Shown here: one piece after another, positions 1 to 64,000 of the stretch
How the letters are laid out: each line of letters opens with the position of its first letter
Position numbering within the stretch: position 1 is the stretch's first letter
Source of the DNA: Mycolicibacterium flavescens
Lineage (GTDB): Bacteria > Actinomycetota > Actinomycetes > Mycobacteriales > Mycobacteriaceae
Length of the DNA: 64,000 bases
Direction of reading: 5' to 3'
NCBI RefSeq assembly: GCF_001722335.1
Contig: NZ_MIHA01000007.1
Location: 1 to 64,000 of the forward strand
Made by a program: the position numbers and the translations under genes
Notes under the pieces: model-generated
What the model was told of the DNA's origin: nothing
Databases searched by the model: none
What the model saw: only the letters and a program-made list of their open reading frames with translations

Positions 1-126
1 GTGGCCGACATGCCGTTCGGCAGTTACGAGGGCGGCCCGGCGCAGGCGCTGGCCACCGCGACCCGGTTCCTCAAGGAGACCGGTGCGCACGCGGTGAAAC
101 TCGAGGGCGGCGAGCGGGTGGCCGAG
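1..126 (+). pseudogene. panB: panB 3-methyl-2-oxobutanoate hydroxymethyltransferase, internal fragment
   Basis: PanB makes ketopantoate from 2-oxoisovalerate in pantothenate synthesis. The 42 residues from the window edge are strongly PanB-like: DMPFGSYE, a helix ending TRFLKETGA, then [13 protein letters not shown]. In a normal protein of about 280 residues this stretch lies near the middle, so the upstream part is outside the window. Just after GERVAE the PanB pattern stops. The same frame continues only as Arg/Pro-rich noise to a stop near 249, while a clean proline-rich reading appears in another frame. The second half of PanB is missing here, so the copy looks broken or joined artificially. 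Confidence 0.8.
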
Positions 127-128
127 CG

Positions 129-242
129 CCGGGCTACTACCCGCTCACCGGGCCGCCACCGCCCGGCTACTACGACACGCCACCGCCGCCCGCCGGCCCG
201 CAGCCGATCCCGCCGCAGGGACCGATCCCCCCGATGCCCTAG
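129..242 (+). pseudogene. Proline/tyrosine-rich C-terminal tail of an unidentified protein, fused out of frame to panB
   Basis: Read in frame 3 this stretch encodes a low-complexity tail with two PGYY motifs, repeated PPP runs and an ending [11 protein letters not shown] before TAG at 240-242. Such tails occur at the C terminus of mycobacterial exported proteins, including some Mce-family and lipoprotein genes, but the parent protein cannot be named. There is no start codon or domain of its own. It abuts the PanB fragment within a few bases, as if a deletion or join had fused two genes. It converges on the cupin gene with a 3-nt gap. Confidence 0.5.
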
Positions 243-245
243 CGG

Positions 246-590
246 CTAGATGTGCGGCCCAACGGGATTGGACACCGTCAGCAGCACGGCGGAGTCCTCG
301 ATCGCCTGGAGTCCGTGGCGGTCTTTGGGGATGACGATGTGGTCGCCCGCCGAACCTTCCCAGTTGGCCGTGTCATGGGTGAGCCGCACCCGGCCGTGCA
401 GCACCTGCAGGGTGGCCTCGCCGTTGGTGGCGTGGTCGTCGAGCGCCGAACCCGCGGTCAGCGCGATCACGGTCTGACGCAGCGAGTGTTCGTGCCCGCC
501 GTACACGGTCTGCGCGCTGCGGCCGCTGCTGGCCGCACGGGCGGTCTCGAGTTGTTCGCGCGCCAGCGCGGTCAACGAGGTCTTGTTCAT
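246..590 (-). CDS. Small cupin-domain protein
   Basis: The protein has 114 residues. The start at 590 (MNKTSLTAL) is preferred over an open extension to 692 because a strong GGAAGGA ribosome site lies just before it. After a helical N terminus (EQLETARAA) comes one cupin barrel: [13 protein letters not shown], an acidic turn with [15 protein letters not shown], then [19 protein letters not shown]. The usual cupin histidines are partly kept (GHEH, DRHGL), so metal binding is possible. Proteins of this type are usually small binding or detoxifying proteins; no substrate can be inferred. It seems to be a single-gene unit. Confidence 0.75.
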
Positions 591-786
591 TCGCCAGTTC
601 CTTCCGAGACGGCCGGTCCCGCCCATCCGCGTCTGGGCGACGGTTCGTCTCCATCGAGGGCTGTTCGATCCGCGGGGCTGCAGAAACCCCAATCCTAGTG
701 ACCATCGCCGGGCGCAGGGGTCCGGGCGTCACATTCGGCCAGCGGTGCCCTCAGGTCTTTGGGCTCTCACGCCCGGGTGGGCCTGC

Positions 787-1776
787 TCAGCGAAGCGCCG
801 GGATCACCTGCTGCTCGAACATCTCGATGCCCGAACGGTCGTAGGCGGCCTCGGGGAAGTAGAGGATCGCGTACTCGCACCCGAGCTGCCGCATCTTCTC
901 CAGCTTCTCGACGACCTGTTCCGGTGTGCCGCTGGCGGATTCGGGCGCCGAGAGCGTGCTCAGCATCGCGTCGACGGCGTTCTCGTCGGCCTTGGCGACC
1001 TGGCGGGCGCGCAGCCGGGCCACCCGGTCACGCACGTCGGCCTCCGATTCGCCGATCACCGCGTTGAAGTTCGCCGAGCGCACAATCGCCTCGAAGTCGG
1101 TGCCGACCTTGTGGCAGTGGTCGGCCAGCACCTGCGACTTGTGCGCAAAACCGCCGGGCTCGGAGGTGAAGTTGGTGTACTGCGCGTACTTGGCGGCGAT
1201 CCGCAGCGTCACCTTCTCGCCGCCGCCGGCGATCCACATCGGAATGCCGCCGTCCTGCAACGGTTTCGGCTGTACGATCGCGCCGTCGACCTGGTAGTGC
1301 TTACCGTCGAAGCTGACGGTGCCGTCGCGCCAGGCGTCGCGCATGATCTGCACGCCCTCGTCGAGGCGGGCCAGCCGCTCCCCTGCCGACGGGAATCCGT
1401 ACCCGTAGGCGCGCCATTCGTGTTCGTACCAACCACCGCCGATGCCCATCTGAACCCGGCCGCCGGAGATGATGTCGGTGGTCGCGGCGACCTTGGCGAG
1501 GTACACCGGGTTGCGGTAGCTCATCGCAGTGCACATCTGGCCCAGCTTGATCCGCGACGTCGTCGCGGCGTACGCCGCCATCAGCGTCCAGGCCTCGTGC
1601 GTCGCTTCCTCGGTCGGCACCGGCACGGTGTGGAAGTGGTCGTACACCCACAGCGAGTCCCAGGCGCTGCCGTCGGCGTAGGTGGCGAGGTCGCGCATGA
1701 CCGGCCAGTGCTCTTCGGTGGGGATGTCCACCAGGTCGAGTCGCCAGCCCTGCGGGATGAACAGTCCGAAGCGCAT
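787..1776 (-). CDS. LLM-class F420-dependent oxidoreductase
   Basis: A 329-residue protein of the luciferase-like monooxygenase fold, in the subgroup that uses the deazaflavin F420 in mycobacteria. Family signs are the first strand MRFGLFIPQG, SLWVYDHFHTVP near residue 40, LAKVAATTDIISGGRVQMGIGGGW near 95-118, and IPMWIAGGGEKVT near 180. The length is normal. The substrate cannot be told from sequence. It is monocistronic, with about 200 nt separating it from the cupin gene downstream. Confidence 0.85.
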   Translation of the reverse strand: MRFGLFIPQGWRLDLVDIPTEEHWPVMRDLATYADGSAWDSLWVYDHFHTVPVPTEEATHEAWTLMAAYAATTSRIKLGQMCTAMSYRNPVYLAKVAATTDIISGGRVQMGIGGGWYEHEWRAYGYGFPSAGERLARLDEGVQIMRDAWRDGTVSFDGKHYQVDGAIVQPKPLQDGGIPMWIAGGGEKVTLRIAAKYAQYTNFTSEPGGFAHKSQVLADHCHKVGTDFEAIVRSANFNAVIGESEADVRDRVARLRARQVAKADENAVDAMLSTLSAPESASGTPEQVVEKLEKMRQLGCEYAILYFPEAAYDRSGIEMFEQQVIPALR

Positions 1777-2040
1777 GGCTCCCGACTCTATGCCACCCGG
1801 CCCGGCGTTCCGTCAGGTGGCGCGATACGTCTAGCCCAGCGTCTGTAAGGCGCTCGGGTACATCCGGTCGCGCAAATCACTTAGCTGCGCTCGACATGGC
1901 GGGCTTGCAGCGGGGAAGCCTCGGCCGGGCAGTCCGCCAGCGCCATCGCCGCGCTGGCGAAAGCGTCAATTGGGTCGCGACACAGGCACGTTCGGCCCAT
2001 CCACTTCTCTGACCGGCGGTTTCTGTTGTATGGTGTGGGT
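1777..2040. other. Intergenic stretch without a recognised gene
   Basis: This lies between the divergent LLM oxidoreductase gene and the small membrane protein gene. It holds an 8-bp inverted repeat with a 7-nt loop at 1936-1958 (GCCAGCGC/GCGCTGGC), a possible terminator or operator. A weak -10-like TATGGT lies at 2029-2034 with CTGACC about 14 nt upstream. I see no coding signal. Confidence 0.5.
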
Positions 2041-2060
2041 CACATGAACGAATTCATGTG
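2041..2060. promoter_or_regulatory. Perfect inverted repeat, candidate operator
   Basis: CACATGAACGAATTCATGTG has two perfect 8-bp arms around CGAA. It sits 24 nt before the GTG start of the small membrane protein, just after a -10-like TATGGT and before an AAAGGAGG ribosome site, which is where a repressor or activator would bind. No regulator gene is adjacent, so the binding protein is unknown. Confidence 0.5.
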
Positions 2061-2084
2061 ATGTAGGCCACAAAGGAGGCAGCC

Positions 2085-2294
2085 GTGACTCGTGATCCGA
2101 TTACGGGAATGGACACCCATCCCGTGCGTTCGGGCGGCGACGTCGGCGTTCGCTGGTTCTATGTCCTGCTGCTCGCGGTGATCGCCATCGCCGCCGTCGT
2201 CGGTGTCGTGAGCACCGCCGCGATGGGCCAGACGCCGGTCGCCATCGCGATCGGAATCGTCGCGGTCGCATTCTTTTCCCGGGTCGGCTGCTGA
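2085..2294 (+). CDS. Small membrane protein, two predicted TM segments
   Basis: The protein has 69 residues, starting at GTG with an excellent AAAGGAGG ribosome site. A polar N terminus of about 22 residues is followed by two hydrophobic segments (WFYVLLLAVIAIAAVVGVV and VAIAIGIVAVAFF) joined by a short loop. It ends SRVGC with a terminal cysteine. I do not recognise a family. The strong ribosome site and the palindrome at 2041-2060 argue that it is a real, regulated gene. Confidence 0.65.
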   Translation: MTRDPITGMDTHPVRSGGDVGVRWFYVLLLAVIAIAAVVGVVSTAAMGQTPVAIAIGIVAVAFFSRVGC

Positions 2295-2335
2295 GTTTCC
2301 TCCAGAGGTGTCGGGGCCCGGCGTTAGCCTGACGC

Positions 2336-2761
2336 ATGGCCCTCTCCAAGGACGAACGCGAACAGTTCCTCGCTCAACCCCACACCGCCGCGTTGTCGGT
2401 GAGCGCCGGCGACAAACGCGGTCCGCTGACCGTGCCCGTCTGGTACCAGTACAGTCCCGGCGGCGAGCCGTGGGTGCTCACCGGTAACGGGTCGCGCAAG
2501 CACCGGTTGATCGAGGCGCAGGGCGAGTTCACGCTGATGGTCCAACAGGTCGAACCGTCGGTGCGCTACGTAAGCGTCGACGGCCCCGTCAGCCGGATCG
2601 AACCCGGCACCGACGACTACCTCGTCGAGGTGACCAAACGCTACCTGCCCCCCGAAAAGGTCGAGGGCTACCTGGAAATGGCGCGCCGCGAGCACGGTGA
2701 GAGCGTCGTGATCTTCATGCGGCCCCAACACTGGCTGTCGGCCGACCTCGGTTCGTTCTGA
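2336..2761 (+). CDS. Pyridoxamine 5'-phosphate oxidase-like (F420/FMN split-barrel) protein
   Basis: A 141-residue split-barrel protein. Hallmarks are TAALSVSAGDKRGPLTVPVWY near residue 18, PWVLTGNGSRKHRLIEAQGEFTLMV near 45, and VRYVSVDGPVSRIEP near 80. Mycobacterial proteins of this size and type bind F420 or FMN and act as small oxidoreductases or binding proteins; the substrate is unknown. A TAGCCT -10-like box ends 5 nt before the ATG, so the message may be leaderless. It converges on the acyl-CoA ligase gene with a 1-nt gap. Confidence 0.8.
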   Translation: MALSKDEREQFLAQPHTAALSVSAGDKRGPLTVPVWYQYSPGGEPWVLTGNGSRKHRLIEAQGEFTLMVQQVEPSVRYVSVDGPVSRIEPGTDDYLVEVTKRYLPPEKVEGYLEMARREHGESVVIFMRPQHWLSADLGSF

Positions 2762-2762
2762 G

Positions 2763-4235
2763 TCAGCGCGCCCGGTAAAGCGCGGCCACGGCGGGCAGGC
2801 TGACTTTCAGCGCCGGGTTGCGCGGCAGTTCGTCGACGACGGTGAACGCCACCGGCACGTTGTACACCGGCAGCGATCGACGGACCAGGTCGGCGAGATC
2901 GTCGTCGGACGGCACCGGATGCCCGGGCGCGACCTCGATGGCCGCGAACGGCACCTGGCCCAGCCGTCCGTCGGGCACGCCGACCACACACGCGTCGCGC
3001 ACCGCGGGGTGTGAAATCAACACGCGCCGAACAGTTTCGGGCAGGATCTTGAATCCGCCTCGGTTGATCGCCCCGTCGGCGCGGCCGTGCAGGTACACGA
3101 AGCCGTCGGTGTCGATCGAGGCGATGTCGGTGGTACGGATCCAGTCCGGGCCGATCGGCGCGACCTTTGCTTCGAGTAGACCCTGCTCGCCGGCCGCGAG
3201 GTGGGCGCCGGTGTCGGGGTCGACGATGCGCAGTTGCACATCGGGCAGTGCCCGGCCCACGCTGTTGCGTTTGGCCGCACCGAACTGCTGCCGCAGGTCC
3301 GGTGTCCACGCGCACAGTGAACCGGCGAATTCCGTTGCGCCGTAAGCCAGCACGATCGGGATACCGTACCTGGACTCGAACTCGTCGCGGGTCTCGGGGT
3401 CGAGCGGGCCGGACGCGCTGATCAGGAACTCCAGCGACGCGAGGTCTTCCTTGGCGACGTCGGCGTCGAGCAGCATCCTGATCACCGCGGGCTGTACCCC
3501 CGAGCGGGTGATCCGGTGGTCGCGCACGGCGGCCACGTAGCCGTCGACGCTGAACCGTTCGAGCATCACGATCCGGCGCCCGTTGAAGATGCCGGCGATC
3601 AGCTGGCAGACCCCGATGCCGCCGAACTGCCAGTACGCCAGTTCGGGTGGGGCGTCGGCCGGTGCGGTTTCCCCGCTGGTGACGCTGAACACCGTCCGCT
3701 GCAGCACGGGTGTCGGGATCGACTGCCGCTTGGGTGGTCCGGTGGTCCCGCTGGTCAGGATCTGCAGTGCCACACCGGGTTCGGCCCGCGCGTGGGTGCG
3801 GCCCGGGTCTCGGCTCATCAGCGCGGCGACGGGCGGCGTGCGCAGGTCGATCGCCACGCCTGCGCTGCCGGCCCGCCGGGCGGCGTCGACGACGGGCGCG
3901 GTCCAGTCCTCGACGTCGGCGACGACGGCCGCGAGCGCCAGCGTCTCGACGTCGCGGGCGACCGCCTCCGGCGACTGGAACGAGTAGATCATCGACACCG
4001 TGCGCCCGGCCGCGAGGAAACCGATGATCGCCGCGGCGTGCGGCAGCCGGTTGCGCACCACCAGGCCGACCGGCGCGTCGTCGGGCACGCCCGCGTCGCG
4101 CAGCGCCCGCGCGATCGCGTCGCCGTAGGCCGCTACCTCGTCGCCGGTGTACCACCGGCCCTCGAACTCGATGCAGGGCCGGCCGCCGTAACTCGCCAGG
4201 CCCGCCGCGAACTCGTCGGTGAAACTTCGGGTCAC
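2763..4235 (-). CDS. Class I adenylate-forming enzyme (acyl-CoA synthetase / FadD-like)
   Basis: A 490-residue ANL-superfamily ligase that would activate a carboxylate as acyl-AMP and then form a CoA thioester. The P-loop-like motif is ILTSGTTGPPK near residue 163-173. YGATEFAGS (about 305) is the A5 motif, and WIRTTDIASIDTDGFVYLHGR (about 360-380) carries the ATP-binding Asp. The C-terminal lysine motif is NPALKVSL. It is somewhat shorter than long-chain FadD enzymes, fitting a short/medium-chain or aryl-acid ligase. The exact acid cannot be inferred. Monocistronic. Confidence 0.8.
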   Translation of the reverse strand: MTRSFTDEFAAGLASYGGRPCIEFEGRWYTGDEVAAYGDAIARALRDAGVPDDAPVGLVVRNRLPHAAAIIGFLAAGRTVSMIYSFQSPEAVARDVETLALAAVVADVEDWTAPVVDAARRAGSAGVAIDLRTPPVAALMSRDPGRTHARAEPGVALQILTSGTTGPPKRQSIPTPVLQRTVFSVTSGETAPADAPPELAYWQFGGIGVCQLIAGIFNGRRIVMLERFSVDGYVAAVRDHRITRSGVQPAVIRMLLDADVAKEDLASLEFLISASGPLDPETRDEFESRYGIPIVLAYGATEFAGSLCAWTPDLRQQFGAAKRNSVGRALPDVQLRIVDPDTGAHLAAGEQGLLEAKVAPIGPDWIRTTDIASIDTDGFVYLHGRADGAINRGGFKILPETVRRVLISHPAVRDACVVGVPDGRLGQVPFAAIEVAPGHPVPSDDDLADLVRRSLPVYNVPVAFTVVDELPRNPALKVSLPAVAALYRAR

Positions 4236-4260
4236 CGCGACAGGCTAAACCGGCGCTCGA

Positions 4261-4429
4261 CCAGTCGGGGTCAGGTCAGCGTCGAGGTGCTGCCCGGTTC
4301 TTGGCGCCGAGAGTCGGATTTCTGACGCAAAATCGGCCGGAAGACGTCAAAAACCCGACGCTCGGCGCACGAAGGACAGTCCGGTGGGGCCTGTTCCAGC
4401 GCGAGCGACCAGCCGGGGTCAGGTCAGCG
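4261..4429. repeat. Intergenic element: long palindrome bounded by 21-bp direct repeats
   Basis: A 21-bp sequence at 4261-4281 (CCAGTCGGGGTCAGGTCAGCG) recurs with one change at 4409-4429, where it includes the fadB stop codon. The similarity weakly extends about 12 bp upstream of both copies. Between them, 4304-4368 forms a near-perfect 18-bp stem (GCGCCGAGAGTCGGATTT against AAACCCGACGCTCGGCGC, two mismatches), with an inner TGACG/CGTCA pair. It lies upstream of the ligase gene and downstream of fadB, so it could be a fadB terminator, a duplicated 3' end or a small insertion. Confidence 0.55.
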
Positions 4430-6563
4430 AGGCCGGCGGGTTGAAGCGCTCGCCGTAACGCTCGGCCAACTGCTTGGCCCGAGCGACGAACGCCTCCTTG
4501 CCGACACCGAGCTCACCCTGATAGCCGACGACGAACTGCGCCGAACCACCGGTGTAGGGCGGGAAGCCGATGCCCATGATCGAGCCGATGTTCGCGTCGG
4601 CGGTCGAGGTGAGCACACCTTCGTCGAGGCACTTCTGGGTCTCGAGCGCCTCGGCGAACAGCATCCGGTCGATCATGTCCTGCAACGGGATATCGGCGGT
4701 GCCGGAGTTGAACGTCTCCCGCAGGCCCGGCCACAGACCGGCGCGCTTGCCGTCGACGTACTCGTAGAACCCGGCACCCTTGAGGCGGCTGGGCCGTCCG
4801 ATCTCGATCATCTTCTCGACGACGGCCTCGGCCGGGTGCGGCTCGTAGGTGCCGCCCGCCGACTCGACACCCTTGCGGGTGGCGACCGCGATCTTGTGCA
4901 TCAGCTCGAGGTTCAGCTCGTCGGACAGCTGCAGCGGCGCCGCCGGGTAACCGGCCTGCGCGCCCGCCGCCTCGATCGACGCCGGCTCCACACCCTCGCC
5001 GAGCATGGCCAGCGCCTCGTTGACGAAGGTGCCGATCACCCGCGAGGTGAAGAAGCCGCGGCTGTCGTTGACCACGATCGGCGTCTTGCCGATGGCCAGC
5101 GTGTAGTCGAACACCCGGGCCAGCGCCTCGTCAGAGGTCTTCTCGCCCTTGATGATCTCCACCAGCGGCATCTTGTCGACGGGTGAGAAGAAGTGGATGC
5201 CGATGAAGTCCTCCTGGCGCTTCACCCCGGTCGCCAGACCGGTGATCGGCAGCGTCGAGGTGTTCGAGCCCAGCAGCGCGTTCGGCTCGACGATGTCCTC
5301 GATCTCCTGAAACACCTTGTGCTTGAGGTCCTGATCCTCGAACACCGCCTCGATGACGAAGTCGACACCCTTGAGGTCGGCCGGATCGCCGGTCGGGGTG
5401 ATGCGGGCCAGCAGCGCGTCGCTGCGCTCCTGGGTGGTCTTGCCCCGCTCGAGCGCCTTGGCCTCGAGCTTCTCGGAGTAGCCCTTGCCCTTCTGCGCGG
5501 CCTCCAGGCTGACGTCCTTGAGCACCACGTCGAAGCCGGCCTTGGCCGACACGTAGGCGATGCCGGCGCCCATCATGCCCGCGCCCAGCACACCGATCTT
5601 GTTGATCTTGACCGGCTCGATGCCATCGGGCCGCGACGCGCCGCCGTTGATGGCCTGCAGGTCCAGGAAGAACGCCTGGATCATGTTCTTGGCGGTCTGG
5701 CCGGTGACCAGCTGGGTGAAGTAGCGGCTCTCGATACGGCTCGCGGTGTCGAAGTCGACCTGCGCACCCTCGACCGCAGCGTTGAGGATCGCCCGCGGCG
5801 CCGGCATCGGCGAACCCTTGAGCTGCTTTTTCAGCAGCGCCGGGAACGACGGCAGGATGCTGGCCAGCCCGGGCGAGCTCGGGGTGCCGCCGGGCATCTT
5901 GTAGCCCTTGGCATCCCACGGCTGGGTGTGGCTGTCCGGGTTGGCCTTGATCCAGGCCTTGGCGGCCGGTACGAGTTCGTCGACGCTGCTGACCAGTTCG
6001 TCGACCAGACCGGTGTCCTTCGCCTTGCCCGGCTTGAACCGGGTGCCCTGGGACAGCACCTCCATGAACGCCTTCTGAATGCCGAACATGCGCACCGTGC
6101 GGGTGACGCCGCCGCCACCGGGCAGCAGACCCAGCGTGACCTCGGGCAGCCCGATGACCGAACCCTTGACGTCAGCGGCGATGCGGTGGTGGCAGGCCAG
6201 CGCGATCTCCAGGCCGCCGCCGAGCGCGGCGCCGTTGATGGCGGCGACGACGGGCTTGCCCAGCGTCTCGAGCTTGCGCAGGTCGGCCTTGATGGTCTCG
6301 ACCTCTTCGAACGCCTCGGCGGCGTTGTCGGGGCCGACGTTCATCATGCCCTTGAGGTCACCGCCGGCGAAGAAGGTCTTCTTCGCGCTGGTGATGACGA
6401 CGCCGGTGATCGAGTCCTTCTCCGCGACAAGGCGTTCCACGGCGTTGTGCATGGACTCCTTGTAGTGCTCGTTCATCACGTTGGCCGAACCCGTCGGGTC
6501 GTCCAGCGTCAGCGTGACGATGCCGTCGGCATCCTTGTCCCACTGAATCGTGTTCTCGGCCAT
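4419..6563 (-). CDS. fadB: FadB, beta-oxidation trifunctional alpha subunit
   Basis: A 714-residue fusion. The N-terminal crotonase domain hydrates trans-2-enoyl-CoA; GGGLEIA (E119) and LPEVTLG (E141) place the two catalytic glutamates. The C-terminal 3-hydroxyacyl-CoA dehydrogenase part has the NAD-binding GVLGAGMMGAGIA (about 324-336) and the catalytic-histidine region IGIHFFSPVDKMPLVEII (about 450). The length is standard. It follows fadA by 4 nt on the same strand, so fadA-fadB form one operon encoding the alpha2beta2 complex. It corresponds to Rv0860 by neighbourhood. The direct repeat at 4409-4429 covers its stop codon. Confidence 0.95.
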   Translation of the reverse strand: MAENTIQWDKDADGIVTLTLDDPTGSANVMNEHYKESMHNAVERLVAEKDSITGVVITSAKKTFFAGGDLKGMMNVGPDNAAEAFEEVETIKADLRKLETLGKPVVAAINGAALGGGLEIALACHHRIAADVKGSVIGLPEVTLGLLPGGGGVTRTVRMFGIQKAFMEVLSQGTRFKPGKAKDTGLVDELVSSVDELVPAAKAWIKANPDSHTQPWDAKGYKMPGGTPSSPGLASILPSFPALLKKQLKGSPMPAPRAILNAAVEGAQVDFDTASRIESRYFTQLVTGQTAKNMIQAFFLDLQAINGGASRPDGIEPVKINKIGVLGAGMMGAGIAYVSAKAGFDVVLKDVSLEAAQKGKGYSEKLEAKALERGKTTQERSDALLARITPTGDPADLKGVDFVIEAVFEDQDLKHKVFQEIEDIVEPNALLGSNTSTLPITGLATGVKRQEDFIGIHFFSPVDKMPLVEIIKGEKTSDEALARVFDYTLAIGKTPIVVNDSRGFFTSRVIGTFVNEALAMLGEGVEPASIEAAGAQAGYPAAPLQLSDELNLELMHKIAVATRKGVESAGGTYEPHPAEAVVEKMIEIGRPSRLKGAGFYEYVDGKRAGLWPGLRETFNSGTADIPLQDMIDRMLFAEALETQKCLDEGVLTSTADANIGSIMGIGFPPYTGGSAQFVVGYQGELGVGKEAFVARAKQLAERYGERFNPPASLT

Positions 6564-6567
6564 GTGC

Positions 6568-7779
6568 TTAAACCCTCTCGATGATGGTGGCCACGCCCAT
6601 GCCGCCGCCCACGCACAGCGTGATCAGCGCCCGCCGCGCACCGCGGCGCTCGAGCTCGTCGACCATGGTTCCGGTGATCATGGCGCCGGTGGCGCCCAGC
6701 GGGTGGCCCATCGCGATGGCGCCACCGTTGACGTTGAGTTTCTCGTCGGGAATGTTGAGGTCCTTCTGGAACTTCAGCACCACCGAGGCGAACGCCTCGT
6801 TCAGCTCGAACAGGTCGATGTCGTCGACGGTCAGCCCGGCGCGGTCGAGCACCTTGCGGGTGGCCGGCGTCGGCCCGGTCAGCATGATGACCGGGTCGGC
6901 GCCGCTGGTGGCGGTGGCCACGATGCGCGCCCGCGGGGTCAATCCCTGTGAGGTGCCGGCACTTTCACTGCCGACGAGCACCAGCGCGGCGCCGTCGACG
7001 ATGCCGGAGCTGTTGCCGCCGGTGTGGACGTGGTTGATCTTCTCGACGAAGTGGTACTTCTGCAGCGCGACGTCGTCGAAGCCGCCCATCTGCCCGACGC
7101 CGTCGAACGCGGTCTTGAGCTTGCCGAGGCTCTCCAGCGTGGTGTCGGGACGCATGTGCTCGTCGTGGTCGAGGATGACCAGACCGTTCTGGTCCTTGAC
7201 CGGGACGACGGACTTGGCGAAGTAGCCGCCCGACCAGGCTGCCGCGGCGCGCTCCTGCGACCGGGCGGCGTAGCGGTCGACATCCTCGCGGGAGAAGCCC
7301 TCGATGGTCGCGATCAGGTCGGCGCCGATGCCTTGGGGCACGAAGCCGATGCGGTAGTTGGTTTCGGGGTCAGCGGCCCAGGCGCCGCCGTCGGAACCCA
7401 TCGGGACGCGGCTCATCGACTCGACACCGCCGGCGAGCACCAGGTCGTCCCAGCCGGAGCGGACCTTCTGCGCGGCGGTGTTGACGGCCTCGAGACCTGA
7501 GGCGCAGAAGCGGTTGAGCTGGAAGCCGCCGGTGGTCTCGGGCAGCTCGGCCACCAGCGCGGCGGTGCGGGCGATGTCGCCGCCCTGGTCGCCCACAGGT
7601 GAGACGCAACCGAGAATCAGATCGCTGATCAGGTTCTCGTCGAGGTCGGGGAAGCGGCTGCGCAGCTCGTCGATCAGGCCGACGACCAGGTTGACCGGCT
7701 TGACCTCGTTGAGGGCGCCGTTTCGGTTCTTCCCGCGCGGGGTGCGGATGGCCTCGTAGATGAAGGCTTCTTCAGACAT
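6568..7779 (-). CDS. fadA: FadA, acetyl-CoA C-acyltransferase (thiolase)
   Basis: A 403-residue 3-ketoacyl-CoA thiolase, the beta subunit partner of FadB; it cleaves 3-ketoacyl-CoA with CoA to give acetyl-CoA. The active-site nucleophile is C92 in [12 protein letters not shown]. The general bases are H359 in [11 protein letters not shown] and C389 in [10 protein letters not shown]. It is first in the fadA-fadB operon and divergent from dapC across about 160 nt, where an imperfect operator-like repeat lies (7862-7879). Confidence 0.95.
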
Positions 7780-7861
7780 GAAGTTCCTGTTCAGATGGGG
7801 GTTACGGATGCCTGTCCAGGTGGACGGTGGTCCTCTGCCCGCAGCCTAGCAGCCACCCTCC

Positions 7862-7879
7862 CCCAACCCGTTGGTTGGG
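7862..7879. promoter_or_regulatory. Inverted repeat in the fadA/dapC divergent region
   Basis: CCCAACCCGTTGGTTGGG consists of 7-bp perfect arms around CGTT, 82 nt before fadA and 61 nt before dapC. The centre contains AAC-CC-GTT, the core spacing seen in TetR-type lipid regulators such as KstR, but the flanking T/A bases of KstR sites are absent. It is a plausible operator for fadBA; the regulator is unknown. Confidence 0.4.
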
Positions 7880-7940
7880 CCGGTGGCCCACTGCTTCCCG
7901 CCGAGCGGCAGGGCAGCGGCGCCGCCTAGGCTCGACGACC

Positions 7941-9110
7941 ATGACGGTGAAGCGGTTGCAGCCGTACGCGACGAACATCTTCGCCCAGATGTCGGCGCTG
8001 GCCGCCGAGGTCGGCGCCGTCAACCTCGGTCAGGGCTTCCCCGACGAGGACGGTCCGCCCGAGATGCTGAAGGTCGCCGAGAACGCGATCACCGAGGGCG
8101 TCAACCAGTACCCGCCCGGCGCGGGGATCGCGCCGCTGCGCGAGGCGATCGCCGCACAGCGCCGACGCCATTACGGCACCGAGTACGACCCCGACACCGA
8201 GGTGCTGGTGACCGTCGGCGCATCCGAGGCGATCGCGGCCGCGGTGATCGGCCTCGTCGAACCGGACTCCGAGGTGCTGCTGATCGACCCCGCATTCGAC
8301 ACCTACGCGCCGGTGATCGCGATGGCGGGTTGCCGGCGGCGGTCGGTGCCGTTGGTGCCGAACGGCGCAGGCTTCCGCATCGACGTCGAGGCGATCCGGG
8401 CCGCCGTCACCCCGAAGACCAGGGCGCTGATCGTCAACTCGCCACACAATCCCACCGGCATGGTCGCCACCGACGCCGAACTGCGCGCGCTGGCCGAACT
8501 CGCCGTCGAGGCCGATCTGCTGGTCATCACCGACGAGGTCTACGAGCACCTCGTCTTCGACGGGCACAGACACCTGCCGCTGACGAACTACCCGGGGATG
8601 CGCGAGCGCACCGTCACCATCTCCAGCGCGGCCAAGACGTTCAACGTGACCGGGTGGAAGATCGGATGGGCCTGCGGCACCGCCGATCTGATCGCCGGGG
8701 TGCGCGCGGCCAAACAGTACATGTCCTACGTCAGCGGCGCGCCGTTCCAGCCGGCGATCGCGTACGCGCTCAACACCGAGGACGCCTGGGTCGACGCACT
8801 GCGGGACGAGTTGCAGATCAAACGCGACCGGCTCGGCTCGGCGCTGACCGAACTGGGCTTCGGCGTGCACGCCACCGCGGGCACCTACTTCCTGTGCGCT
8901 GACCCGCGACCGCTCGGCTACGACGACAGCGCCGCGTTCTGCGCCGAACTCCCGCACCGGGCCGGGGTCGCCGCGATCCCGATGACGCCGTTCTGCGACG
9001 CGGCCGCCGAGCACGCGAAGGACTGGAACCACCTGGTGCGCTTCGCGTTCTGTAAACGCACCGAGACGCTCGACGAGGCGATCCGGCGGTTGGCCGCGCT
9101 GCGGCGGTGA
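7941..9110 (+). CDS. dapC: DapC, N-succinyldiaminopimelate aminotransferase (class I PLP aminotransferase)
   Basis: A 389-residue fold-type I aminotransferase. SSAAKTFNVTGWKIGW places the PLP lysine at about K232; NSPHNPTG (about 172), ITDEVYEHLVFDG (about 200) and LVRFAFCK near the C terminus bind PLP and substrate. Position next to fadA matches Rv0858c (DapC, lysine/DAP pathway), the basis of the symbol; kynurenine- or methionine-type aminotransferases look similar. The ATG at 7941 is chosen because the earlier open frame has no family similarity and a TAGGCT -10 box ends 8 nt before it. Its stop overlaps the allantoicase start (GTGA). Confidence 0.8.
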   Translation: MTVKRLQPYATNIFAQMSALAAEVGAVNLGQGFPDEDGPPEMLKVAENAITEGVNQYPPGAGIAPLREAIAAQRRRHYGTEYDPDTEVLVTVGASEAIAAAVIGLVEPDSEVLLIDPAFDTYAPVIAMAGCRRRSVPLVPNGAGFRIDVEAIRAAVTPKTRALIVNSPHNPTGMVATDAELRALAELAVEADLLVITDEVYEHLVFDGHRHLPLTNYPGMRERTVTISSAAKTFNVTGWKIGWACGTADLIAGVRAAKQYMSYVSGAPFQPAIAYALNTEDAWVDALRDELQIKRDRLGSALTELGFGVHATAGTYFLCADPRPLGYDDSAAFCAELPHRAGVAAIPMTPFCDAAAEHAKDWNHLVRFAFCKRTETLDEAIRRLAALRR

Positions 9111-10096
9111 CCGCGATCTGTGACGATGGTCGGGTGCCGGACCGGGAACCTGATTTCACCTGGCTGCCCGACCTCGCGCTGCGCTCGCTGGGCGGCGCGG
9201 TCATCTGGGCCAACGACGAGACGTTCGCCGAGAAGGAGAACCTGATCAATCCGGGCCCGGCCGGGTTCCGGCCGGCCACCTTCGGCCACAAGGGCCAGGT
9301 GTACGACGGGTGGGAGACCCGGCGGCGCCGCGAGCCCGGCCACGACGAGGCGATCGTGCGGCTCGGGCTGCCCGGGGTGGTCCGCGGCATCGTCGTCGAC
9401 ACCGGCTGGTTCAAGGGCAACTATCCACCGGAGGTATCGGTGGAAGCGCTCGAGATCCAGGGCTACCCACCCGCAGATCAGATTGCCGCCGAACCCGGCT
9501 GGCAGACGCTCGTCGGACGCGTGAAGGTCTACGGCGACACCCGCAACCCGTTCGAGGTGACCGACGGAAACCGTTGGACCCATGTGCGGTTGAGCATCTA
9601 CCCCGACGGCGGGGTGGCCCGGCTGCGCGTGCACGGCGAAGGCAAGCCCGACCTGCACCCGCTGAGCGCCGGGCCGGTCGATCTGGCCGCGCTGGAGAGC
9701 GGCGGTCTGGTGCTGGACTGTTCGAACCGCTTCTACAGCTCACCGCACAACATCATCTTCCCCGGGCTGGCGCAGGTCATGGGCGACGGCTGGGAAACCG
9801 CACGGCGCCGCGACGACGGCAACGACTGGGTTCTGCTGCGGCTCGGCAGCCCCGGCCGAATCCGGTTGGCGGAGATCGACACCTCCTATTTCGTCGGCAA
9901 CAGCCCCGCCGCGGCGTCGTTGACCGGGGTCCGCGGCGACGGCGCCCACGTGACCCTGCTGCCGCGCACCGACCTGCTGCCCGACACCCGGCACCGGTTC
10001 CCGATCGAGGACGCCGGCGTCGTCGAGAAGGTCCGGCTCGACATCTATCCCGACGGCGGCCTGGCCCGGCTGCGGCTCTACGGCGAGCCGGCGTGA
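9107..10096 (+). CDS. alc: Allantoicase
   Basis: A 329-residue allantoicase, which splits allantoate into ureidoglycolate and urea. The internal duplication typical of the family is plain: YDGWETRRRRE (about 66) mirrors GDGWETARRRD (about 226), and each half ends in a YPDGG(V/L)ARLR(V/L)(H/Y)GE motif. The GTG start overlaps the dapC stop by 4 nt; a second GTG at 9134 is an alternative. It overlaps the allantoinase start by 4 nt in turn, so the two ureide genes are translationally coupled. Confidence 0.9.
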   Translation: MTAICDDGRVPDREPDFTWLPDLALRSLGGAVIWANDETFAEKENLINPGPAGFRPATFGHKGQVYDGWETRRRREPGHDEAIVRLGLPGVVRGIVVDTGWFKGNYPPEVSVEALEIQGYPPADQIAAEPGWQTLVGRVKVYGDTRNPFEVTDGNRWTHVRLSIYPDGGVARLRVHGEGKPDLHPLSAGPVDLAALESGGLVLDCSNRFYSSPHNIIFPGLAQVMGDGWETARRRDDGNDWVLLRLGSPGRIRLAEIDTSYFVGNSPAAASLTGVRGDGAHVTLLPRTDLLPDTRHRFPIEDAGVVEKVRLDIYPDGGLARLRLYGEPA

Positions 10097-10998
10097 CCTA
10101 CCCGCGCGACATGGTCGGCTACGGCCGCACCCCACCCGACCCGAAGTGGCCGGGCGGCGCCGCAATCGCCGTGCAGTTCGTGCTCAATTACGAAGAGGGT
10201 GCGGAGAATTCGGTGCTCGACGGCGACGTCGGGTCGGAGACTTTTCTGTCCGAGATCACCCCGGCCGAACCGTTCCCCGACCGGCACATGAGCATGGAGT
10301 CGCTCTACGAGTACGGTTCGCGCGCGGGTCTGTGGCGGCTGCTGCGAATCTTCGAGCGGCGCGGCATTCCGCTGACGATCTTCGCGGTTTCGCGCGCGGT
10401 GCAACGCAATCCCGAGGCGCTCGCGGCGTTCACCGAACTAGGTCACGAGATCGCCTGTCACGGGTTGCGGTGGAGGTCCTACCAGTTGATCGACCGCGAC
10501 ACCGAGCGCGCGGACATGGCCGAAGCGGTGCGCATCCTGCAGGAGCTGACCGGGTCCGCTCCCCTCGGTTGGTACACCGGCCGCGACTCACCCAACACGC
10601 GCGAACTCGTGGTCGAGCACGGCGGATTCCGCTACGACTCGGACTCCTACGCCGACGACCTCCCCTACTGGGTGCGGGTGGGCGACACCGATCATCTCGT
10701 CGTGCCCTACACGTTGGACACCAACGATATGCGGTTCGCCTCGGCGGCGGGTTTCGCCAACGGCGACGAGTTCTTCGCCCATCTGCGCGACGCCTTCGAC
10801 GTGCTGTATCGGGAAGGGCGCGAGGGGAATCCGAAGATGCTGTCGGTCGGGCTGCACTGCCGGCTGGCCGGCCGCCCGGCCCGCAGTGCGGCGCTGGAGC
10901 GCTTCTGCGACCACGTGCAGTCCCACGACGGAGTGTGGTTGGCGCGGCGCATCGAGATCGCCGAGCACTGGCACGCCCATCACCGGCCGGTGCGGTAG
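10093..10998 (+). CDS. puuE: PuuE-type allantoinase (polysaccharide deacetylase family)
   Basis: A 301-residue NodB-fold protein of the kind that hydrolyses allantoin to allantoate without the usual amidohydrolase allantoinase. Typical features are the N-terminal PRDMVGYGRTPPDPKWPGGA, NYEEGAE, the strand IACHGLRWRSYQ (about 118-130), GWYTGRDSPNTRELV (about 158), RYDSDSYADDLPYW and the distal SVGLHCRLAGRPAR. The start is the GTG overlapping the allantoicase stop. It ends 19 nt inside the convergent racemase gene. Confidence 0.85.
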   Translation: MTYPRDMVGYGRTPPDPKWPGGAAIAVQFVLNYEEGAENSVLDGDVGSETFLSEITPAEPFPDRHMSMESLYEYGSRAGLWRLLRIFERRGIPLTIFAVSRAVQRNPEALAAFTELGHEIACHGLRWRSYQLIDRDTERADMAEAVRILQELTGSAPLGWYTGRDSPNTRELVVEHGGFRYDSDSYADDLPYWVRVGDTDHLVVPYTLDTNDMRFASAAGFANGDEFFAHLRDAFDVLYREGREGNPKMLSVGLHCRLAGRPARSAALERFCDHVQSHDGVWLARRIEIAEHWHAHHRPVR

Positions 10999-11690
10999 TC
11001 CTTCGGCGGCGGCGCGGCGAACTCACCGCGCTTGGAGGTCCGCAGTCCCATCGCGATCAGCGACTGCACGCTCAGTGTCGCGGCGGTGACCCCGTCGACC
11101 ACCGGCACGCCGAGCTCCTCGGAGATCGAAGTACACATCGACGCCATCCCCGCACATCCCAGCACCACCACGTCGGAGCCATCGCACTCGACGGCCTCCC
11201 GGCACGCCTCGGTGACGATCTTGCGGGAGTCGGTGTCGAGGTCGAGCACCGGCACGTCGCAGGCGTGCACTCCGCGGCAGAACCGTTGCATCCCATAGTG
11301 GTTGGCGAGGTCCTCGGCCCGGCCCATGGTCCGCGTCAGCGTGGTGACGACGCTGAACCCGCGCCCGAGGTGGCTGGCGGCCTGCATCGCGGCCTCGGCG
11401 ATGCCGATCACCGGTCCGCGGGCCGCCTCCCGCGCCGCGTCCAGCCCGGGGTCGCCGAAGCACGCGATGACGTAGCCGTCGACACCCGCGCGTTCACCGC
11501 GGCTGATCGCCCGCAGCACGCCCGGCACCGCGAGCGCCTCGTCGTAGTGGCTCTCGATGGAGGCGGGACCGATCTCGGAGGTGATGCCGGTGACCACGGT
11601 GCCCGGGGCGACGACGGCGCGGGCGCAGCGCTCGATGCCGGCCGTCATCGCCTCGGTGGTGTTCGGGTTGATGACCCAGATCTGCCTCAC
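10980..11690 (-). CDS. Asp/Glu/hydantoin (allantoin) racemase
   Basis: A 236-residue cofactor-independent racemase. The family opening is WVINPNTTEAMT, and two catalytic cysteines lie at about C77 (VIACFGDPGLDA) and C179 (VVLGCAGMAS). Next to allantoinase, allantoicase and an NCS1 permease it most likely interconverts allantoin enantiomers; hydantoin is an alternative. The GTG start at 11690 overlaps the permease stop (GTGA), which shows coupling; the frame is open further upstream but inside the permease gene. Confidence 0.85.
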   Translation of the reverse strand: MRQIWVINPNTTEAMTAGIERCARAVVAPGTVVTGITSEIGPASIESHYDEALAVPGVLRAISRGERAGVDGYVIACFGDPGLDAAREAARGPVIGIAEAAMQAASHLGRGFSVVTTLTRTMGRAEDLANHYGMQRFCRGVHACDVPVLDLDTDSRKIVTEACREAVECDGSDVVVLGCAGMASMCTSISEELGVPVVDGVTAATLSVQSLIAMGLRTSKRGEFAAPPPKDYRTGR

Positions 11691-13237
11691 GGCAGCGCGG
11701 GCACCGCGAAGCGGCCGCGCGTGGCCATCGCGTAGTAGGCGGCGAAGCCGAGCCCGCAGCCGATGAACCAGCTGTACTGGGCGGCGGTGTGCATACCGGC
11801 GACCGATCCGCCGAGCAGCACCGGGATCACCGCGACCACCGCGCCGATCGCGGTGGCGATGACCGCGGCCGGGTTGTAACCCTTGGTGTACCAGTAGGCT
11901 CCGTCCTCTTCCATGGTGAACATGGCGTCGACGTCGACCTTCTGCTTGTGCACCAGGTAGTAGTGGGCGATCAGCACCCCGAACAGCGGGCCGATGAACG
12001 CGCCGAGCGTCTCCAGCGTGTAGTGGATGACCTCCGGGTTGTTGTAGAGGTTCCACGGCGTGATCAGCACCGAGCCGACGGCCGCGATCATCCCGCCGGC
12101 GCGCCAGCTGATGCGCTGCGGGCTGACGTTGGAGAAGTCGAATGCCGGCGAGATGAAGTTGGCGACGATGTTGATGCCGATGGTGGCGATGGTGAACGTC
12201 AACGCCCCCAGCACGATCGCGAACGTCGAGTCGATGCGCGCCACGGTCTCGACCGGGTCGGTGAGCAGTTCACCGAACACCGGCACGGTCAGCGATGCGG
12301 TGACGACGACGAGAATCGAGAACACCAAGAAGTTGACCGGCAGGCCGAGGAAGTTGCCGCGCTTGACCGCCGCGAACGACTCGCCGTACCGGGAGAAGTC
12401 GCCGAAGTTGAGCATCGGCCCGGAGAAGTAGGACACCACCAGCGCGATCGCGCCGAGCATCACCGGGATCGACGACAGGCCGGTGTAGGTCACCTCGCCG
12501 AGGTTCAGGTCGATCGCGCCCCAGCCGGCCTTGTAGATCAGGTAGCCGCACAGCAGGAACATCACCACGTATACGGCGGGACCGCAGAAGTCGATGAACT
12601 TGCGGATGGATTCCATCCCCCGCCAGAACACGCACGCCTGCAGGATCCACAGCAGGATGAAGCTGCCCCAGCCCAGCAGCGGCAGACCGAGGAAGCCGTA
12701 GTCGTCGACGTCGGCGTAGGGCGCCAGACCCGGGAACAGTTTGAGCAGCACGACATCCAGCGCCGCCGACGCCAGGTAGGTCTGGATGCCGTACCAGGCC
12801 ACCGCGATCAGCCCGCGGATGATGGCCGGGATGTTCGCGCCGAGCACGCCGAACACGCTGCGGCAGATCACCGGATAGGGCACCCCGGTGACCTGGCTCG
12901 GTTTTGCCACCAGGTTGCAGAACACGTTGACGATCACGATGCCGACAACCAGCGCGATCAGGACCTGCCAGCTGGCCAGGCCGAGTGCGAACAGGCTGCC
13001 TGCGGTGACGTAGCCGCCGACGCTGTGCACGTCGGACATCCAGAACGCGAAGATGTTGTACGACGTCCAGCGCTGCTTGGCCAGCGGTGCGAGGTCCTCG
13101 TTGGTCAGCCGGAGGTCGTAGCCGGGCTTGATGACACCGCTGCCGACGGGATGGCCCGCGGCCTCGACGATGTCGCCGGCGGCGATGATGGTGCCGGGCG
13201 GTAAGTCAGTTCTGCCTGCGGTTTCAAGCTCTGTCAT
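11687..13237 (-). CDS. NCS1-family permease, probable allantoin/hydantoin transporter
   Basis: A 516-residue inner-membrane carrier with about 12 hydrophobic segments. NCS1 features are LTNEDLAPLAKQRWTSYNIFAFWMSDVHSVGG near residue 45-75, AWYGIQTYLA (about 148), PMLNFGDFSRYG (about 275), NFISPAFDFSN and WNLYNNPEVIHYTLETLGAFIGPLFG. The family imports allantoin, uracil, hydantoins or cytosine with Na+ or H+. The ureide enzymes around it make allantoin or a hydantoin the likely cargo. It lies downstream of the GntR gene by 55 nt and upstream of the coupled racemase. Confidence 0.88.
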   Translation of the reverse strand: MTELETAGRTDLPPGTIIAAGDIVEAAGHPVGSGVIKPGYDLRLTNEDLAPLAKQRWTSYNIFAFWMSDVHSVGGYVTAGSLFALGLASWQVLIALVVGIVIVNVFCNLVAKPSQVTGVPYPVICRSVFGVLGANIPAIIRGLIAVAWYGIQTYLASAALDVVLLKLFPGLAPYADVDDYGFLGLPLLGWGSFILLWILQACVFWRGMESIRKFIDFCGPAVYVVMFLLCGYLIYKAGWGAIDLNLGEVTYTGLSSIPVMLGAIALVVSYFSGPMLNFGDFSRYGESFAAVKRGNFLGLPVNFLVFSILVVVTASLTVPVFGELLTDPVETVARIDSTFAIVLGALTFTIATIGINIVANFISPAFDFSNVSPQRISWRAGGMIAAVGSVLITPWNLYNNPEVIHYTLETLGAFIGPLFGVLIAHYYLVHKQKVDVDAMFTMEEDGAYWYTKGYNPAAVIATAIGAVVAVIPVLLGGSVAGMHTAAQYSWFIGCGLGFAAYYAMATRGRFAVPALP

Positions 13238-13292
13238 GGCAGCGGACGCTAATCCCGCTGTGTTGCGGCGCTATTTCCGGTGAACTACCCGG

Positions 13293-14018
13293 CTATTGCG
13301 CAGAAGATATATCCGTGGGCAACAGCAGACCGGTGTCGGTGGGCACCGTGGCGATGACCGCGTTGAGCCGCCGGGCGTGCTCCTCGGCGGCGGTGAGCAG
13401 CCCTTCGACGTCGCCGGCCAGGAACACCTCGACCATCCGGCGGTGATCGGCATGCAGCGCGGCCCGGTCATGACGGGAGACGTGCACCATCGACTGCACG
13501 GGTTCGGCGACGTTCCAGGCGGATTCGAGCATGTGCAGCAGACGGAACATCCGCGACGGCCGGGTCAGCGCGAGGTGGAAGCCGCGGCTGTGCCGGTGGT
13601 AGGCGACCGGGTCGTCGTCGTGGACGGCGCACTGCAGCGCGTCATTGGCGGCGACGATCGCGGCGCGGTCCTCGTCGGTGGCGTTGGCCACCGCGGCGGC
13701 CAACGCGGCTGACTCCAAAGTCTCTCGCACGATGTACATTTCGCGCAGCTCCTGCGGGGTCAGCTGGGCGACGGTGTAGCCGAAGTTGCTGCGGTGGGTG
13801 ACCAGACCTTCGCCTATCAGCGTCTTGAGCGCCTCGCGTACCGGAATCTGGCTCACCCCGAACAGGTCGGCCACCTCGGCCAGCGGGATCGGGGTGCCGG
13901 GCAGCACCGCCCCGTCGAGCAGCACCCGCCGCAGTTCGTCGAGGATGGCCTGCTGCGGGCGGCCGGGCGCGTCGACCACCAGGCACGCCAGCAGCGCCGA
14001 GCGGCGTCGGGACGGCAT
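13293..14018 (-). CDS. GntR-family (FCD/FadR type) transcriptional regulator
   Basis: A 241-residue regulator. The winged helix spans about residues 20-85 (AILDELRRVLLDGAVLPGTPIPLAEVADLFGVSQIPVREALKTL), followed by an alpha-helical FCD effector domain with histidines in YHRHSRGFHLAL and LHADHRRMVEVF that often bind a metal. Placed between the LLM oxidoreductase and the NCS1 permease, it probably controls the ureide genes. The 55-nt gap before the permease is a likely operator region, but no clean palindrome was seen. Confidence 0.85.
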   Translation of the reverse strand: MPSRRRSALLACLVVDAPGRPQQAILDELRRVLLDGAVLPGTPIPLAEVADLFGVSQIPVREALKTLIGEGLVTHRSNFGYTVAQLTPQELREMYIVRETLESAALAAAVANATDEDRAAIVAANDALQCAVHDDDPVAYHRHSRGFHLALTRPSRMFRLLHMLESAWNVAEPVQSMVHVSRHDRAALHADHRRMVEVFLAGDVEGLLTAAEEHARRLNAVIATVPTDTGLLLPTDISSAQ

Positions 14019-14036
14019 CCCGCTACGGTAGGCACC

Positions 14037-14960
14037 TCATGTTGCGTCGATGTTGCGCGCGACGTCCCAAAGCGCTTCGATGTCACCGGGTTCGGTGCGC
14101 AGCGGGTTGAGCACGACGTCGGTGGCCCCGGCGTCGAGGTAGTCCCGCATACGCTGCACCACCGCGTCGACCGATCCGATCGCGGACAGTTCGGTGGCCG
14201 AGCGAACGCCCTCGCGGGCGATCACCTTCTGATACGACGGAATGGTCTCGTAGAAGCTCAGCTTCTCGGCGGCGACGGCACGCGCGGCGTCGAGGTCGTC
14301 GGACACCAGCGCGGGCGCGGCCGCGATGATGCGCGGTGCCGGTCGGCCGGCCTGCTCGGCCGCGGCGGTGATGGTCGGCACGATGAACTCCCTGAGCGTG
14401 CGCGGGCCGGCCAGGTAAGGCATTGTGCCATCGGCGAGTTCGCCGGTGACCTGCAGCGCCTTGGGTCCCATCGCGGCGACGTACACCGGGATCGGGGTGC
14501 CGCCGGCGACCGTCACCGGCCAGGGCGAGACCGCGCTGATCTGCTCGCCGTGGAAGTCGACGGCGCCGTCGTCGAAGACCGAGCGCAGCACCGTCAGGTG
14601 CTCGCGCAGCCGCTGCACCGTGTTCGGCCAGGCCTGACCGAACGCCTCCCGCTCGATGGCGTGCGCGCCCAGGCCGAGGCCGAGGCTGAAGTTGCCGTGC
14701 GCGGCGGCCTGGGCGGTCTGCGCCTGCGACGCGACGATCAGCGGGTGGCGCGGGTTGATCGGAACCACCGACGTGCCGACGCCGAGACCGGGCACGGCCG
14801 CGCCGATCAGGCCCGAGAGGGCGATCGCGTCATGGGACAACTGTTGGGCCAGCCAGATCTGGCGGACCCCGGCGTCGTAGGCGGCGCGCGCCGTGGCGAT
14901 CACGTCGTCGACCGCGTTGGTGGCCGAGGGGCTGGGAAACAGGAAGACTCCGGTGGGCAT
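14037..14960 (-). CDS. LLM-class F420-dependent oxidoreductase (second type)
   Basis: A 307-residue TIM-barrel enzyme of the luciferase-like family. Signatures are ARAAYDAGVRQIWLAQQL near residue 25, PRHPLIVASQAQTAQAAAHGNFSLGLGLGAH near 70-100, and PIPVYVAAMGPKALQVTGELADG near 160. It is shorter than and different from the protein at 787-1776. It is the first gene of a minus-strand run (this gene, GntR, permease, racemase) with 18 nt to the GntR gene. Its link to ureide metabolism is only positional. Confidence 0.82.
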   Translation of the reverse strand: MPTGVFLFPSPSATNAVDDVIATARAAYDAGVRQIWLAQQLSHDAIALSGLIGAAVPGLGVGTSVVPINPRHPLIVASQAQTAQAAAHGNFSLGLGLGAHAIEREAFGQAWPNTVQRLREHLTVLRSVFDDGAVDFHGEQISAVSPWPVTVAGGTPIPVYVAAMGPKALQVTGELADGTMPYLAGPRTLREFIVPTITAAAEQAGRPAPRIIAAAPALVSDDLDAARAVAAEKLSFYETIPSYQKVIAREGVRSATELSAIGSVDAVVQRMRDYLDAGATDVVLNPLRTEPGDIEALWDVARNIDAT

Positions 14961-14999
14961 GCCGCGTGCAACCGGGCGGCGACCGGATCCTATTCCGTT

Positions 15000-15458
15000 C
15001 TAATTCCTTCGATCTGGAATGTCGGCCCGGGCCATCACCCGCCGGCGCAGATTCTCGGTCGCGACGTCGAGCACCATCTTCTTGGCGCGGCGCAGCAGGA
15101 ATTCGGGGATCGGCGCGGCCAGGTCGATGATGATGTCGAAGCGCACCCGGGTGCGGTGTTCGCCGACCGGGGTCAGGTTGTACTCGCCGTGTTGGCCGCG
15201 CTGCTGCAGGGTCGCCTTGGCGTCCCACACCACCCAGTCGTCACCCCAGTGGTACTCCAGGAGTTCCTTGTCGGTGACGCCCATGATCTTGAAGGTCGCC
15301 TTGACGTGGTGGGGGCGGCCGTCGGGATGGCGGTCGAGCACTTCGGCGGACTTGTGCACGGGCGACCACGTAGGGACCTCGTCGATGTCGGCGAGCGCGT
15401 CGAGGATGACATCTTTGGGCGCCTCGAACACCACTTCCCGCGATGCCTGTACCGCCAT
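15000..15458 (-). CDS. SRPBCC (polyketide cyclase/START-like) protein, paralogue A
   Basis: A 152-residue START-fold lipid/hydrophobe-binding protein: VVFEAPKDVILDALADIDEVPTWSPVHKSAEVLDR, then DDWVVWDAKATLQQRGQHGEYNLTP and RVRFDIIIDLAAPIP. The start at 15458 (MAVQASREV) fits the family; a longer frame to 15494 lacks support. It is clearly paralogous to the gene at 24444-24890. M. tuberculosis has several such proteins beside dapC (Rv0854, Rv0856, Rv0857), supporting local duplication. Ligand unknown. Confidence 0.85.
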   Translation of the reverse strand: MAVQASREVVFEAPKDVILDALADIDEVPTWSPVHKSAEVLDRHPDGRPHHVKATFKIMGVTDKELLEYHWGDDWVVWDAKATLQQRGQHGEYNLTPVGEHRTRVRFDIIIDLAAPIPEFLLRRAKKMVLDVATENLRRRVMARADIPDRRN

Positions 15459-15707
15459 GCGGCAAATAGTAGCCAAGTCGCCAGCCTGATGCATAGGGCT
15501 TTCCAGCTAATTCATTCCAACGGTCAATTTCGGCGGGCCCGCATGGTGGTCGAGTTCGGTGGTGCCGGATTGGCTCGACCGCCGCTCTGCGGAGGTCGGT
15601 CGTCGCGGACGTCAATATTGTCGTTTCGGCCGGTTCCGGCCTGTACCGGGTCCTAGTCTTGGCGCATCGGACGGCCGGTGCGGGCCGCCCGGATCGGCGG
15701 TGAGGCT

Positions 15708-18700
15708 GTGACGTCGACGGCAGTGACGTGCGGGGCGTGCGGCACTGGTCTGCGGCAGGACGCGAAATTCTGCGACGCGTGCGGCACCGCGACGGTGGGC
15801 GCGACCGCCGAGTACAAACAGGTGACCGTGCTGTTCGCCGACGTGGTCCGTTCGATGGACATCGCGGCCACTCTTGACCTGGAGCGGTTGCGCGAAGTCA
15901 TGACGGCGCTCGTCGAACGGTCGGTGGCCGTCGTTCAGCGCTTCGGCGGAGGCACCGTGGAGTACACCGGCGACGGCGTGATGGCGATCTTCGGCGCGCC
16001 AAAAGCCTTGGAAGATCACGCCTTTCGGGCGTGCCTGGCGGCACTGGCAATCCAGGATGAGGCGCGCCAACTCGCCGCCGAAGTGCAAAGTCGCGACGGT
16101 GTGGCGTTGCGATTGCGGGTCGGCTTGAACTCAGGTCGAGTGATAGCCGGTGAGATCGGTTCGCACAAGCTGGGGTACGCCGCGACCGGCGAGACAGTCG
16201 GATTCGCCCAACGCATGGAGTCAGCGGCCCCACCGGGTGCGGTGCTGGTCTCAGAGTCGACCGCCCGCCTGGTCGAGAACGCCGTGACGCTGGCCGAACC
16301 GCAGTGGGTGAGCATCAAAGGAAGCGACGAGCCGGTGCGCGCGCAGCTGCTGACCGCGATCGGCGTCGGCGACGGCCTCGTCGGCCGCGCGGACGCGAGC
16401 CTGGTCGGGCGGCACTGGGAGATGGCGGCCCTGGACGCGCTGGTCGATCGCGCCATCGGCGGTCGGGGCGGTGTCGTGAACGTGGTCGGTCCTGCCGGCA
16501 TCGGCAAGAGCCGGGTGGCGCGTGAAGTCGCCGCGCTGGCAGCCGTTCGCGGTGCAGAGGTGTTCTGGACCTTCTGCGAGTCCCACGCACGAGACATCCC
16601 CTTCCACGTGGTGACTCGACTGTTGCGGGCGGGCAGCGGCGTGACAGACGTCGACGACGACACCGCCCGCGCGCGGTTGCGCACTGCCGTGCCAGCGGAT
16701 GCTGATCCGCAGGACCTGCTTCTGCTCGACGATCTCCTCGGCGTGGGCGATCCTGATGTGCCGCAGCCTCAGATCGACCCCGATGCGCGGCGGCGTCGGT
16801 TGACAGCGCTGATCAACTCGATGACGTTGGCGCGTACGACACCGGCGCTGTTCATCGTCGAGGACGCGCACTGGATCGATCCCGTCAGCGAATCGCTGGT
16901 GGCCGACCTTTTGGCCGTGATCCCGCGAAGCCCCTCGTTGGTGCTGATCACTTCTCGCCCCGAGTATGAGGGTGCGCTGGTGCGATCACACCACGCCCAG
17001 ACCATAGCCCTGAGTCCCCTCGGAGATCCGGAGACGGCGGCGCTGCTGGCCGAACTGCTCGGTGATGATCCTTCGATTCGCGAGCTTTCGGAGATCATCG
17101 CCGAACGTGCCTGCGGCAACCCGTTTTTCGCTGAGGAAATGGTGCGCGAACTGGTACAGCGGGGTGAGCTGAGCGGTGAGCGTGGCGCCCACGTCTGCCA
17201 CTCCGCCGCCGCGGACGTCGCAGTGCCAGCCACGGTGCAGGCGGCCATCGAAGCACGCATCGACCGGCTGAGCCCCTCGTCGCGAAGGACACTGAGTGCG
17301 GCCTCGGTGATCGGCGTCCGGTTCGGGACCGACCTACTTGCCGAGCTGGAGGTCGACGAGGCGGTCGACGAACTGCTGGCGGCGGAGCTGATCGATCAGG
17401 TGCGGTTCACCGCCAACTGCGAGTACACGTTTCGCCATCCGTTGATCCGCGCGGTTGCCTACGAATCACAGCTCAAGATCAACCGCGCCGATCTGCACCG
17501 GCGGGTCGCGGCCGTGATCGAAACACGTGCCCCTGCGGCGGCCGATGAGAACGCCGCGCTGATCGCCGAACATCTGGAGGCGGCCGGCGAGTCATTCACC
17601 GCGTATCAGTGGCATATGCGTGCTGCGGTGTGGGCAACCTACCGCGACATCGCGGCGGCCCGACAGAGCTGGGAGCGCGCCCGGGCAATCGCCGACGCGA
17701 TGCCGGCTGACGACCCGAACCGCACGGCGATGCGGATCGCGCCGCGCACGATGCTTTGTGGAATTGCCTGGCGACTGCACGCGAACATCGCGGATGACCA
17801 CATCGACCAGCTGCGGGAGTTGTGCGCGGTCGCCCATGACGACGCGTCACTGGCGATCGGCGCCGCGGGGTTGGTGATAGATCGGGCGTTCCAGGGCCGG
17901 ATCCGCGACGCGTCACGATTGGCGTCGCAAGCGTGGGCGCTCATCGACTCGCTGGGCGACGCGACGTTGACGGTTGGATTGTCCTTTCCGGTCATCTATC
18001 CGAAAGGCCACGGTGGCGAGTGGTGCGACGTGCTGCAGTGGTCTCAGCGGGCCATCGACCTGGCCGACGGTGATCCGTCGAAAGGCAACTTCCTCTTCGG
18101 ATCTCCGTTGGCACTCGCCTTCACGACGCGAGCGTTCGCGCGCTACTGCCTGGGTCTCCCGGCATGGCCCGACGACCTGCGCCGTGGTCTGGCCATGGCC
18201 CGTCGAGCCGATCCGTTCTCCTACGCCACCGTGGTCGCCTACGTGTACTTTCCGGGCATACCTCTCGGCGTACTGGCGGCCCACAACCCGGCGGTCGCGG
18301 AGATCGAAGATGCCCTCCGGATCGCCGAACGAACCGGCGACGATATGGCCCTGGCGTTCGCCCGGGTGATTCTGGCGCTGGCGCTCGCCCACCGCAGGAC
18401 CGAGTCGGAGCGGGACCGCGGTCGGAAGCTGCTGACGGAAATCAGCGACGTCCTCGAACGCGACAGACACAACCTGAGCGAACTACGGCTGATCAACGTG
18501 TATCTGGCACGTGAGAGGGCCCGGTGCGGTGACCGCGACCAGGCGCTCGTCGCCATGCGCGCCGCCGTAGACGAACTGATACGCGAAGGACAGCTGCTGT
18601 CGTGGGGCATTCCGGCAACCGGCGTTCTGGTCGAGACGCTGCTGGACCGCGGCGACGACGGTGACATCGCCGAAGCGGAAACCGCACTCGAGCGGCTGGC

Positions 18701-18890
18701 CGCTGCACCGGCCGACGGCGAGCTGGCGATGCGCGACATCTGGCTGCTGAAGCTGCGCGCCCTACTGGCCGAGGCCCGCGGCGAGGACCTGAGGTTCGCG
18801 GAGCTGGCGCGGCGATACCGCGAGATGGCGCACACGCTCGGCTTCGAGGGGCACACCATGTGGGCCGAAGCGATGGGAGCCCGGCCGTGA
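15708..18890 (+). CDS. Class III nucleotide cyclase - AAA ATPase - TPR-like regulator
   Basis: A multidomain signalling protein of about 1060 residues. An N-terminal zinc ribbon (C8, C11, C22, C25) precedes a class III cyclase domain with metal aspartates at about D45 (VLFADVV) and D89 (YTGDGVMAIFG). Next comes an ATPase with Walker A (GPAGIGKSR, about 260) and Walker B (LFIVEDAHWID, about 381-391), then a long helical-repeat region. The usual VNxAxR signature reads GETVGFAQRMES, so Gly replaces Asn; cyclase activity is uncertain. GTG at 15708 is preferred; an in-frame GTG at 15678 would add 10 residues. A TAGTCT -10-like box lies at 15654-15659. It ends at a strong bidirectional terminator. 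Confidence 0.85.
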   Translation: MTSTAVTCGACGTGLRQDAKFCDACGTATVGATAEYKQVTVLFADVVRSMDIAATLDLERLREVMTALVERSVAVVQRFGGGTVEYTGDGVMAIFGAPKALEDHAFRACLAALAIQDEARQLAAEVQSRDGVALRLRVGLNSGRVIAGEIGSHKLGYAATGETVGFAQRMESAAPPGAVLVSESTARLVENAVTLAEPQWVSIKGSDEPVRAQLLTAIGVGDGLVGRADASLVGRHWEMAALDALVDRAIGGRGGVVNVVGPAGIGKSRVAREVAALAAVRGAEVFWTFCESHARDIPFHVVTRLLRAGSGVTDVDDDTARARLRTAVPADADPQDLLLLDDLLGVGDPDVPQPQIDPDARRRRLTALINSMTLARTTPALFIVEDAHWIDPVSESLVADLLAVIPRSPSLVLITSRPEYEGALVRSHHAQTIALSPLGDPETAALLAELLGDDPSIRELSEIIAERACGNPFFAEEMVRELVQRGELSGERGAHVCHSAAADVAVPATVQAAIEARIDRLSPSSRRTLSAASVIGVRFGTDLLAELEVDEAVDELLAAELIDQVRFTANCEYTFRHPLIRAVAYESQLKINRADLHRRVAAVIETRAPAAADENAALIAEHLEAAGESFTAYQWHMRAAVWATYRDIAAARQSWERARAIADAMPADDPNRTAMRIAPRTMLCGIAWRLHANIADDHIDQLRELCAVAHDDASLAIGAAGLVIDRAFQGRIRDASRLASQAWALIDSLGDATLTVGLSFPVIYPKGHGGEWCDVLQWSQRAIDLADGDPSKGNFLFGSPLALAFTTRAFARYCLGLPAWPDDLRRGLAMARRADPFSYATVVAYVYFPGIPLGVLAAHNPAVAEIEDALRIAERTGDDMALAFARVILALALAHRRTESERDRGRKLLTEISDVLERDRHNLSELRLINVYLARERARCGDRDQALVAMRAAVDELIREGQLLSWGIPATGVLVETLLDRGDDGDIAEAETALERLAAAPADGELAMRDIWLLKLRALLAEARGEDLRFAELARRYREMAHTLGFEGHTMWAEAMGARP

Positions 18891-18917
18891 CAGGCGGTCT
18901 TGTATGCCGACAGACGT

Positions 18918-18951
18918 CAGCGCCGGCCTGTCCCCTCACAGGCCGGCGCTG
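18918..18951. terminator. Bidirectional terminator hairpin
   Basis: A perfect 14-bp stem (CAGCGCCGGCCTGT/ACAGGCCGGCGCTG) with a 6-nt loop sits between the convergent cyclase gene and the exported acidic-protein gene. No U-run follows, as is common for mycobacterial terminators. Confidence 0.75.
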
Positions 18952-18957
18952 AACGGG

Positions 18958-19965
18958 TCACTCGGAATCGGTTTCCCCACCGGATGATTCGTTATCCGGG
19001 CTATCCGAGGGGTTGTCGTCGGCCGGGGCAGTGGCGTCGTCGTCAGCCGCGCCGGCGTCGCTCTCGGGCTCCTCGGCCAGCCCGCCGGTTTCGCTGAGCC
19101 GGTCACCGGTCACGTCGTCCTCGGCCTCAGCCTCGTCCTCGGTCGGTGAAAGATCCTCAGTGTCGTCCTGCGCGAGGCCTTCGTCGGAGATCTCCCCGAT
19201 CTCCTCCTGGCCGGTGGACGGGGTCAGCGGCTCATCCTCACCGGCCTGCGGAACGTCCGGCGGCGCCTGCTCGCCAAGAGCGCGGTGATCCCCGACGGGC
19301 GAATCTTGCTGGAGCACCGGGTCTTCCGGCGGCTCGGACAGCCGCCCCATTGTCTCGTCCGGCTCGGCCTGCGCCGGCTCTACTTCCGCAAGCATCTCGA
19401 CGGGTTCCGCCACCGCGGCCGCGGCAACACGGAACGGCGCCACCCGCGTGAAGAAATTCCGGACCAGGTCCACGACGACGTCGTACACCAAGCCGCAGGG
19501 GGGACACACAGCGAAAACGACCGCGAGGGCCCCCACCGTCAGGATGAGACCGCCGAGGAGCACCTGACCGATGACCGGGCCGATCACCGGGTTCTCGAGC
19601 AGCGGCGTCACCAGCATCCCGAACAGCTCATTGGGTGTCGGCAGCGACAGGCCCGGCACCGCCAGCGCGGCTGCCGTGAGCGGAGCGACGTCACCAACCT
19701 TATGACCGTCGCGCCCGGCTGGCTGCGTTGTCGGCACCTGGATGGTCGGAACAGCGACGGGTTGAGGTGAGGCGTCGACGATTCGTTGCAGCGCGGCCAT
19801 CGCCGCCGTGGGCGAGAACGCGAGAACGGTCGGATGAACGGGGCCGGACGGGGTTTGCGCCGCCGCGGGCGCCGGCGGTGCGATCACGAGTGCGAACGCG
19901 AGGACCCCGGCCCCCGCGACCGCCACTACGCTCTTGCCGCTCCAACGGTCGGGTACTGGAATCAT
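18958..19965 (-). CDS. Exported protein with a long acidic C-terminal tail
   Basis: About 335 residues. A signal peptide (KSVVAVAGAGVLAFALVIAPPAPAAAQT) leads into a region with a second hydrophobic hairpin near 120-165 (VIGPVIGQVLLGGLILTVGALAVVFAVCPPCG). The last roughly 130 residues are disordered and rich in Asp, Glu, Ser and Pro. Three ATGs in a row begin at 19971; the third (19965) is chosen because AAAGGA ends directly before the first, leaving proper spacing only to the third. No known domain. The tail resembles that of the neighbouring PE-PPE hydrolase, so the two may be a related exported pair. Confidence 0.7.
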   Translation of the reverse strand: MIPVPDRWSGKSVVAVAGAGVLAFALVIAPPAPAAAQTPSGPVHPTVLAFSPTAAMAALQRIVDASPQPVAVPTIQVPTTQPAGRDGHKVGDVAPLTAAALAVPGLSLPTPNELFGMLVTPLLENPVIGPVIGQVLLGGLILTVGALAVVFAVCPPCGLVYDVVVDLVRNFFTRVAPFRVAAAAVAEPVEMLAEVEPAQAEPDETMGRLSEPPEDPVLQQDSPVGDHRALGEQAPPDVPQAGEDEPLTPSTGQEEIGEISDEGLAQDDTEDLSPTEDEAEAEDDVTGDRLSETGGLAEEPESDAGAADDDATAPADDNPSDSPDNESSGGETDSE

Positions 19966-20171
19966 CATCATTCCTTTCGTTGTCGATTCACAGTCGGTGT
20001 ATTACGCGGTTCATCGCCGACCGCCTCGAGCAAGGCTTCGCCACGCGGCCGCGGCTCGGGCTAGCAGTGACCCCACCGTTCCGGGCGTGTCGGTTCGCTA
20101 CCGCGCCAAGGCGGACAACCTCGACTTCCGCGGACACCACGAGTGGGCCGACACGCTGATCCGGAAGTGAG

Positions 20172-21689
20172 CTACTCACTGTCGGATGTCGATTCGTCGG
20201 TCGAGGCCGCCGGGGCGGCATCGGCTTTCGCGGCTGACTCGTCAGGGGTCCCGTCGGCCGGCTGGTCTTCCTGTGCGCGGGAAGACTCCACCGCACTCTG
20301 GTCGTCGTCTACTGCAGGCGCGGGTCTCCGCGTGTCCGACAGCTCGGACGATGTGCTGGTCTCGTCGTCGGCTTCAATGGTCGCTGGCGGCTCCGAGGTC
20401 TCGGCCGCACCCAGCGCCGCCGTCGACGCCTCTTGCGCAGGCTCTTCCGGGCTCACCTCGCGTTGGGGTTGGGTGAGCGTCGGCGAGCTGTGCGTCACCA
20501 GCGCCACGGCTTCGCCGTCGGCGACCTGTTCGTCGGCACTGGTCACCGCGGGTGCGGGAACTGGCGGTGGCGGCGGAGTGAAGATCGCCGCCGCGTTCTC
20601 GATGCCCTCGCCGACCGCCTCGACGAGATCGACGGCCACCGTCACCGGGTCGATCGACGGGAACAGCCGCGCGGGGGTGAACTCCCAGGGCGAGATGCTG
20701 CGGTCGTAGCCGAGTTCCACCAACACCCGGAAGAGCGGTTCCACGATGTCGATCAGCGCCTCGGGGACGCCGAGGTCGCGCAGCGGCGCGAACAGCGGCA
20801 GATCTTCGGTCTCGAAGAAGTAGTAGGTGCTGTCACCGTGGGTGCCCTGCAGGGCGGTCGACGGGTCGGGGGCGAGCGTCACGTCGAACGGGTTCGAATG
20901 CAGGTACACGAAGCCGAGCAGCGCGTTGAGGGTCGCGACGAGATTCAGTGGATACAGCGGGAAATCGGCGGCGCCGTCGTACTGGATCGTGATGACGTCG
21001 GCGGGGAACTGGGTGTCGGTCGGTTCTGGACCGTTGAAGGTGAGATCGAGGATCGGGATATACAGGCCGGCGAACCGCGAGTTCAGGCCGCCGTTGGGGA
21101 GGTTCGTGTCACCGCCGATCACGAACCTGATGTTCGGTGCCGTCGTTCCCGCCGGATACTGCTGCGCCAGTTTTCTTTTCTCGATCATCGCGATCGCGGC
21201 GCTCTGCGAGTAGCCGTAGATGATCAGCGGGTCGTCGCTGTGCTCGGCCATCGCGTCCTCGAGGTCGGCCACCCCCGCCTCGAGCGACTGGTCGATGGTG
21301 AGGTCGAACAACCCGGTGAGCTTCCACCACGGCACATCCGGCCATCCGGGACCGCCCGGCCTCCACATTTGCCGATCCCCCACTGCGGTTCCGATGACGC
21401 GGAACAGTCCGGTGATCGGCCAGTACTCCTCGGGTGTACGCACCGCGACGTAGTCGATGTCCGCGCCAGGATGCGTCGGTCCGACGAACTGGTTCCCGAC
21501 CGACTCGATCCAGGATTGGTCGGGCTCAGGGCATGTCGTACCGCACATGACCAAGGCGGTCGCGTCGGCGGCCAGCGCCACCCCCGGCGACTCCGTGGAT
21601 ACTGCCAGGGCGGGTGCCATCAACCCGAGAACCGCAGCGACCGACACCGTCGCGCGGCCCAAACGTCGGCCGCACCGTGCATCACTCAT
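20172..21689 (-). CDS. Secreted PE-PPE-domain serine hydrolase
   Basis: 505 residues with a signal peptide (GRATVSVAAVLGLMAPALA). The PE-PPE hydrolase domain (about 45-290) carries the nucleophile elbow YGYSQSA and the motif VIGGDTNLPNGGLNSRFAGLYIP; the residues after it (DLTFNGPEP, FPLYPLN) are also typical. This alpha/beta hydrolase acts as esterase or acyltransferase in mycobacterial cell-wall lipid chemistry. There is no PE or PPE N-terminal domain, so export is by the signal peptide. A proline-rich linker and an acidic Ser/Glu-rich tail follow. GGAGGAAACG precedes the ATG. Confidence 0.85.
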   Translation of the reverse strand: MSDARCGRRLGRATVSVAAVLGLMAPALAVSTESPGVALAADATALVMCGTTCPEPDQSWIESVGNQFVGPTHPGADIDYVAVRTPEEYWPITGLFRVIGTAVGDRQMWRPGGPGWPDVPWWKLTGLFDLTIDQSLEAGVADLEDAMAEHSDDPLIIYGYSQSAAIAMIEKRKLAQQYPAGTTAPNIRFVIGGDTNLPNGGLNSRFAGLYIPILDLTFNGPEPTDTQFPADVITIQYDGAADFPLYPLNLVATLNALLGFVYLHSNPFDVTLAPDPSTALQGTHGDSTYYFFETEDLPLFAPLRDLGVPEALIDIVEPLFRVLVELGYDRSISPWEFTPARLFPSIDPVTVAVDLVEAVGEGIENAAAIFTPPPPPVPAPAVTSADEQVADGEAVALVTHSSPTLTQPQREVSPEEPAQEASTAALGAAETSEPPATIEADDETSTSSELSDTRRPAPAVDDDQSAVESSRAQEDQPADGTPDESAAKADAAPAASTDESTSDSE

Positions 21690-21804
21690 CGTTTCCTCCT
21701 CGAACCAGCGGAACGCCGACCACCACCGGATCTTGATCGTCGTTCGAGGGGACGCGGATGCGCTCAGTAGTCGGGTACTGCACTTGCGCCGGACACGGCG
21801 CTGC

Positions 21805-24399
21805 CTACTGCCGAGGTGCGATCAGCTTGGCCAACTCTTCGCGACTGGCCCCGGTCTTCTGCATGGCCCGGTAGACGTGGCTCTCGACGGTGCGCACCGA
21901 GAGCGTCAGTCGCTCGGCGACTTCGCGATTCGTCAGCCCCCCAGCGATCAACGCCACGATCTCCAGCTCGCGGCCGGTCAGCGGTAGGGGTTGGCAGGCG
22001 CGGCGCAGTGCCGGGGTGTGCAGGCCGCACCGCTCGGCGATTGCCTCGGCCCGCGTCGAGCATGTCAGTGCCGACCCGCTCCTGCCGTGCTCGCGGTATG
22101 CGATGGCGGCGTGGGCCGCGGCGTCGACCGCCGCGACCAGATCACCGATCCGCTCGAACTCCGTAGAGGCCAGGGCCAATCCGTCGGGGTCGTCATCGCG
22201 TAGGGCTTCGGCAAAACGTGCCGCCACACCGACTCGCGGCCCCTCGACAATCGACTCGAGCTCCCGCAACCGCTCTGCGACCGCCTGATCGCCGAACTGC
22301 CCGGCGGTCTGCAGGCACAGCACCTCGGCGCCGTAGCGTCCGGCTTCCTGTGCCCTGTGCGCCGCTGAACGCAGCACCGCGACCGCCTCGCTGACGGCGC
22401 CCTGAGCGGCCGCGACCCATGCGCGGGCCACCGCGCGCTCGTAGTCGAGCGACCGGAACCGCCGTCGCACCCCGTCGAGCGCTTCCAAGCCCGCAGCGGC
22501 ATGAGCAGTCGACCCGTGCATCGCGAGCGCCGTCACATAAGGGATTCGGTAGCGGTAGCCCCAACCGCTTGCCGGCGCATCGTGGAGCCCGTCGACCGCT
22601 TGCTCGAGCATCCCGCACGCGCTGCGTACGTCGCCGGCGCCGAGGGCCGCCCGCCCCGCCACGGCGGTGCCGAGCGACTGCGCGGCGCCCGGGAGGTCGT
22701 CGGACTCGCACCGGATGCGCTCAGCCGCCGACGTCGACTCCGTCAACCGGCCCGCCAGCCACAACGCGCAGACTTCTGCGTCGGCGATGTTGAATCTCAT
22801 GTGCGGCGCGTCGAGGCTGCGCGAGGCGACCAGGTATCCCCTCTCGGCGTGCGCCAGCGCCGCAGCGATCCGTCCGGCGTCTGCGGCGAGTTGCGTCAGC
22901 ACCCAAGCTATTTCGGCTCCGACCACCGGGACGTCGTCGAGCACTGAGTTTGTCGAGCACGCCAACGCGTCGTGCGGGCGGTCCATGGCGAACCAGTACA
23001 CCGTCAGGAACGCGTCGACGAAGATCTGTACCTCTGGCGCGGCACCCTGCGCCGCCTCGTCGATGAATTCCTTCGCCCGAGACGGATCACCGAGTGCCCA
23101 GAGGAAATTGCTCGAGCGAAAGAACGCGAACCGCGCGCGGTCGCGGTCGGTCAACGCGAGGTTCTCGATCCCGGCGAAGACAAGCTCCGCATCCTCTCCG
23201 CGACCCAACCAGGACAGGGCGTGAGCCCGGATGAGACTTGCCTCGAAGCCTGCCGCGGCGCGGTTCGCAGCTCCCGCAAGTCGTTCGGCCAGCGCCAAGT
23301 CGCCGAGCCACACGGCCCCATGTGCCGCCCGGACGAGGAGATCGGCATCGGGGGTCAGGTCGGAGTCGACGGCCAGCGCGGCCCGGCGCACCACGTTGCG
23401 CAGTTCGTCACCGTCGGCTGACGCGCCCAGAGCGGTCGCCACCAGTGCGCGTAACCGCCGCAGGCGCATGCGGGGCGCGCGCATGCGCCGGATACGACCG
23501 TAGAGAGGGTGCGCCGTCCGTACTTCGATGCCGTCACCGGCCGGCGACAAGGTGACGAGGCCGCGGCACTCGGCCTCCTCGAGTGCGTCGGCACCCGCGA
23601 TCCGCGTCAACACATCGACACCCATCGGCTCGCAGACAGCCAGCGCGTCGATCACGTCGCGCACGGGTTCGGGCAGGGTCCCGATCCGGGATTCGACGAG
23701 CTCGATCAGCCCGGGCGGCACGATGGGGTCCCCGGTCCAGCGCCAACAGCCGCCGTCCCGGATCAGCCGACCACCCGACACCTCGTGTTCGACGATGTGC
23801 TGCAGATACAGCACATTGCCCAATGTCAACTCCCACAGACGTTTTGCGGTATCCGGCGCGACCGGCCCGGCAAGGGCGGCAGACAGCAGGTCAGCGGTCT
23901 CATCACAGGGCAGATCGTTGACATCGAGCCTTTCGAACCCGCGCGCGGCCCAAATCTGTTGAGTCGCCACCGGGATCGGGTCATCGTTTCGCGCGGTGAG
24001 TATGACCTTGGCCGCCTGCCGCGCGACGATCTGGTGCACGACGAACGTCGACAGGTCATCGAGCAGCTGCACATCGTCGACGAACAGCACCACCTTTTCC
24101 GTCGGCGAGCTGAGCGCGTCGATGACCCCGCGCAACAGCTGCAGCGTGTCGGTGACGCCTTCGGGTACCCAGGCGGCGAACGCCCCCAGCGGGATCTCGC
24201 GCGCCGATACCGTGCCTGCCGTCCAACGCGGCTGCTGTCCGTGCGCCTCGGCGATCGCGCGCGCCTCCTGGGCGAAGCGAGTCTTGCCGGCGCCCTCCGC
24301 ACCGCGGATGAGGACACCGGGAAGGCCCGGGGCCGCGAGCGCGGCCTCGATCAACTGCATCTGTGTCCGGCGGCCAATTAACGGCCACGACAAGCGCAC
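21805..24399 (-). CDS. LuxR-family LAL-type regulator (ATPase with C-terminal HTH)
   Basis: An 864-residue regulator with an N-terminal AAA/STAND ATPase (Walker A-like IRGAEGAGKTRFA near residue 32; Walker B VVLFVDDVQLLDD near 105), a helical repeat region, and a C-terminal LuxR HTH (LTGRELEIVALIAGGLTNREVAERLTLS, about 800-830, then VESHVYRAMQKTG). It starts at GTG 24399. Such proteins bind DNA in response to ATP and often a small inducer. It sits just upstream of the two exported-protein genes on the same strand (116 nt before the PE-PPE gene), making them candidate targets. Confidence 0.88.
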   Translation of the reverse strand: MRLSWPLIGRRTQMQLIEAALAAPGLPGVLIRGAEGAGKTRFAQEARAIAEAHGQQPRWTAGTVSAREIPLGAFAAWVPEGVTDTLQLLRGVIDALSSPTEKVVLFVDDVQLLDDLSTFVVHQIVARQAAKVILTARNDDPIPVATQQIWAARGFERLDVNDLPCDETADLLSAALAGPVAPDTAKRLWELTLGNVLYLQHIVEHEVSGGRLIRDGGCWRWTGDPIVPPGLIELVESRIGTLPEPVRDVIDALAVCEPMGVDVLTRIAGADALEEAECRGLVTLSPAGDGIEVRTAHPLYGRIRRMRAPRMRLRRLRALVATALGASADGDELRNVVRRAALAVDSDLTPDADLLVRAAHGAVWLGDLALAERLAGAANRAAAGFEASLIRAHALSWLGRGEDAELVFAGIENLALTDRDRARFAFFRSSNFLWALGDPSRAKEFIDEAAQGAAPEVQIFVDAFLTVYWFAMDRPHDALACSTNSVLDDVPVVGAEIAWVLTQLAADAGRIAAALAHAERGYLVASRSLDAPHMRFNIADAEVCALWLAGRLTESTSAAERIRCESDDLPGAAQSLGTAVAGRAALGAGDVRSACGMLEQAVDGLHDAPASGWGYRYRIPYVTALAMHGSTAHAAAGLEALDGVRRRFRSLDYERAVARAWVAAAQGAVSEAVAVLRSAAHRAQEAGRYGAEVLCLQTAGQFGDQAVAERLRELESIVEGPRVGVAARFAEALRDDDPDGLALASTEFERIGDLVAAVDAAAHAAIAYREHGRSGSALTCSTRAEAIAERCGLHTPALRRACQPLPLTGRELEIVALIAGGLTNREVAERLTLSVRTVESHVYRAMQKTGASREELAKLIAPRQ

Positions 24400-24421
24400 C
24401 TCACGAGACTAAGAGCAGGGC

Positions 24422-24436
24422 GCTGCGTGGCGCAGC
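24422..24436 (-). terminator. Short terminator-like hairpin after SRPBCC paralogue B
   Basis: GCTGCG-TGG-CGCAGC is a perfect 6-bp stem with a 3-nt loop. It lies 8 nt past the SRPBCC stop codon on the minus strand, in the gap before the LuxR gene. Confidence 0.4.
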
Positions 24437-24443
24437 AAAACCG

Positions 24444-24890
24444 TCAGCGCTTCTTGACCTTCATGACCTGCTTGCGCAGACCGTCGGTGGCCGCCTCCAG
24501 GCCACCCTTCATCGCGCGTTTGAGCACGAAGCCGGGGATCGGCACCGCCGGATCGACGGTGATCTCGAACCGGACTTTCGTCTTGTCGCCGTCCGGGGTG
24601 AGGGTGTAGGACGCGCTCTGCGTCTTGAGCTGACTGGACTCCAGCAGCTTCCAGCTCACCCTGTCATCGGCCCAGGTGTACCGGACCACCTGCTCGTCGG
24701 AGATGCCCATGGTCTTCAGCTTCAGCCGCACCTTGCCGGGGCGCCCGTCGGCGTCACGGTCGAGCACTTCGGCGCCCTGGTGCTGCGACGACCACTGAGG
24801 GGCGGACTCGACGTCGGCGATGACGTCGAGGATTTCGGCGGGGGTCGCCTCGATCACGACGTCACGGGAATCGCTGGTAGCCATGGCCAT
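24444..24890 (-). CDS. SRPBCC (polyketide cyclase/START-like) protein, paralogue B
   Basis: 148 residues, START-like fold: SRDVVIEATPAEILDVIADVESAPQWSSQHQGAEVLDRDADGRPG, then SASYTLTPDGDKTKVRFEITVDPAVPIPGFVLKRA. It aligns along its whole length with the gene at 15000-15458. Two ATGs at 24890 and 24884 are possible starts. It is divergent from the SnoaL-like gene with only 27 nt between starts. It should bind a hydrophobic ligand, unknown. Confidence 0.85.
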   Translation of the reverse strand: MAMATSDSRDVVIEATPAEILDVIADVESAPQWSSQHQGAEVLDRDADGRPGKVRLKLKTMGISDEQVVRYTWADDRVSWKLLESSQLKTQSASYTLTPDGDKTKVRFEITVDPAVPIPGFVLKRAMKGGLEAATDGLRKQVMKVKKR

Positions 24891-24917
24891 GACCCTATCC
24901 CCCGCTAAGTTGGCCGC

Positions 24918-25361
24918 ATGGAGCTTTGGGAGCTTTGCGCCCGCGAGCGCATCAGAGACACACTCGCCGTGTACAACTGGTCCGGCGATGCGCTGCGACT
25001 CGACGAGCTCGCCGCAGCCTTCTGCGACGACGGCGAACTCGAGGTGCGCGGCAGCGTTCCCGCGCGTGGGCGTGAGGCGATCGTCGATTTCCTCGGCGGT
25101 GCCGTCGCCGCACCGAACGCCGCCGCGTCGGCGTCGAGCGTCAGGCGCATCGTGCGGCACAACGTGACCAACATCCGCTTCACCGATGTGACCCCGCAGC
25201 AGGTCCGGGTCGCCTGCTATTTCACGGTCTACACCGAGATCGGCCTCGACCACTACGGCCGGTACCGCGACGTCTTCGTGCCCGTCGGTGACGACTGGTT
25301 GATCCGGCACCGGTTCGTGTCGACGGACTGGAGCGCGCCGGACTCGACGATGGCTCGCTGA
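24918..25361 (+). CDS. SnoaL-like / NTF2-fold protein
   Basis: 147 residues, alpha+beta-barrel NTF2 fold: LCARERIRDTLAVYNWSGDALRLDELAAAFCDDGELEVRG, then RHNVTNIRFTDV and FVPVGDDWLIRHRFVSTDW. Proteins of this size and opening belong to the SnoaL_4 type and are often annotated as limonene-epoxide-hydrolase or dehydratase relatives; the substrate is unknown. A TAAGTT -10-like box ends 6 nt before the ATG, suggesting a leaderless transcript. Confidence 0.78.
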   Translation: MELWELCARERIRDTLAVYNWSGDALRLDELAAAFCDDGELEVRGSVPARGREAIVDFLGGAVAAPNAAASASSVRRIVRHNVTNIRFTDVTPQQVRVACYFTVYTEIGLDHYGRYRDVFVPVGDDWLIRHRFVSTDWSAPDSTMAR

Positions 25362-25402
25362 GTACGGCGGCGCACAACGCCGCGATCGGTTAGCTTTTCG
25401 AC

Positions 25403-25750
25403 ATGGACGTCGATCCCACGGTCCCGCCGAGCGGTACCGGCTGCGGCGAATGCAACGCGCACGGCGGCTGGTGGGTGCACCTGCGCCGGTGCGCGGCGTG
25501 CGGGCACATCGGCTGCTGTGACGATTCGCTGGCCCGGCATGCCTCGGCGCACTGGCGCGAGACCGGGCATCCGATCATCCGATCGTTCGAACCCGGCGAG
25601 GACTGGTTCTGGAACTACGCCACCAACGAGTACTACGACGGCCCCGAACTCGCCGCGCCGGCAAGCCGTCCCGCCGACGAGACCGTCCCGGGTCCGCGGG
25701 GCCGGGTGCCCAAGGACTGGATGACCCAGTTGCGCCGGCGCGGAGACTAG
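25403..25750 (+). CDS. UBP-type zinc-finger protein
   Basis: 115 residues, nearly all one ZnF-UBP domain: GCGECNAHGGWWVHLRRCAACGHIGCCDDSLARHASAHWRETGHPIIRSF, with the Cys/His ligands in order, then EDWFWNYATNEYYDGPEL. In eukaryotes this domain binds the free C-terminal Gly-Gly of ubiquitin; bacterial versions have no settled role. A TAGCTT box ends 6 nt before the ATG, so it is probably leaderless. The small acidic protein follows after 29 nt. Confidence 0.85.
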   Translation: MDVDPTVPPSGTGCGECNAHGGWWVHLRRCAACGHIGCCDDSLARHASAHWRETGHPIIRSFEPGEDWFWNYATNEYYDGPELAAPASRPADETVPGPRGRVPKDWMTQLRRRGD

Positions 25751-25779
25751 AACCGTTCGGCTTCGGGTAAACCAGCGCG

Positions 25780-25965
25780 GTGAGCGACGAGAAGAAGCCC
25801 GAGACCACCGAGACCGACGCCGGCCCGTCCGGTGCCGACGACGACGTGCAGAGTGACCCGGCCCGCGGCACCAGCGGCGAGGAGCACGAAGAGGGTGTGG
25901 ACTGGTCCGACGAGGGCGGCGCGATGCCGTCCGGGCCCGCCGACACCGGTGATCACACCCAGTAG
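25780..25965 (+). CDS. Small acidic, disordered protein
   Basis: 61 residues from a GTG start. About a quarter of residues are Asp/Glu, there is no hydrophobic core, Gly and Pro are scattered, and the protein ends HTQ. In size, acidity and C-terminal Gln it resembles the prokaryotic ubiquitin-like protein Pup, but Pup's GGQ/E end and coiled-coil middle are missing. It follows the UBP zinc-finger gene and converges on the SDR gene with a 4-nt gap. No family recognised. Confidence 0.55.
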   Translation: MSDEKKPETTETDAGPSGADDDVQSDPARGTSGEEHEEGVDWSDEGGAMPSGPADTGDHTQ

Positions 25966-25969
25966 CCGG

Positions 25970-26953
25970 CTACCTCAGGCTGGCGGCCAGCTCCGACAAC
26001 GTATCGGCGGTGGAGTATTTCGGCTGCCACCCCAACTGGGTGCGGGCCTTGGTGGTGTCCATGACGACCGAGGTGCGCCCGATGTGCAGCCACTCGAGGA
26101 TCGACGGCACGAACGGTAGCCGCGCCACCACACCGGAGGCCACCGACACCGTCGCGTGCGGCACCCGGACCGGCCGCGCGCCCAGTTCGCGGGCCACGTC
26201 CGACATCGAGACCACGCCGTCGCCCGCGATGTTGTACGCCCCGGGCGGGGCCGACGTCGTGGCAGCCAGCGCGATCGCCGTGGCCACGTCGTCGTGGTGG
26301 ACCAACTGCAACGGCGTGCCCGGGTCCGGGAACGGCGGCTTGAGCAGCGGCAGCGCCTGCGTGACGCGCTTGACCGGGCCGGGCAGCTGGTTCCACGGCA
26401 TCACATCGGCCAGCGCGGGCGCCTTGGGGCCGGCGACGATGCACGGCCGCAGCACGTACACCTGAAGCGTTGTGCCGTCGGTGATTTCGGCGAGCGCGGC
26501 TTCGCAGGCGGCCTTCTGTTCGGAGTAATAGTGTTCGGGCGATCCGCGCGCCGCGACGTCCTCGGTGATCGGCACCGGGTTGTCGGAGTGGTAGCCGTAG
26601 GCCGCCACCGACGACGTGTAGACCAGGCGCTGCGGGCGCGCGGCGGCCACCGTCGCCTCGAACACGTTGCGGGTGCCGCGCAGGTTGATCCGCGCGCTCT
26701 CCTCGCGTGAGCCCATGATGATGAAGGCCAGGTGGACGACGACGTCCGCGCGGGCCACCAATTCCTCGACGGCCTGCCGGTCGAGGATGTCGCCCTGTTG
26801 GTAGCTGGTTTTCGACCAGCCGTGCTCGGCCGGTTCGAACGGACGGCGCGCCATCCCGATGATCTCGTCCACCTCGTCGAGCGCTTCGAGCGCCGCCACC
26901 GCCGACATGCCGATCTCGCCGGTGGGCCCGGTCACGGCCACGGTGATTCCCAT
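25970..26953 (-). CDS. NAD-dependent epimerase/dehydratase (extended SDR)
   Basis: 327 residues. The NAD-binding motif is VAVTGPTGEIGMSA (about 5-18); catalytic residues are in VYTSSVAAYG and YYSEQKAACE (Tyr-x3-Lys, about 145-149); a C-terminal substrate region contains LGWQPKYSTADTLSELAASLR. The GPTGEIG variant of TGxxGxxG is typical of mycobacterial SDRs of this kind. Substrate (sugar nucleotide or steroid-like) not determinable. Confidence 0.85.
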   Translation of the reverse strand: MGITVAVTGPTGEIGMSAVAALEALDEVDEIIGMARRPFEPAEHGWSKTSYQQGDILDRQAVEELVARADVVVHLAFIIMGSREESARINLRGTRNVFEATVAAARPQRLVYTSSVAAYGYHSDNPVPITEDVAARGSPEHYYSEQKAACEAALAEITDGTTLQVYVLRPCIVAGPKAPALADVMPWNQLPGPVKRVTQALPLLKPPFPDPGTPLQLVHHDDVATAIALAATTSAPPGAYNIAGDGVVSMSDVARELGARPVRVPHATVSVASGVVARLPFVPSILEWLHIGRTSVVMDTTKARTQLGWQPKYSTADTLSELAASLR

Positions 26954-26993
26954 GCCTGACGCTATTCCCGGTGCGTCAGGTCCAGAAACAGGT

Positions 26994-28556
26994 TCAGGTC
27001 AAGTCGGCGAGCGCCTGCTGCGCGGCGTTGTAGCCCGGCACGAACGTGATACCGGGCCCGCCGTGACAGCCGGCGCTCGCCAGATACAGTCCGTCGATCG
27101 GGATCGGTTTATCCACATAGCCTTTGGGGCCGGGACGGTTGGGGCCGATCTGGTCGGGATGGATCAGGCCGTGGCAGTAGTCGCCGCCGGGCGCGCCGAA
27201 CATCGTGCCCATGTGTTTGGGGGTGAACGTGGTGTGGCGCATGATCAGGCTCTCGAAGTTGGGCGCCAACCGGGTGATCTTCTCGATCACCCGCCTGCCC
27301 ATCTCGACCTTCATCTCGCCGTAGCTGTGTTCGCCCTCCTCGATGGGGAACCACAGCGAGAACGCCGAGGCCGCATGCTTGCCCGGCGGCGCCAGTCCCG
27401 GATCGTTGACCGACGGGATCTGCAGGGCGATGGCGGGGTCGGCCGGGACGATGCCGCGCCTGCAGTCCTCCCACTGCTGCTGGAGTTCCTCGGGGGTGCT
27501 GAAGATTCCGATGTTGGACTGCATCGCGGGGTCGTTGAGCAGTTCGTAGGGTGCCACGAACTCCGGGACGCCGTCGAGCGCGAAGTGCATCTGCAGGTAG
27601 CTGCCGCGGTGATCGATACGGGAGAACCGGTCGCGCACCTCGGCGGGCATCGCGGCTGCGTCGACGAGGCCGTTGACGGTCAGGTCGGGGGCAATGCCCG
27701 ACACCACGATCGGGGCCGTCAGCGTCGTCCCGTCGTCGAGGCGGACACCGGTGACCCGTCCACCGGCGGTGGTGATCTCGGCGACGCGGGCGCGCAGCCG
27801 CAGCTCGCCGCCGGCGGCACCGAACCCGTCGCACAGATGCTCGGTCAGCGCACCGATGCCGCCGCGCAGTTTCTTGACCAGCAGGGCGTTCTCATCGGGA
27901 ACGGCGAAGCCGTAGGCCAGCGCCGCCGCGGTGCCCGGGGTGGCCGGCCCGCGGTAGGTGGTGTTGCACGCCAGCAGCGACAGCATTCCGCGCAGTGCAC
28001 CGTTCTTCTCCTTGTCCGGCAGATACCGGTCCAGTACGTCGGTGACGGATCCGAACAACAGGTCGGTGATCGTCGAGCGCTCGAATTCGTTTGTGGCGCA
28101 GGCATACATCTCATCCAGCGTCTTCGGCGGCCGACCGGCGTCGAACCGGCCGAGGGCCCGTGTCGGCGCCTGACACCAGGCCATCAGGCCCGCCATGCCG
28201 TTGACCGCCTCGGCGCCGTGCACCTCGTTGATGTGGGTGAGCAGTTTCATCGGGTCGGTGTAGTAGACCAGCGGTTCGTCACCCACGCCGCGCAGCGACA
28301 CCGACATCACGTCGAGTTCGACGGTGGGAAGCGTGTCGAGCCCGAGTTCGCGGCTGACCACCGCGGAGGTGGGGATCTGTACGGACCCGGCGATCTCGAA
28401 GCGGAAGCCGTCGAACAGTTCGACGGTCGAGGCCATGCCGCCGGCGTAGAGCTTGGCGTCCAGACAGAGCGTGCGCAGCCCCGCCTTCTGCAGCAGCGTC
28501 GCCGCGGTCAACCCGTTGTGCCCGGCGCCGATGACGATCGCGTCGAAGTCCGTCAT
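26994..28556 (-). CDS. FAD-dependent NAD(P)/FAD oxidoreductase (phytoene desaturase-like)
   Basis: 520 residues. The dinucleotide motif is DAIVIGAGHNGLTAATLLQKAG (about 4-25); GGIGALTEHLCDGFGAAGGELRL and a C-terminal FAD motif IDGLYLASAGCHGGPGITFVPGYNAAQ follow. It belongs to the CrtI/amine-oxidase-like group; carotenoid genes are absent here, so the substrate is open. The start at 28556 is set by a promoter: TTGACA, 17-nt spacer, CAGCCT, then ATG 6 nt later, so the mRNA is probably leaderless. That promoter overlaps a perfect 28-bp palindrome, the likely site of the TetR protein encoded just upstream. Confidence 0.85.
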   Translation of the reverse strand: MTDFDAIVIGAGHNGLTAATLLQKAGLRTLCLDAKLYAGGMASTVELFDGFRFEIAGSVQIPTSAVVSRELGLDTLPTVELDVMSVSLRGVGDEPLVYYTDPMKLLTHINEVHGAEAVNGMAGLMAWCQAPTRALGRFDAGRPPKTLDEMYACATNEFERSTITDLLFGSVTDVLDRYLPDKEKNGALRGMLSLLACNTTYRGPATPGTAAALAYGFAVPDENALLVKKLRGGIGALTEHLCDGFGAAGGELRLRARVAEITTAGGRVTGVRLDDGTTLTAPIVVSGIAPDLTVNGLVDAAAMPAEVRDRFSRIDHRGSYLQMHFALDGVPEFVAPYELLNDPAMQSNIGIFSTPEELQQQWEDCRRGIVPADPAIALQIPSVNDPGLAPPGKHAASAFSLWFPIEEGEHSYGEMKVEMGRRVIEKITRLAPNFESLIMRHTTFTPKHMGTMFGAPGGDYCHGLIHPDQIGPNRPGPKGYVDKPIPIDGLYLASAGCHGGPGITFVPGYNAAQQALADLT

Positions 28557-28578
28557 CGGCTGAGGCTGGCACGCAGCC

Positions 28579-28606
28579 AAAGTTTTGTCAATATTGACAA
28601 AACTTT
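28579..28606. promoter_or_regulatory. Perfect 28-bp palindrome, TetR operator 1, over the oxidoreductase promoter
   Basis: AAAGTTTTGTCAAT joined directly to its exact reverse complement. It is strongly AT-rich in a high-GC region. It contains the -35 TTGACA of the FAD-oxidoreductase gene and overlaps the TAA stop of the tetR gene. A related 14-bp site (TGTCAAAATTGACA) lies before tetR, pointing to TetR binding at both. Confidence 0.8.
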
Positions 28607-29213
28607 AGGACGCGATGCCGCGCGCGAGTGTGTCCAAGGCCTCGCGGGTGAGCCGGGACAGCTCCGGCAGCGGCCGGTCGGCCGAGCCGTCACCGCCGAG
28701 CATCCACACCTCCATCGCGCCGAAGACCGCGGCGGCGATGCACCGCGCGGTGACGGTGATCCGCATCCGGGCGTCGGTACCCGCATCCGGGGCGCCGTCG
28801 CGGGTCAGGTGCTCTTCGATCGCCTCGGCGAATTCAGCCTCGACCTGGCGGATGTGGCGCACCACGCGGCCGGGTTCGAGTTCCTGCGCGCGCAGCGCGG
28901 CGGTCTGCGCGACGGCCCAGTCGTCGTAGGGCCGGGCCATGATCGCCGCATGCACCGCGTCGATGACCGGTTCGTCGCGGCCGCGTTCGGCCAGCGCAGC
29001 GCGAAACCACTGCAGGCCGGCGTAGTCGGCGAACAGCAGGTCGTGTTTGGAGGCGAAGTGCCGGTAGAAGGTCCGCAGCGAGACACCGGCGTCGGCGGCG
29101 ATCTGCTCGGCGGAGGTCTCCTCGACGCCCTGGGCGAGGAAGCGGACCGCAGCGGCCTGGCGCAGCGCTTCGCGGGTACGTTCGCTGCGCGCCGTCTGAG
29201 CAGGTCGGGGCAT
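28605..29213 (-). CDS. TetR-family repressor
   Basis: 202 residues. The N-terminal HTH is TREALRQAAAVRFLAQGVEETSAEQIAADAGVSLRTFYRHFASKHDLLFADYAGLQWF (about 10-65). The helical C-terminal domain has no specific signature. The start MPRPAQ at 29213 follows a TACGTT -10-like box by 7 nt. The gene is upstream of the FAD oxidoreductase and divergent from the DUF2834 gene; palindromes at 28579 and 29253 predict that it controls itself and both neighbours. Confidence 0.88.
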   Translation of the reverse strand: MPRPAQTARSERTREALRQAAAVRFLAQGVEETSAEQIAADAGVSLRTFYRHFASKHDLLFADYAGLQWFRAALAERGRDEPVIDAVHAAIMARPYDDWAVAQTAALRAQELEPGRVVRHIRQVEAEFAEAIEEHLTRDGAPDAGTDARMRITVTARCIAAAVFGAMEVWMLGGDGSADRPLPELSRLTREALDTLARGIAS

Positions 29214-29252
29214 AGCGACGAACGTACCGGAGCCTCCGGCCACACGAAGTTA

Positions 29253-29266
29253 TGTCAAAATTGACA
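29253..29266. promoter_or_regulatory. TetR operator 2 in the divergent tetR/DUF2834 region
   Basis: TGTCAAAATTGACA has 6-bp perfect arms around AA. Its half-site TTGACA and its AT-rich flanks match the 28-bp palindrome at 28579-28606. It is 39 nt before tetR and 32 nt before the DUF2834 gene, so one bound dimer could control both. Confidence 0.7.
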
Positions 29267-29298
29267 AAACATCGCGGTCGGGGTGGGACACTCCCGGC

Positions 29299-29793
29299 AT
29301 GGTCTCGCTGATCGTTCACCTCGTTCTCGGGTTCGCCACGCTGGCGGTCATCGTCAAGGCGAACCCGGTCGTTTTCGCGCGCTACTCGTCGGGCTCCCCG
29401 GTCACCAAGCTCGAGCTGTTCTACTACGTCGCCGGTGTCGCGTCGGTGGTGCTCGGCTACTACTTCAACCACCAGTTCGTCGCCGAGTACGCCCCGGCCG
29501 GCGGGCTGCACAACTTCATCTGGGGTCCGGGCAGTTGGGCGGAGTTCATCGCGCTCGGCTACGACAACCCGGCGGCCAGTTCGGCCAGCCAGGACTACAC
29601 GATCATGAGCCTGCTGCTGTTCCCGGCGTGGCTGCTGGTCGACGGCAGCAGGCGCAGTATCAGGCACGCCTGGCTGTATCTGGGGTTCATCCTGTTCGCC
29701 AGTTCGGCGTTCGCGTGGGCGTTCTATCTGGCCACCATCGAGCGCCAGCACCGCCATCAGCAACTGACCGCGGCGGTCGGTTCGCCTGCTTGA
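29299..29793 (+). CDS. DUF2834-like membrane protein
   Basis: 164 residues with about four hydrophobic segments: SLIVHLVLGFATLAVIV, LELFYYVAGVASVVLGYYFNH, DYTIMSLLLFPAWLLV and LYLGFILFASSAFAWAFYLAT. The loop HNFIWGPGSWAEFIALGYDNPAASSASQDYT resembles DUF2834. Function unknown. It shares a divergent regulatory region with tetR and is likely part of that regulon. Confidence 0.75.
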   Translation: MVSLIVHLVLGFATLAVIVKANPVVFARYSSGSPVTKLELFYYVAGVASVVLGYYFNHQFVAEYAPAGGLHNFIWGPGSWAEFIALGYDNPAASSASQDYTIMSLLLFPAWLLVDGSRRSIRHAWLYLGFILFASSAFAWAFYLATIERQHRHQQLTAAVGSPA

Positions 29794-29820
29794 TGCCGGT
29801 CGCGGTCGTACAGTGCACGG

Positions 29821-30267
29821 ATGGGCTCTGACGCGCTGCGGCAACGCCGGCTCGAGGTGATCCGCGAGCACATGGACACCGAGGTCACCAAGGATTTCGA
29901 CGCCACCCTCGCGACCTTCAAGCGCGGCGGGCACTACGAGATCATGGCGACCGGTCAGGTGTTCGACGGCGACGACGAGGTGATGGAGTACTACCGCACC
30001 ACGCGCACCGCGTTTCCCGACCAGCGCCACGACAACGTCCGCTATCACGTGGCCGAGGAGTCGGTGATCGTCGAATTCGACCTGCTCGGAACCAATCTCG
30101 GCGAGTTCTACGGGCTGCCGCCGACCGGTAGGGAGTTTCGGGTGCCGGTCGCGGCGGTGTTCTTCTTCGACGGCGACCGCATAGTCAACGAGCGGATCTA
30201 TTTCGATTCGGCCAGCTTGGTGGCCCAGATCGGCCGCACCGAACTGCTGACCGGAGGTGTGTCGTGA
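29821..30267 (+). CDS. SnoaL-like polyketide cyclase / ester cyclase-type protein
   Basis: 148 residues, NTF2-like: [63 protein letters not shown], then [44 protein letters not shown]. This matches the SnoaL-type ester-cyclase pattern. A TACAGT -10-like box ends 6 nt before the ATG (probably leaderless). It overlaps the MBL-fold gene by 4 nt, so they are co-translated. Confidence 0.82.
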
Positions 30268-31052
30268 AGGTGCACCATCTCAACTGCGGTTCGATGCGCC
30301 CCTATGGCGCCGGACAATTGGTGTGCCACGTGTTGTTGGTCGAGACCGACAACGGCCTGGTCCTGATCGACAGCGGCTACGGCTCGGGCGACTGTGACGC
30401 CCCAGCCGGGCGGATCGGCCCGACCCGGCACTTCTTTCGGCCGTTGCTCGATCACGGCGAGACCGCGCTGCGGCAGATCGAGCGGCTCGGTTTTCAACGC
30501 GAGGACGTCCGCCACATCGTGCTCACGCACTTCGACATGGACCACATCGGCGGGTTGTCCGACTTTCCGGATGCCGAGATTCATTGCACAGCAGCCGAAG
30601 TCCTGGGCGCGATGCATTCACCGACGCGCGCGGAGAAGCAACGGTTCCGGCCTACGCAGTGGGCGCACGGGCCGAAGATCGTCGAGCACACACCCGACGG
30701 CGAGCACTGGCGCGGCTTCGCGGCGGCCAAGGAACTGACCGAGGTGTCCCCCGGTATCGCGCTTCTGTCGTTGCCCGGCCACACCCGCGGGCACGCGTGC
30801 GTCGCCGTGGACGCCGGACATCGGTGGCTGCTGCACTGCGGCGACGCCTTCTACCATCCGAGCACCATTGGCGGTGAGGGTCGAATCCCGAGGGCGCTGG
30901 GCGCTTTCGAGATGGTCGCGGCCTACGACCGCAAGCAGGTGGTCGACAACCACGCCAGGCTCACCGAGTTGTACCGCCGCGGCGAGCCGGATCTGTTGCT
31001 GCTGTGCGCGCACGACCCCGGCTTGCTGGAGCAGGCACGGGCGACGGCCTAG
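30264..31052 (+). CDS. Metallo-beta-lactamase-fold hydrolase
   Basis: 262 residues, GTG start overlapping the SnoaL-like stop. It has the MBL metal motif HFDMDHIGG (about 92-100), a later metal His in [13 protein letters not shown] (about 172) and Asp in [10 protein letters not shown] (about 193). It resembles AHL-lactonase/quorum-quenching or glyoxalase II-like hydrolases; the substrate cannot be named. It converges on the SDR gene with stop codons sharing the palindrome CTAG (31049-31052). Confidence 0.85.
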
Positions 31053-31888
31053 CGGTTCGCCCGGTTGCGCAGCGAGGACTCCATCCGCTCGATCACGTCG
31101 AAGTAGCGCGTCGGCGCGACGCGGGCGAGCACGTCGAACATGTAGGCGTCCGGGCCGACGAGGATGCGCGACTTGCCCGCCTCCACCCCGCGGTGGATGA
31201 TCGCGGCCGCCTTGTCGGGCTCGGTGCGCGTCATCGCGGCGAACTCCTTGACGACCTGGTCCTTGGTGGGACCGCCGGGCTCCTCGCGGAACCGCCCGTT
31301 GCGCACGATGTTGGTGTTGATCCCGCCGGGGTGCACGTTGACCGCGGACACGCCGGTGCCGCGCAGCTCCTGGCGCAGCGAGTCGGTGAAACCGCGGACC
31401 GCGAATTTCGCCGAGCAGTAGGCGCTTTGACCGGGCATGCCGACCAGGCCGAACACGCTCGAGGTGTTGACGATGACGCCTGCGTCCTGTTCGACGAGGA
31501 TCGGCAGGAAGGCGCGGGTGCCGTTGACGACGCCGTGGAAGTTGATGTTCCACAGCCAGTCGTCGTCCTCGGGGACGGCGTCGAGCACGGTGGAGCCCAG
31601 AGCGACGCCGGCGTTGTTGAACACCGACCCGATCGGCTGCGGTGCCCAGTCGCGGACCTCGCGCGCGAACTCGCGCTGCGCCTGGGCGTCGCTCACGTCG
31701 AGCACCTTGACCAGTGACGGGCCGCGCAGCGACGCCTCGGTCTCCTTGAGCGCCTGCTCGTTGACGTCGACGATGGCGACCGGGCAGCCGTATGACGAAA
31801 GCCGCTGCGCCAACGCCCGGCCGATTCCCGAGGCGGCGCCGGTGATGACCGCGGTGCGGCCGGTGATCGTCCTGCGTTGCTTGCTCAT
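31049..31888 (-). CDS. Classical short-chain dehydrogenase/reductase
   Basis: 279 residues. NAD(P) motif [15 protein letters not shown] (about 12-26), NNAG (about 90), catalytic Ser in VNTSSVFG and YCSAK (Tyr/Lys, about 156-160), then [11 protein letters not shown]. It starts at 31888 with AGGAG six nt before; a longer open frame to 31996 is unlikely. The C-terminal portion [15 protein letters not shown] is typical of SDRs near lipid genes. Upstream lie four GGTAC/GTACC half-sites. Confidence 0.87.
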
Positions 31889-31902
31889 GCTCGCTCCTGG
31901 GT

Positions 31903-31941
31903 GGTACACCGATGTACCGCTGAACGGTACGGCGTGGTACC
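31903..31941. promoter_or_regulatory. Cluster of GGTAC/GTACC half-sites upstream of the SDR gene
   Basis: GGTAC at 31903, GTACC at 31914, GGTAC at 31926 and GGTACC at 31936 form overlapping inverted repeats within 39 nt, starting 14 nt before the SDR ATG on the minus strand. The arrangement suggests a cooperatively bound repressor; no candidate gene is adjacent. Confidence 0.5.
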
Positions 31942-32029
31942 GCAGAAGACAAGCATCGCGGATCGCTGGCTTGGGAATTGGCGAACGCCGGCACAAAGCG
32001 CAGCTGCCCGACGATGCCCGGCGGTTCTC

Positions 32030-32083
32030 GCGCTAACGGGTTGATTGCACGCGAATACGCCGTGCAATCAACCCGTTAAGCGC
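32030..32083. repeat. Long palindrome between the SDR gene and the tRNA cluster
   Basis: A 22-bp left arm (GCGCTAACGGGTTGATTGCACG) and a 23-nt right arm (its complement with one extra T) flank a 9-nt loop. It is AT-richer than its surroundings. It lies downstream of the minus-strand tRNA genes and upstream of the SDR promoter, so it could terminate tRNA transcription or act as a recombination or protein-binding site. Confidence 0.7.
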
Positions 32084-32150
32084 AATTCAGGCGAAACCTC
32101 GCGCGCTGCTGACGGCCGAGGCCGCTTGGTCGCGGTGGACATCTCCATGG

Positions 32151-32224
32151 TGGCCAGGGCCGGGATCGAACCGGCGACCTTCCGCTTTTCAGGCGGACGC
32201 TCGTACCAACTGAGCTACCTGGCC
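32151..32224 (-). tRNA. tRNA-Phe (GAA)
   Basis: Minus-strand cloverleaf of 74 nt: acceptor GGCCAGG/CCTGGCC, D-arm AGCTCAGTTGGT, anticodon loop CTGAAAA giving GAA, and T-arm GGTTCGATCCC. The 3' CCA is encoded at 32148-32150. Lowest-coordinate gene of a four-tRNA cluster. Confidence 0.95.
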
Positions 32225-32269
32225 GGAAGGCACTGGCCCTTCACTACTCCAGTTGCCTCGCCGCAATGG

Positions 32270-32343
32270 CGACCCTGACGGGACTCGAACCCGCGACCTC
32301 CGCCGTGACAGGGCGGCGCGCTAACCAACTGCGCCACAGGGCC
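32270..32343 (-). tRNA. tRNA-Asp (GTC)
   Basis: Minus-strand cloverleaf of 74 nt: acceptor GGCCCTG/CAGGGTC (one G-U pair), anticodon stem CCGCC/GGCGG with loop CTGTCAC giving GTC, and T-arm GGTTCGAGTCC. CCA is encoded at 32267-32269. Confidence 0.95.
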
Positions 32344-32375
32344 TTGCTGTGCAACCCGACATGGGTCGTCACGTG

Positions 32376-32448
32376 TACCCCCTACGGGATTCGAACCCGC
32401 GCTACCGCCTTGAAAGGGCGGCGTCCTAGGCCGCTAGACGAAGGGGGC
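32376..32448 (-). tRNA. tRNA-Glu (TTC)
   Basis: Minus-strand cloverleaf of 73 nt: acceptor GCCCCCT/AGGGGGT, anticodon loop CTTTCAA giving TTC, T-arm GGTTCGAATCC, discriminator A. No CCA is encoded, unlike its neighbours. Confidence 0.95.
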
Positions 32449-32570
32449 CAGCCGAATCTCTCCGGGGTACTCGCAACGCGATCACGTTGGGAGCCTCAGT
32501 AGCTTAGGGTACCGGTACCCGAATCCTCAAACGCAGGCCCCCAATGGCACCCGTTATCCTGATAGCCCGC

Positions 32571-32643
32571 GCCCCTATAGCTCAGTTGGTAGAGCTACGG
32601 ACTTTTAATCCGCAGGTCCCAGGTTCGAGCCCTGGTGGGGGCA
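32571..32643 (+). tRNA. tRNA-Lys (TTT)
   Basis: Plus-strand cloverleaf of 73 nt: acceptor GCCCCTA/TGGGGGC, D-arm AGCTCAGTTGGTAGAGC, anticodon loop CTTTTAA giving TTT, T-arm GGTTCGAGCCC. CCA follows at 32644-32646. It is divergent from the Phe-Asp-Glu trio; the 122-nt gap carries both promoters. Confidence 0.95.
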
Positions 32644-32727
32644 CCACGCGCCTCGCTCGCACGGCCGATATGTACCACAAGCTTGCGCCTGCGCTCGCTG
32701 TCGTCGTACCGCATGCTTCGCCCCCAA

Positions 32728-33750
32728 CTAGACGTTGGGGCAGTAGAACTGCGGCTGCCCGCGGTACTCCTCCGGCGGGAGGTTGCGCGCCGGGGTCTCG
32801 ACCAGGGGCGAGTCGGCGGGCAGCCGGCCGAAGGCGCGGTCCATCGCCGAGCGCTTGCGCGGATGCCACAGCCACCGATCCGGCAGCACCTTGGTGAGAA
32901 AAGTCACCACCTCGCAGAACCGCTGATGCAGCCATTCCTGCCGCGGAGACCACGTGTAGCCCATCAGTTCGCGCACCGGCGGGTCGTAGATCGCGACTGT
33001 CATGAATTCCGCGACCGGCTGCATCACCTTCAGGTTGAGCTTCCACATCCAGTCCGGCAGCCACTGCAACGACGGATGCTTGGGCATCGTCGACAGGTCC
33101 ATGACCTCCCTGGCCGCCCAGTTGTTCTCCAAGACGTTGTTGCACATGTGATCCCAGTACTCCTGGAACTCTTCCCAGCTCTTGGGCACCGGCCGCATGC
33201 TCATCCCGTACGTGCGGTACCAGGTGATGTGCTCGTCGAACAGCTGCCGCTTGTCGGCCTCGGTCAGCCCGCCGCCGAATTTCTCGGCCGACAGCAGCAG
33301 CGACTTGAAGAAGGTCGCGTGCGCCCAGTAGAAGACGTCGGGGTTCAGCGCGCTGTAGCGGCGGCCTTGCTCGTCGACGCCCTTGATGCCGATGTGGTAG
33401 TCGCGGACCTCTGCCCCGGTCTTGGGCGCGCGGTCACCGTCGAAGACCACCCCGCCGATCGGGTAGATCGAGCGCAGCAACCGTGGAATCCGCTCCAGGA
33501 AGAAAATCGAATGCTCCTGCACCGCCGCCCCCAGCTGCGGGTGCGTGTTCTGCATCGACCCTGCCCACGGCCCCTGCAGCAGCCCGGTCCACTGACCGAA
33601 GTACTTCCAGGTCAGCGAGTCGGGGCCGAGCGGCGCCGGCGGCGCGTCGTAGCCGCCGGAGGTGACCGGGCATCCCGCGGCGACAACCTGCTCTTCGGGC
33701 TGACGGGTTCCGTGGGACGCTGGGCACGTCTCGGACGTATCTTGAGTCAC
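32728..33750 (-). CDS. MpaB-like oxygenase (DUF2236)
   Basis: 340 residues. It matches the DUF2236/MpaB group: SLTWKYFGQWTGLLQGPWAGSMQNTHPQLGAAVQEHS near residue 45, FGDR-like FDGDRAPKTGAEVRDYHIGIKGVDEQGRRYSALNPDVFYWAHATFF (about 105-150), and a histidine-rich helix (DEHITWYRTYG). Characterised members are haem-dependent and cleave polyisoprene or oxidise amino acids; no haem motif can be confirmed here. It starts at GTG 33750 and is divergent from a TetR gene 68 nt away, its likely regulator. Confidence 0.8.
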   Translation of the reverse strand: MTQDTSETCPASHGTRQPEEQVVAAGCPVTSGGYDAPPAPLGPDSLTWKYFGQWTGLLQGPWAGSMQNTHPQLGAAVQEHSIFFLERIPRLLRSIYPIGGVVFDGDRAPKTGAEVRDYHIGIKGVDEQGRRYSALNPDVFYWAHATFFKSLLLSAEKFGGGLTEADKRQLFDEHITWYRTYGMSMRPVPKSWEEFQEYWDHMCNNVLENNWAAREVMDLSTMPKHPSLQWLPDWMWKLNLKVMQPVAEFMTVAIYDPPVRELMGYTWSPRQEWLHQRFCEVVTFLTKVLPDRWLWHPRKRSAMDRAFGRLPADSPLVETPARNLPPEEYRGQPQFYCPNV

Positions 33751-33818
33751 TGACCTACTTTCGTCCGGCCTGGAACGGTATTCTGACTACAGGCGTTGTC
33801 ACCGAGCTTAGGAGGGAT

Positions 33819-34403
33819 GTGCCTTCGGGTCAACGACGCGGCCGATGGTCCGGCGTCCCACTCGAGGACCGGCAGGCGCTGCGACGCGACGAACTCGTCG
33901 CCGCGGGCGTCGGCCTGCTCGGCAGCGCCGACGGACCGTCTCTCACCGTGCGCGCCGCCTGCCGCCTGGCCGGCCTCACCGAGCGCTACTTCTACGAAAG
34001 TTTCAGCGACCGAGACGAATTCGTCCGTGCGGTCTACGACGACGTCTGCACAAAAGCCATGGCGGCGTTGATGACGGCCGAAACTCCGCGCGACGCGGTG
34101 GAACGGTTCGTCGCAATGATGGTCGACGACCCGACCCGCGGGCGGGTGCTGCTGCTCGCACCGGCGCGTGAGCCGATACTCACCCGGTCAGGCGCCGAAT
34201 GGATGCCCAACTTCATCGATCTGCTGCAGCGCAAGCTGACCCGGATCACCGATCCGGCCCGCGCGGCAATGGTCGCCACGGGGCTGATCGGCGCGCTGAC
34301 CGCGTTGTTCACCGCGTACCTCAACGGCACGCTGACCGCGACCCGTGAGCAGTTCATCGACTACTGCGTCGAGATGCTGCTCGGCCGGGTCACCAGCCAC
34401 TGA
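33819..34403 (+). CDS. TetR-family regulator
   Basis: 194 residues. HTH: RRDELVAAGVGLLGSADGPSLTVRAACRLAGLTERYFYESFSDRDEFVRAVYDDV (about 22-75). The GTG start has GGAGGG directly upstream with short spacing; an overlapping ATG at 33817 is out of frame. Divergent from the MpaB-like oxygenase gene, which it probably controls. It converges on the first PASTA-like gene with a 3-nt gap. Confidence 0.85.
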   Translation: MPSGQRRGRWSGVPLEDRQALRRDELVAAGVGLLGSADGPSLTVRAACRLAGLTERYFYESFSDRDEFVRAVYDDVCTKAMAALMTAETPRDAVERFVAMMVDDPTRGRVLLLAPAREPILTRSGAEWMPNFIDLLQRKLTRITDPARAAMVATGLIGALTALFTAYLNGTLTATREQFIDYCVEMLLGRVTSH

Positions 34404-34406
34404 GCC

Positions 34407-34823
34407 CTACTCGTCGGGGGTCGACACCTCTTCGAGCGCCTGCTCCTCTTCTTCGGCCGCTTCCTCCTCGGCCTTGGACTTGGCTTCACGCCCCAGCGGG
34501 TGGGCCACCGAGGCGCCCGGGTTGGTGGCGGTCGCGTACTCGCCTGCACAGTTCAGCGCCAGGCTGACCTGGCTACCGGACTCGTCGATCCGCAGAAACG
34601 AGGAGTCCCACGCGTTGACCACCACGCAGTCGCCCTGGTCCATCTTGTCGCCGACCCGCGCGGCCACCACCGCCGTGCCGCCGCCCTCCTCGATGGCCTC
34701 CACGGCATCGGAGTAGGGCTGACCGACCACGTCCGGCGCCGCGGCGGCGGTGGCCGTCCCGAACAGAACCATGGCCGATGCCGCGGTCGCGACCGCCCCG
34801 ACTCCCAACATCTGCAAACGCAT
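34407..34823 (-). CDS. Secreted PASTA-like protein, paralogue 1
   Basis: 138 residues: signal peptide (LQMLGVGAVATAASAMVLFGTATAAAA), then PDVVGQPYSDAVEAIEEGGGTAVVAARVGDKMDQGDCVVVNAWDSS, which resembles a PASTA domain, and LNCAGEYATATNPGASVAHPLG. Two cysteines (GDC and LNC) could form one disulfide in the cell envelope. An acidic, Glu-rich tail ends EEVSTPDE. It belongs to a tandem trio; PASTA domains bind peptidoglycan or beta-lactams, so a wall-binding role is possible. Confidence 0.8.
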   Translation of the reverse strand: MRLQMLGVGAVATAASAMVLFGTATAAAAPDVVGQPYSDAVEAIEEGGGTAVVAARVGDKMDQGDCVVVNAWDSSFLRIDESGSQVSLALNCAGEYATATNPGASVAHPLGREAKSKAEEEAAEEEEQALEEVSTPDE

Positions 34824-34911
34824 GACTGCTCGCTTCCGTGACTGTCGCTTCGGGCGTGGATCCACGCCGATGTCACGGCAACTGTCACGGAGATGTGTGA
34901 ACGCGAAGAAG

Positions 34912-34930
34912 CGCCCAGATTGACTGGGCG
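34912..34930 (-). terminator. Hairpin downstream of PASTA-like paralogue 2
   Basis: A perfect 7-bp stem CGCCCAG/CTGGGCG with loop ATTGA, 47 nt after the stop of paralogue 2 on the minus strand. It is a weak terminator candidate without a T-run. Confidence 0.4.
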
Positions 34931-34976
34931 TGAAAACCGTTGCAGCTATGTGAAGGCTGCGTTACCGGCCCACCCG

Positions 34977-35420
34977 CTACTGGTCGGGTGTGGAGACCTC
35001 TTCGAGCGCCTGCAACTCGGCCTGCGCGGCCTGCTGCTGCGCGCGCTTGCGCGCGGCGGCTTCTTCGTCCTCGGCCTTGGCCGCCCGGCCCAGCGGATTG
35101 GCGACCGAGGCACCCGGACTGGTGGCGGTCGCGTACTCGCCCGCGCAGTTGAGCGCCACCGACATCTCGTTGTTGTCCTGCTCGTCGATCCGCAGGAACG
35201 ACGAATTCCAGACGTTGGTGACGATGCAGTCGCCCTGGTCGAGTTTGTCGCCGACGCGGGAGGCGACGACGGCGCGCCCGCCGCTGTCCTTGATCTCCTG
35301 CAGGGCGTCGGAGTACTTCATCCCGACGACGTCGGGGGCGGCGGTGGCCGTGCCGGCACCGAACAGGGCGGCCGACGCCGCCGCAGCGGTGGCGAGCCCG
35401 ACGAACATGACCTTTTTCAC
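34977..35420 (-). CDS. Secreted PASTA-like protein, paralogue 2
   Basis: 147 residues from GTG 35420 (VKKVMFVGL signal peptide), chosen because GGAGG lies just upstream; an ATG at 35438 has no ribosome site. The mature part begins PDVVGMKYSDALQEIKDSGGRAVVASRVGDKLDQGDCIVTNVWNSSFLRID and continues with LNCAGEYATATSPGASVANPLG, close to paralogue 1. The tail is a charged Ala/Gln/Lys helix ending LEEVSTPDQ. Both cysteines are kept. Confidence 0.8.
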   Translation of the reverse strand: MKKVMFVGLATAAAASAALFGAGTATAAPDVVGMKYSDALQEIKDSGGRAVVASRVGDKLDQGDCIVTNVWNSSFLRIDEQDNNEMSVALNCAGEYATATSPGASVANPLGRAAKAEDEEAAARKRAQQQAAQAELQALEEVSTPDQ

Positions 35421-35499
35421 GATGACGCCGACCTCCATGTCAGGGCGATGACCGCCGAGTAAACCCTGGCGAAAGTTTATGGCGTCGACGAGTCGGCCG

Positions 35500-35515
35500 C
35501 CACCGCAAGGTGGCA
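35500..35515 (-). terminator. Hairpin with GCAA loop downstream of PASTA-like paralogue 3
   Basis: GCCACC-GCAA-GGTGGC, a perfect 6-bp stem 19 nt past the paralogue 3 stop on the minus strand; possible terminator or processing signal. Confidence 0.35.
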
Positions 35516-35534
35516 GTTGGTCAGCGTGAAGTCG

Positions 35535-35981
35535 TCAGCTGCTCGGCGCAGCGGCCGCGGCAGCCGCGGCTTGGCGCCGGAGCTCGGCCTTGCGGGCCTT
35601 CTCCGCGGCTTCGGCCTTGGCCTGCCTGCCGATCTCGCTCGCCGCCGAGTTACCGGGCGCTCCCGGTGCGGCCAGCACTCCGTTGCAGTTCAGGGCCACC
35701 ATCACCTCGCGGTTGACCACCAACCGGCTGCGGGAGTTCGGTCGGCGGACCGCCGCATCCCAGGCGTTGGTCACCAGGCAGGCGGCTTCTTCCGCGCCGG
35801 TGCCGACCCGCGTGGCCACCACGGCCCTGCCGCCCGAGCGCTCGATCATCCGCTTGGCGTCCTTGTACGGACGGTCCACCACGTCCGGGACCGCCGCCGC
35901 TGTTCCGGCTCCCATGAGTGCACCACTTGCCGTCGCGACCGCGACGATCAGACCGGTCAGTAGTTTGCGCGTCTGCTTCAA
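35535..35981 (-). CDS. Secreted PASTA-like protein, paralogue 3 (diverged)
   Basis: 148 residues starting at a TTG (35981) that has GGAGGG upstream; the protein then begins KQTRKLLTGLIVAVATASGALMGAGTAAA, a good signal peptide. The mature part PDVVDRPYKDAKRMIERSGGRAVVATRVG and the two cysteines (AACLV, ALNCNG) show common origin with paralogues 1 and 2. The middle loop is longer and Arg-rich, and the tail is Ala-rich. The frame is open to 36146 but that extension does not look like a signal peptide. Confidence 0.72.
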   Translation of the reverse strand: MKQTRKLLTGLIVAVATASGALMGAGTAAAVPDVVDRPYKDAKRMIERSGGRAVVATRVGTGAEEAACLVTNAWDAAVRRPNSRSRLVVNREVMVALNCNGVLAAPGAPGNSAASEIGRQAKAEAAEKARKAELRRQAAAAAAAAPSS

Positions 35982-36127
35982 CGCTTGCCCTCCGAGTGTT
36001 GTGAAACCGGCAATTCGGTGCCTGGTCCGGGCGTGAACGCTTTGCCCGACGGGAACTCTACAGGTTGGCCTGCGGCCTGTGGGGCGGATGTGACACACGC
36101 TCACAGAACTTGATGTCACCGAAGTAC

Positions 36128-36164
36128 ACAGATACTCTGAGTGCAACCAATAGGTACAGATAAC
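36128..36164 (+). promoter_or_regulatory. Direct repeat in the desA1 upstream region
   Basis: ACAGATACT at 36128 and ACAGATAAC at 36156 repeat with 28-nt spacing, within an AT-rich patch 38-74 nt before desA1. desA genes in mycobacteria are under TetR-type control (MadR); whether this is its site cannot be told. Confidence 0.3.
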
Positions 36165-36201
36165 TGAAGGGCTCCCGCACGTCGAGGAGGACTAAGGACT
36201 T

Positions 36202-37197
36202 ATGCACGAGAATTTGACTGACCTGCACCTGCTGCGCGAGCTGGAGCCCGTCGTTGAGAAGAACCTCAACCGGCACCTGTCGATGCGCAAGGACTGGAAC
36301 CCGCACGACTACATCCCGTGGTCGGACGGCAAGAACTACTACGCCCTCGGCGGCCAGGACTGGGATCCCGAGCAGGCCCAGCTCTCGGAGGTCGCCCAGG
36401 TGGCGATGATCCAGAACCTGCTGACCGAGGACAACCTGCCGTCCTACCACCGCGAGATCGCGATGAACTTCGGCATGGACGGCGCCTGGGGCCAGTGGGT
36501 CAACCGCTGGACGGCCGAGGAGAACCGCCACGGCATCGCGCTGCGCGACTACCTCGTCGTCACCCGCGCCGTGGATCCCGTGCAGCTCGAGCAGCTGCGC
36601 GTCGAGCAGGTCACCCGCGGTTTCTCCCCCGGTCAGAACCAGCAGGGCGACCTCTTCGCCGAGAGCCTGTTCGACTCGGTGATCTACGTGACGTTCCAGG
36701 AGCTCGCCACCAGGGTGTCGCACCGCAACACCGGTAAGGCCTGCAACGAGACCATCGCCGATCAGCTGCTGGCCCGTGTCTCGGCCGACGAGAACCTGCA
36801 CATGATCTTCTACCGCGACGTCTCCGAGGCCGGCTTCGAGATCGCGCCGGACCAGGCGATGCACTCGCTGCACCGCGTGCTGCGCAACTTCAAGATGCCC
36901 GGGTACACGGTGCCGGAGTTCCGCCGCAAGGCCGTGATCATCGCCGTCGGCGGTGTCTACGACCCGCGGATCCACCTCGACGACGTGGTGATGCCGGTGC
37001 TCAAGAAGTGGCGCATCTTCGAACGTGAGGACTTCACCGGGGAGGCCGCGCGGATGCGCGACGACCTCGGCAAGCTCGTCGAAGAGCTCGAGGAGGCCTC
37101 GCAGAAGTTCGAGGAGTCCAAGCAGCGCAGGCTCGAGCGCGAGGCACGTAAGGCCGAAAAGCTCTCTGCGAAGAAGGTTTTGGCCTCCACCCCATGA
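36202..37197 (+). CDS. desA1: DesA1, acyl-ACP desaturase
   Basis: 331 residues, close throughout to mycobacterial DesA1 (Rv0824c). It places a double bond in long acyl-ACP chains during mycolic acid synthesis. Di-iron ligands lie in TEDNLPSYHREI (about 75-86), TAEENRHG (about 103-110), FQELATRVSH and SADENLHMIFY (about 194-204). It starts with two possible ribosome signals (GAGGAGG, AAGGA). Its stop overlaps the dus start (ATGA), so the two are coupled. Confidence 0.95.
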   Translation: MHENLTDLHLLRELEPVVEKNLNRHLSMRKDWNPHDYIPWSDGKNYYALGGQDWDPEQAQLSEVAQVAMIQNLLTEDNLPSYHREIAMNFGMDGAWGQWVNRWTAEENRHGIALRDYLVVTRAVDPVQLEQLRVEQVTRGFSPGQNQQGDLFAESLFDSVIYVTFQELATRVSHRNTGKACNETIADQLLARVSADENLHMIFYRDVSEAGFEIAPDQAMHSLHRVLRNFKMPGYTVPEFRRKAVIIAVGGVYDPRIHLDDVVMPVLKKWRIFEREDFTGEAARMRDDLGKLVEELEEASQKFEESKQRRLEREARKAEKLSAKKVLASTP

Positions 37198-38354
37198 CGG
37201 TTGTTGCCGACAGGCAGGAACTGGCGATAGGTCCGATCCGGCTGCGCAGCCCGGTGGTGCTGGCGCCGATGGCCGGCGTGACCAACGTCGCGTTCCGGAC
37301 CCTGTGCCGCGAACTCGAACTCGCGCGCGCCGGCACGGTCAGCGGACTGTACGTCTGCGAGATGGTGACGGCGCGGGCGCTGGTCGAGCGGCATCCGGGA
37401 ACGATGCACATGGTCACGTTCTCGCCCGACGAGAGCCCGCGCTCGCTGCAGCTGTACTCGGTGGACCCGCAGAACACCTACGCGGCGGCCAAGATGATCG
37501 TCGACGAGGACCTGGCCGACCACATCGACATGAACTTCGGTTGCCCCGTACCCAAGGTCACCCGCCGCGGCGGGGGCGCGGCGCTGCCCTACAAGCGTCG
37601 GCTGTTCGGTCAGATCGTCGCGGCCGCGGTACGCGCCACCGAGGGCACCGACATCCCGGTGACCGTGAAGTTCCGCATCGGGATCGACGACGACCACCGC
37701 ACGCATCTGGACGCCGGACGCATCGCCGCCGAGGAAGGCGCGGCCGCGGTCGCGCTGCATGCCCGCACCGCCAGCCAGCGCTACTCCGGCAAGGCCGACT
37801 GGGAGCAGATCGCGGCGCTCAAAGCGCACGTCACCGGAATTCCGGTGCTGGGCAACGGCGACATCTTCGAGGCCGCCGACGCACTGGCGATGATGTCGGC
37901 GACCGGGTGCGACGGTGTGGTGATCGGCCGCGGCTGTCTGGGCCGTCCGTGGTTGTTCGCTGAACTGTCGGCGGCGTTCACCGGCGCGCCCGCGCCGACA
38001 CCGCCGACGCTGGGTGAGGTGGCGTCGATCATCGTGCGGCACGGCCGGTTGCTGTCCGACCATTTCGGCGAGGACAAGGGCATGCGCGACATCCGCAAGC
38101 ACGTCGCCTGGTACCTGCACGGTTTCCCGGCCGGTGCCGAGCTGCGCCGGGCGTTGGCGCTGGTCAAGACGCTCGATGAACTCGAGACGCTGGTCGGCCA
38201 ACTCGACCCCGAGGTGCCGTTCCCGGACGCGGCCACCGGCCCGCGGGGCCGCCAGGGCTCCCCGGCGGCGGTTTCGCTACCCGAGAACTGGCTGGCCGAC
38301 CCCGACGACTGCACGGTCCCCGCGGATGCGGAGGTCATGCACTCCGGGGGCTAG
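37194..38354 (+). CDS. dusB: tRNA-dihydrouridine synthase (DusB-like)
   Basis: 386 residues, FMN-binding TIM barrel that reduces uridines in tRNA. Signatures: SPVVLAPMAGVTNVAFRTLCRE (about 19-40), the catalytic-cysteine motif MNFGCPVPKVTRRGGG (about 114-129), VTVKFRIGIDD (about 155), ALHARTASQRYSGKADW and IPVLGNGDIFEA. Equivalent to Rv0823c by position and coupled to desA1. Confidence 0.92.
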   Translation: MTVVADRQELAIGPIRLRSPVVLAPMAGVTNVAFRTLCRELELARAGTVSGLYVCEMVTARALVERHPGTMHMVTFSPDESPRSLQLYSVDPQNTYAAAKMIVDEDLADHIDMNFGCPVPKVTRRGGGAALPYKRRLFGQIVAAAVRATEGTDIPVTVKFRIGIDDDHRTHLDAGRIAAEEGAAAVALHARTASQRYSGKADWEQIAALKAHVTGIPVLGNGDIFEAADALAMMSATGCDGVVIGRGCLGRPWLFAELSAAFTGAPAPTPPTLGEVASIIVRHGRLLSDHFGEDKGMRDIRKHVAWYLHGFPAGAELRRALALVKTLDELETLVGQLDPEVPFPDAATGPRGRQGSPAAVSLPENWLADPDDCTVPADAEVMHSGG

Positions 38355-38550
38355 CCGGAGACGGCCGTCGCTGGTTCGTCTCCGTCTTGAGACGACTCTG
38401 ACATCACATCTCTCAGAATGTCTCAGTACGATATGAGTCTCGTTCGTAATGCGGTTCCCTCAGCGGAACCATCCCGTGCGTTCGCAAAGACGCGGAGCAC
38501 TGCGTACACCTGTGTGCTGCACGCAGTACGACATGGAGGCCGGTAGGAAC

Positions 38551-40680
38551 ATGAGTGACGGCGATCGCGCCACTCCTGGCCCTGCCGACGCTTCAGACGG
38601 CGACAACCAATGGCTTACCCGAAGTCCGCGGCCGTCACCAGGCGCCGCGCCGTGGGAGCGCAGCACCACACCGAACCGTGACCCGCAGGGCGGCGACCAG
38701 GCAGACGACGACGCCCCCAGCGGCAACCATTCCGCCGGTGTCACTGTCGCCGACCTGATCGCCAAGCTCCACGGCGACACCCCGGTCCCGCCGCTGCGCC
38801 GACGTCGCGCGCGAGACCCCGAACCCGAGCCCGCACCCGCCAACCCGCCGACCCCGGCCAAATCGTCGGCTCCGCCGACCCCGGCCAAATCGTCGGCTCC
38901 GCCGACCGAGATCATCGCGCCGGTGGTGCCCGACGAGCCCGAACCCGCGCTCGACTACGAAGCCCCCGACGAGGACGCCCCCGACACCGAGATCATCCCG
39001 GTGGTGCGTGCCGGCTCCGAGCTGCCCGACCTCGCGCTGGTCCGCAGGCCGGCCCGGATCCCCGCGGCGCACGCCGCGACGGGCCGCACCGCCGCGCCGG
39101 CCAGATCGCGCCGCGGCAGGCGCCGCACGATGGTCGCCGGGCGGGCGGCCGCCGCGATGATCGCCGTGCTGGCGCTGACGCTGACCGGCGGCGCGTGGCA
39201 GTGGCAGTCGGCGAAGAACAACATGCTCAACCGGGTCTCCGCGCTCGACCCCGACTCGCGCGACATCCTCGACCCCAACGCCCAGTTCGGTGACGAGAAC
39301 TTCCTGATCGTCGGGGTCGACAGCCGCATCGGCGAGAACAGCGAACTGGGTGCGGGCACCACCGAGGACGCCGCCGGTGCCCGCTCGGACACCGTGATGC
39401 TGGTGAACATCCCGGCGAACCGGGAACGGGTGGTGGCGGTGTCGTTCCCGCGCGACCTCGAGATCGAGCCGATGAAGTGTGAGCCGTGGGACCCGCGGAC
39501 CGGCGAATACGGACCGATCACCGACCCGGAGTCGCCGATGTACGGCGCCGAGGAGGTTTACACCGAGTACAAGCTCAATTCCGCGTACGCCGTCGGCGGG
39601 CCGAAGTGCCTGGTGAAGGTCGTCCAGAAGCTGTCGGGCCTATCGGTAAACCGATTCATGGCAGTCGATTTCGCGGGCTTCTCGAAGATGGTCGACGCGC
39701 TCGGCGGCGTCGAGGTGTGCACCACCACCCCGCTCGAGGACTACGAACTGGGCACCGTGCTGCCGACCGCGGGCCGCCAGGTGATCGACGGTCACACCGC
39801 GCTGCAGTACGTGCGCGCGCGGCAGGTCACCACCGAGAGCAACGGCGACTACGGCCGCATCAAACGCCAGCAGTTGTTCCTGTCGTCGCTGATGCGGTCG
39901 CTGATCTCCAAGGAAGTGTTCTTCTCGCTGTCCAAGCTCAACAACGTGGTCAACATGTTCATCAACGACAGCTACGTCGACAACATGGACACCAAGGACC
40001 TGGTCACGCTCGGCCAGTCGATCCAAGGCATCGCGGCCGGCCGGATCACGTTCTTGACCGTCCCCACAACGGGTTACATGGACGAGTGGGGTAACGAGCA
40101 ACTGCGCGAGGAGGACACCCGCGCGATCTTCGACGCGATCATCAACGACGATCCGCTGCCCGAGGAGAAGAACGCCGACAACACCCCGGTGCCCGGCACC
40201 CCGGAGTCCGAACAGGTACCGACCTCGCAAGCCCCGGCCCACGACTCCGCACCGTCGAGCGAACTGGTCGACGCCGTCACCACCAACCCGCGTGACATCA
40301 CCGTGCAGGTGTCGAACTCCACCGGTCAGAACGGCCTTGCCGCGACCGCGGCGACCGCGCTGGAGACCCACGGCTTCAACGTCACCACGCCGGACGACTA
40401 CCCGGATGCGCTGGACTCGACGACGGTGTTCTTCTCCCCCGGCAACGAGGAGGCCGCCGCGACCGTCGCATCGGCGTTCCCCAACCCCACCATCGAGCGG
40501 GTGTCCGGTAAGGGCGACGTCGTGCAGGTGGTGCTGGGCAGCGACTTCTACTCGGTGAACCCGCCGTCGCCGAGCGGTTCACCGGTGCAGGTGCACGTGG
40601 TGCGTGGCACCCGCAGCACCCCCACGGCGCTGCCGGAGGATCTCAGCGTCACCAACGCCGCCGACGCCACCTGCGAGTGA
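38551..40680 (+). CDS. LytR-CpsA-Psr (LCP) family cell-wall ligase with LytR_C domain
   Basis: 709 residues. LCP enzymes attach polymers such as arabinogalactan to peptidoglycan. A disordered Pro/Asp-rich cytoplasmic part (1-190) with a 27-nt tandem duplication precedes one membrane anchor (about 195-216, AAAAMIAVLALTLTGGAWQW). The LCP domain (about 245-430) has the conserved acidic/Arg residues in ENFLIVGVDSRIG, ARSDTVMLVNI, VAVSFPRDLE and LQYVRARQVTTESNGDYGRIKRQQ. A LytR_C domain (about 585-680, ITVQVSNSTGQNGLAATAA) follows. The start at 38551 (AGGAAC before ATG) is preferred over an open extension to 38449. Matches Rv0822c by position. Confidence 0.9.
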   Translation: MSDGDRATPGPADASDGDNQWLTRSPRPSPGAAPWERSTTPNRDPQGGDQADDDAPSGNHSAGVTVADLIAKLHGDTPVPPLRRRRARDPEPEPAPANPPTPAKSSAPPTPAKSSAPPTEIIAPVVPDEPEPALDYEAPDEDAPDTEIIPVVRAGSELPDLALVRRPARIPAAHAATGRTAAPARSRRGRRRTMVAGRAAAAMIAVLALTLTGGAWQWQSAKNNMLNRVSALDPDSRDILDPNAQFGDENFLIVGVDSRIGENSELGAGTTEDAAGARSDTVMLVNIPANRERVVAVSFPRDLEIEPMKCEPWDPRTGEYGPITDPESPMYGAEEVYTEYKLNSAYAVGGPKCLVKVVQKLSGLSVNRFMAVDFAGFSKMVDALGGVEVCTTTPLEDYELGTVLPTAGRQVIDGHTALQYVRARQVTTESNGDYGRIKRQQLFLSSLMRSLISKEVFFSLSKLNNVVNMFINDSYVDNMDTKDLVTLGQSIQGIAAGRITFLTVPTTGYMDEWGNEQLREEDTRAIFDAIINDDPLPEEKNADNTPVPGTPESEQVPTSQAPAHDSAPSSELVDAVTTNPRDITVQVSNSTGQNGLAATAATALETHGFNVTTPDDYPDALDSTTVFFSPGNEEAAATVASAFPNPTIERVSGKGDVVQVVLGSDFYSVNPPSPSGSPVQVHVVRGTRSTPTALPEDLSVTNAADATCE
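38848..38901 (+). repeat. 27-nt in-frame tandem duplication in the LCP gene
   Basis: Two identical 27-nt units at 38848-38874 and 38875-38901 each encode PTPAKSSAP in the cytoplasmic linker. Perfect identity suggests recent slippage; copy number may vary between strains. Confidence 0.9.
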
Positions 40681-40713
40681 ACCGGACCGTCGACCGGCGT
40701 TTGGGCAGGTGGC

Positions 40714-40731
40714 ATTCACCGTTCGTTCACC
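40714..40731 (+). promoter_or_regulatory. RegX3-type Pho box upstream of phoU
   Basis: ATTCACC-GTTC-GTTCACC: two direct heptamers with a 4-nt spacer, the arrangement bound by the SenX3-RegX3 response regulator. It lies 33 nt before a TAGGCT -10 box (40765-40770), which itself lies 6 nt before the phoU ATG. Confidence 0.7.
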
Positions 40732-40776
40732 GGCGCGATCATGCCATTTCAACTCGAAAGTCCGTAGGCTTGCGGC

Positions 40777-41445
40777 ATGCGTACCGCGTACCACGAGCAG
40801 TTGGAAGACCTGAGTAACCAGCTCGGCGAGATGTGTGGCCTGGCCGGCGGCGCGATGGAACGCGCGACCCAGGCGCTGCTGCAGGCCGACCTTGTCCTGG
40901 CCGAGCAGGTCATCACCGACCACGAGCAGATCGCCGCGATGAGCGGGCGCGCCGAGGAGGCCGCGTTCGTGCTGCTGGCACTGCAGGCGCCGGTCGCCGG
41001 AGATCTGCGCGCGATCGTCAGCTCGATCCAGATCGTCGCCGACGTCGACCGGATGGGCGCCTTGGCCCTGCACGTCGCCAAGATCGCCCGCCGCCGCCAT
41101 CCGCAGCATGCCCTGCCCGAAGAGGTGAACGGATACTTCGCCGAAATGGGCCGTCTCGCAGTCGAACTCGGTAACAGCGCCCAGGAGGTGCTGGTCACCC
41201 GCGACCCGGAGAAGGCCGCGCGCATCCGCGAAGAGGACGACGCGATGGACGACCTGCACCGCCACCTGTTCACCGTGCTGATGGACCGGGAGTGGAAGCA
41301 CGGTGTGGCCGCCGCGGTCGACGTGACCCTGCTGGGCCGCTTCTACGAGCGGTTCGCCGACCACGCGGTCGAGGTCGCCCGGCGGGTGATCTTCCAGGTC
41401 ACCGGCAAGCACCCCGACGCGGAGGACGTCCCCGCGGCCCGCTGA
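40777..41445 (+). CDS. phoY2: PhoU-family phosphate-signalling regulator (PhoY2)
   Basis: 222 residues, two PhoU helical repeats with metal-binding E/D-x3-D patterns ([12 protein letters not shown] region and [23 protein letters not shown]). PhoU links the Pst transporter to SenX3-RegX3 and represses the PHO regulon when phosphate is plentiful. TAGGCT ends 6 nt before the ATG, so the mRNA is likely leaderless, with a Pho box upstream. It converges on pstB across a perfect palindrome. Equivalent to Rv0821c. Confidence 0.93.
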
Positions 41446-41465
41446 GGCCCGCTGAGGCCCGCGAG

Positions 41466-41514
41466 CAGACGCAAAGTGCCCCATTTTCGCAGGAAATGGG
41501 GCACTTTGCGTCTG
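41466..41514. terminator. Perfect 21-bp palindrome between phoU and pstB (bidirectional terminator)
   Basis: CAGACGCAAAGTGCCCCATTT and its exact complement flank a 7-nt loop (TCGCAGG). It sits 21 nt after the phoU stop and 17 nt from the convergent pstB stop, ideal for stopping both transcripts. Confidence 0.85.
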
Positions 41515-41530
41515 TTGGGCAGAAGAACGG

Positions 41531-42307
41531 TCAGCCGAAACGGCCGGAGATGTAGTCCTCGGTCGCCTTCTGCGTGGGGTTGGAGAAGATCTTCTCGGTG
41601 TCGTCGATCTCGATGAGCCGGCCCGGTTTGCCGGTGGCCTCGAGGTTGAAGAACGCGGTCTGATCGCTCACCCGCGCGGCTTGCTGCATGTTGTGGGTGA
41701 CGATGACGATCGTGAACTCCTGCTTGAGGTCGGAGATCAGGTCCTCGATCGCCAGCGTCGAGATCGGGTCGAGCGCCGAACACGGCTCGTCCATCAGCAG
41801 CACGTCGGGTTGCACGGCGATCGCGCGGGCGATGCACAACCGCTGCTGCTGACCGCCGGAGAGCCCGCCGCCGGGCTTGTCCAGCCGGTCCTTGACCTCG
41901 TTCCACAGGTTCGCACCGCGCAACGACCGCTCAGCCACCTCGTCGAGGGTCTTCTTGTTGCGCACGCCCTGCAGCTTCAGCCCCGCGACGACGTTGTCGC
42001 GAATCGACATCGTCGGGAACGGGTTCGGACGCTGGAACACCATGCCGATGGTCTTGCGCACCGCCACCGGGTCCACCCCGGGTGCGTAGACGTCCTCACC
42101 GTCGAGCAGCACCGAACCCTTCACGTAGGCACCGGGAATGACCTCGTGCATACGGTTGAGCGTGCGCAGCACCGTCGACTTGCCGCAGCCGGACGGCCCG
42201 ATGAAGGCCGTCACCATCCGCGGCGGCACCGCCACCGACACGTCGGCGACCGCGTGGAACGAACCGTAGTAGATGTTGACGTCTTTGAGGTCCAACCGTT
42301 TTGCCAT
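41531..42307 (-). CDS. pstB: PstB, phosphate ABC transporter ATPase
   Basis: 258 residues. Walker [12 protein letters not shown] (about 36-46), Q-loop [11 protein letters not shown], signature [14 protein letters not shown] (about 150), Walker [14 protein letters not shown] and switch His VTHNM. It energises PstA/PstC. It is last in the pstS-pstC-pstA-pstB operon, 8 nt after pstA; called phoT in M. tuberculosis (Rv0820). Confidence 0.95.
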
Positions 42308-42315
42308 GTGAGCTC

Positions 42316-43233
42316 CTAAACCTTCTTGGGCGCAAAGAACTTCGCGATGAAGCGCGCGCCGATGTTGAGCACCGCGATCAGCAGGATCAGCGTGACCGCC
42401 GCACCCCAGAGTCGATCGGTGGGCACCGGGTTCGCGCCGGCGCCTGCGGACACCTGGTCGTACATCATGCCGGGCAGCGAACCCTGGAAACCGCTGAACA
42501 TGTCGAAGTTGATCGCCTGCGCGTAGCCCACCAGGATCAGAAGCGGCGCAGTCTCACCCATCACGCGGGCCAGAGCCAGCATGATCCCGGTGACGATGCC
42601 CGACAACGCGGTCGGGATCACGATGGCCGCGATGGTCTTCCACTTCGGCACCCCGAGTGCGTAACTGGCCTCGCGCAGATCCATCGGAACCACGCGCAGC
42701 ATCTCTTCGGTGGAGCGCACGATGACCGGAATCATCAACAGCACCAACGACAGTGACACCGCGAAACCGGAACGGTCGAAGCCCAGCGTCGCCACCCAGA
42801 GTGCGTAGATGAACAGCGCAGCCACGATCGACGGCACGCCGGTCAGGATGTCCACCATGAACGTGGTCATCTTGCCCAGGCGCGTCCCGCCGCCGTACTC
42901 GACCAGGAAGATGCCGACGAACACACCGATCGGAATCGATATCGCGGCGCACACCAGGCCCTGCAGCAGCGTGCCGACGATGGCGTGGTAGACGCCGCCA
43001 CCGGGCATGAAGGCCGTCATGCCGGCCTGCGAGTTCCACCACCAGGTGCTGTCGAGCACCACGCTGCCGCCCTTGACGACCACCGACACCAGCACCCAGA
43101 TCAGCGGCACCAGCGCGACGAGCACCGAGGAGGTGACCAGCACCGTGGCCACGCGGTCGGTCAGCTTGCGCCGCTTGCTGATCCCGGTGAAGGCGGGTTG
43201 CTTGAGCGGCGTGTCCAGCGTCGAGGCCGTCAT
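42316..43233 (-). CDS. pstA: PstA, phosphate ABC transporter permease
   Basis: 305 residues, six TM segments and the EAA loop that contacts PstB ([28 protein letters not shown], about 175-200), followed by [21 protein letters not shown]. It overlaps pstC by 4 nt (ATGA). Confidence 0.94.
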
Positions 43234-44273
43234 GACTTACCCTTTCCGGCGACCGCTGCGCGGGCGAGCGAGTTCACTACGAACGTCAGGATGAACAGCA
43301 CCAGGCCCGCGGCGATGTAGGCGCCCGCCTTGTACTGGTCGTTGAATTCCGAAGCGGCCGAAGCGATCAGGCTCGCGAACGTGTAGCCGCCGTCGAACAG
43401 CGACCAGCCGAACGCCTGCTGGGTACCGCGCAGGATGATCAGCAGCGCGATGGTCTCACCGAGCGCCCGGCCCAGACCCAGCATGGCGCCGCTGATGTAG
43501 CCCGACATGCCGAACGGCAGCACGGTGGTACGCACCACCTCCCAGCGCGTCGCGCCCAGCGCCAGCGCCGCCTCGATCTGGCCGCGGGGCGTCTGCACGA
43601 ACACCTCTCGGGTGACCGCGGTGATGATCGGCAGGATCATCACCGCCAGCACGATGCCCGCGGTGAAGATGGTTCCGCCGCCGGCGACCGAGGCGGTACC
43701 GGTCTGGAACAGGAACAGCCAGCTCAGATTCTCGTTGAGCCACACCGCGAATGGCTTGATCACCGGGGCCAGCACGTACAGGCCCCACACGCCGTAGATG
43801 ATCGACGGCACCGCGGCGAGCAGGTCCACCATGTAGGCCAGCGGCCCCGAGACCCGCTTGTGGGCGTACTGGGTCAGGTAGATCGCGATCCCGAGCGCCA
43901 CCGGCATGGCGAGCAGCAGCGCGAACACCGACACGAAGACCGTCACCTGGAGCAGGTCCAGGATGCCGAAATGCATGGCCGACGTGTCGGTGGTGACCCA
44001 GTTGCCGCCGTAGAGGAAGAAGTTCTCCTCGTTGCGGGCCAGCGCGGGTATCGCGCGCCACACCAGGAAGAAGCCGATCGCCCCGATCAGGGCGATGACG
44101 AGAATCCCGGCGCCCTCCGAGGCCCAGCGGAAGAGACGATCGCCGATCCGCACCTTCCCACCTTTACCCGGGTCGGTGGAGATCGGGGAGGGTTCCGGAA
44201 AGGGTGTGGCTAACGCCTCACCCGATCCGGCTCCCAGCGGACTTGCGTTCGACACATCAACACTCCGGGTCAT
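43230..44273 (-). CDS. pstC: PstC, phosphate ABC transporter permease
   Basis: 347 residues. A Ser/Pro-rich N-terminal cytoplasmic part of about 45 residues is followed by six TM segments; the EAA loop is [38 protein letters not shown] (about 215-250), then [18 protein letters not shown]. It follows pstS by 48 nt and overlaps pstA by 4 nt. Confidence 0.94.
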
Positions 44274-44321
44274 CGAAATTTCACCTCATCCTCGTCTCAG
44301 ACGCGCTGATGTGTCGAGTGA

Positions 44322-45449
44322 CTAGGCAGTTGCGGAGATCGCGTCGATGGAACCGAGGAGGCGTTCCTTGAAGCGGTCCGGCAGCGGGACGTACCCGGCC
44401 GTGGACAGTCCGCCCTGGCCGTCGTTGGCGGCCACCGTCAGGAACGACTTGACCGCCTCGGCGGTCTCGGCGTCGTAGCCCTTGGAGCAGACGATCTCGT
44501 AGGTGGCCAGCACCAGCGGGTACGCGCCTTCCTCCTTGGTGGCGTAGAGCGCGTTGAGGTCCAGCACCAGGTCCTCGCCGTCGCCCGCGAACGTGGCCGC
44601 GTCGATCGCCTTACCGGCGGACTCGTCGTTCAGTTCCACCGCGCCGGCGCCGCTGTCGATCTGGGCGAACGGGATGCCCGCCTGCTCGGCGAAGCCCTTC
44701 TCGACGTAGCCGATGGAGCCCGGGGTGGCCTGCACGGCCTGCACGACGCCCGCCGACTTCTGCGCGCCCTCGCCGGCGCCGCCCTGGAACTCGCTTCCGT
44801 CACCCTTGGTCCAGGACTGCGGTGCGGCAGCGGCCAGATACTTCTGGAAGTTGTCGGTGGTACCCGAGGAGTCCGACCGGTAGATCGGGGTGATGTCAGC
44901 GTCGGGCAGGTTGGCGCCGCTGTTGAGGCCGGCGATCGCCGGGTCGTTCCACTTGGTGATCTGGCCCTGGAAAATCTTGGCCAGCAGGTCGGCGTTCAGC
45001 GTCAGGGCGTCGACGCCCTCGACGTTGTAGGCCATGGCGATGGGCCCGAAGACCAGCGGCAGGTGCCAGGCGGGGTTGCCGCCGCAGCGCTCGGCCGCCT
45101 GCGGAACCTGCTCCTCCGACAGCGGGGAATCAGAGCCGGCGAAGTCGACCTGGCCCGCGATGAACTGCTGACGGCCCGCACCCGAACCGGTCGGGTTGTA
45201 GGACAGGTTCTTGCCCTGGCACTGCTGGCCCCAGACCTGGTTGAAAACCGCCACCGCGTTCTGCTGCGCCGACGACCCCTCGGCCGTGAGGGTGTCCTTG
45301 CCGGCGCACTCGGCAGACGCGGAACCGGTGCCGGACGCCTCAGACGTTCCGGTGCCGGCGGCGTTGTTGTCGCTCCCGCACGCGGACAAGGCCAGCGCCG
45401 CGACCGCGGTCACCGAGATGCCGAGCGTCTTACCGAAGTTGAACTTCAC
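44322..45449 (-). CDS. pstS: PstS, phosphate-binding lipoprotein
   Basis: 375 residues. Lipoprotein signal peptide (VKFNFGKTLGISVTAVAALALSACGS; lipobox LSAC), Thr/Ser-rich linker, then a phosphate-binding fold: DTLTAEGSSAQQNAV, YNPTGSGAGRQQFIAGQVDFAGSDSPLSEEQ, PIYRSDSSGTTDNFQKYL and SAGVVQAVQATPGSIGYVEKGFA. The GTG at 45449 is preferred; a GTG at 45458 is 9 nt upstream. First gene of the pst operon, with a Pho box 76 nt upstream of the start. Confidence 0.93.
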   Translation of the reverse strand: MKFNFGKTLGISVTAVAALALSACGSDNNAAGTGTSEASGTGSASAECAGKDTLTAEGSSAQQNAVAVFNQVWGQQCQGKNLSYNPTGSGAGRQQFIAGQVDFAGSDSPLSEEQVPQAAERCGGNPAWHLPLVFGPIAMAYNVEGVDALTLNADLLAKIFQGQITKWNDPAIAGLNSGANLPDADITPIYRSDSSGTTDNFQKYLAAAAPQSWTKGDGSEFQGGAGEGAQKSAGVVQAVQATPGSIGYVEKGFAEQAGIPFAQIDSGAGAVELNDESAGKAIDAATFAGDGEDLVLDLNALYATKEEGAYPLVLATYEIVCSKGYDAETAEAVKSFLTVAANDGQGGLSTAGYVPLPDRFKERLLGSIDAISATA

Positions 45450-45524
45450 GAATCCCACTTTCCATTGACGGCTTTGAACTCTCCGGCAACGTATGCGGCC
45501 GTGGTGGACGAATACCGGACGTCA

Positions 45525-45542
45525 GATGAACGGCCGGTGAAC
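45525..45542 (-). promoter_or_regulatory. RegX3-type Pho box upstream of pstS
   Basis: On the minus strand it reads GTTCACC-GGCC-GTTCATC, two direct heptamers with a 4-nt spacer like the box before phoU. It lies between the mshD stop and the pstS start and should give phosphate-starvation induction of the pst operon. Confidence 0.78.
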
Positions 45543-45572
45543 TCGTACGGCCGGTTCGGCGTGGTTTCCCAG

Positions 45573-47242
<1,670 letters not shown>

Positions 47243-47420
47243 CTGGCCCTCCAACAGCCATAGGGACCTCGCCTGGACAACAGTGTCGGTCGGTGACTTC
47301 CCAGATTCCTGCTCGACATACGGCCGTTACCCGGCCGATGGTTCCATAACGATAGCGCGCTACCTGCTGATTAGCTGAGCCGAACCGATCGAATACACGT
47401 CGGTGGGCCAGAATGGCCGG

Positions 47421-48212
47421 GTGCGCAAGCTGCTGATCGGTGCCTTGGCGGTCGTCGTCACCGTCGTCGTCGGGGCGGTCGGCACCGACTTCGGCGCGGC
47501 GATCTACGCCGAGTACCGCCTGGCCAGAAGCGTGCGCACGGCCGCTGACCTGCACCACGACCCGTCGGTGGCGATCCTCGGGTTCCCGTTCAGCACGCAG
47601 GTCGCCGACCGCCGCTACGACGAGATCGAGATCCGCGCCAACGGCGTCGACCACCCGGTAGTGGGCAAGGTCTCGTTGGAGGCGACGCTGCACGACATCG
47701 GCCTCGACGACGCGTCGTGGCTGATCGGGCCGGATGCCCGGTTGCCCGTCGGCAAGGCCGAGAGCCGCATCATCATCGACTCCACGCACGTCGGCCGGTT
47801 CATGGGCATCCCCGACCTGCTGGTGGAGGCCCCGACACGAGAGAGCAACGACGCCACCGGCGGCACCACCGAGTCCGGGATCTCGAGTAACGAGGGCGTG
47901 GTGTTCACCGGAACCCCCGCGGACTTCGACGAGCGGGTCAGCATCGCGGTCGACCTCGAGGTCACCGGCCCGGAGGAGACGACGCTGGTGATGACGGCCA
48001 CCGGGGTGCTGACCGGCCCCGGCACCGCCGACGAGGAGGTACCCGACGACAAGCTCGACGCGGTGCTGGCCGAGTTCTCCGGCACCATGCCCGGCCAGAA
48101 GCTGCCGTTCGGTCTGCGCCCGACCGCCCAGGGCGCCCGCGGCTCGGACATCATCATCGAAGGCATCGCCGAGGGAGTAACCGCGGCGCTCAGCGAGTTC
48201 AACCAGCCATGA
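47421..48212 (+). CDS. lmeA: LmeA-like envelope protein (DUF2993)
   Basis: 263 residues: N-terminal signal anchor (KLLIGALAVVVTVVVGAVGTDFGAAIYA), then the DUF2993 lipid-binding fold (VAILGFPFSTQVADRRYDEIEIRANGV; LPFGLRPTAQGARGSDIIIEGIAEGVTAAL). The M. smegmatis/M. tuberculosis homologue at this position (Rv0817c) is LmeA, a phosphoinositide-binding factor needed for lipomannan/lipoarabinomannan elongation. GTG 47421 is chosen; GTG 47403 is an alternative. It overlaps the thioredoxin gene by 4 nt. Confidence 0.85.
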   Translation: MRKLLIGALAVVVTVVVGAVGTDFGAAIYAEYRLARSVRTAADLHHDPSVAILGFPFSTQVADRRYDEIEIRANGVDHPVVGKVSLEATLHDIGLDDASWLIGPDARLPVGKAESRIIIDSTHVGRFMGIPDLLVEAPTRESNDATGGTTESGISSNEGVVFTGTPADFDERVSIAVDLEVTGPEETTLVMTATGVLTGPGTADEEVPDDKLDAVLAEFSGTMPGQKLPFGLRPTAQGARGSDIIIEGIAEGVTAALSEFNQP

Positions 48213-48631
48213 GCTCGTCCTGGGTGCTGGTCATCGCGGTGCTCGTCGCCGCGCTGGGGATCGCGTTCGTGGTCGGACGGTTGTTGACGCTGCGGGCCGG
48301 GCTGCTCAAATCCAGCCAGGACGCCGCCGACGTCGACACCAGCGATCTGGGGCTGTCGACGACCGGGCCGACGATCCTGCACTTCACCGCGCAGTGGTGC
48401 GGGCCGTGCGCGGGAGTCCGCCGGGTGGTCGAGCAGGTGTGCGGGGAACTGCCCGAGGTGGCGCATGTCGAGATCGACATCGACGCCAATCCGGAGGCGG
48501 CCCGGCGGCTTTCGGTGCTGTCGCTGCCCACCACGATCGTGTTCGACCGCGGCGGGCGGCCGCGGTTCCGCACCCACGGCGTGCCGAAGGCCGCTGACCT
48601 GCGGTCGGCGGTGGAAGCGCTGTTGGCTTGA
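48209..48631 (+). CDS. thiX: Membrane-anchored thioredoxin-like protein (ThiX)
   Basis: 140 residues: N-terminal TM anchor (SSWVLVIAVLVAALGIAFVVGRLL), then a thioredoxin domain with the CGPC active site in LHFTAQWCGPCAGVRRVVEQ (about 58-77) and a cis-Pro in LSLPTTIVFDRGG. Equivalent to Rv0816c. It lies just upstream of the cysteine-attenuated sulfur operon, so a link to thiol chemistry is likely. Confidence 0.9.
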   Translation: MSSSWVLVIAVLVAALGIAFVVGRLLTLRAGLLKSSQDAADVDTSDLGLSTTGPTILHFTAQWCGPCAGVRRVVEQVCGELPEVAHVEIDIDANPEAARRLSVLSLPTTIVFDRGGRPRFRTHGVPKAADLRSAVEALLA

Positions 48632-48647
48632 TCACCCCGTCGATTGG

Positions 48648-48653
48648 TAGGCT
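48648..48653 (+). promoter_or_regulatory. -10 box of the leaderless polycysteine ORF
   Basis: TAGGCT ends 7 nt before GTG 48661, the spacing expected if transcription starts at the GTG itself. A TTGATC at 48628 could be a -35 element but the 14-nt spacing is short. Confidence 0.6.
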
Positions 48654-48660
48654 GTCCGGC

Positions 48661-48753
48661 GTGTCCGCCCGCCTCGAGCCGATGCTCACCAAGCGCCGCG
48701 CAGTCGATCTGTGCCGCGTTGCGGGTTGTTGCTGTTGTTGTTGTAGCCGCTGA
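48661..48753 (+). CDS. Leaderless polycysteine short ORF, cysteine-responsive attenuator
   Basis: A 30-codon ORF, GTG to TGA, encoding VSARLEPMLTKRRAVDLCRV then AG, six Cys in a row (TGT TGC TGT TGT TGT TGT), S and R. It begins 7 nt after a TAGGCT box, so it should be leaderless. Such leaderless Cys-rich ORFs before this operon are reported in mycobacteria to act as attenuators: when Cys-tRNA is short the ribosome stalls and downstream translation rises. The Cys codons can pair with CAACAG (48831-48836) beside the DUF4395 ribosome site, giving a mechanism to mask it. Confidence 0.88.
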   Translation: MSARLEPMLTKRRAVDLCRVAGCCCCCCSR

Positions 48754-48846
48754 GTAGCCGCGCTTCCTCGCGCCGCGCTCGGAGATCGGATCGAATCAGG
48801 TCCGGCTCTCATTCAGCCCCGACCATGACGCAACAGGAGCACGCCC

Positions 48847-49311
48847 ATGCCGACCAAGCCCCGAACACCTGATCAGGTGGACGTCCGCGGTCCGCGGTTC
48901 GCCGCGTGGGTCACCACCGCGGTGATCGTCGCGACGCTGCTGATCTGGCCGCTTCACCCGGTCGCGTCGGCCGTGCTGCTCGCCGCGCAGGCCGTCGTGT
49001 TCGCCGTCGGCGCGTGGCTGGGTCCGCGCCGGCACCCGTACGGTCTGCTGTTCGCGCGGCTGATCGCACCGCGGCTCGGCCCGGTCACCGACAGAGAGCC
49101 CGCGCCGCCGCTGCGGTTCGCACAGTTCGTCGGCTTCGTCTTCGCCGGGGTCGGGGTGGCCGGGTTCGCGCTCGGCGTCCCCACGCTCGGCCTGATCGCC
49201 GCCGGGCTCGCCCTGGCGGCGGCCTTCCTCAACGCGGCCTTCGGCATCTGCCTGGGCTGTCAGATCTATCCGCTCGTCGCACGAATCAGCAGCACCCCCT
49301 CACCCGTATAG
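48847..49311 (+). CDS. DUF4395 membrane protein
   Basis: 154 residues, about four hydrophobic segments and a C-terminal CLGC motif (NAAFGICLGCQIYPL) typical of DUF4395, probably redox-active or sulfur-handling. AGGAG lies 7 nt before the ATG. First structural gene after the polycysteine ORF; followed after 37 nt by the sulfurtransferase gene. Cysteine-responsive expression and the sulfurtransferase partner suggest a role in sulfur transfer or transport, not proven. Confidence 0.82.
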   Translation: MPTKPRTPDQVDVRGPRFAAWVTTAVIVATLLIWPLHPVASAVLLAAQAVVFAVGAWLGPRRHPYGLLFARLIAPRLGPVTDREPAPPLRFAQFVGFVFAGVGVAGFALGVPTLGLIAAGLALAAAFLNAAFGICLGCQIYPLVARISSTPSPV

Positions 49312-49348
49312 AACTTCGAAACCCGAAGCAATCGAAAGGATTTCCTAA

Positions 49349-50182
49349 ATGGCACGTGCCGATGTCCTGGTCACAGCAGACTGGGCCGAGAGCAATCTCG
49401 ACGCGCCGAACACCGTTTTCGTCGAGGTCGACGAGGACACCAGCGCCTACGACGGCGGCCACATCCCGGGCGCCGTGAAGATCGACTGGAAGACCGACCT
49501 GCAGGACCCGGTCCGCCGCGACTTCGTCGACCAGGAGCAGTTCTCCAAGCTGCTGTCCGAGCGCGGAATCGCCAACGACGACACCGTGATCCTCTACGGC
49601 GGCAACAACAACTGGTTCGCGGCCTACGCGTACTGGTACTTCAAGCTCTACGGCCACGAGAACGTCAAGCTGCTCGACGGCGGCCGCAAGAAGTGGGAGC
49701 TCGACGGTCGCCCGCTGTCGGCCGAGGTGGTCAAGCGCCCGGAGACCAGCTACACCGCCAAGGCGCCCGACAACAGCATCCGCGCATTCCGCGACGAGGT
49801 GATCGAGGCCATCAACACCAAGAACCTCGTCGATGTGCGCTCGCCCGACGAGTTCTCGGGCAAGATCCTGGCGCCCGCGCATCTGCCGCAGGAGCAGAGC
49901 CAGCGACCCGGGCATATCCCCGGCGCCATCAACGTTCCGTGGAGCAAGGCGGCCAACGACGACGGCACGTTCAAGTCCGACGAGGACCTGGCCAAGCTGT
50001 ACGCCGAGGCCGGCCTGGACGGCGAGAAGGAAACGATCGCCTACTGCCGCATCGGCGAGCGCTCGTCGCACACCTGGTTCGTGCTGCAGGAACTCCTCGG
50101 GCACAAGAACGTCAAGAACTACGACGGCAGTTGGACGGAATACGGCTCCCTGGTGGGGGCCCCGATCGAGTTGGGAAGTTGA
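49349..50182 (+). CDS. cysA2: Thiosulfate sulfurtransferase (rhodanese, CysA2/SseA type)
   Basis: 277 residues with two rhodanese domains; the C-terminal active loop is CRIGERS (about 230-236), whose Cys carries the persulfide. It moves sulfur from thiosulfate to thiols. Other motifs: GHIPGAVKIDWKTDLQD (about 37) and RPGHIPGAINVPWSKA. Equivalent to Rv0815c by position. In the same operon as DUF4395 and DUF1416. Confidence 0.92.
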   Translation: MARADVLVTADWAESNLDAPNTVFVEVDEDTSAYDGGHIPGAVKIDWKTDLQDPVRRDFVDQEQFSKLLSERGIANDDTVILYGGNNNWFAAYAYWYFKLYGHENVKLLDGGRKKWELDGRPLSAEVVKRPETSYTAKAPDNSIRAFRDEVIEAINTKNLVDVRSPDEFSGKILAPAHLPQEQSQRPGHIPGAINVPWSKAANDDGTFKSDEDLAKLYAEAGLDGEKETIAYCRIGERSSHTWFVLQELLGHKNVKNYDGSWTEYGSLVGAPIELGS

Positions 50183-50183
50183 T

Positions 50184-50486
50184 ATGTGCTCTGCACCGAA
50201 ACAAGGACTGACGTTGCCCGCCGGCGTCGACCTGGAGAAGGAAACGGTGATCACCGGCCGCGTCGTCGACGGGTCCGGTCAGGCCGTCGGCGGGGCGTTC
50301 GTGCGCCTGCTCGACAGCTCTGACGAGTTCACCGCCGAGGTGGTCGCCTCGGCCACCGGCGACTTCCGGTTCTTCGCCGCCCCGGGCACCTGGACGCTGC
50401 GCGCGCTGTCGAAGCACGGCAACGGCGACGCCGTCGTCGCGCCGTCCGGTGCGGGCATCCACGAGGTCGACGTCAAGGTCGCCTGA
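50184..50486 (+). CDS. sseC2: SseC-like DUF1416 protein
   Basis: 100 residues, starting MCSAPKQG; beta-rich: TVITGRVVDGSGQAVGGAFVRLLDSSDEFTAEVVASATGDFRFFAAPGTWTLRALSK. This is the DUF1416/SseC family (Rv0814c), always next to cysA/sse sulfurtransferases, probably a sulfur-carrier or partner protein. The ATG is 1 nt after the sulfurtransferase stop, so translation is coupled. Confidence 0.9.
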   Translation: MCSAPKQGLTLPAGVDLEKETVITGRVVDGSGQAVGGAFVRLLDSSDEFTAEVVASATGDFRFFAAPGTWTLRALSKHGNGDAVVAPSGAGIHEVDVKVA

Positions 50487-50499
50487 GACCCGTTCGGTT

Positions 50500-50556
50500 C
50501 GAACGTGAGCTTGTGAGCGAGGATCCGCCGAGATCTCGCGCACAGGCTCACGTTCG
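50500..50556. terminator. Long palindrome after the sulfur operon
   Basis: A 22-bp stem with two mismatches (CGAACGTGAGCTTGTGAGCGAG against CTCGCGCACAGGCTCACGTTCG) and a 13-nt loop, 13 nt past the DUF1416 stop. Likely the terminator of the operon and an insulator before the leaderless gene at 50601. Confidence 0.75.
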
Positions 50557-50587
50557 GGGCGATCGCGTCCGGCCCGCGACGGCCGAC

Positions 50588-50593
50588 TAGACT
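50588..50593 (+). promoter_or_regulatory. -10 box of the 32-residue membrane protein gene
   Basis: TAGACT ends 7 nt before GTG 50601, again the leaderless spacing. Confidence 0.55.
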
Positions 50594-50600
50594 CGTGCCC

Positions 50601-50699
50601 GTGGTGCTGTTCTTCGAACTCCTGCTGGTGGTGGCCGTCGTGGTGATTACCTGGTTCGCCCTGTACACGCTGTACCGTCTCGTCACCGACGAGTCGTGA
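50601..50699 (+). CDS. Very small single-pass membrane protein
   Basis: 32 residues: [22 protein letters not shown], a perfect TM helix, then [10 protein letters not shown]. It begins 7 nt after a TAGACT box, so it is probably leaderless, and its TGA overlaps the GTG of the next gene, so the two are translationally coupled. It is too short for many gene finders, but its hydrophobic design, promoter and coupling argue it is real. No function can be assigned. Confidence 0.75.
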
Positions 50700-51325
50700 C
50701 CTCGGGCGACGACGCCGTCGCGGCCGCGGCCGAACGCGCGAAAACGACCGCCGCGCGCAACATTCCGGTGCTCGGGGATCTGCCGGCACCGTCTGACACC
50801 GCGAACCTGCGCGAGGGCGAGAACCTCAACGACGCGCTGCTGGCGCTGCTGCCGCTGGTCGGGGTGTGGCGCGGCGAAGGTGAGGGTCGCGGCGCCGACG
50901 GCGACTACCGGTTCGGCCAGCAGATCGTGGTGTCCCACGACGGCGGCGACTACCTGATCTGGGAGGCCCGCTCGTGGCGGCTCACCGAATCGGGCGACTA
51001 CGACCAGCACGCGCTGCGCGAATCCGGCTTCTGGCGGTTCATCAGCGATCCGGCCGACCCGTCGGAATCCCAAGCCATCGAACTGCTGCTGGCCCACTCG
51101 GCCGGATACATCGAGTTGTTCTACGGCCGCCCCCTCAACCAGTCGTCGTGGGAACTGGTCACCGATGCGCTGGCGCGCAGCAAGTCCGGCACGCTGGTCG
51201 GCGGCGCCAAACGGCTCTACGGGATTGTGGAGGGTGGAGATTTGGCCTACGTCGAGGAGCGCGTCGACCCCGACGGCGGGCTGGTCCCGCACCTGTCCGC
51301 GCGGCTGTCGAGGTATGTCGGCTGA
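50696..51325 (+). CDS. Nitrobindin/FABP-like beta-barrel protein
   Basis: 209 residues, equivalent to Rv0813c, whose fold is a fatty-acid-binding-protein-like beta-barrel related to haem-binding nitrobindin. Motifs: [16 protein letters not shown] (about 50-66), [34 protein letters not shown] and [25 protein letters not shown] role in peroxynitrite or lipid handling is possible. The start overlaps the small membrane protein gene; its stop overlaps the next start. Confidence 0.85.
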
Positions 51326-51597
51326 TGCGCGCGCTGTGGCTCGCCGCGGGGTTCGCCGCGGCCGCGATCACCGCCGGTTGCTCGTCTGAGCCGCCGGCCT
51401 CGGATCCGCCGTCCGAGCGGCAGAGCACCACCACCACTGAGGCGCCCGCCGGGCACGGCTCGCTGGCACAGTGTCTGAGCGAGCACGGGGTGCCCGCGGC
51501 GCCCGGGCCGGCCGGACCTCCGCCGGGCGTCGACCCCGGTAAGTGGGACAGCGCGATGCAGGCCTGCGCCTCGTACGCGCCCGGGCCCGCGGGTTAA
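51325..51597 (+). CDS. Small putative lipoprotein
   Basis: 90 residues: signal peptide [21 protein letters not shown] with an ITAGC lipobox, Ser/Thr/Pro-rich linker, then a short domain with two cysteines (LAQCLSEHGVP and MQACASYAPG) and Pro/Gly-rich turns. The ATG overlaps the upstream stop by 1 nt (TGATG). It converges on the solute-binding protein gene, sharing TTAA (51594-51597) as both stops. Function unknown. Confidence 0.7.
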   Translation: MRALWLAAGFAAAAITAGCSSEPPASDPPSERQSTTTTEAPAGHGSLAQCLSEHGVPAAPGPAGPPPGVDPGKWDSAMQACASYAPGPAG

Positions 51598-52439
51598 GCC
51601 AGCACCGGCGCGCGGCCGGCATCGGCCAGCCACGTCGTCTGCAGCCGCGCCAGCGTGCCATCGGCCCTGAGCGCCTCGACGATCGACGACACGCACGGCG
51701 TCAACGGACTGTCCTTGGCGAGCACCAGCCCGAACTGCTCTTCGGTGTCCGGTGCCGCCGGCAGTTGGCCCACCATCACCCCGTCGCGCAGTTCCCCGGC
51801 GACCGAGAACGCGGTCGGCAGGTCGGCCACCAGCGCGTCGATCTCGCCGCTGCCCAGCGCGAGTTTCGCGTCGCCGTTGGTGTTGTAGCTCGCGACCGGA
51901 ATGTCACCGTCGACCGCGACGGCCGCGGTGTGGCTGGTCGTGCCGACCTGCGCGCCCAGCCGCAGCCCCTTGAGGTCGGCGAGGCTACGCGCCTGCGCTG
52001 CCGGTGAGGACCGGACGGTCACCACGGCCTGGTTGACGTCGAAGTAGGGGGCCGAGAAATCCACGGCGGCCTTGCGCTGATCGGTGATCGACACCTGAGA
52101 CAGGCTGGCGTCGAACATCTTCGGGCCGGCCACGATCGCCTCGCTGAACGGCAGCCGGACCCATCTGACGTCCTCGGCGGCGTAGCCGAGCCGGTCGGCG
52201 ACCGCATACGCCACCGCCGCTTCGAACCCTTCACCGTTGTCCGGGTTGTCCCCGATGAACCACGGCGGGTAGACGGGCTGGTCGGTGCCGAACGTGAACA
52301 CGCCGTCGTAGAGGGTGGCCAGCTTGTCCCGATGACAGTCCTTCGGTCGCGGCGCGGTGTACGGCGCGGCGGCCGGTGCGCACGCGTTCACCGCCATCAG
52401 GGCGGCCAGCAGCGTGCCGACCATCCGCCCGGTGCGCAT
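51594..52439 (-). CDS. Amino-acid-type ABC transporter solute-binding lipoprotein
   Basis: 281 residues: lipoprotein signal (VGTLLAALMAVNACAP, lipobox VNAC), then a type II periplasmic-binding fold: GVFTFGTDQPVYPPWFIGDNPDNGEGFEAAVAYAVADRLGY, FSEAIVAGPKMFDASLSQVSITDQRKAAVDFSAPYFD and LKGLRLGAQVGTTSHTA. This pattern binds polar amino acids. No permease or ATPase gene is adjacent, so it is an orphan component. ATG 52439 is favoured over an open upstream extension. Confidence 0.85.
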   Translation of the reverse strand: MRTGRMVGTLLAALMAVNACAPAAAPYTAPRPKDCHRDKLATLYDGVFTFGTDQPVYPPWFIGDNPDNGEGFEAAVAYAVADRLGYAAEDVRWVRLPFSEAIVAGPKMFDASLSQVSITDQRKAAVDFSAPYFDVNQAVVTVRSSPAAQARSLADLKGLRLGAQVGTTSHTAAVAVDGDIPVASYNTNGDAKLALGSGEIDALVADLPTAFSVAGELRDGVMVGQLPAAPDTEEQFGLVLAKDSPLTPCVSSIVEALRADGTLARLQTTWLADAGRAPVLA

Positions 52440-52757
52440 GGCCGCATCATCGCCCCACGCGGCACGTCGACGCCAGAGTTGCAACGCAACGGTTTGCTAC
52501 CGATTCGGCACGCAGACATGGAACGGCCCCCGAGCCGTGTGTTCCTGGCGGACAAAACCGGGGGCTCGGGGGCCGGGTGACTGCGGGGAATTCGCCAGCG
52601 CGCACAGGCGCGAAGAGCTCTGCGGCTCGTTCCCCTGGCGCTGCTAGCTCGCAGCCACCTCACAAGTCCATAAGTCACTCAAAATCTCGGACCACCTCCT
52701 CTCCTGTGTACGAGCGACGGTACCCGCGCCCGCAGGAGGCGACAACCAGTTTAGCGC
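52440..52757 (-). other. 318-nt intergenic stretch with possible structured RNA
   Basis: No protein gene seen. On the minus strand a TACCGT -10-like box (52722-52727) is followed by a purine-rich AGGAGAGGAGGTGG (52692-52705), a 3-codon mini-ORF ATG GAC TTG TGA (52660-52671) and a GCTGC/GCAGC hairpin. At 52525-52574 a GGCCCCCGAG/CTCGGGGGCC stem could end the transcript. A short RNA of roughly 190 nt upstream of the solute-binding gene is possible. Confidence 0.4.
52525..52574 (-). terminator. GC-rich hairpin (10-bp stem, long loop)
   Basis: GGCCCCCGAG and CTCGGGGGCC flank 30 nt that can fold further. It could terminate the class IV aminotransferase transcript or a small RNA, or be a leader element of the solute-binding gene 86 nt downstream. 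Confidence 0.5.
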
Positions 52758-53636
52758 TCAGCGATCGCTGACGATCGCGGCGTCGACGAGTCCGGCGAGC
52801 TCGGCCGCCAACGGACTCGCAGGCAGCGGCTCACCGTCGAGGGTGTGCACACGCGCCGCCAACGTGATGCTCGACACCAACCAAACACCCTGCGCGGTAA
52901 GCAGATCCGCGGGCCGCAGCGCGCGGTAGTCGCAGTCGTAGCCCTTGTTGCGCGCGACGTCGAACAGCGCCTGCTGCGTGGTTCCGCGCAGGATCGGAAA
53001 CCACGGCGGCGGGGTGAACAGTCCGAGTCGCCCACTGCCGGGCTCGGTTTCGGCGGCGATCACCACCGTCGAGCGCGGCCCCTCGAGGATCAGGCCGTCG
53101 GAGCCGACGAAGACCACGTCCCCGGCACCGCGGCGTTCGGCGTGCCGCAGCGCGGCCATGTTCACCGCGTACGACAGCGTCTTGGCGCCGGCGAGCAGCC
53201 ACGGCATCTCCGCGGCGCCGTTGGCGGGCAGCCCGCGGGCCAACGTGAGCGCGGCCAGGCCGTTGCGGCGGACCTCGGCCACCCGGGCCGGTAGCGGCGC
53301 GACCGTCGCGTACGCCGTCGGCGGCGAACCGCTTTCCCGGCCCCGGGTGTAGACCAGCCGCAGCACGCCCTCCCCACCGGTCCAGTGGTTGACGGCGGCG
53401 GCCACCGCCGCCCGCCACCGCGGCAGGTCCGGCGCCGGCAGATCGACCATCCGCGCCGACTGGGTGAGCCGGGCCAGATGGCTCTCCAGCAGACAGGGCC
53501 GACCGTCGCGGATCAGCAGCGTCTCGAAGATCCCGTCACCGCGCACCGCCGCCAGATCGTCGGCGTGCAGCAGCGGCACCGCGGGGTCGTGCAACTGTCC
53601 GTCGAGGGTCACCACGACGGTGGGTTCGCCGGCCAT
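52758..53636 (-). CDS. Class IV aminotransferase (aminodeoxychorismate lyase-like)
   Basis: 292 residues, fold-type IV PLP enzyme: LLHADDLAAVRGDGIFETLLIRDGRP (about 22-47), PLP lysine in PWLLAGAKTLSYAVNMAALR (about 155), DVVFVGSDGLILEGPRSTVVI (about 178). It aligns with aminodeoxychorismate lyase (PabC, folate) and branched-chain/D-amino-acid aminotransferases; Rv0812 is the positional equivalent. Divergent from ygfZ, whose folate-binding product fits a folate link. ATG 53636 is chosen. Confidence 0.85.
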   Translation of the reverse strand: MAGEPTVVVTLDGQLHDPAVPLLHADDLAAVRGDGIFETLLIRDGRPCLLESHLARLTQSARMVDLPAPDLPRWRAAVAAAVNHWTGGEGVLRLVYTRGRESGSPPTAYATVAPLPARVAEVRRNGLAALTLARGLPANGAAEMPWLLAGAKTLSYAVNMAALRHAERRGAGDVVFVGSDGLILEGPRSTVVIAAETEPGSGRLGLFTPPPWFPILRGTTQQALFDVARNKGYDCDYRALRPADLLTAQGVWLVSSITLAARVHTLDGEPLPASPLAAELAGLVDAAIVSDR

Positions 53637-53687
53637 GGGGCCACAGCGTAGCCGCGACGTCACCCGCGCCGAACGTAGAGTTGACCT

Positions 53688-54752
53688 ATGTCAGCAGCCG
53701 TTCCCGCTCCCGAGTCCGGACCCGACGCCGGCGCCGTGTGGCACCACGGCGACCCGCTGGGTGAACAGCGCGCCGCCACCGACTCCGTCGTCGTCGTGGA
53801 CCGCTCACACCGGCCGGTGCTGACGCTGCGCGGCGCGGACCGCAAGACCTGGCTGCACAGCCTGACCACCCAGCACGTTTCCGACCTTCCCGACGGCGCG
53901 GTCACCGAGAACCTGAGCCTCGACGGGCAGGGGCGTGTGGAAGATCACTGGGTGCAGACCGAACTCGACGGCGTCACCTATCTGGACACCGAGCCGGGGC
54001 GCGGCGAGCCGCTGCTGGCGTACCTGACCAAGATGGTGTTCTGGTCCGACGTCGTCGTCGAACCCGCCGAGCTGGCGCTGCTGACGCTGCTCGGCCCCCT
54101 GGTCGGTGACTCCCCTGTGCTGGCCACGCTCGGTGTCGACGCGCTTCCGGCGGTCGACACGGCGGTCGCGCTGGGCGGCGGCGGATTCCTGCGCCGCCGC
54201 GGCGAGATTGAGGTCGACGTGCTGGTGCCCCGCGAGCAAGCGGCGGACCTGCGGCAACGGTTGGTCGACGCCGGGGTGCGGGAGGCCGGGATGTGGACCT
54301 ACGAGGCGTACCGGGTGGCGGCGCTGCGGCCGCGGCTCGGCGTGGACACCGACGAGCGGACCATCCCGCACGAGGTCGGCTGGATCGGGCCGGCCGTGCA
54401 TCTGGACAAGGGTTGCTACCGCGGGCAGGAAACCGTCGCGCGGGTGCACAACCTGGGCAAACCGCCGCGGATGCTGGTGCTGCTGCACCTCGACGGGTCG
54501 GACGACCGGCCCGCGCCCGGCGCCCAGGTGCTCGCCGGCGGCCGGGTGGTGGGCCGGCTGGGCACGGTCGTCGACCACGTCGACGAGGGTCCGGTGGCGC
54601 TGGCGCTGCTCAAGCGGGGTCTGCCCGCGGACACCGCGCTCGAGGTGGACGGGACGCCCGCGGTCATCGACGCCGACACGCTTCCGCCGCCCGACGTCGC
54701 CGGCGCCGGACGTCGCGCGGTCGAGCAGCTGCGCGGCGGCGCACGCCCGTGA
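53688..54752 (+). CDS. ygfZ: YgfZ/GcvT-fold folate-binding iron-sulfur protein
   Basis: 354 residues, aminomethyltransferase-like fold ending in the YgfZ signature KGCYRGQETVARVHN (about 242-256), which carries the essential Cys. It uses tetrahydrofolate to maintain certain Fe-S enzymes. TAGAGT ends 6 nt before the ATG (leaderless). Equivalent to Rv0811c. Confidence 0.92.
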   Translation: MSAAVPAPESGPDAGAVWHHGDPLGEQRAATDSVVVVDRSHRPVLTLRGADRKTWLHSLTTQHVSDLPDGAVTENLSLDGQGRVEDHWVQTELDGVTYLDTEPGRGEPLLAYLTKMVFWSDVVVEPAELALLTLLGPLVGDSPVLATLGVDALPAVDTAVALGGGGFLRRRGEIEVDVLVPREQAADLRQRLVDAGVREAGMWTYEAYRVAALRPRLGVDTDERTIPHEVGWIGPAVHLDKGCYRGQETVARVHNLGKPPRMLVLLHLDGSDDRPAPGAQVLAGGRVVGRLGTVVDHVDEGPVALALLKRGLPADTALEVDGTPAVIDADTLPPPDVAGAGRRAVEQLRGGARP

Positions 54753-54823
54753 CGAGGGCCTGCCAGCGCCGCGAGGCCAGGCACGGTAGAGTGTCGGCAG
54801 GACGATAACTAACAGATCAGATC

Positions 54824-54850
54824 GGAGCCGCCTGCTAATCAGGCCGCTCC
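54824..54850 (+). promoter_or_regulatory. Leader hairpin before the DUF3073 gene
   Basis: GGAGCCGCCTG-CTAAT-CAGGCCGCTCC: 11-bp stem with one mismatch and a 5-nt loop, ending 24 nt before the ATG. A GGGGG-T-CCCCCC foldback (54863-54874) then covers the GA-rich ribosome site. A TAGAGT -10-like box at 54787-54792 would give a leader of about 75 nt holding both elements. Confidence 0.55.
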
Positions 54851-54874
54851 GTTATTGCGCGAGGGGGTCCCCCC

Positions 54875-55057
54875 ATGGGCCGCGGCCGGGCAAAGGCAAA
54901 GCAGACCAAGGTTGCTCGTGAGCTCAAGTACAGCTCACCGCAGACCGACTTGAAGCGGCTTCAGCAAGAGCTGTCGGGCGCTTCCGAGACCGATCACCTC
55001 AACGGCACCGATCCGGTGGCCGACGAGTGGGTCGACGAGGACGACTGGCGGCGCTGA
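54875..55057 (+). CDS. DUF3073 small protein
   Basis: 60 residues: basic N terminus MGRGRAKAKQTKVARELKYSSPQTDLKRLQQEL and acidic C terminus DPVADEWVDEDDWRR, the full DUF3073 pattern (Rv0810c). It is widely conserved in actinobacteria; the charge split suggests nucleic-acid or ribosome binding, unproven. It has an unusual structured leader, so its translation may be regulated. It converges on purM with a 40-nt gap. Confidence 0.9.
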   Translation: MGRGRAKAKQTKVARELKYSSPQTDLKRLQQELSGASETDHLNGTDPVADEWVDEDDWRR

Positions 55058-55097
55058 GGCCCTCATCAGGCCCCAGAAAAGATCCTGGAAAAGGCCC

Positions 55098-56171
55098 CTA
55101 GAAGCGCGGGTGCTGCCCTACGAGCTTGGCTCGGGGAGTGTCCTTGCCACCCTTCTTGACGGTGCCCACCGTCCAGCAGTTCAGATGGCGGGCGGTCAGG
55201 ATGGCCAGCGCGCGGTCGGTGTCCTCGGGCGCGACCACCGCCACCATGCCGACACCCATGTTGAAGGTTCGCTCCATCTCCAGGCGTTCGACCCTGCCGC
55301 GCTGCGCGATCATCGTGAACACCGGCGCGGGCGTCCATGTCCCGCGGTCGATCTCGGCGACCAGTCCGGGCGGGACGACACGCTCGAGGTTTCCGGCCAG
55401 CCCGCCGCCGGTGACGTGGCAGAAGGTGCGGACCTGGGTCTCGGCGGCCAGTGCCAGGCAGTCCTTGGCGTAGATGCGGGTGGGCTCGAGCAGTTCCTCG
55501 CCGAGCGTGCGGCCGAACTCCTCGACGTGTCCGGCCAGGTTCATCCGGTCGATCTCCAGCAGGACCTTGCGGGCCAGTGAGTAGCCGTTGGAGTGCAGGC
55601 CCGTCGAGGCCATCGCGATCAGCACGTCGCCAGGTTTGACGCGGTCGGGACCCAGCACGTCGTCGGCCTCCACCACGCCCACGCCGGTGGCCGAGATGTC
55701 GTAGTGGTCGGGCGCCATCAGCCCCGGGTGCTCGGCGGTCTCGCCGCCGAGCAGCGCGCAGCCGGCCATCACGCACCCGTTGGCGATACCGGCGACCAGT
55801 TCGCTGATCCGCTCGGGCACGGTGCGCCCCACCGCGATGTAGTCCTGCAGGAACAGCGGCTCGGCGCCGCACACCACCAGGTCGTCGACGACCATCGCGA
55901 CCAGGTCGATGCCGACCGTGTCGTGCTTGTCCATCGCCTGGGCCACCGCGAGCTTGGTGCCCACCCCGTCGGTGGACGACGCGAGCACCGGCTCGCGGTA
56001 GCCGCCGCGCAGGGCGAACATGCCGGCGAAGCCGCCGATGCCGCCGCGCACCTCGGGCCGGGTGGCCTTCTTGGCGAGCGGTTTGAGAAGTTCGACGGCG
56101 CGGTCACCGGCTTCGATATCGACCCCGGCCGACGCGTAGGAAATGCCGGATGATTCGGCGCGTTCGGTCAT
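55098..56171 (-). CDS. purM: PurM, phosphoribosylformylglycinamidine cyclo-ligase
   Basis: 357 residues; makes AIR from FGAM in purine synthesis. AIRS signatures: YASAGVDIEAGDRAVELLKP, GGFAGMFALRGGYREPVLASSTDGVGTKLAVA (about 45-75), GETAEHPGLM, GGGLAGNLERVVP and NMGVGMVAVV. The ATG at 56171 is 8 nt from a TAGCCT box on the minus strand (leaderless). It is separated from purF by two genes, whereas the two are neighbours in M. tuberculosis. Confidence 0.95.
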   Translation of the reverse strand: MTERAESSGISYASAGVDIEAGDRAVELLKPLAKKATRPEVRGGIGGFAGMFALRGGYREPVLASSTDGVGTKLAVAQAMDKHDTVGIDLVAMVVDDLVVCGAEPLFLQDYIAVGRTVPERISELVAGIANGCVMAGCALLGGETAEHPGLMAPDHYDISATGVGVVEADDVLGPDRVKPGDVLIAMASTGLHSNGYSLARKVLLEIDRMNLAGHVEEFGRTLGEELLEPTRIYAKDCLALAAETQVRTFCHVTGGGLAGNLERVVPPGLVAEIDRGTWTPAPVFTMIAQRGRVERLEMERTFNMGVGMVAVVAPEDTDRALAILTARHLNCWTVGTVKKGGKDTPRAKLVGQHPRF

Positions 56172-56264
56172 CGCGGTAAAGGCTACCGGGGATGGCGTCA
56201 CCGCGGTAAGCGTGTTCACTGTTCGGTGCGCACACCGTGTCCGGATGTGACACCGTGACCGGTC

Positions 56265-56702
56265 ATGACGCCGCCACGCCGCTCGCTTGTCCTGCTCACG
56301 GTCGCAGCGTCGGCGCTGCTCGGACACGCCGGCCCGACGGCGTCGGCAACCCCGGGAACCGGTGTGGAGGCCAGGACCTTGTCGGAGGCCACCGTCGACG
56401 GCGTCGACTACATCACCCGCGAGATCACCATCGCCCCGGGCGGCAGCACCGGCTGGCACTACCACGACGGGCAGGTGTACGGGCTGATCCGCGGCGGCAC
56501 GCTGTCGCACGACGCGGCGGCCTGCGTCTCCGACGGCGTCTATCCCGCCGGCGCGCCGATCACCGAGGCCAGCGGACCCGGCCACGTCCACGTCGGCCGC
56601 AACCTCGGCCCCGCCCCGCTGGTGATGTGGGTGCTGTACATCAAACCGGCGGGCACCCCGCTGTCGGTGGACGCGCCCGATCCGGGCTGCGGGTTTGCCT
56701 GA
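56265..56702 (+). CDS. Exported cupin-domain protein
   Basis: 145 residues with a signal peptide (SLVLLTVAASALLGHAGPTASA). The cupin barrel has GSTGWHYHDGQVYGLIRGGTLSH (metal-site His-x-His), EASGPGHVHVGRNLG and VLYIKPAGTP, plus two cysteines (AACVS, GCGF) that could pair outside the cell. Function unknown. It overlaps nothing and lies 25 nt before the NAD(P)-binding gene. Confidence 0.8.
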   Translation: MTPPRRSLVLLTVAASALLGHAGPTASATPGTGVEARTLSEATVDGVDYITREITIAPGGSTGWHYHDGQVYGLIRGGTLSHDAAACVSDGVYPAGAPITEASGPGHVHVGRNLGPAPLVMWVLYIKPAGTPLSVDAPDPGCGFA

Positions 56703-56727
56703 GGCCGAAATCGGCCATCCCGCTGGG

Positions 56728-57678
56728 ATGCCTGACACGATTCGCGTCCTGGTGACCGGTGCGACCGGTTACATCGGCGGCCGGTTGATCCCTGCCCTGC
56801 TCGAGCGCGGCCATTCGGTGCGCGCGATGGCGCGCACCCCGGACAAGCTCGCCGACGCGCCCTGGCGTGACCGCGTCGAAGTGGTCCAGGGCGACCTCGG
56901 CGACGTCGACTCGCTGCGCCGGGCCTGCGAGGGCGTCGACGTCTTCTACTACCTGGTGCACTCGATGGGCAGTTCGTCGGATTTCGTCGCCGAGGAGGCG
57001 CGCTCGGCGCGCAACGTCGTCGAGGCCGCCCGGGGGATCAAGAGGTTCGTGTATCTGGGTGGGCTGCACCCGGCGGGCGCCGACCTGTCACCGCATCTGC
57101 GGTCGCGGGCCGCGGTCGGCGACATCCTCATCGACTCGGGCATCGAGACCGTCGTGCTGCAGGCCGGCATCGTGATCGGTTCGGGCTCGGCGTCTTTCGA
57201 GATGATGCGCCACCTGACCAATCGCCTGCCGGTGATGACCACCCCGAAGTGGGTGCACAACAGGATCCAGCCCATCGCGATCGACGACGTGCTGCACTAC
57301 CTCGCCGAGGCCGCAACCGCGCCGGTGCCGTCGTCGCGCACCTGGGACGTCGGGGGCCCGGACGTGTTCGAATACGGCGACGCCATGCAGGGGTACGCGG
57401 AGGTGGCCGGACTGCGCAGGCGGGTGATGATCGTATTGCCCTGGCTCACACCGAAAGTCGCCAGCTGGTGGATCGGCCTGGTGACGCCGATGCCGGCCGG
57501 GCTGGCGGCGCCGCTGATCGAGTCCCTGGAATGCGACGCGGTGATGGCCAACCGCGACATCGACGACGTCATCGCGCCGCCGTCCGGTGGCCTGACGCCC
57601 TACCGCGAGGCGGTGGCCACGGCGCTGCAGCGCGGCCCGCTGCCCAGCGATCCGCAGTGGGCGCACGTGGGGCGCTAG
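56728..57678 (+). CDS. NAD(P)-binding NmrA/SDR-like protein
   Basis: 316 residues. NAD(P) motif VLVTGATGYIGGRLIPALLERGHSVRAMAR (about 7-36), FYYLVHSMG, FVYLGGL in place of a Ser-Tyr-Lys triad, and WDVGGPDVFEYGDAM. Atypical SDRs with YLVHSM are often linked to quinone or lipid metabolism. It converges on purF, the two stops sharing CTAG (57675-57678). Confidence 0.82.
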   Translation: MPDTIRVLVTGATGYIGGRLIPALLERGHSVRAMARTPDKLADAPWRDRVEVVQGDLGDVDSLRRACEGVDVFYYLVHSMGSSSDFVAEEARSARNVVEAARGIKRFVYLGGLHPAGADLSPHLRSRAAVGDILIDSGIETVVLQAGIVIGSGSASFEMMRHLTNRLPVMTTPKWVHNRIQPIAIDDVLHYLAEAATAPVPSSRTWDVGGPDVFEYGDAMQGYAEVAGLRRRVMIVLPWLTPKVASWWIGLVTPMPAGLAAPLIESLECDAVMANRDIDDVIAPPSGGLTPYREAVATALQRGPLPSDPQWAHVGR

Positions 57679-59198
57679 GGTCTGCGCAGCGCCGAGACGT
57701 TGTCGTTGTCGGACTGCAGCGGCACCCCGGTCCGCGCGGCGGTGGCGAGCATGTGCTCGATGACGTTCTTGCCCAACGCCGATTCGCCAGGCAGCTCGAT
57801 CGGGTAGTGGCCGTCGAAGCAGGCGCTGCACAACCGCGAGGCGGGCTGTTCGGTGGCGGCGATCATGCCGTGCTGGGAAATGTAGCCGAGGGTGTCGGCG
57901 CCGATCGCGTGCCGCACCGCTTCGAGCATCTCGCCCTGGTCCTCGACGGCGTTGGCGATCAGTTCGGCAGGGGTGGCGAAGTCGATGCCGTAGAAGCAGG
58001 GCCACTTCACCGGCGGTGAGGCGATCCGCACGTGCACCTCGACGGCGCCGGCTTCGCGCAGCATCCGGATCAGCGCGCGCTGGGTGTTGCCGCGCACGAT
58101 CGAGTCGTCGACGACGATCAGCCGTTTGCCGCGGATCACCTCTTTGAGCGGGTTGAGCTTGAGCCGGATGCCGAGTTGGCGGATGGTCTGCGACGGCTGG
58201 ATGAAGGTGCGGCCGACGTAGGCGTTCTTCATCAGGCCCTGTCCGTAGGGGATGCCGGAGCCCTGTGCATAGCCGACGGCGGCCGGGGTCCCCGACTCGG
58301 GCACGCCGATGACGAGGTCGGCCTCGACGGGCATCTCGGCGGCCAGCCTGCGCCCGATGTCGACGCGGGTCGCGTGCACGGAACGGCCGCCCAGCGTGCT
58401 GTCCGGGCGGGCCAGGTAGACGTACTCGAACACGCAGCCCTTGGGTTCGGGGTTGGCGAACCGGGTGGAGCGCACGCCGTCGGCGTCGATGGCCAGCAGC
58501 TCGCCGGGTTCGATGTCGCGCACGAACGAGGCGCCGACGATGTCGAGCGCGGCGGTCTCCGAGGCGACGACCCAGCCGCGGTCCAACCGGCCCAGCGCCA
58601 GCGGCCGCACGCCGTAGGGGTCGCGCGCGGCGTAGAGCGTGTTCTCGTCCATGAAGGTCAGGCAGAACGCGCCGCGCACGGTCGGCAGCAGTTCGAGTGC
58701 CGCCTGCTCGAGCGTCGCGTCGGCGGCGCCGTGGGCCAGCAGCGCGCCCAGGATGTCGGAGTCGGTGGTCGCGGCGGGGGCGCCGCGGGTGTCGAGCAGT
58801 CCGGCCTCGCGGGCGCGGGCGGCGAGTTCGGCGGCGTTGACCAGGTTGCCGTTGTGGCCGAGCGCGACACCGGTGCCCGCCGAGGTGTTGCGGAAGACCG
58901 GCTGCGCGTTCTCCCACGTGGTGGAACCGGTGGTGGAGTAGCGGCAGTGCCCGACCGCGACGTGGCCTTCCATCGCGGCCAGCGTCGGTTCGTCGAACAC
59001 CTGGCTGACCAGGCCCAGATCCTTGAACACGAGCACCTGTGAGCCGTCGGCGACGGCGATGCCCGCCGCTTCCTGACCGCGGTGCTGCAGCGCGTAGAGG
59101 CCGTAGTAGGTGAGCTTGGCGACCTCTTCACCCGGCGCCCAGACGCCGAATACGCCACATTCTTCGCGGGGTTCTGGATCTGGCTGCGTGCCGGTCAC
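57675..59198 (-). CDS. purF: PurF, amidophosphoribosyltransferase
   Basis: 507 residues; first committed step of purine synthesis. The Ntn glutaminase nucleophile is the Cys in PREECGVFG (about 13), exposed after a short propeptide is cut. PRPP motif LIVVDDSIVRGNT (about 365-377) and four-Cys Fe-S type ligands (PKGCVFEYVY, KWPCFYGIDF, SRLCSACFDG) mark the Bacillus-type, Fe-S enzyme. GTG start. A TAGACT -10 lies at 59240-59245 on the minus strand. Confidence 0.95.
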   Translation of the reverse strand: MTGTQPDPEPREECGVFGVWAPGEEVAKLTYYGLYALQHRGQEAAGIAVADGSQVLVFKDLGLVSQVFDEPTLAAMEGHVAVGHCRYSTTGSTTWENAQPVFRNTSAGTGVALGHNGNLVNAAELAARAREAGLLDTRGAPAATTDSDILGALLAHGAADATLEQAALELLPTVRGAFCLTFMDENTLYAARDPYGVRPLALGRLDRGWVVASETAALDIVGASFVRDIEPGELLAIDADGVRSTRFANPEPKGCVFEYVYLARPDSTLGGRSVHATRVDIGRRLAAEMPVEADLVIGVPESGTPAAVGYAQGSGIPYGQGLMKNAYVGRTFIQPSQTIRQLGIRLKLNPLKEVIRGKRLIVVDDSIVRGNTQRALIRMLREAGAVEVHVRIASPPVKWPCFYGIDFATPAELIANAVEDQGEMLEAVRHAIGADTLGYISQHGMIAATEQPASRLCSACFDGHYPIELPGESALGKNVIEHMLATAARTGVPLQSDNDNVSALRRP

Positions 59199-59343
59199 GG
59201 TATGGCTGCTCCCAGGGCGAGGAGGGTAGACCGCCTCAGTCTACGGGTCGCGCAGTTGGCGGACGGAATCCCAGGAAAGTGTCGTCGAGGCAACACAACG
59301 CCCCGCACCGCGCGTTCATTTCCCGCTGTCCTGCGATTTCGGC

Positions 59344-59374
59344 GCGCTGCCGATCGCTCAGCGACTGGCAGCGC
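59344..59374 (-). terminator. Terminator hairpin between the SCP2-like gene and purF
   Basis: An 8-bp perfect stem GCGCTGCC/GGCAGCGC with a 15-nt loop, 33 nt downstream of the SCP2-like stop on the minus strand. Confidence 0.5.
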
Positions 59375-59406
59375 CCCGAAACCGCAAGGGTGGACGTGTG
59401 GCGAAG

Positions 59407-59793
59407 CTAACCCGCGAGGTCGACCAGCGGTAGCCAGGAGCCGATCTCGTCGGCCCGCGACCCCGACAGCGCGACCTGTCCGGCGGCGTCGTCGAGCGAC
59501 AGCAGCCCGGTGGCGAGCCGCAGCCACGTCCGCGGGTCGGTCTCGACGACGTTGGGCGGGTTGCCGCGGCGGTGGGCGGGCCCTTCGATGCACTGCACGG
59601 CGACGAACGGCGGCACCCGGACCTCGACGCTGGACCCGGGTGCGACGGCCGCCAACGTGCGCGCCGTCAGCCGCACCGCCTCGGCGATCGCCGCCCGGGC
59701 GGGCTCGGGGGTCTGCGGGTCGCGCAGCCAGTCGGCGATCGCGACCACCGCGGCGCGGGTCTTTGCCGGATCGGCACTACGGGACGCGGCCAT
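59407..59793 (-). CDS. Sterol-carrier (SCP2)-like family protein, Rv0807 type
   Basis: 128 residues: helical N terminus (KTRAAVVAIADWLRD), then VEVRVPPFVAVQCIEGPAHRRGNPPNVVETDPRTWLRLATGLLSLDDAAGQVALSGSRADEIGSWLPLVDLAG, the SCP2-like fold. Equivalent to Rv0807 next to purF. Binds a hydrophobic ligand of unknown kind. Divergent from the Mce-like gene with 16 nt between starts. Confidence 0.85.
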   Translation of the reverse strand: MAASRSADPAKTRAAVVAIADWLRDPQTPEPARAAIAEAVRLTARTLAAVAPGSSVEVRVPPFVAVQCIEGPAHRRGNPPNVVETDPRTWLRLATGLLSLDDAAGQVALSGSRADEIGSWLPLVDLAG

Positions 59794-59809
59794 ACCTTAC
59801 TGTCTCAAA

Positions 59810-61009
59810 GTGTTCGTCGACCGCCACAAGCCGCCGTACAAGGTGGCCGGGGCGGTATTGCTGATCATCGCGTCGGCCGCAGCCACGCTGATCTATCTGC
59901 AGTTCCGCGGCACCCTCGCGGACACGGTGCGATTGACTTTGCTGTCGACGCGCGCCGGGCTGGTCGTCGAACCGGGCGCCAAGGTCACGTTCAACGGCGT
60001 CGAGATCGGCCGCGTCGGCCGGATCTCGGCGGCCGACGGCGCCGCGCGCGCCCGGCTTCTGCTCGACGTCGAGCCGCGCTACCTGGACCGCGTCCCGGCC
60101 AATGTGACCGCCGAGATCCGGGCCACCACCGTGTTCGGCAACAAGTACATCTCGTTGAGTTCACCGCGGGACCCGTCGCCGCAGCGGCTCGGCCCCGGTG
60201 AGGTCATCGAGGCGACCGCGGTGACCACCGAGTTCAACACCGTCTTCGAAACGGTGCTCGGGCTGTCCGAGCAGGTCGACCCGATCAAGCTGAACCAGAC
60301 GCTGACCGCCGCCGCGCAGGCGCTCACCGGGCTGGGCGACCGGTTCGGCCGCTCGCTGACCGACGGCAACCGCATCCTGGCCGACCTCAACGCGCGGATG
60401 CCGGCGATCCGAACCGACACCGCGCTGCTGGCCGACCTGGCCGGCGTCTACGCCGACGCATCACCGGATCTGTTCGACGGGCTGCGCGACGCGGCCACGT
60501 CCGCGAGGACGCTCAACGACCGGCGCGCCGACATCGACGCCGCCCTGCTGAGCGCGCTCGGTTTCGCCGACGACGCGACGGGCACGCTGGAACGCTCGGG
60601 CCCGTACCTGGTGCGCGGCGCGGAGGACCTGGTGCCGGTGTCGCGGCTGCTCGACGAGTACCGCGGCGTCCTCTTCTGCTCGATCCGCAAGTTCAACGAG
60701 GTTCAGCCGCGGGTGGCGAAAACGCTTGGCGGCAATGGCTATTCGCTTACCGGCGGTGGCGGTTTCATCGCCGGCGGCGGTAACCCGTACATCTATCCGG
60801 ACAACCTGCCGCGGGTCAACGCCCGCGGCGGGCCCGGCGGCAGACCGGGCTGCTGGCAGGACATCAGCCGTGACCTGTTCCCGGCGCCGTATCTGGTGAT
60901 GGACACCGGCGCCAGCATCGCGCCGTACAACCACCTGGAACTCGGCCAGCCGATGTTCATCGACTACGTCTGGGGCCGCCAGGTCGGCCAGTACACCATC
61001 AACCCGTGA
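59810..61009 (+). CDS. Orphan MceA-like (MlaD-family) protein
   Basis: 399 residues: N-terminal TM (VAGAVLLIIASAAATLIYLQF), MCE/MlaD domain (LTLLSTRAGLVVEPGAKVTFNGVEIGRVGRI, about 45-75; ATTVFGNKYISLSSP), then MceA-like helical part (TEFNTVFETVLGLSEQVDPIKLNQTLTAAAQALTGLGDRFGRSL) and a tail with GGNPYIYPDNLPRVNARGGPGGRPGC. Mce proteins carry lipids across the envelope with YrbE permeases. None is encoded here, nor are MceB-F. TACTGT ends 6 nt before GTG 59810 (leaderless). Confidence 0.88.
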   Translation: MFVDRHKPPYKVAGAVLLIIASAAATLIYLQFRGTLADTVRLTLLSTRAGLVVEPGAKVTFNGVEIGRVGRISAADGAARARLLLDVEPRYLDRVPANVTAEIRATTVFGNKYISLSSPRDPSPQRLGPGEVIEATAVTTEFNTVFETVLGLSEQVDPIKLNQTLTAAAQALTGLGDRFGRSLTDGNRILADLNARMPAIRTDTALLADLAGVYADASPDLFDGLRDAATSARTLNDRRADIDAALLSALGFADDATGTLERSGPYLVRGAEDLVPVSRLLDEYRGVLFCSIRKFNEVQPRVAKTLGGNGYSLTGGGGFIAGGGNPYIYPDNLPRVNARGGPGGRPGCWQDISRDLFPAPYLVMDTGASIAPYNHLELGQPMFIDYVWGRQVGQYTINP

Positions 61010-61012
61010 CCC

Positions 61013-61801
61013 TCAGTCGGGGAAGCCGAACAGCTTGACGACGCCGTGGTCGCGGCCCGCGGTGTAGCCGCCGTCGACGGCGATCGCCTGACCGGTGACG
61101 AACGACGCGTCCGGCGACACCAGAAACGCTGCCACCGAGGCGATCTCGTCGGGGCGGCCGCGACGCTGCAGCGCGTGCTCGCCGGTGATGGAGCGCAGCG
61201 GCCCCGCCATCCCGTCGAGTCCCATCACGGCATCGAGCATCGGGGTGTCGACGAAGCCGGGGCAGATCGCGTTCGCGCGGATACCGCTGGGGCCGTAGTC
61301 GAGTGCGATGTTCTTGGTCAGCAGCACGACCCCGCCCTTGGCGGCGTTGTAGCTGCTGCCGCCCGCGGTGCCTTCCAGCCCTTCGACGCTGGACAGGGTG
61401 ACCAGTGCACCGCGTTCGCCGGCCACCCGCGGCTGTTCGATCATCGCGGCCAGCGCGGCCTTGGCCACCAGGAATGTGCCGGTGAGGTTGACGCCGAGCA
61501 CCCGGTCCCACTCGGCGCGGTCGAGCAGGTGCACCGGCCCGCCGCCGGCCACCCCCGCGCAGTGCACGACGCCGTCGAGCCGGCCTCCCACCGCGGCGAA
61601 CACCTCACCGACCGCGGCTTCGTCGGTGACGTCGGCGGTGACGAACGTGAAGCGTTCGCCGAGGGATTCGGCCGGTTCGGCGATGTCGGCGCCGACGACC
61701 GTGCCGCCCTCGGCGAGAAGGCGTGTGGCGGTGGCCAGTCCGATCCCCGACGCCGCGCCGGTCACCACGAACGCGCGGCCCTGCGCGCGGTCGGTGGTCA
61801 C
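61013..61801 (-). CDS. Classical short-chain dehydrogenase/reductase
   Basis: 262 residues: [16 protein letters not shown] (about 15-30), catalytic Ser in TLSSVEG, YNAAKGG (Tyr/Lys, about 157-161), PGFVDTPML and [13 protein letters not shown]. The GTG start overlaps the stop of the CAAX protease gene (GTGA). Substrate unknown. Confidence 0.88.
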
Positions 61802-62421
61802 TGCGACTTCCCTTGGCGGCGTTGCACCACGATCGCGGCCAGTGCGGCGGCCTCGTTGGTCGCCAGGTGCGCCAGCATCGGCGCCAGCAGGCTGCCCGAG
61901 CGGGCGTGCAGCCAGCCGAACGCCCAGCCGCCCACCCCGGTGACCAGCACGGTGCCCAGCACCGGATTGCGGGTGATGCGCGCATCCATGATGTGCCACA
62001 GGCCGAATGCCACCGCCTGCAGCAGCCGACCGTCGCGTGCGCCGTACGCCGTCTCGGCCGTGGTCCCCAGCGTCGCGCGGTACGCGACCTCCTCCGGCCA
62101 CACCGTGCCCAGCGGGATGTCGAGCAGCATCCAGCGCAGCCGATGCTCGGGCAGGTCGCGCGCGGCCATCCCCTGCCGCATGGAGGGGACCGCGGTCGTC
62201 GCCGCGACGGCGAGCGAGATCACCGCGCCTGCGGCCAGTCCGTGGCGCAGCCCCGACCGGACCGCGGGTGGTCGCAGCCCCAGCGGCGGCCGGGCCAGCG
62301 CGTAGAGCGCGGCGCCCAGCGCGGCGTTCGGGATGGGACGGAACCGCACGTGCGGGGCGACGAAGCTCCAGCCGACCAGCGCGACAGCTGTCGCCACGGC
62401 GCGAGTTTTGGTGGCTCTCAT
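61798..62421 (-). CDS. CPBP-family intramembrane (CAAX-type) protease
   Basis: 207 residues with about five to six TM segments. Glutamic intramembrane protease motifs: EEVAYR (about 113-118), FGLWHIMD (about 140-147) and HLATNEAAA (about 187). It cleaves membrane proteins or processes peptides. ATG 62421 overlaps the upstream stop by 1 nt (TGATG), and its stop overlaps the SDR start, so three genes are coupled in one operon. Confidence 0.85.
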
Positions 62422-64000
62422 CAGTATTCGGGTCCATCCTTGGATTGGCTGTCGTTCAGGGCGGTCCGGACGCGTTCGGTGTCGGCGGGGGTCCAGCCGG
62501 GCGGCGGTGCGACGGCGGCCCACCCGTCGAGCACGAAGTCGCCGTAGTTGTGGCCGTGTCCGCCGGGTACCGAACCGGCGTTCGTCATGTCGGCAGCGAC
62601 CTGCATGAACGTGACGATCGGGTACCACCGCATGGAGGCGGTGCGGTCGTGGCCGGGCGGTTCGCGCAGCCAGTCCGGCCGGTTGAACAGCAGATCCTGT
62701 GACCACCAGACGATGGGGTCGGAGGAATGCTGCAGGAACAGCACGCGGGTGCCCTCCCAGGGCGCGGCGGTGTCGGCGGCGATCTCCGCCGAGTCGTTGC
62801 CCTGGGAGAACCGCACGGTGCGGCCGTCGTCGTAACGGGGTTCGACCTCCGGGGTGCCCGGATCACGGCGCTCGGTGATCGCCTTCCACAGCGGGCTGGC
62901 GTTGGGCGGCCCCACCCACAGCACCGACGAGAACCCCATCCGCGAGATGTCGGGCAGCCAGTCGAACGCGCCCTGGCCGGCCATCGAGCCCAGGCTCTCC
63001 CCGTAGAGCACGAGTTTGGGTCGCCGGTCCTGCGGAAGTTGTTCCCAGCGTTGGTGAATGGCCTCGATCATCATGCGTCCCGCGACCATCGACTTCTCCT
63101 GGTCGCCGAGGAACGAGATCCAACTCGGCAGGAACGAGTACTGGGAGCCGACCAGCGCGGTGTCGCCGTTGTACATCGTCTCCACCGCGCGGGCGGCCAC
63201 CGGGTTGATCCACCCGGTGCCGGTCGTCGGGATGATCACCAGCACTTCGCGGTCGAACGCGCCGGTGCGCTCGAGTTCGCTGAGCAGCACCGCCATCCGC
63301 TGTTCGTCGGTGTCGGCGGTCTGCAGTCCGACGTACACCCGAATGGGTTCCAGCGCCGGGGCGCCGTTGAGTTCGGTGAGCTCGTCTGCGTGCGGGCCGG
63401 TGGCGACGAAGTTGCGCCCCTGGTATCCGAGGGTGTCCCACGCCGCGAAAGAGTCTGGGCTGCCGGACTTTTGCGGCTCATCGGGTTGGACGACACCTTC
63501 GGCGGTGGTGGTGTTCTGCGGCTGGAACACGCGGTTGGCCCCGGCCAGGAACCCCCGCACCAGCACCCCGTTGATCAGCATGATCGCCAGGACGACGACG
63601 ATCGCGGTGCCGATGAACAGCGCGACCTCGTCGTCCATCCGCCAGCGCCGGATCAGGAGCCGCGCCATCGCCTTGATGATGTCGAGTAGCACCCGGGCGG
63701 TCGCCACGCACACCGCCCCGACCGTCAACGACACGACGAGCGTGCGCAGGTAATCGATGGTGGCGGGACCGTCCATGCCCATCACCGCCGAGACCTGCCG
63801 CTGCCACGAAGCGGCCGGAATCAGCATCAGCAGGCTGGCGCCGATCGATCCCGCGACCACAACGGTTTTGAGCACTGTCAGCACGACCCGCGGCGGCGGC
63901 CACCACGGGCGTCGCGCCAGGACGAAGCGGCGCACCATCCGCCCGCAGAACACGCCGATGCCGTAGCCGATCGCGGCGTTGAGGCCGCCGATCAGACCGG
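62421..64000 (-). CDS. Membrane alpha/beta hydrolase (Abhydrolase_9 / DUF2319 type), 5' end outside window
   Basis: More than 525 residues within the window; the frame stays open past 64000 ([20 protein letters not shown] upstream), so the N terminus is missing. Several TM segments (about residues 20-150 of the visible part) precede a hydrolase domain with the nucleophile elbow [12 protein letters not shown] and [21 protein letters not shown] (Asp), GGHGHNYG (His). This family is common in mycobacteria and lacks a defined substrate. It heads the minus-strand run with the CAAX protease and the SDR. Confidence 0.85.

Follow-up and report, generated by a model that had tools for sequence, protein, structure and literature searches.

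The short ORF that precedes the DUF4395-sulfurtransferase-DUF1416 operon of Mycolicibacterium flavescens is, with good probability, the cysA operon's cysteine leader, of the Ms5788A type, and works as a ribosome-operated translational attenuator. What our computations contribute in support is the ORF itself, its membership in a named family, its conservation, a conserved pairing partner for its Cys codons and a predicted easier opening of the downstream ribosome site; the transcript start, ribosome stalling, the response to cysteine and coupling within the operon we infer or take from the literature. In the window, by which we mean the whole stretch of 64,000 nucleotides that was analyzed, this leader ORF (uORF) occupies 48661..48753 on the forward strand, has 30 codons plus a stop, and reads from a leaderless-type GTG at 48661 to a TGA at 48753 with VSARLEPMLTKRRAVDLCRVAGCCCCCCSR as its product. 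The hexamer TAGGCT (48648..48653, forward strand) stands 7 nt before the GTG, and we take it to be the -10 element because it has the mycobacterial TANNNT form and because this form is conserved in related loci; a generic TTGACA/TATAAT scan of 48400-50700 found no promoter. Six consecutive Cys codons lie at the end of the ORF (48727..48744, forward strand), and their sequence and codon bias point to them as the putative sensing stretch and masking strand. Such a run of six TGY codons occurs a single time on both strands of the window and in 0/100 shuffles. The heptamer GCTGTTG falls inside it at 48731-48737; CAACAGGAG by itself is not rare, with 1 match in the window versus 0.37 expected. The sequence-only reading of this DNA had the length of the ORF, its distance from TAGGCT and the six terminal Cys codons right, all at these positions, and lacked a seventh Cys codon, a single TGC at 48712-48714 (Cys18, forward strand) that belongs to a VDLCR motif and is TGC in 62/62 mycobacterial ORFs counted.

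The operon order given in that reading is also borne out by protein family matches downstream of the ORF. Specifically, the forward strand carries a DUF4395 gene at 48847..49311 (ATG at 48847; PF14340, E 3e-43), a CysA-type thiosulfate/3-mercaptopyruvate sulfurtransferase (rhodanese) gene at 49349..50182 (PF00581, E 3e-39) and a DUF1416 (SseC-type) gene at 50184..50486 (PF07210, E 2.2e-43), and the upstream neighbors of the operon are a thioredoxin-like gene and an LmeA gene. The Shine-Dalgarno sequence of DUF4395, AGGAG at 48835..48839, is recognized from the sequence and is mostly paired in the predicted fold, and the proposed partner of the Cys codons, CAACAG at 48831..48836, abuts it in a placing that is conserved in the leaders compared.

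The window leader is a member of the already described Ms5788A leader family, and to this extent the finding is already known. Against NCBIfam NF042933, "Ms5788A family Cys-rich leader peptide" (cut-off 45), the leader peptide reaches 58.9 bits, and it lies directly upstream of the cysA operon, the position that this family calls for. It also exceeds the cut-off of 27 with 44.5 bits against NF042934 (cis_reg_atten, putative leader peptide), a wider domain model that spans 19 positions about an RRxVDLCR core. According to passages of Shell et al. 2015, a small ORF that ends in a Cys cluster is conserved upstream of cysA2/Msmeg_5788, and this uORF has robust 70S ribosome occupancy in M. smegmatis; attenuation is put forward there as speculation only (PMC4633059). 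Judged from the family profile and these passages, the window leader shares with the Ms5788A/cysA2 uORF its place before the cysA operon, a predicted leaderless-type start and the terminal Cys run, and differs in its distinct sequence, in which six Cys codons are followed by Ser-Arg, no difference of kind being apparent. Translation attenuation by leaderless ORFs with contiguous Cys codons at cysteine genes of M. smegmatis is stated as shown in passages of two later papers that cite Canestrari et al. 2020 (PMC13236596, PMC9031893), and a passage of PMC9094748 cites the same work for such regulation in this species. The leaders in the relevant part of Seliverstov et al. 2005 are likewise short ORFs before sulfur operons with Cys codons near the stop, but apparently stand at other mycobacterial cys operons; conserved terminator hairpins are described there as lacking and Rho was proposed, in a prediction that these authors termed rather weak (PMC1262725). 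A search for papers on the VDLCR motif of the leader family or on the model names found none, a weak negative since the central paper lay outside the search. The claim that the poly-Cys ORF controls the operon fits the named family and was proposed in 2015 for the orthologous locus in the passages of that paper (PMC4633059). What our comparison supports is the identity of the RNA partner that the Cys codons of this published family use.

Conservation of the leader was followed in species genomes scanned with the DUF4395 protein, where the best 80 of at least 118 loci were used. In 77/80 of these best loci there is a short ORF that has three or more consecutive Cys codons and a start codon preceded at 6 or 7 nt by a TANNNT. 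The loci outside the 77 are L011, L043 and L058, the last with upstream DNA too short to judge. At L011 (M. persicum) an extra DUF4395 copy lies beside a thioredoxin gene, with no leader before it and, by eye, no cysA after it, and the same genome has a leader of the same type elsewhere, before another DUF4395 gene. The copy that lacks the leader ORF (L011:2500-3462) retains GCAACAAAGGAG ahead of its start. L043 (M. asiaticum) is likewise a DUF4395 copy beside a thioredoxin gene without a leader, and there is one leader match elsewhere in its genome. Several VDLCR uORFs per genome were not seen with a DNA pattern, which found one each in 4 genomes. In two loci (L111, L124) no DUF4395 start follows the leader and a short ORF with an early stop takes its place. 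For the counts below, identical rows were merged into 61 distinct leaders that we call mycobacterial, among which five metagenome bins that bear no mycobacterial name (L035, L042, L056, L057, L061) were retained by similarity, and 15 leaders of Rhodococcus, Nocardia, Tomitella and Antrihabitans that we call the Nocardiaceae group. L039 and L062, in which our script placed no ribosome site, were left out of the pairing and alignment counts, and the accessibility counts exclude L019 as well for the same reason. The hold-out set of 30 loci contained 4 without a usable leader and 9 already in the first set, leaving 17 distinct leaders.

The pairing that the sequence-only reading drew between the Cys codons and CAACAG stands for mycobacteria and fails as a general rule, both in the Nocardiaceae group and in distant actinobacteria. 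CAACA(A/G) falls within the 36 nt that precede DUF4395 in 52/61 mycobacterial leaders, as compared to 1.9 expected from shuffles, and elsewhere in the intergenic stretch in 0/61; in the hold-out leaders it lies within these 36 nt in 10/17 and occurs elsewhere in the intergenic stretch in none. The longest perfect helix that a leader's run can form with its own target averages 7.59 bp versus 4.47 +/- 0.14 bp with shuffled targets for the 61 leaders, and 6.65 versus 5.19 +/- 0.27 bp for the 17 hold-out leaders. Swapping partners between mycobacterial species costs little (7.30 versus 7.59 bp), and 1/5000 partner permutations reached the observed mean when kinship is ignored. In the alignment 96.0% of cells pair, as compared to 21-82% in slid versions, and a compensatory change from C-G to U-A occurs in one pair in five cells. 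With kinship again ignored, the covariation score was equalled in 12/500 shuffles of the alignment and the counts of changed pairs and pair types in 453/500. Thus the expectation that this pairing would covary across mycobacteria is borne out as to paired cells and compensatory changes and only weakly as to covariation itself: from these sequences, the conserved placing of CAACAG is strong and its covariation is modest. A matching (C/U)GACA(A/G)CC site is present in all 5/5 leaders whose run contains an Arg codon, as compared to 2/73 others, an association that may be a single event since the five form one clade. Whole-segment duplex energy beats shuffles (at most 10/200 as good) in 22/61 mycobacterial and 0/15 Nocardiaceae-group leaders, and the CAACA(A/G) motif has no clear excess in the 15 leaders of that group. 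Swaps of duplex energy between clades were uninformative on the pairing: mycobacterial runs do equally well with Nocardiaceae-group and other mycobacterial targets (-21.9 both), and Nocardiaceae-group runs slightly prefer their own (-20.8 versus -19.4). Note that the Cys codons after Cys18 are TGT in 260 and TGC in 144 cases in 62 mycobacterial ORFs, versus TGT 12 and TGC 112 in the DUF4395 genes. The preference for UGU in the run agrees with pairing to CAACA, and slower decoding is another possible reason. These comparisons suggest that the CAACAG partner is a mycobacterial solution that is not common to relatives whose leader peptides are of the same kind.

In the minimum-energy fold of 48661-48862 the Cys codons pair with the CAACAGGAGC region. 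The folding energy alone is only modestly better than that of shuffles, given a z of -1.91 for this segment (9/200 shuffles as good) and of -1.08 for a shorter piece (23/200). We modelled the cost of opening the ribosome site with a ribosome footprint blocking the Cys run and used a footprint in the middle of the intergenic stretch as control. For the window leader, blocking the run lowers the predicted cost from 5.2 to 3.3 kcal/mol. Among all 75 leaders the predicted cost is lower in 46 and higher in 14, with the control lower in 18/75. Where the motif abuts the ribosome site, as in the window, it is lower in 31/37 (control 9/37), so that the easing expected from unfolding the Cys stretch is indeed predicted for the window leader and most of its type. 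For mycobacterial leaders with the motif displaced or missing, the cost is lower in 7/23 and higher in 11, and for the Nocardiaceae group it is lower in 8/15 (control 5). The idea of direct masking of the DUF4395 ribosome site is in this modelling favored for leaders of the window type and not for those with the motif displaced or missing. The hallmark of such an attenuator, base pairing over the ribosome site that gives way when a ribosome occupies the Cys codons, is present in this leader by prediction only. With the footprint placed at the stop codon instead, the site is predicted to open equally well (32/37 versus 31/37 on the run), so discrimination would have to come from dwell time. A footprint at Cys18 has the opposite outcome in leaders with an abutting motif, raising the opening cost in 20/37 and lowering it in 3.

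These results lead to the following model. Transcription would start at or next to the GTG, and a ribosome would read the ORF from the very 5' end of the mRNA. With ample Cys-tRNA it would cross the Cys run fast and then leave, upon which the freed run (CUGUUG) could pair with CAACAG and cover the Shine-Dalgarno site of DUF4395, keeping DUF4395 low and, by coupling, CysA and DUF1416 low as well. When Cys-tRNA is short, the ribosome would sit on the run, the helix would be blocked, and the site would be free for translation of the operon. The mechanism reported by Canestrari et al. 2020 for polycysteine leaderless short ORFs is alike: a ribosome that stalls in the Cys tract reportedly keeps the mRNA from forming structures that would hide the ribosome site downstream. 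The sequence-only reading had further assigned an anti-ribosome-site role to CTTCCT (48763-48768), which lies between the uORF stop and DUF4395. This part did not hold up: TTCCT or CTCCT is present in 7/61 intergenic stretches, below the 13.3 expected, and in 1/17 hold-out leaders, and in the predicted fold of the window CTTCCT sits in a hairpin loop. Two other kinds of element were also discarded, an Rfam family for the leader, where the best match reached only 15.5 bits with a cut-off of 81, and a tRNA-like element, with no tRNA at 47000-51000 and none in 20 distant loci.

Consensus folds of the 61 and of the 15 leaders also revealed structure inside the ORF. A closing helix P0 (48668..48725, in which 48668-48670 pairs with 48723-48725; the three pairs form in 67, 69 and 64 of 69 near sequences) encloses on the forward strand a hairpin H1 of the form GAGC-NNNN-GCUC (48676..48687), paired in 69/69 distinct near sequences, and a hairpin H2 of the form GCRCAG-UNGAY-CUGUGC (48698..48714), with 6/6 pairs in 69/69. 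The 3' arm of H2 includes the conserved Cys18 codon. Random synonymous recoding with local codon usage, done for 23 of the 69 distinct 66-mers, keeps H1 in 16% and H2 in 17% of cases. H1 never varies and hence provides no covariation evidence. At third positions paired columns vary less than unpaired ones (entropy 0.25 versus 1.07, p 0.0006), and the same is true with just the pairs of the window's own fold, a choice that avoids circularity (0.38 versus 1.28, p 0.003), with kinship ignored in both. Ala at codon 14 is encoded by GCA in 54/54 cases, a codon that makes up 10% of local Ala codons, and the third base of codon 8 is G in 69/69, of which 34 are ATG and so have no choice. The stability of the ORF fold overall is mildly above that of the recodings (mean z -1.18, 6/23 below -1.64). 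From these sequences, the in-ORF hairpins H1 and H2, intact in 69/69 distinct relatives, are possibly new. If they are functional, the leader would be more than a codon counter, and what the widely kept lone Cys codon does could then be tested. Since the modelled outcomes are opposite, with a stall on the run easing the site (31/37) and one at Cys18 tightening it (20/37; 3 looser), we tentatively raise the idea, which we ourselves hold as somewhat doubtful, that in the Mycobacteriaceae and the Nocardiaceae group an RNA-level module of H1 and H2 under P0 upstream of the run could make the leader a band-pass sensor that is on at moderate and off at severe cysteine shortage, and that peptide conservation would partly reflect RNA structure.

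Leaders of this kind extend beyond the poly-Cys set. A covariance model of the 5' part has matches at E 0.001 in 150/298 genomes of the order, and at the same E in 18/396 genomes in a phylum-wide search with stricter filters. All 80/80 matches examined from the 150 genomes encode a short LTxRRxVDLCR-like ORF, with the variant RRLAVDLCR in L134 and L136, and the next ORF at 20 model-found loci is CysA in 10, DUF4395 in 6 (both by eye) and unrecognised in 4. A protein-anchored set of 93 CysA loci (L214-L306), in which some loci repeat a gene and 36 were picked from genomes without a model match, has a VDLCR leader within reach in 64/93. In the other 29/93 the DNA examined contains no VDLCR leader. 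From these sequences, parts of the order seem to have lost the leader or to have replaced it. In the 47 distinct distant leaders without poly-Cys the Cys codons, counting Cys18, mostly number two or three; all of H2 is present in 35 and H1 in 9, and codon 14 ends in a purine in 45/47. A first distant count of H2, 59/61, was set aside in favor of this protein-anchored 35/47, being drawn from a model that contained H2. Direct masking by the Cys codons was rejected as an order-wide mechanism: 43 model-found distant leaders with CysA directly downstream average 4.67 bp versus 5.17 bp expected, and the modelled opening cost is lowered in 5/47 such model-found leaders, the same as in the control (5/47). 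With neither complementarity nor predicted easing, another mechanism is likely in these model-found distant leaders. The consensus fold of the 15 Nocardiaceae-group leaders allows GUGC...CC, at the mRNA 5' end, to pair with GGAGCAC of the downstream ribosome site, possibly a different masking partner that would include the leaderless start codon.

Several other explanations of the window leader have to be weighed. Under transcriptional attenuation, which we consider improbable, a ribosome that clears the run unstalled would allow Rho or an intrinsic terminator to stop the RNA before DUF4395. Seliverstov et al. 2005 proposed Rho in the part concerned, with no conserved terminator hairpins described (PMC1262725), and direct masking is not seen in the distant relatives whose leader is followed directly by CysA. 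However, the stretch from the uORF stop to DUF4395 contains no terminator-like site and, specifically, no intrinsic terminator in 48754-48846 as a classical transcription attenuator would have; 48400-50700 contains 3 terminator-like sites versus 1.0 +/- 0.9 expected, of which one (48705-48728) is within the ORF. This explanation also leaves the conserved CAACAG beside the ribosome site unexplained.

That the RRxVDLCR peptide itself acts, either as a stall-aiding nascent chain or as a small protein, with the Cys codons only tuning its effect, is unlikely and yet deserves more weight. The motif is found across the order and NF042934 is matched; pN/pS for the 15 core codons in mycobacteria is 0.46 in frame, as compared to 1.0 and 1.9 in the shifted frames, and is 0.44 in frame when the Nocardiaceae group is added; and 12/47 distant leaders break H2 while keeping the peptide. 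Set against this, much of the codon choice in the Mycobacteriaceae and the Nocardiaceae group goes with RNA stems, and the constancy of the motif at a distance partly reflects how these leaders were selected, since the search model or regular expression contained the motif. A chance ORF without function, with a promoter alone controlling the operon, has a negligible probability given that the -10, the peptide and the codon pattern are conserved in 77/80 of the best loci and that the named family NF042933 is matched. Finally, apart from this leader, the reverse strand of the window has matches to two Rfam small RNAs, Ms_IGR-5 at 52518-52709 (163 bits) and ASdes at 36520-36587 (78 bits).
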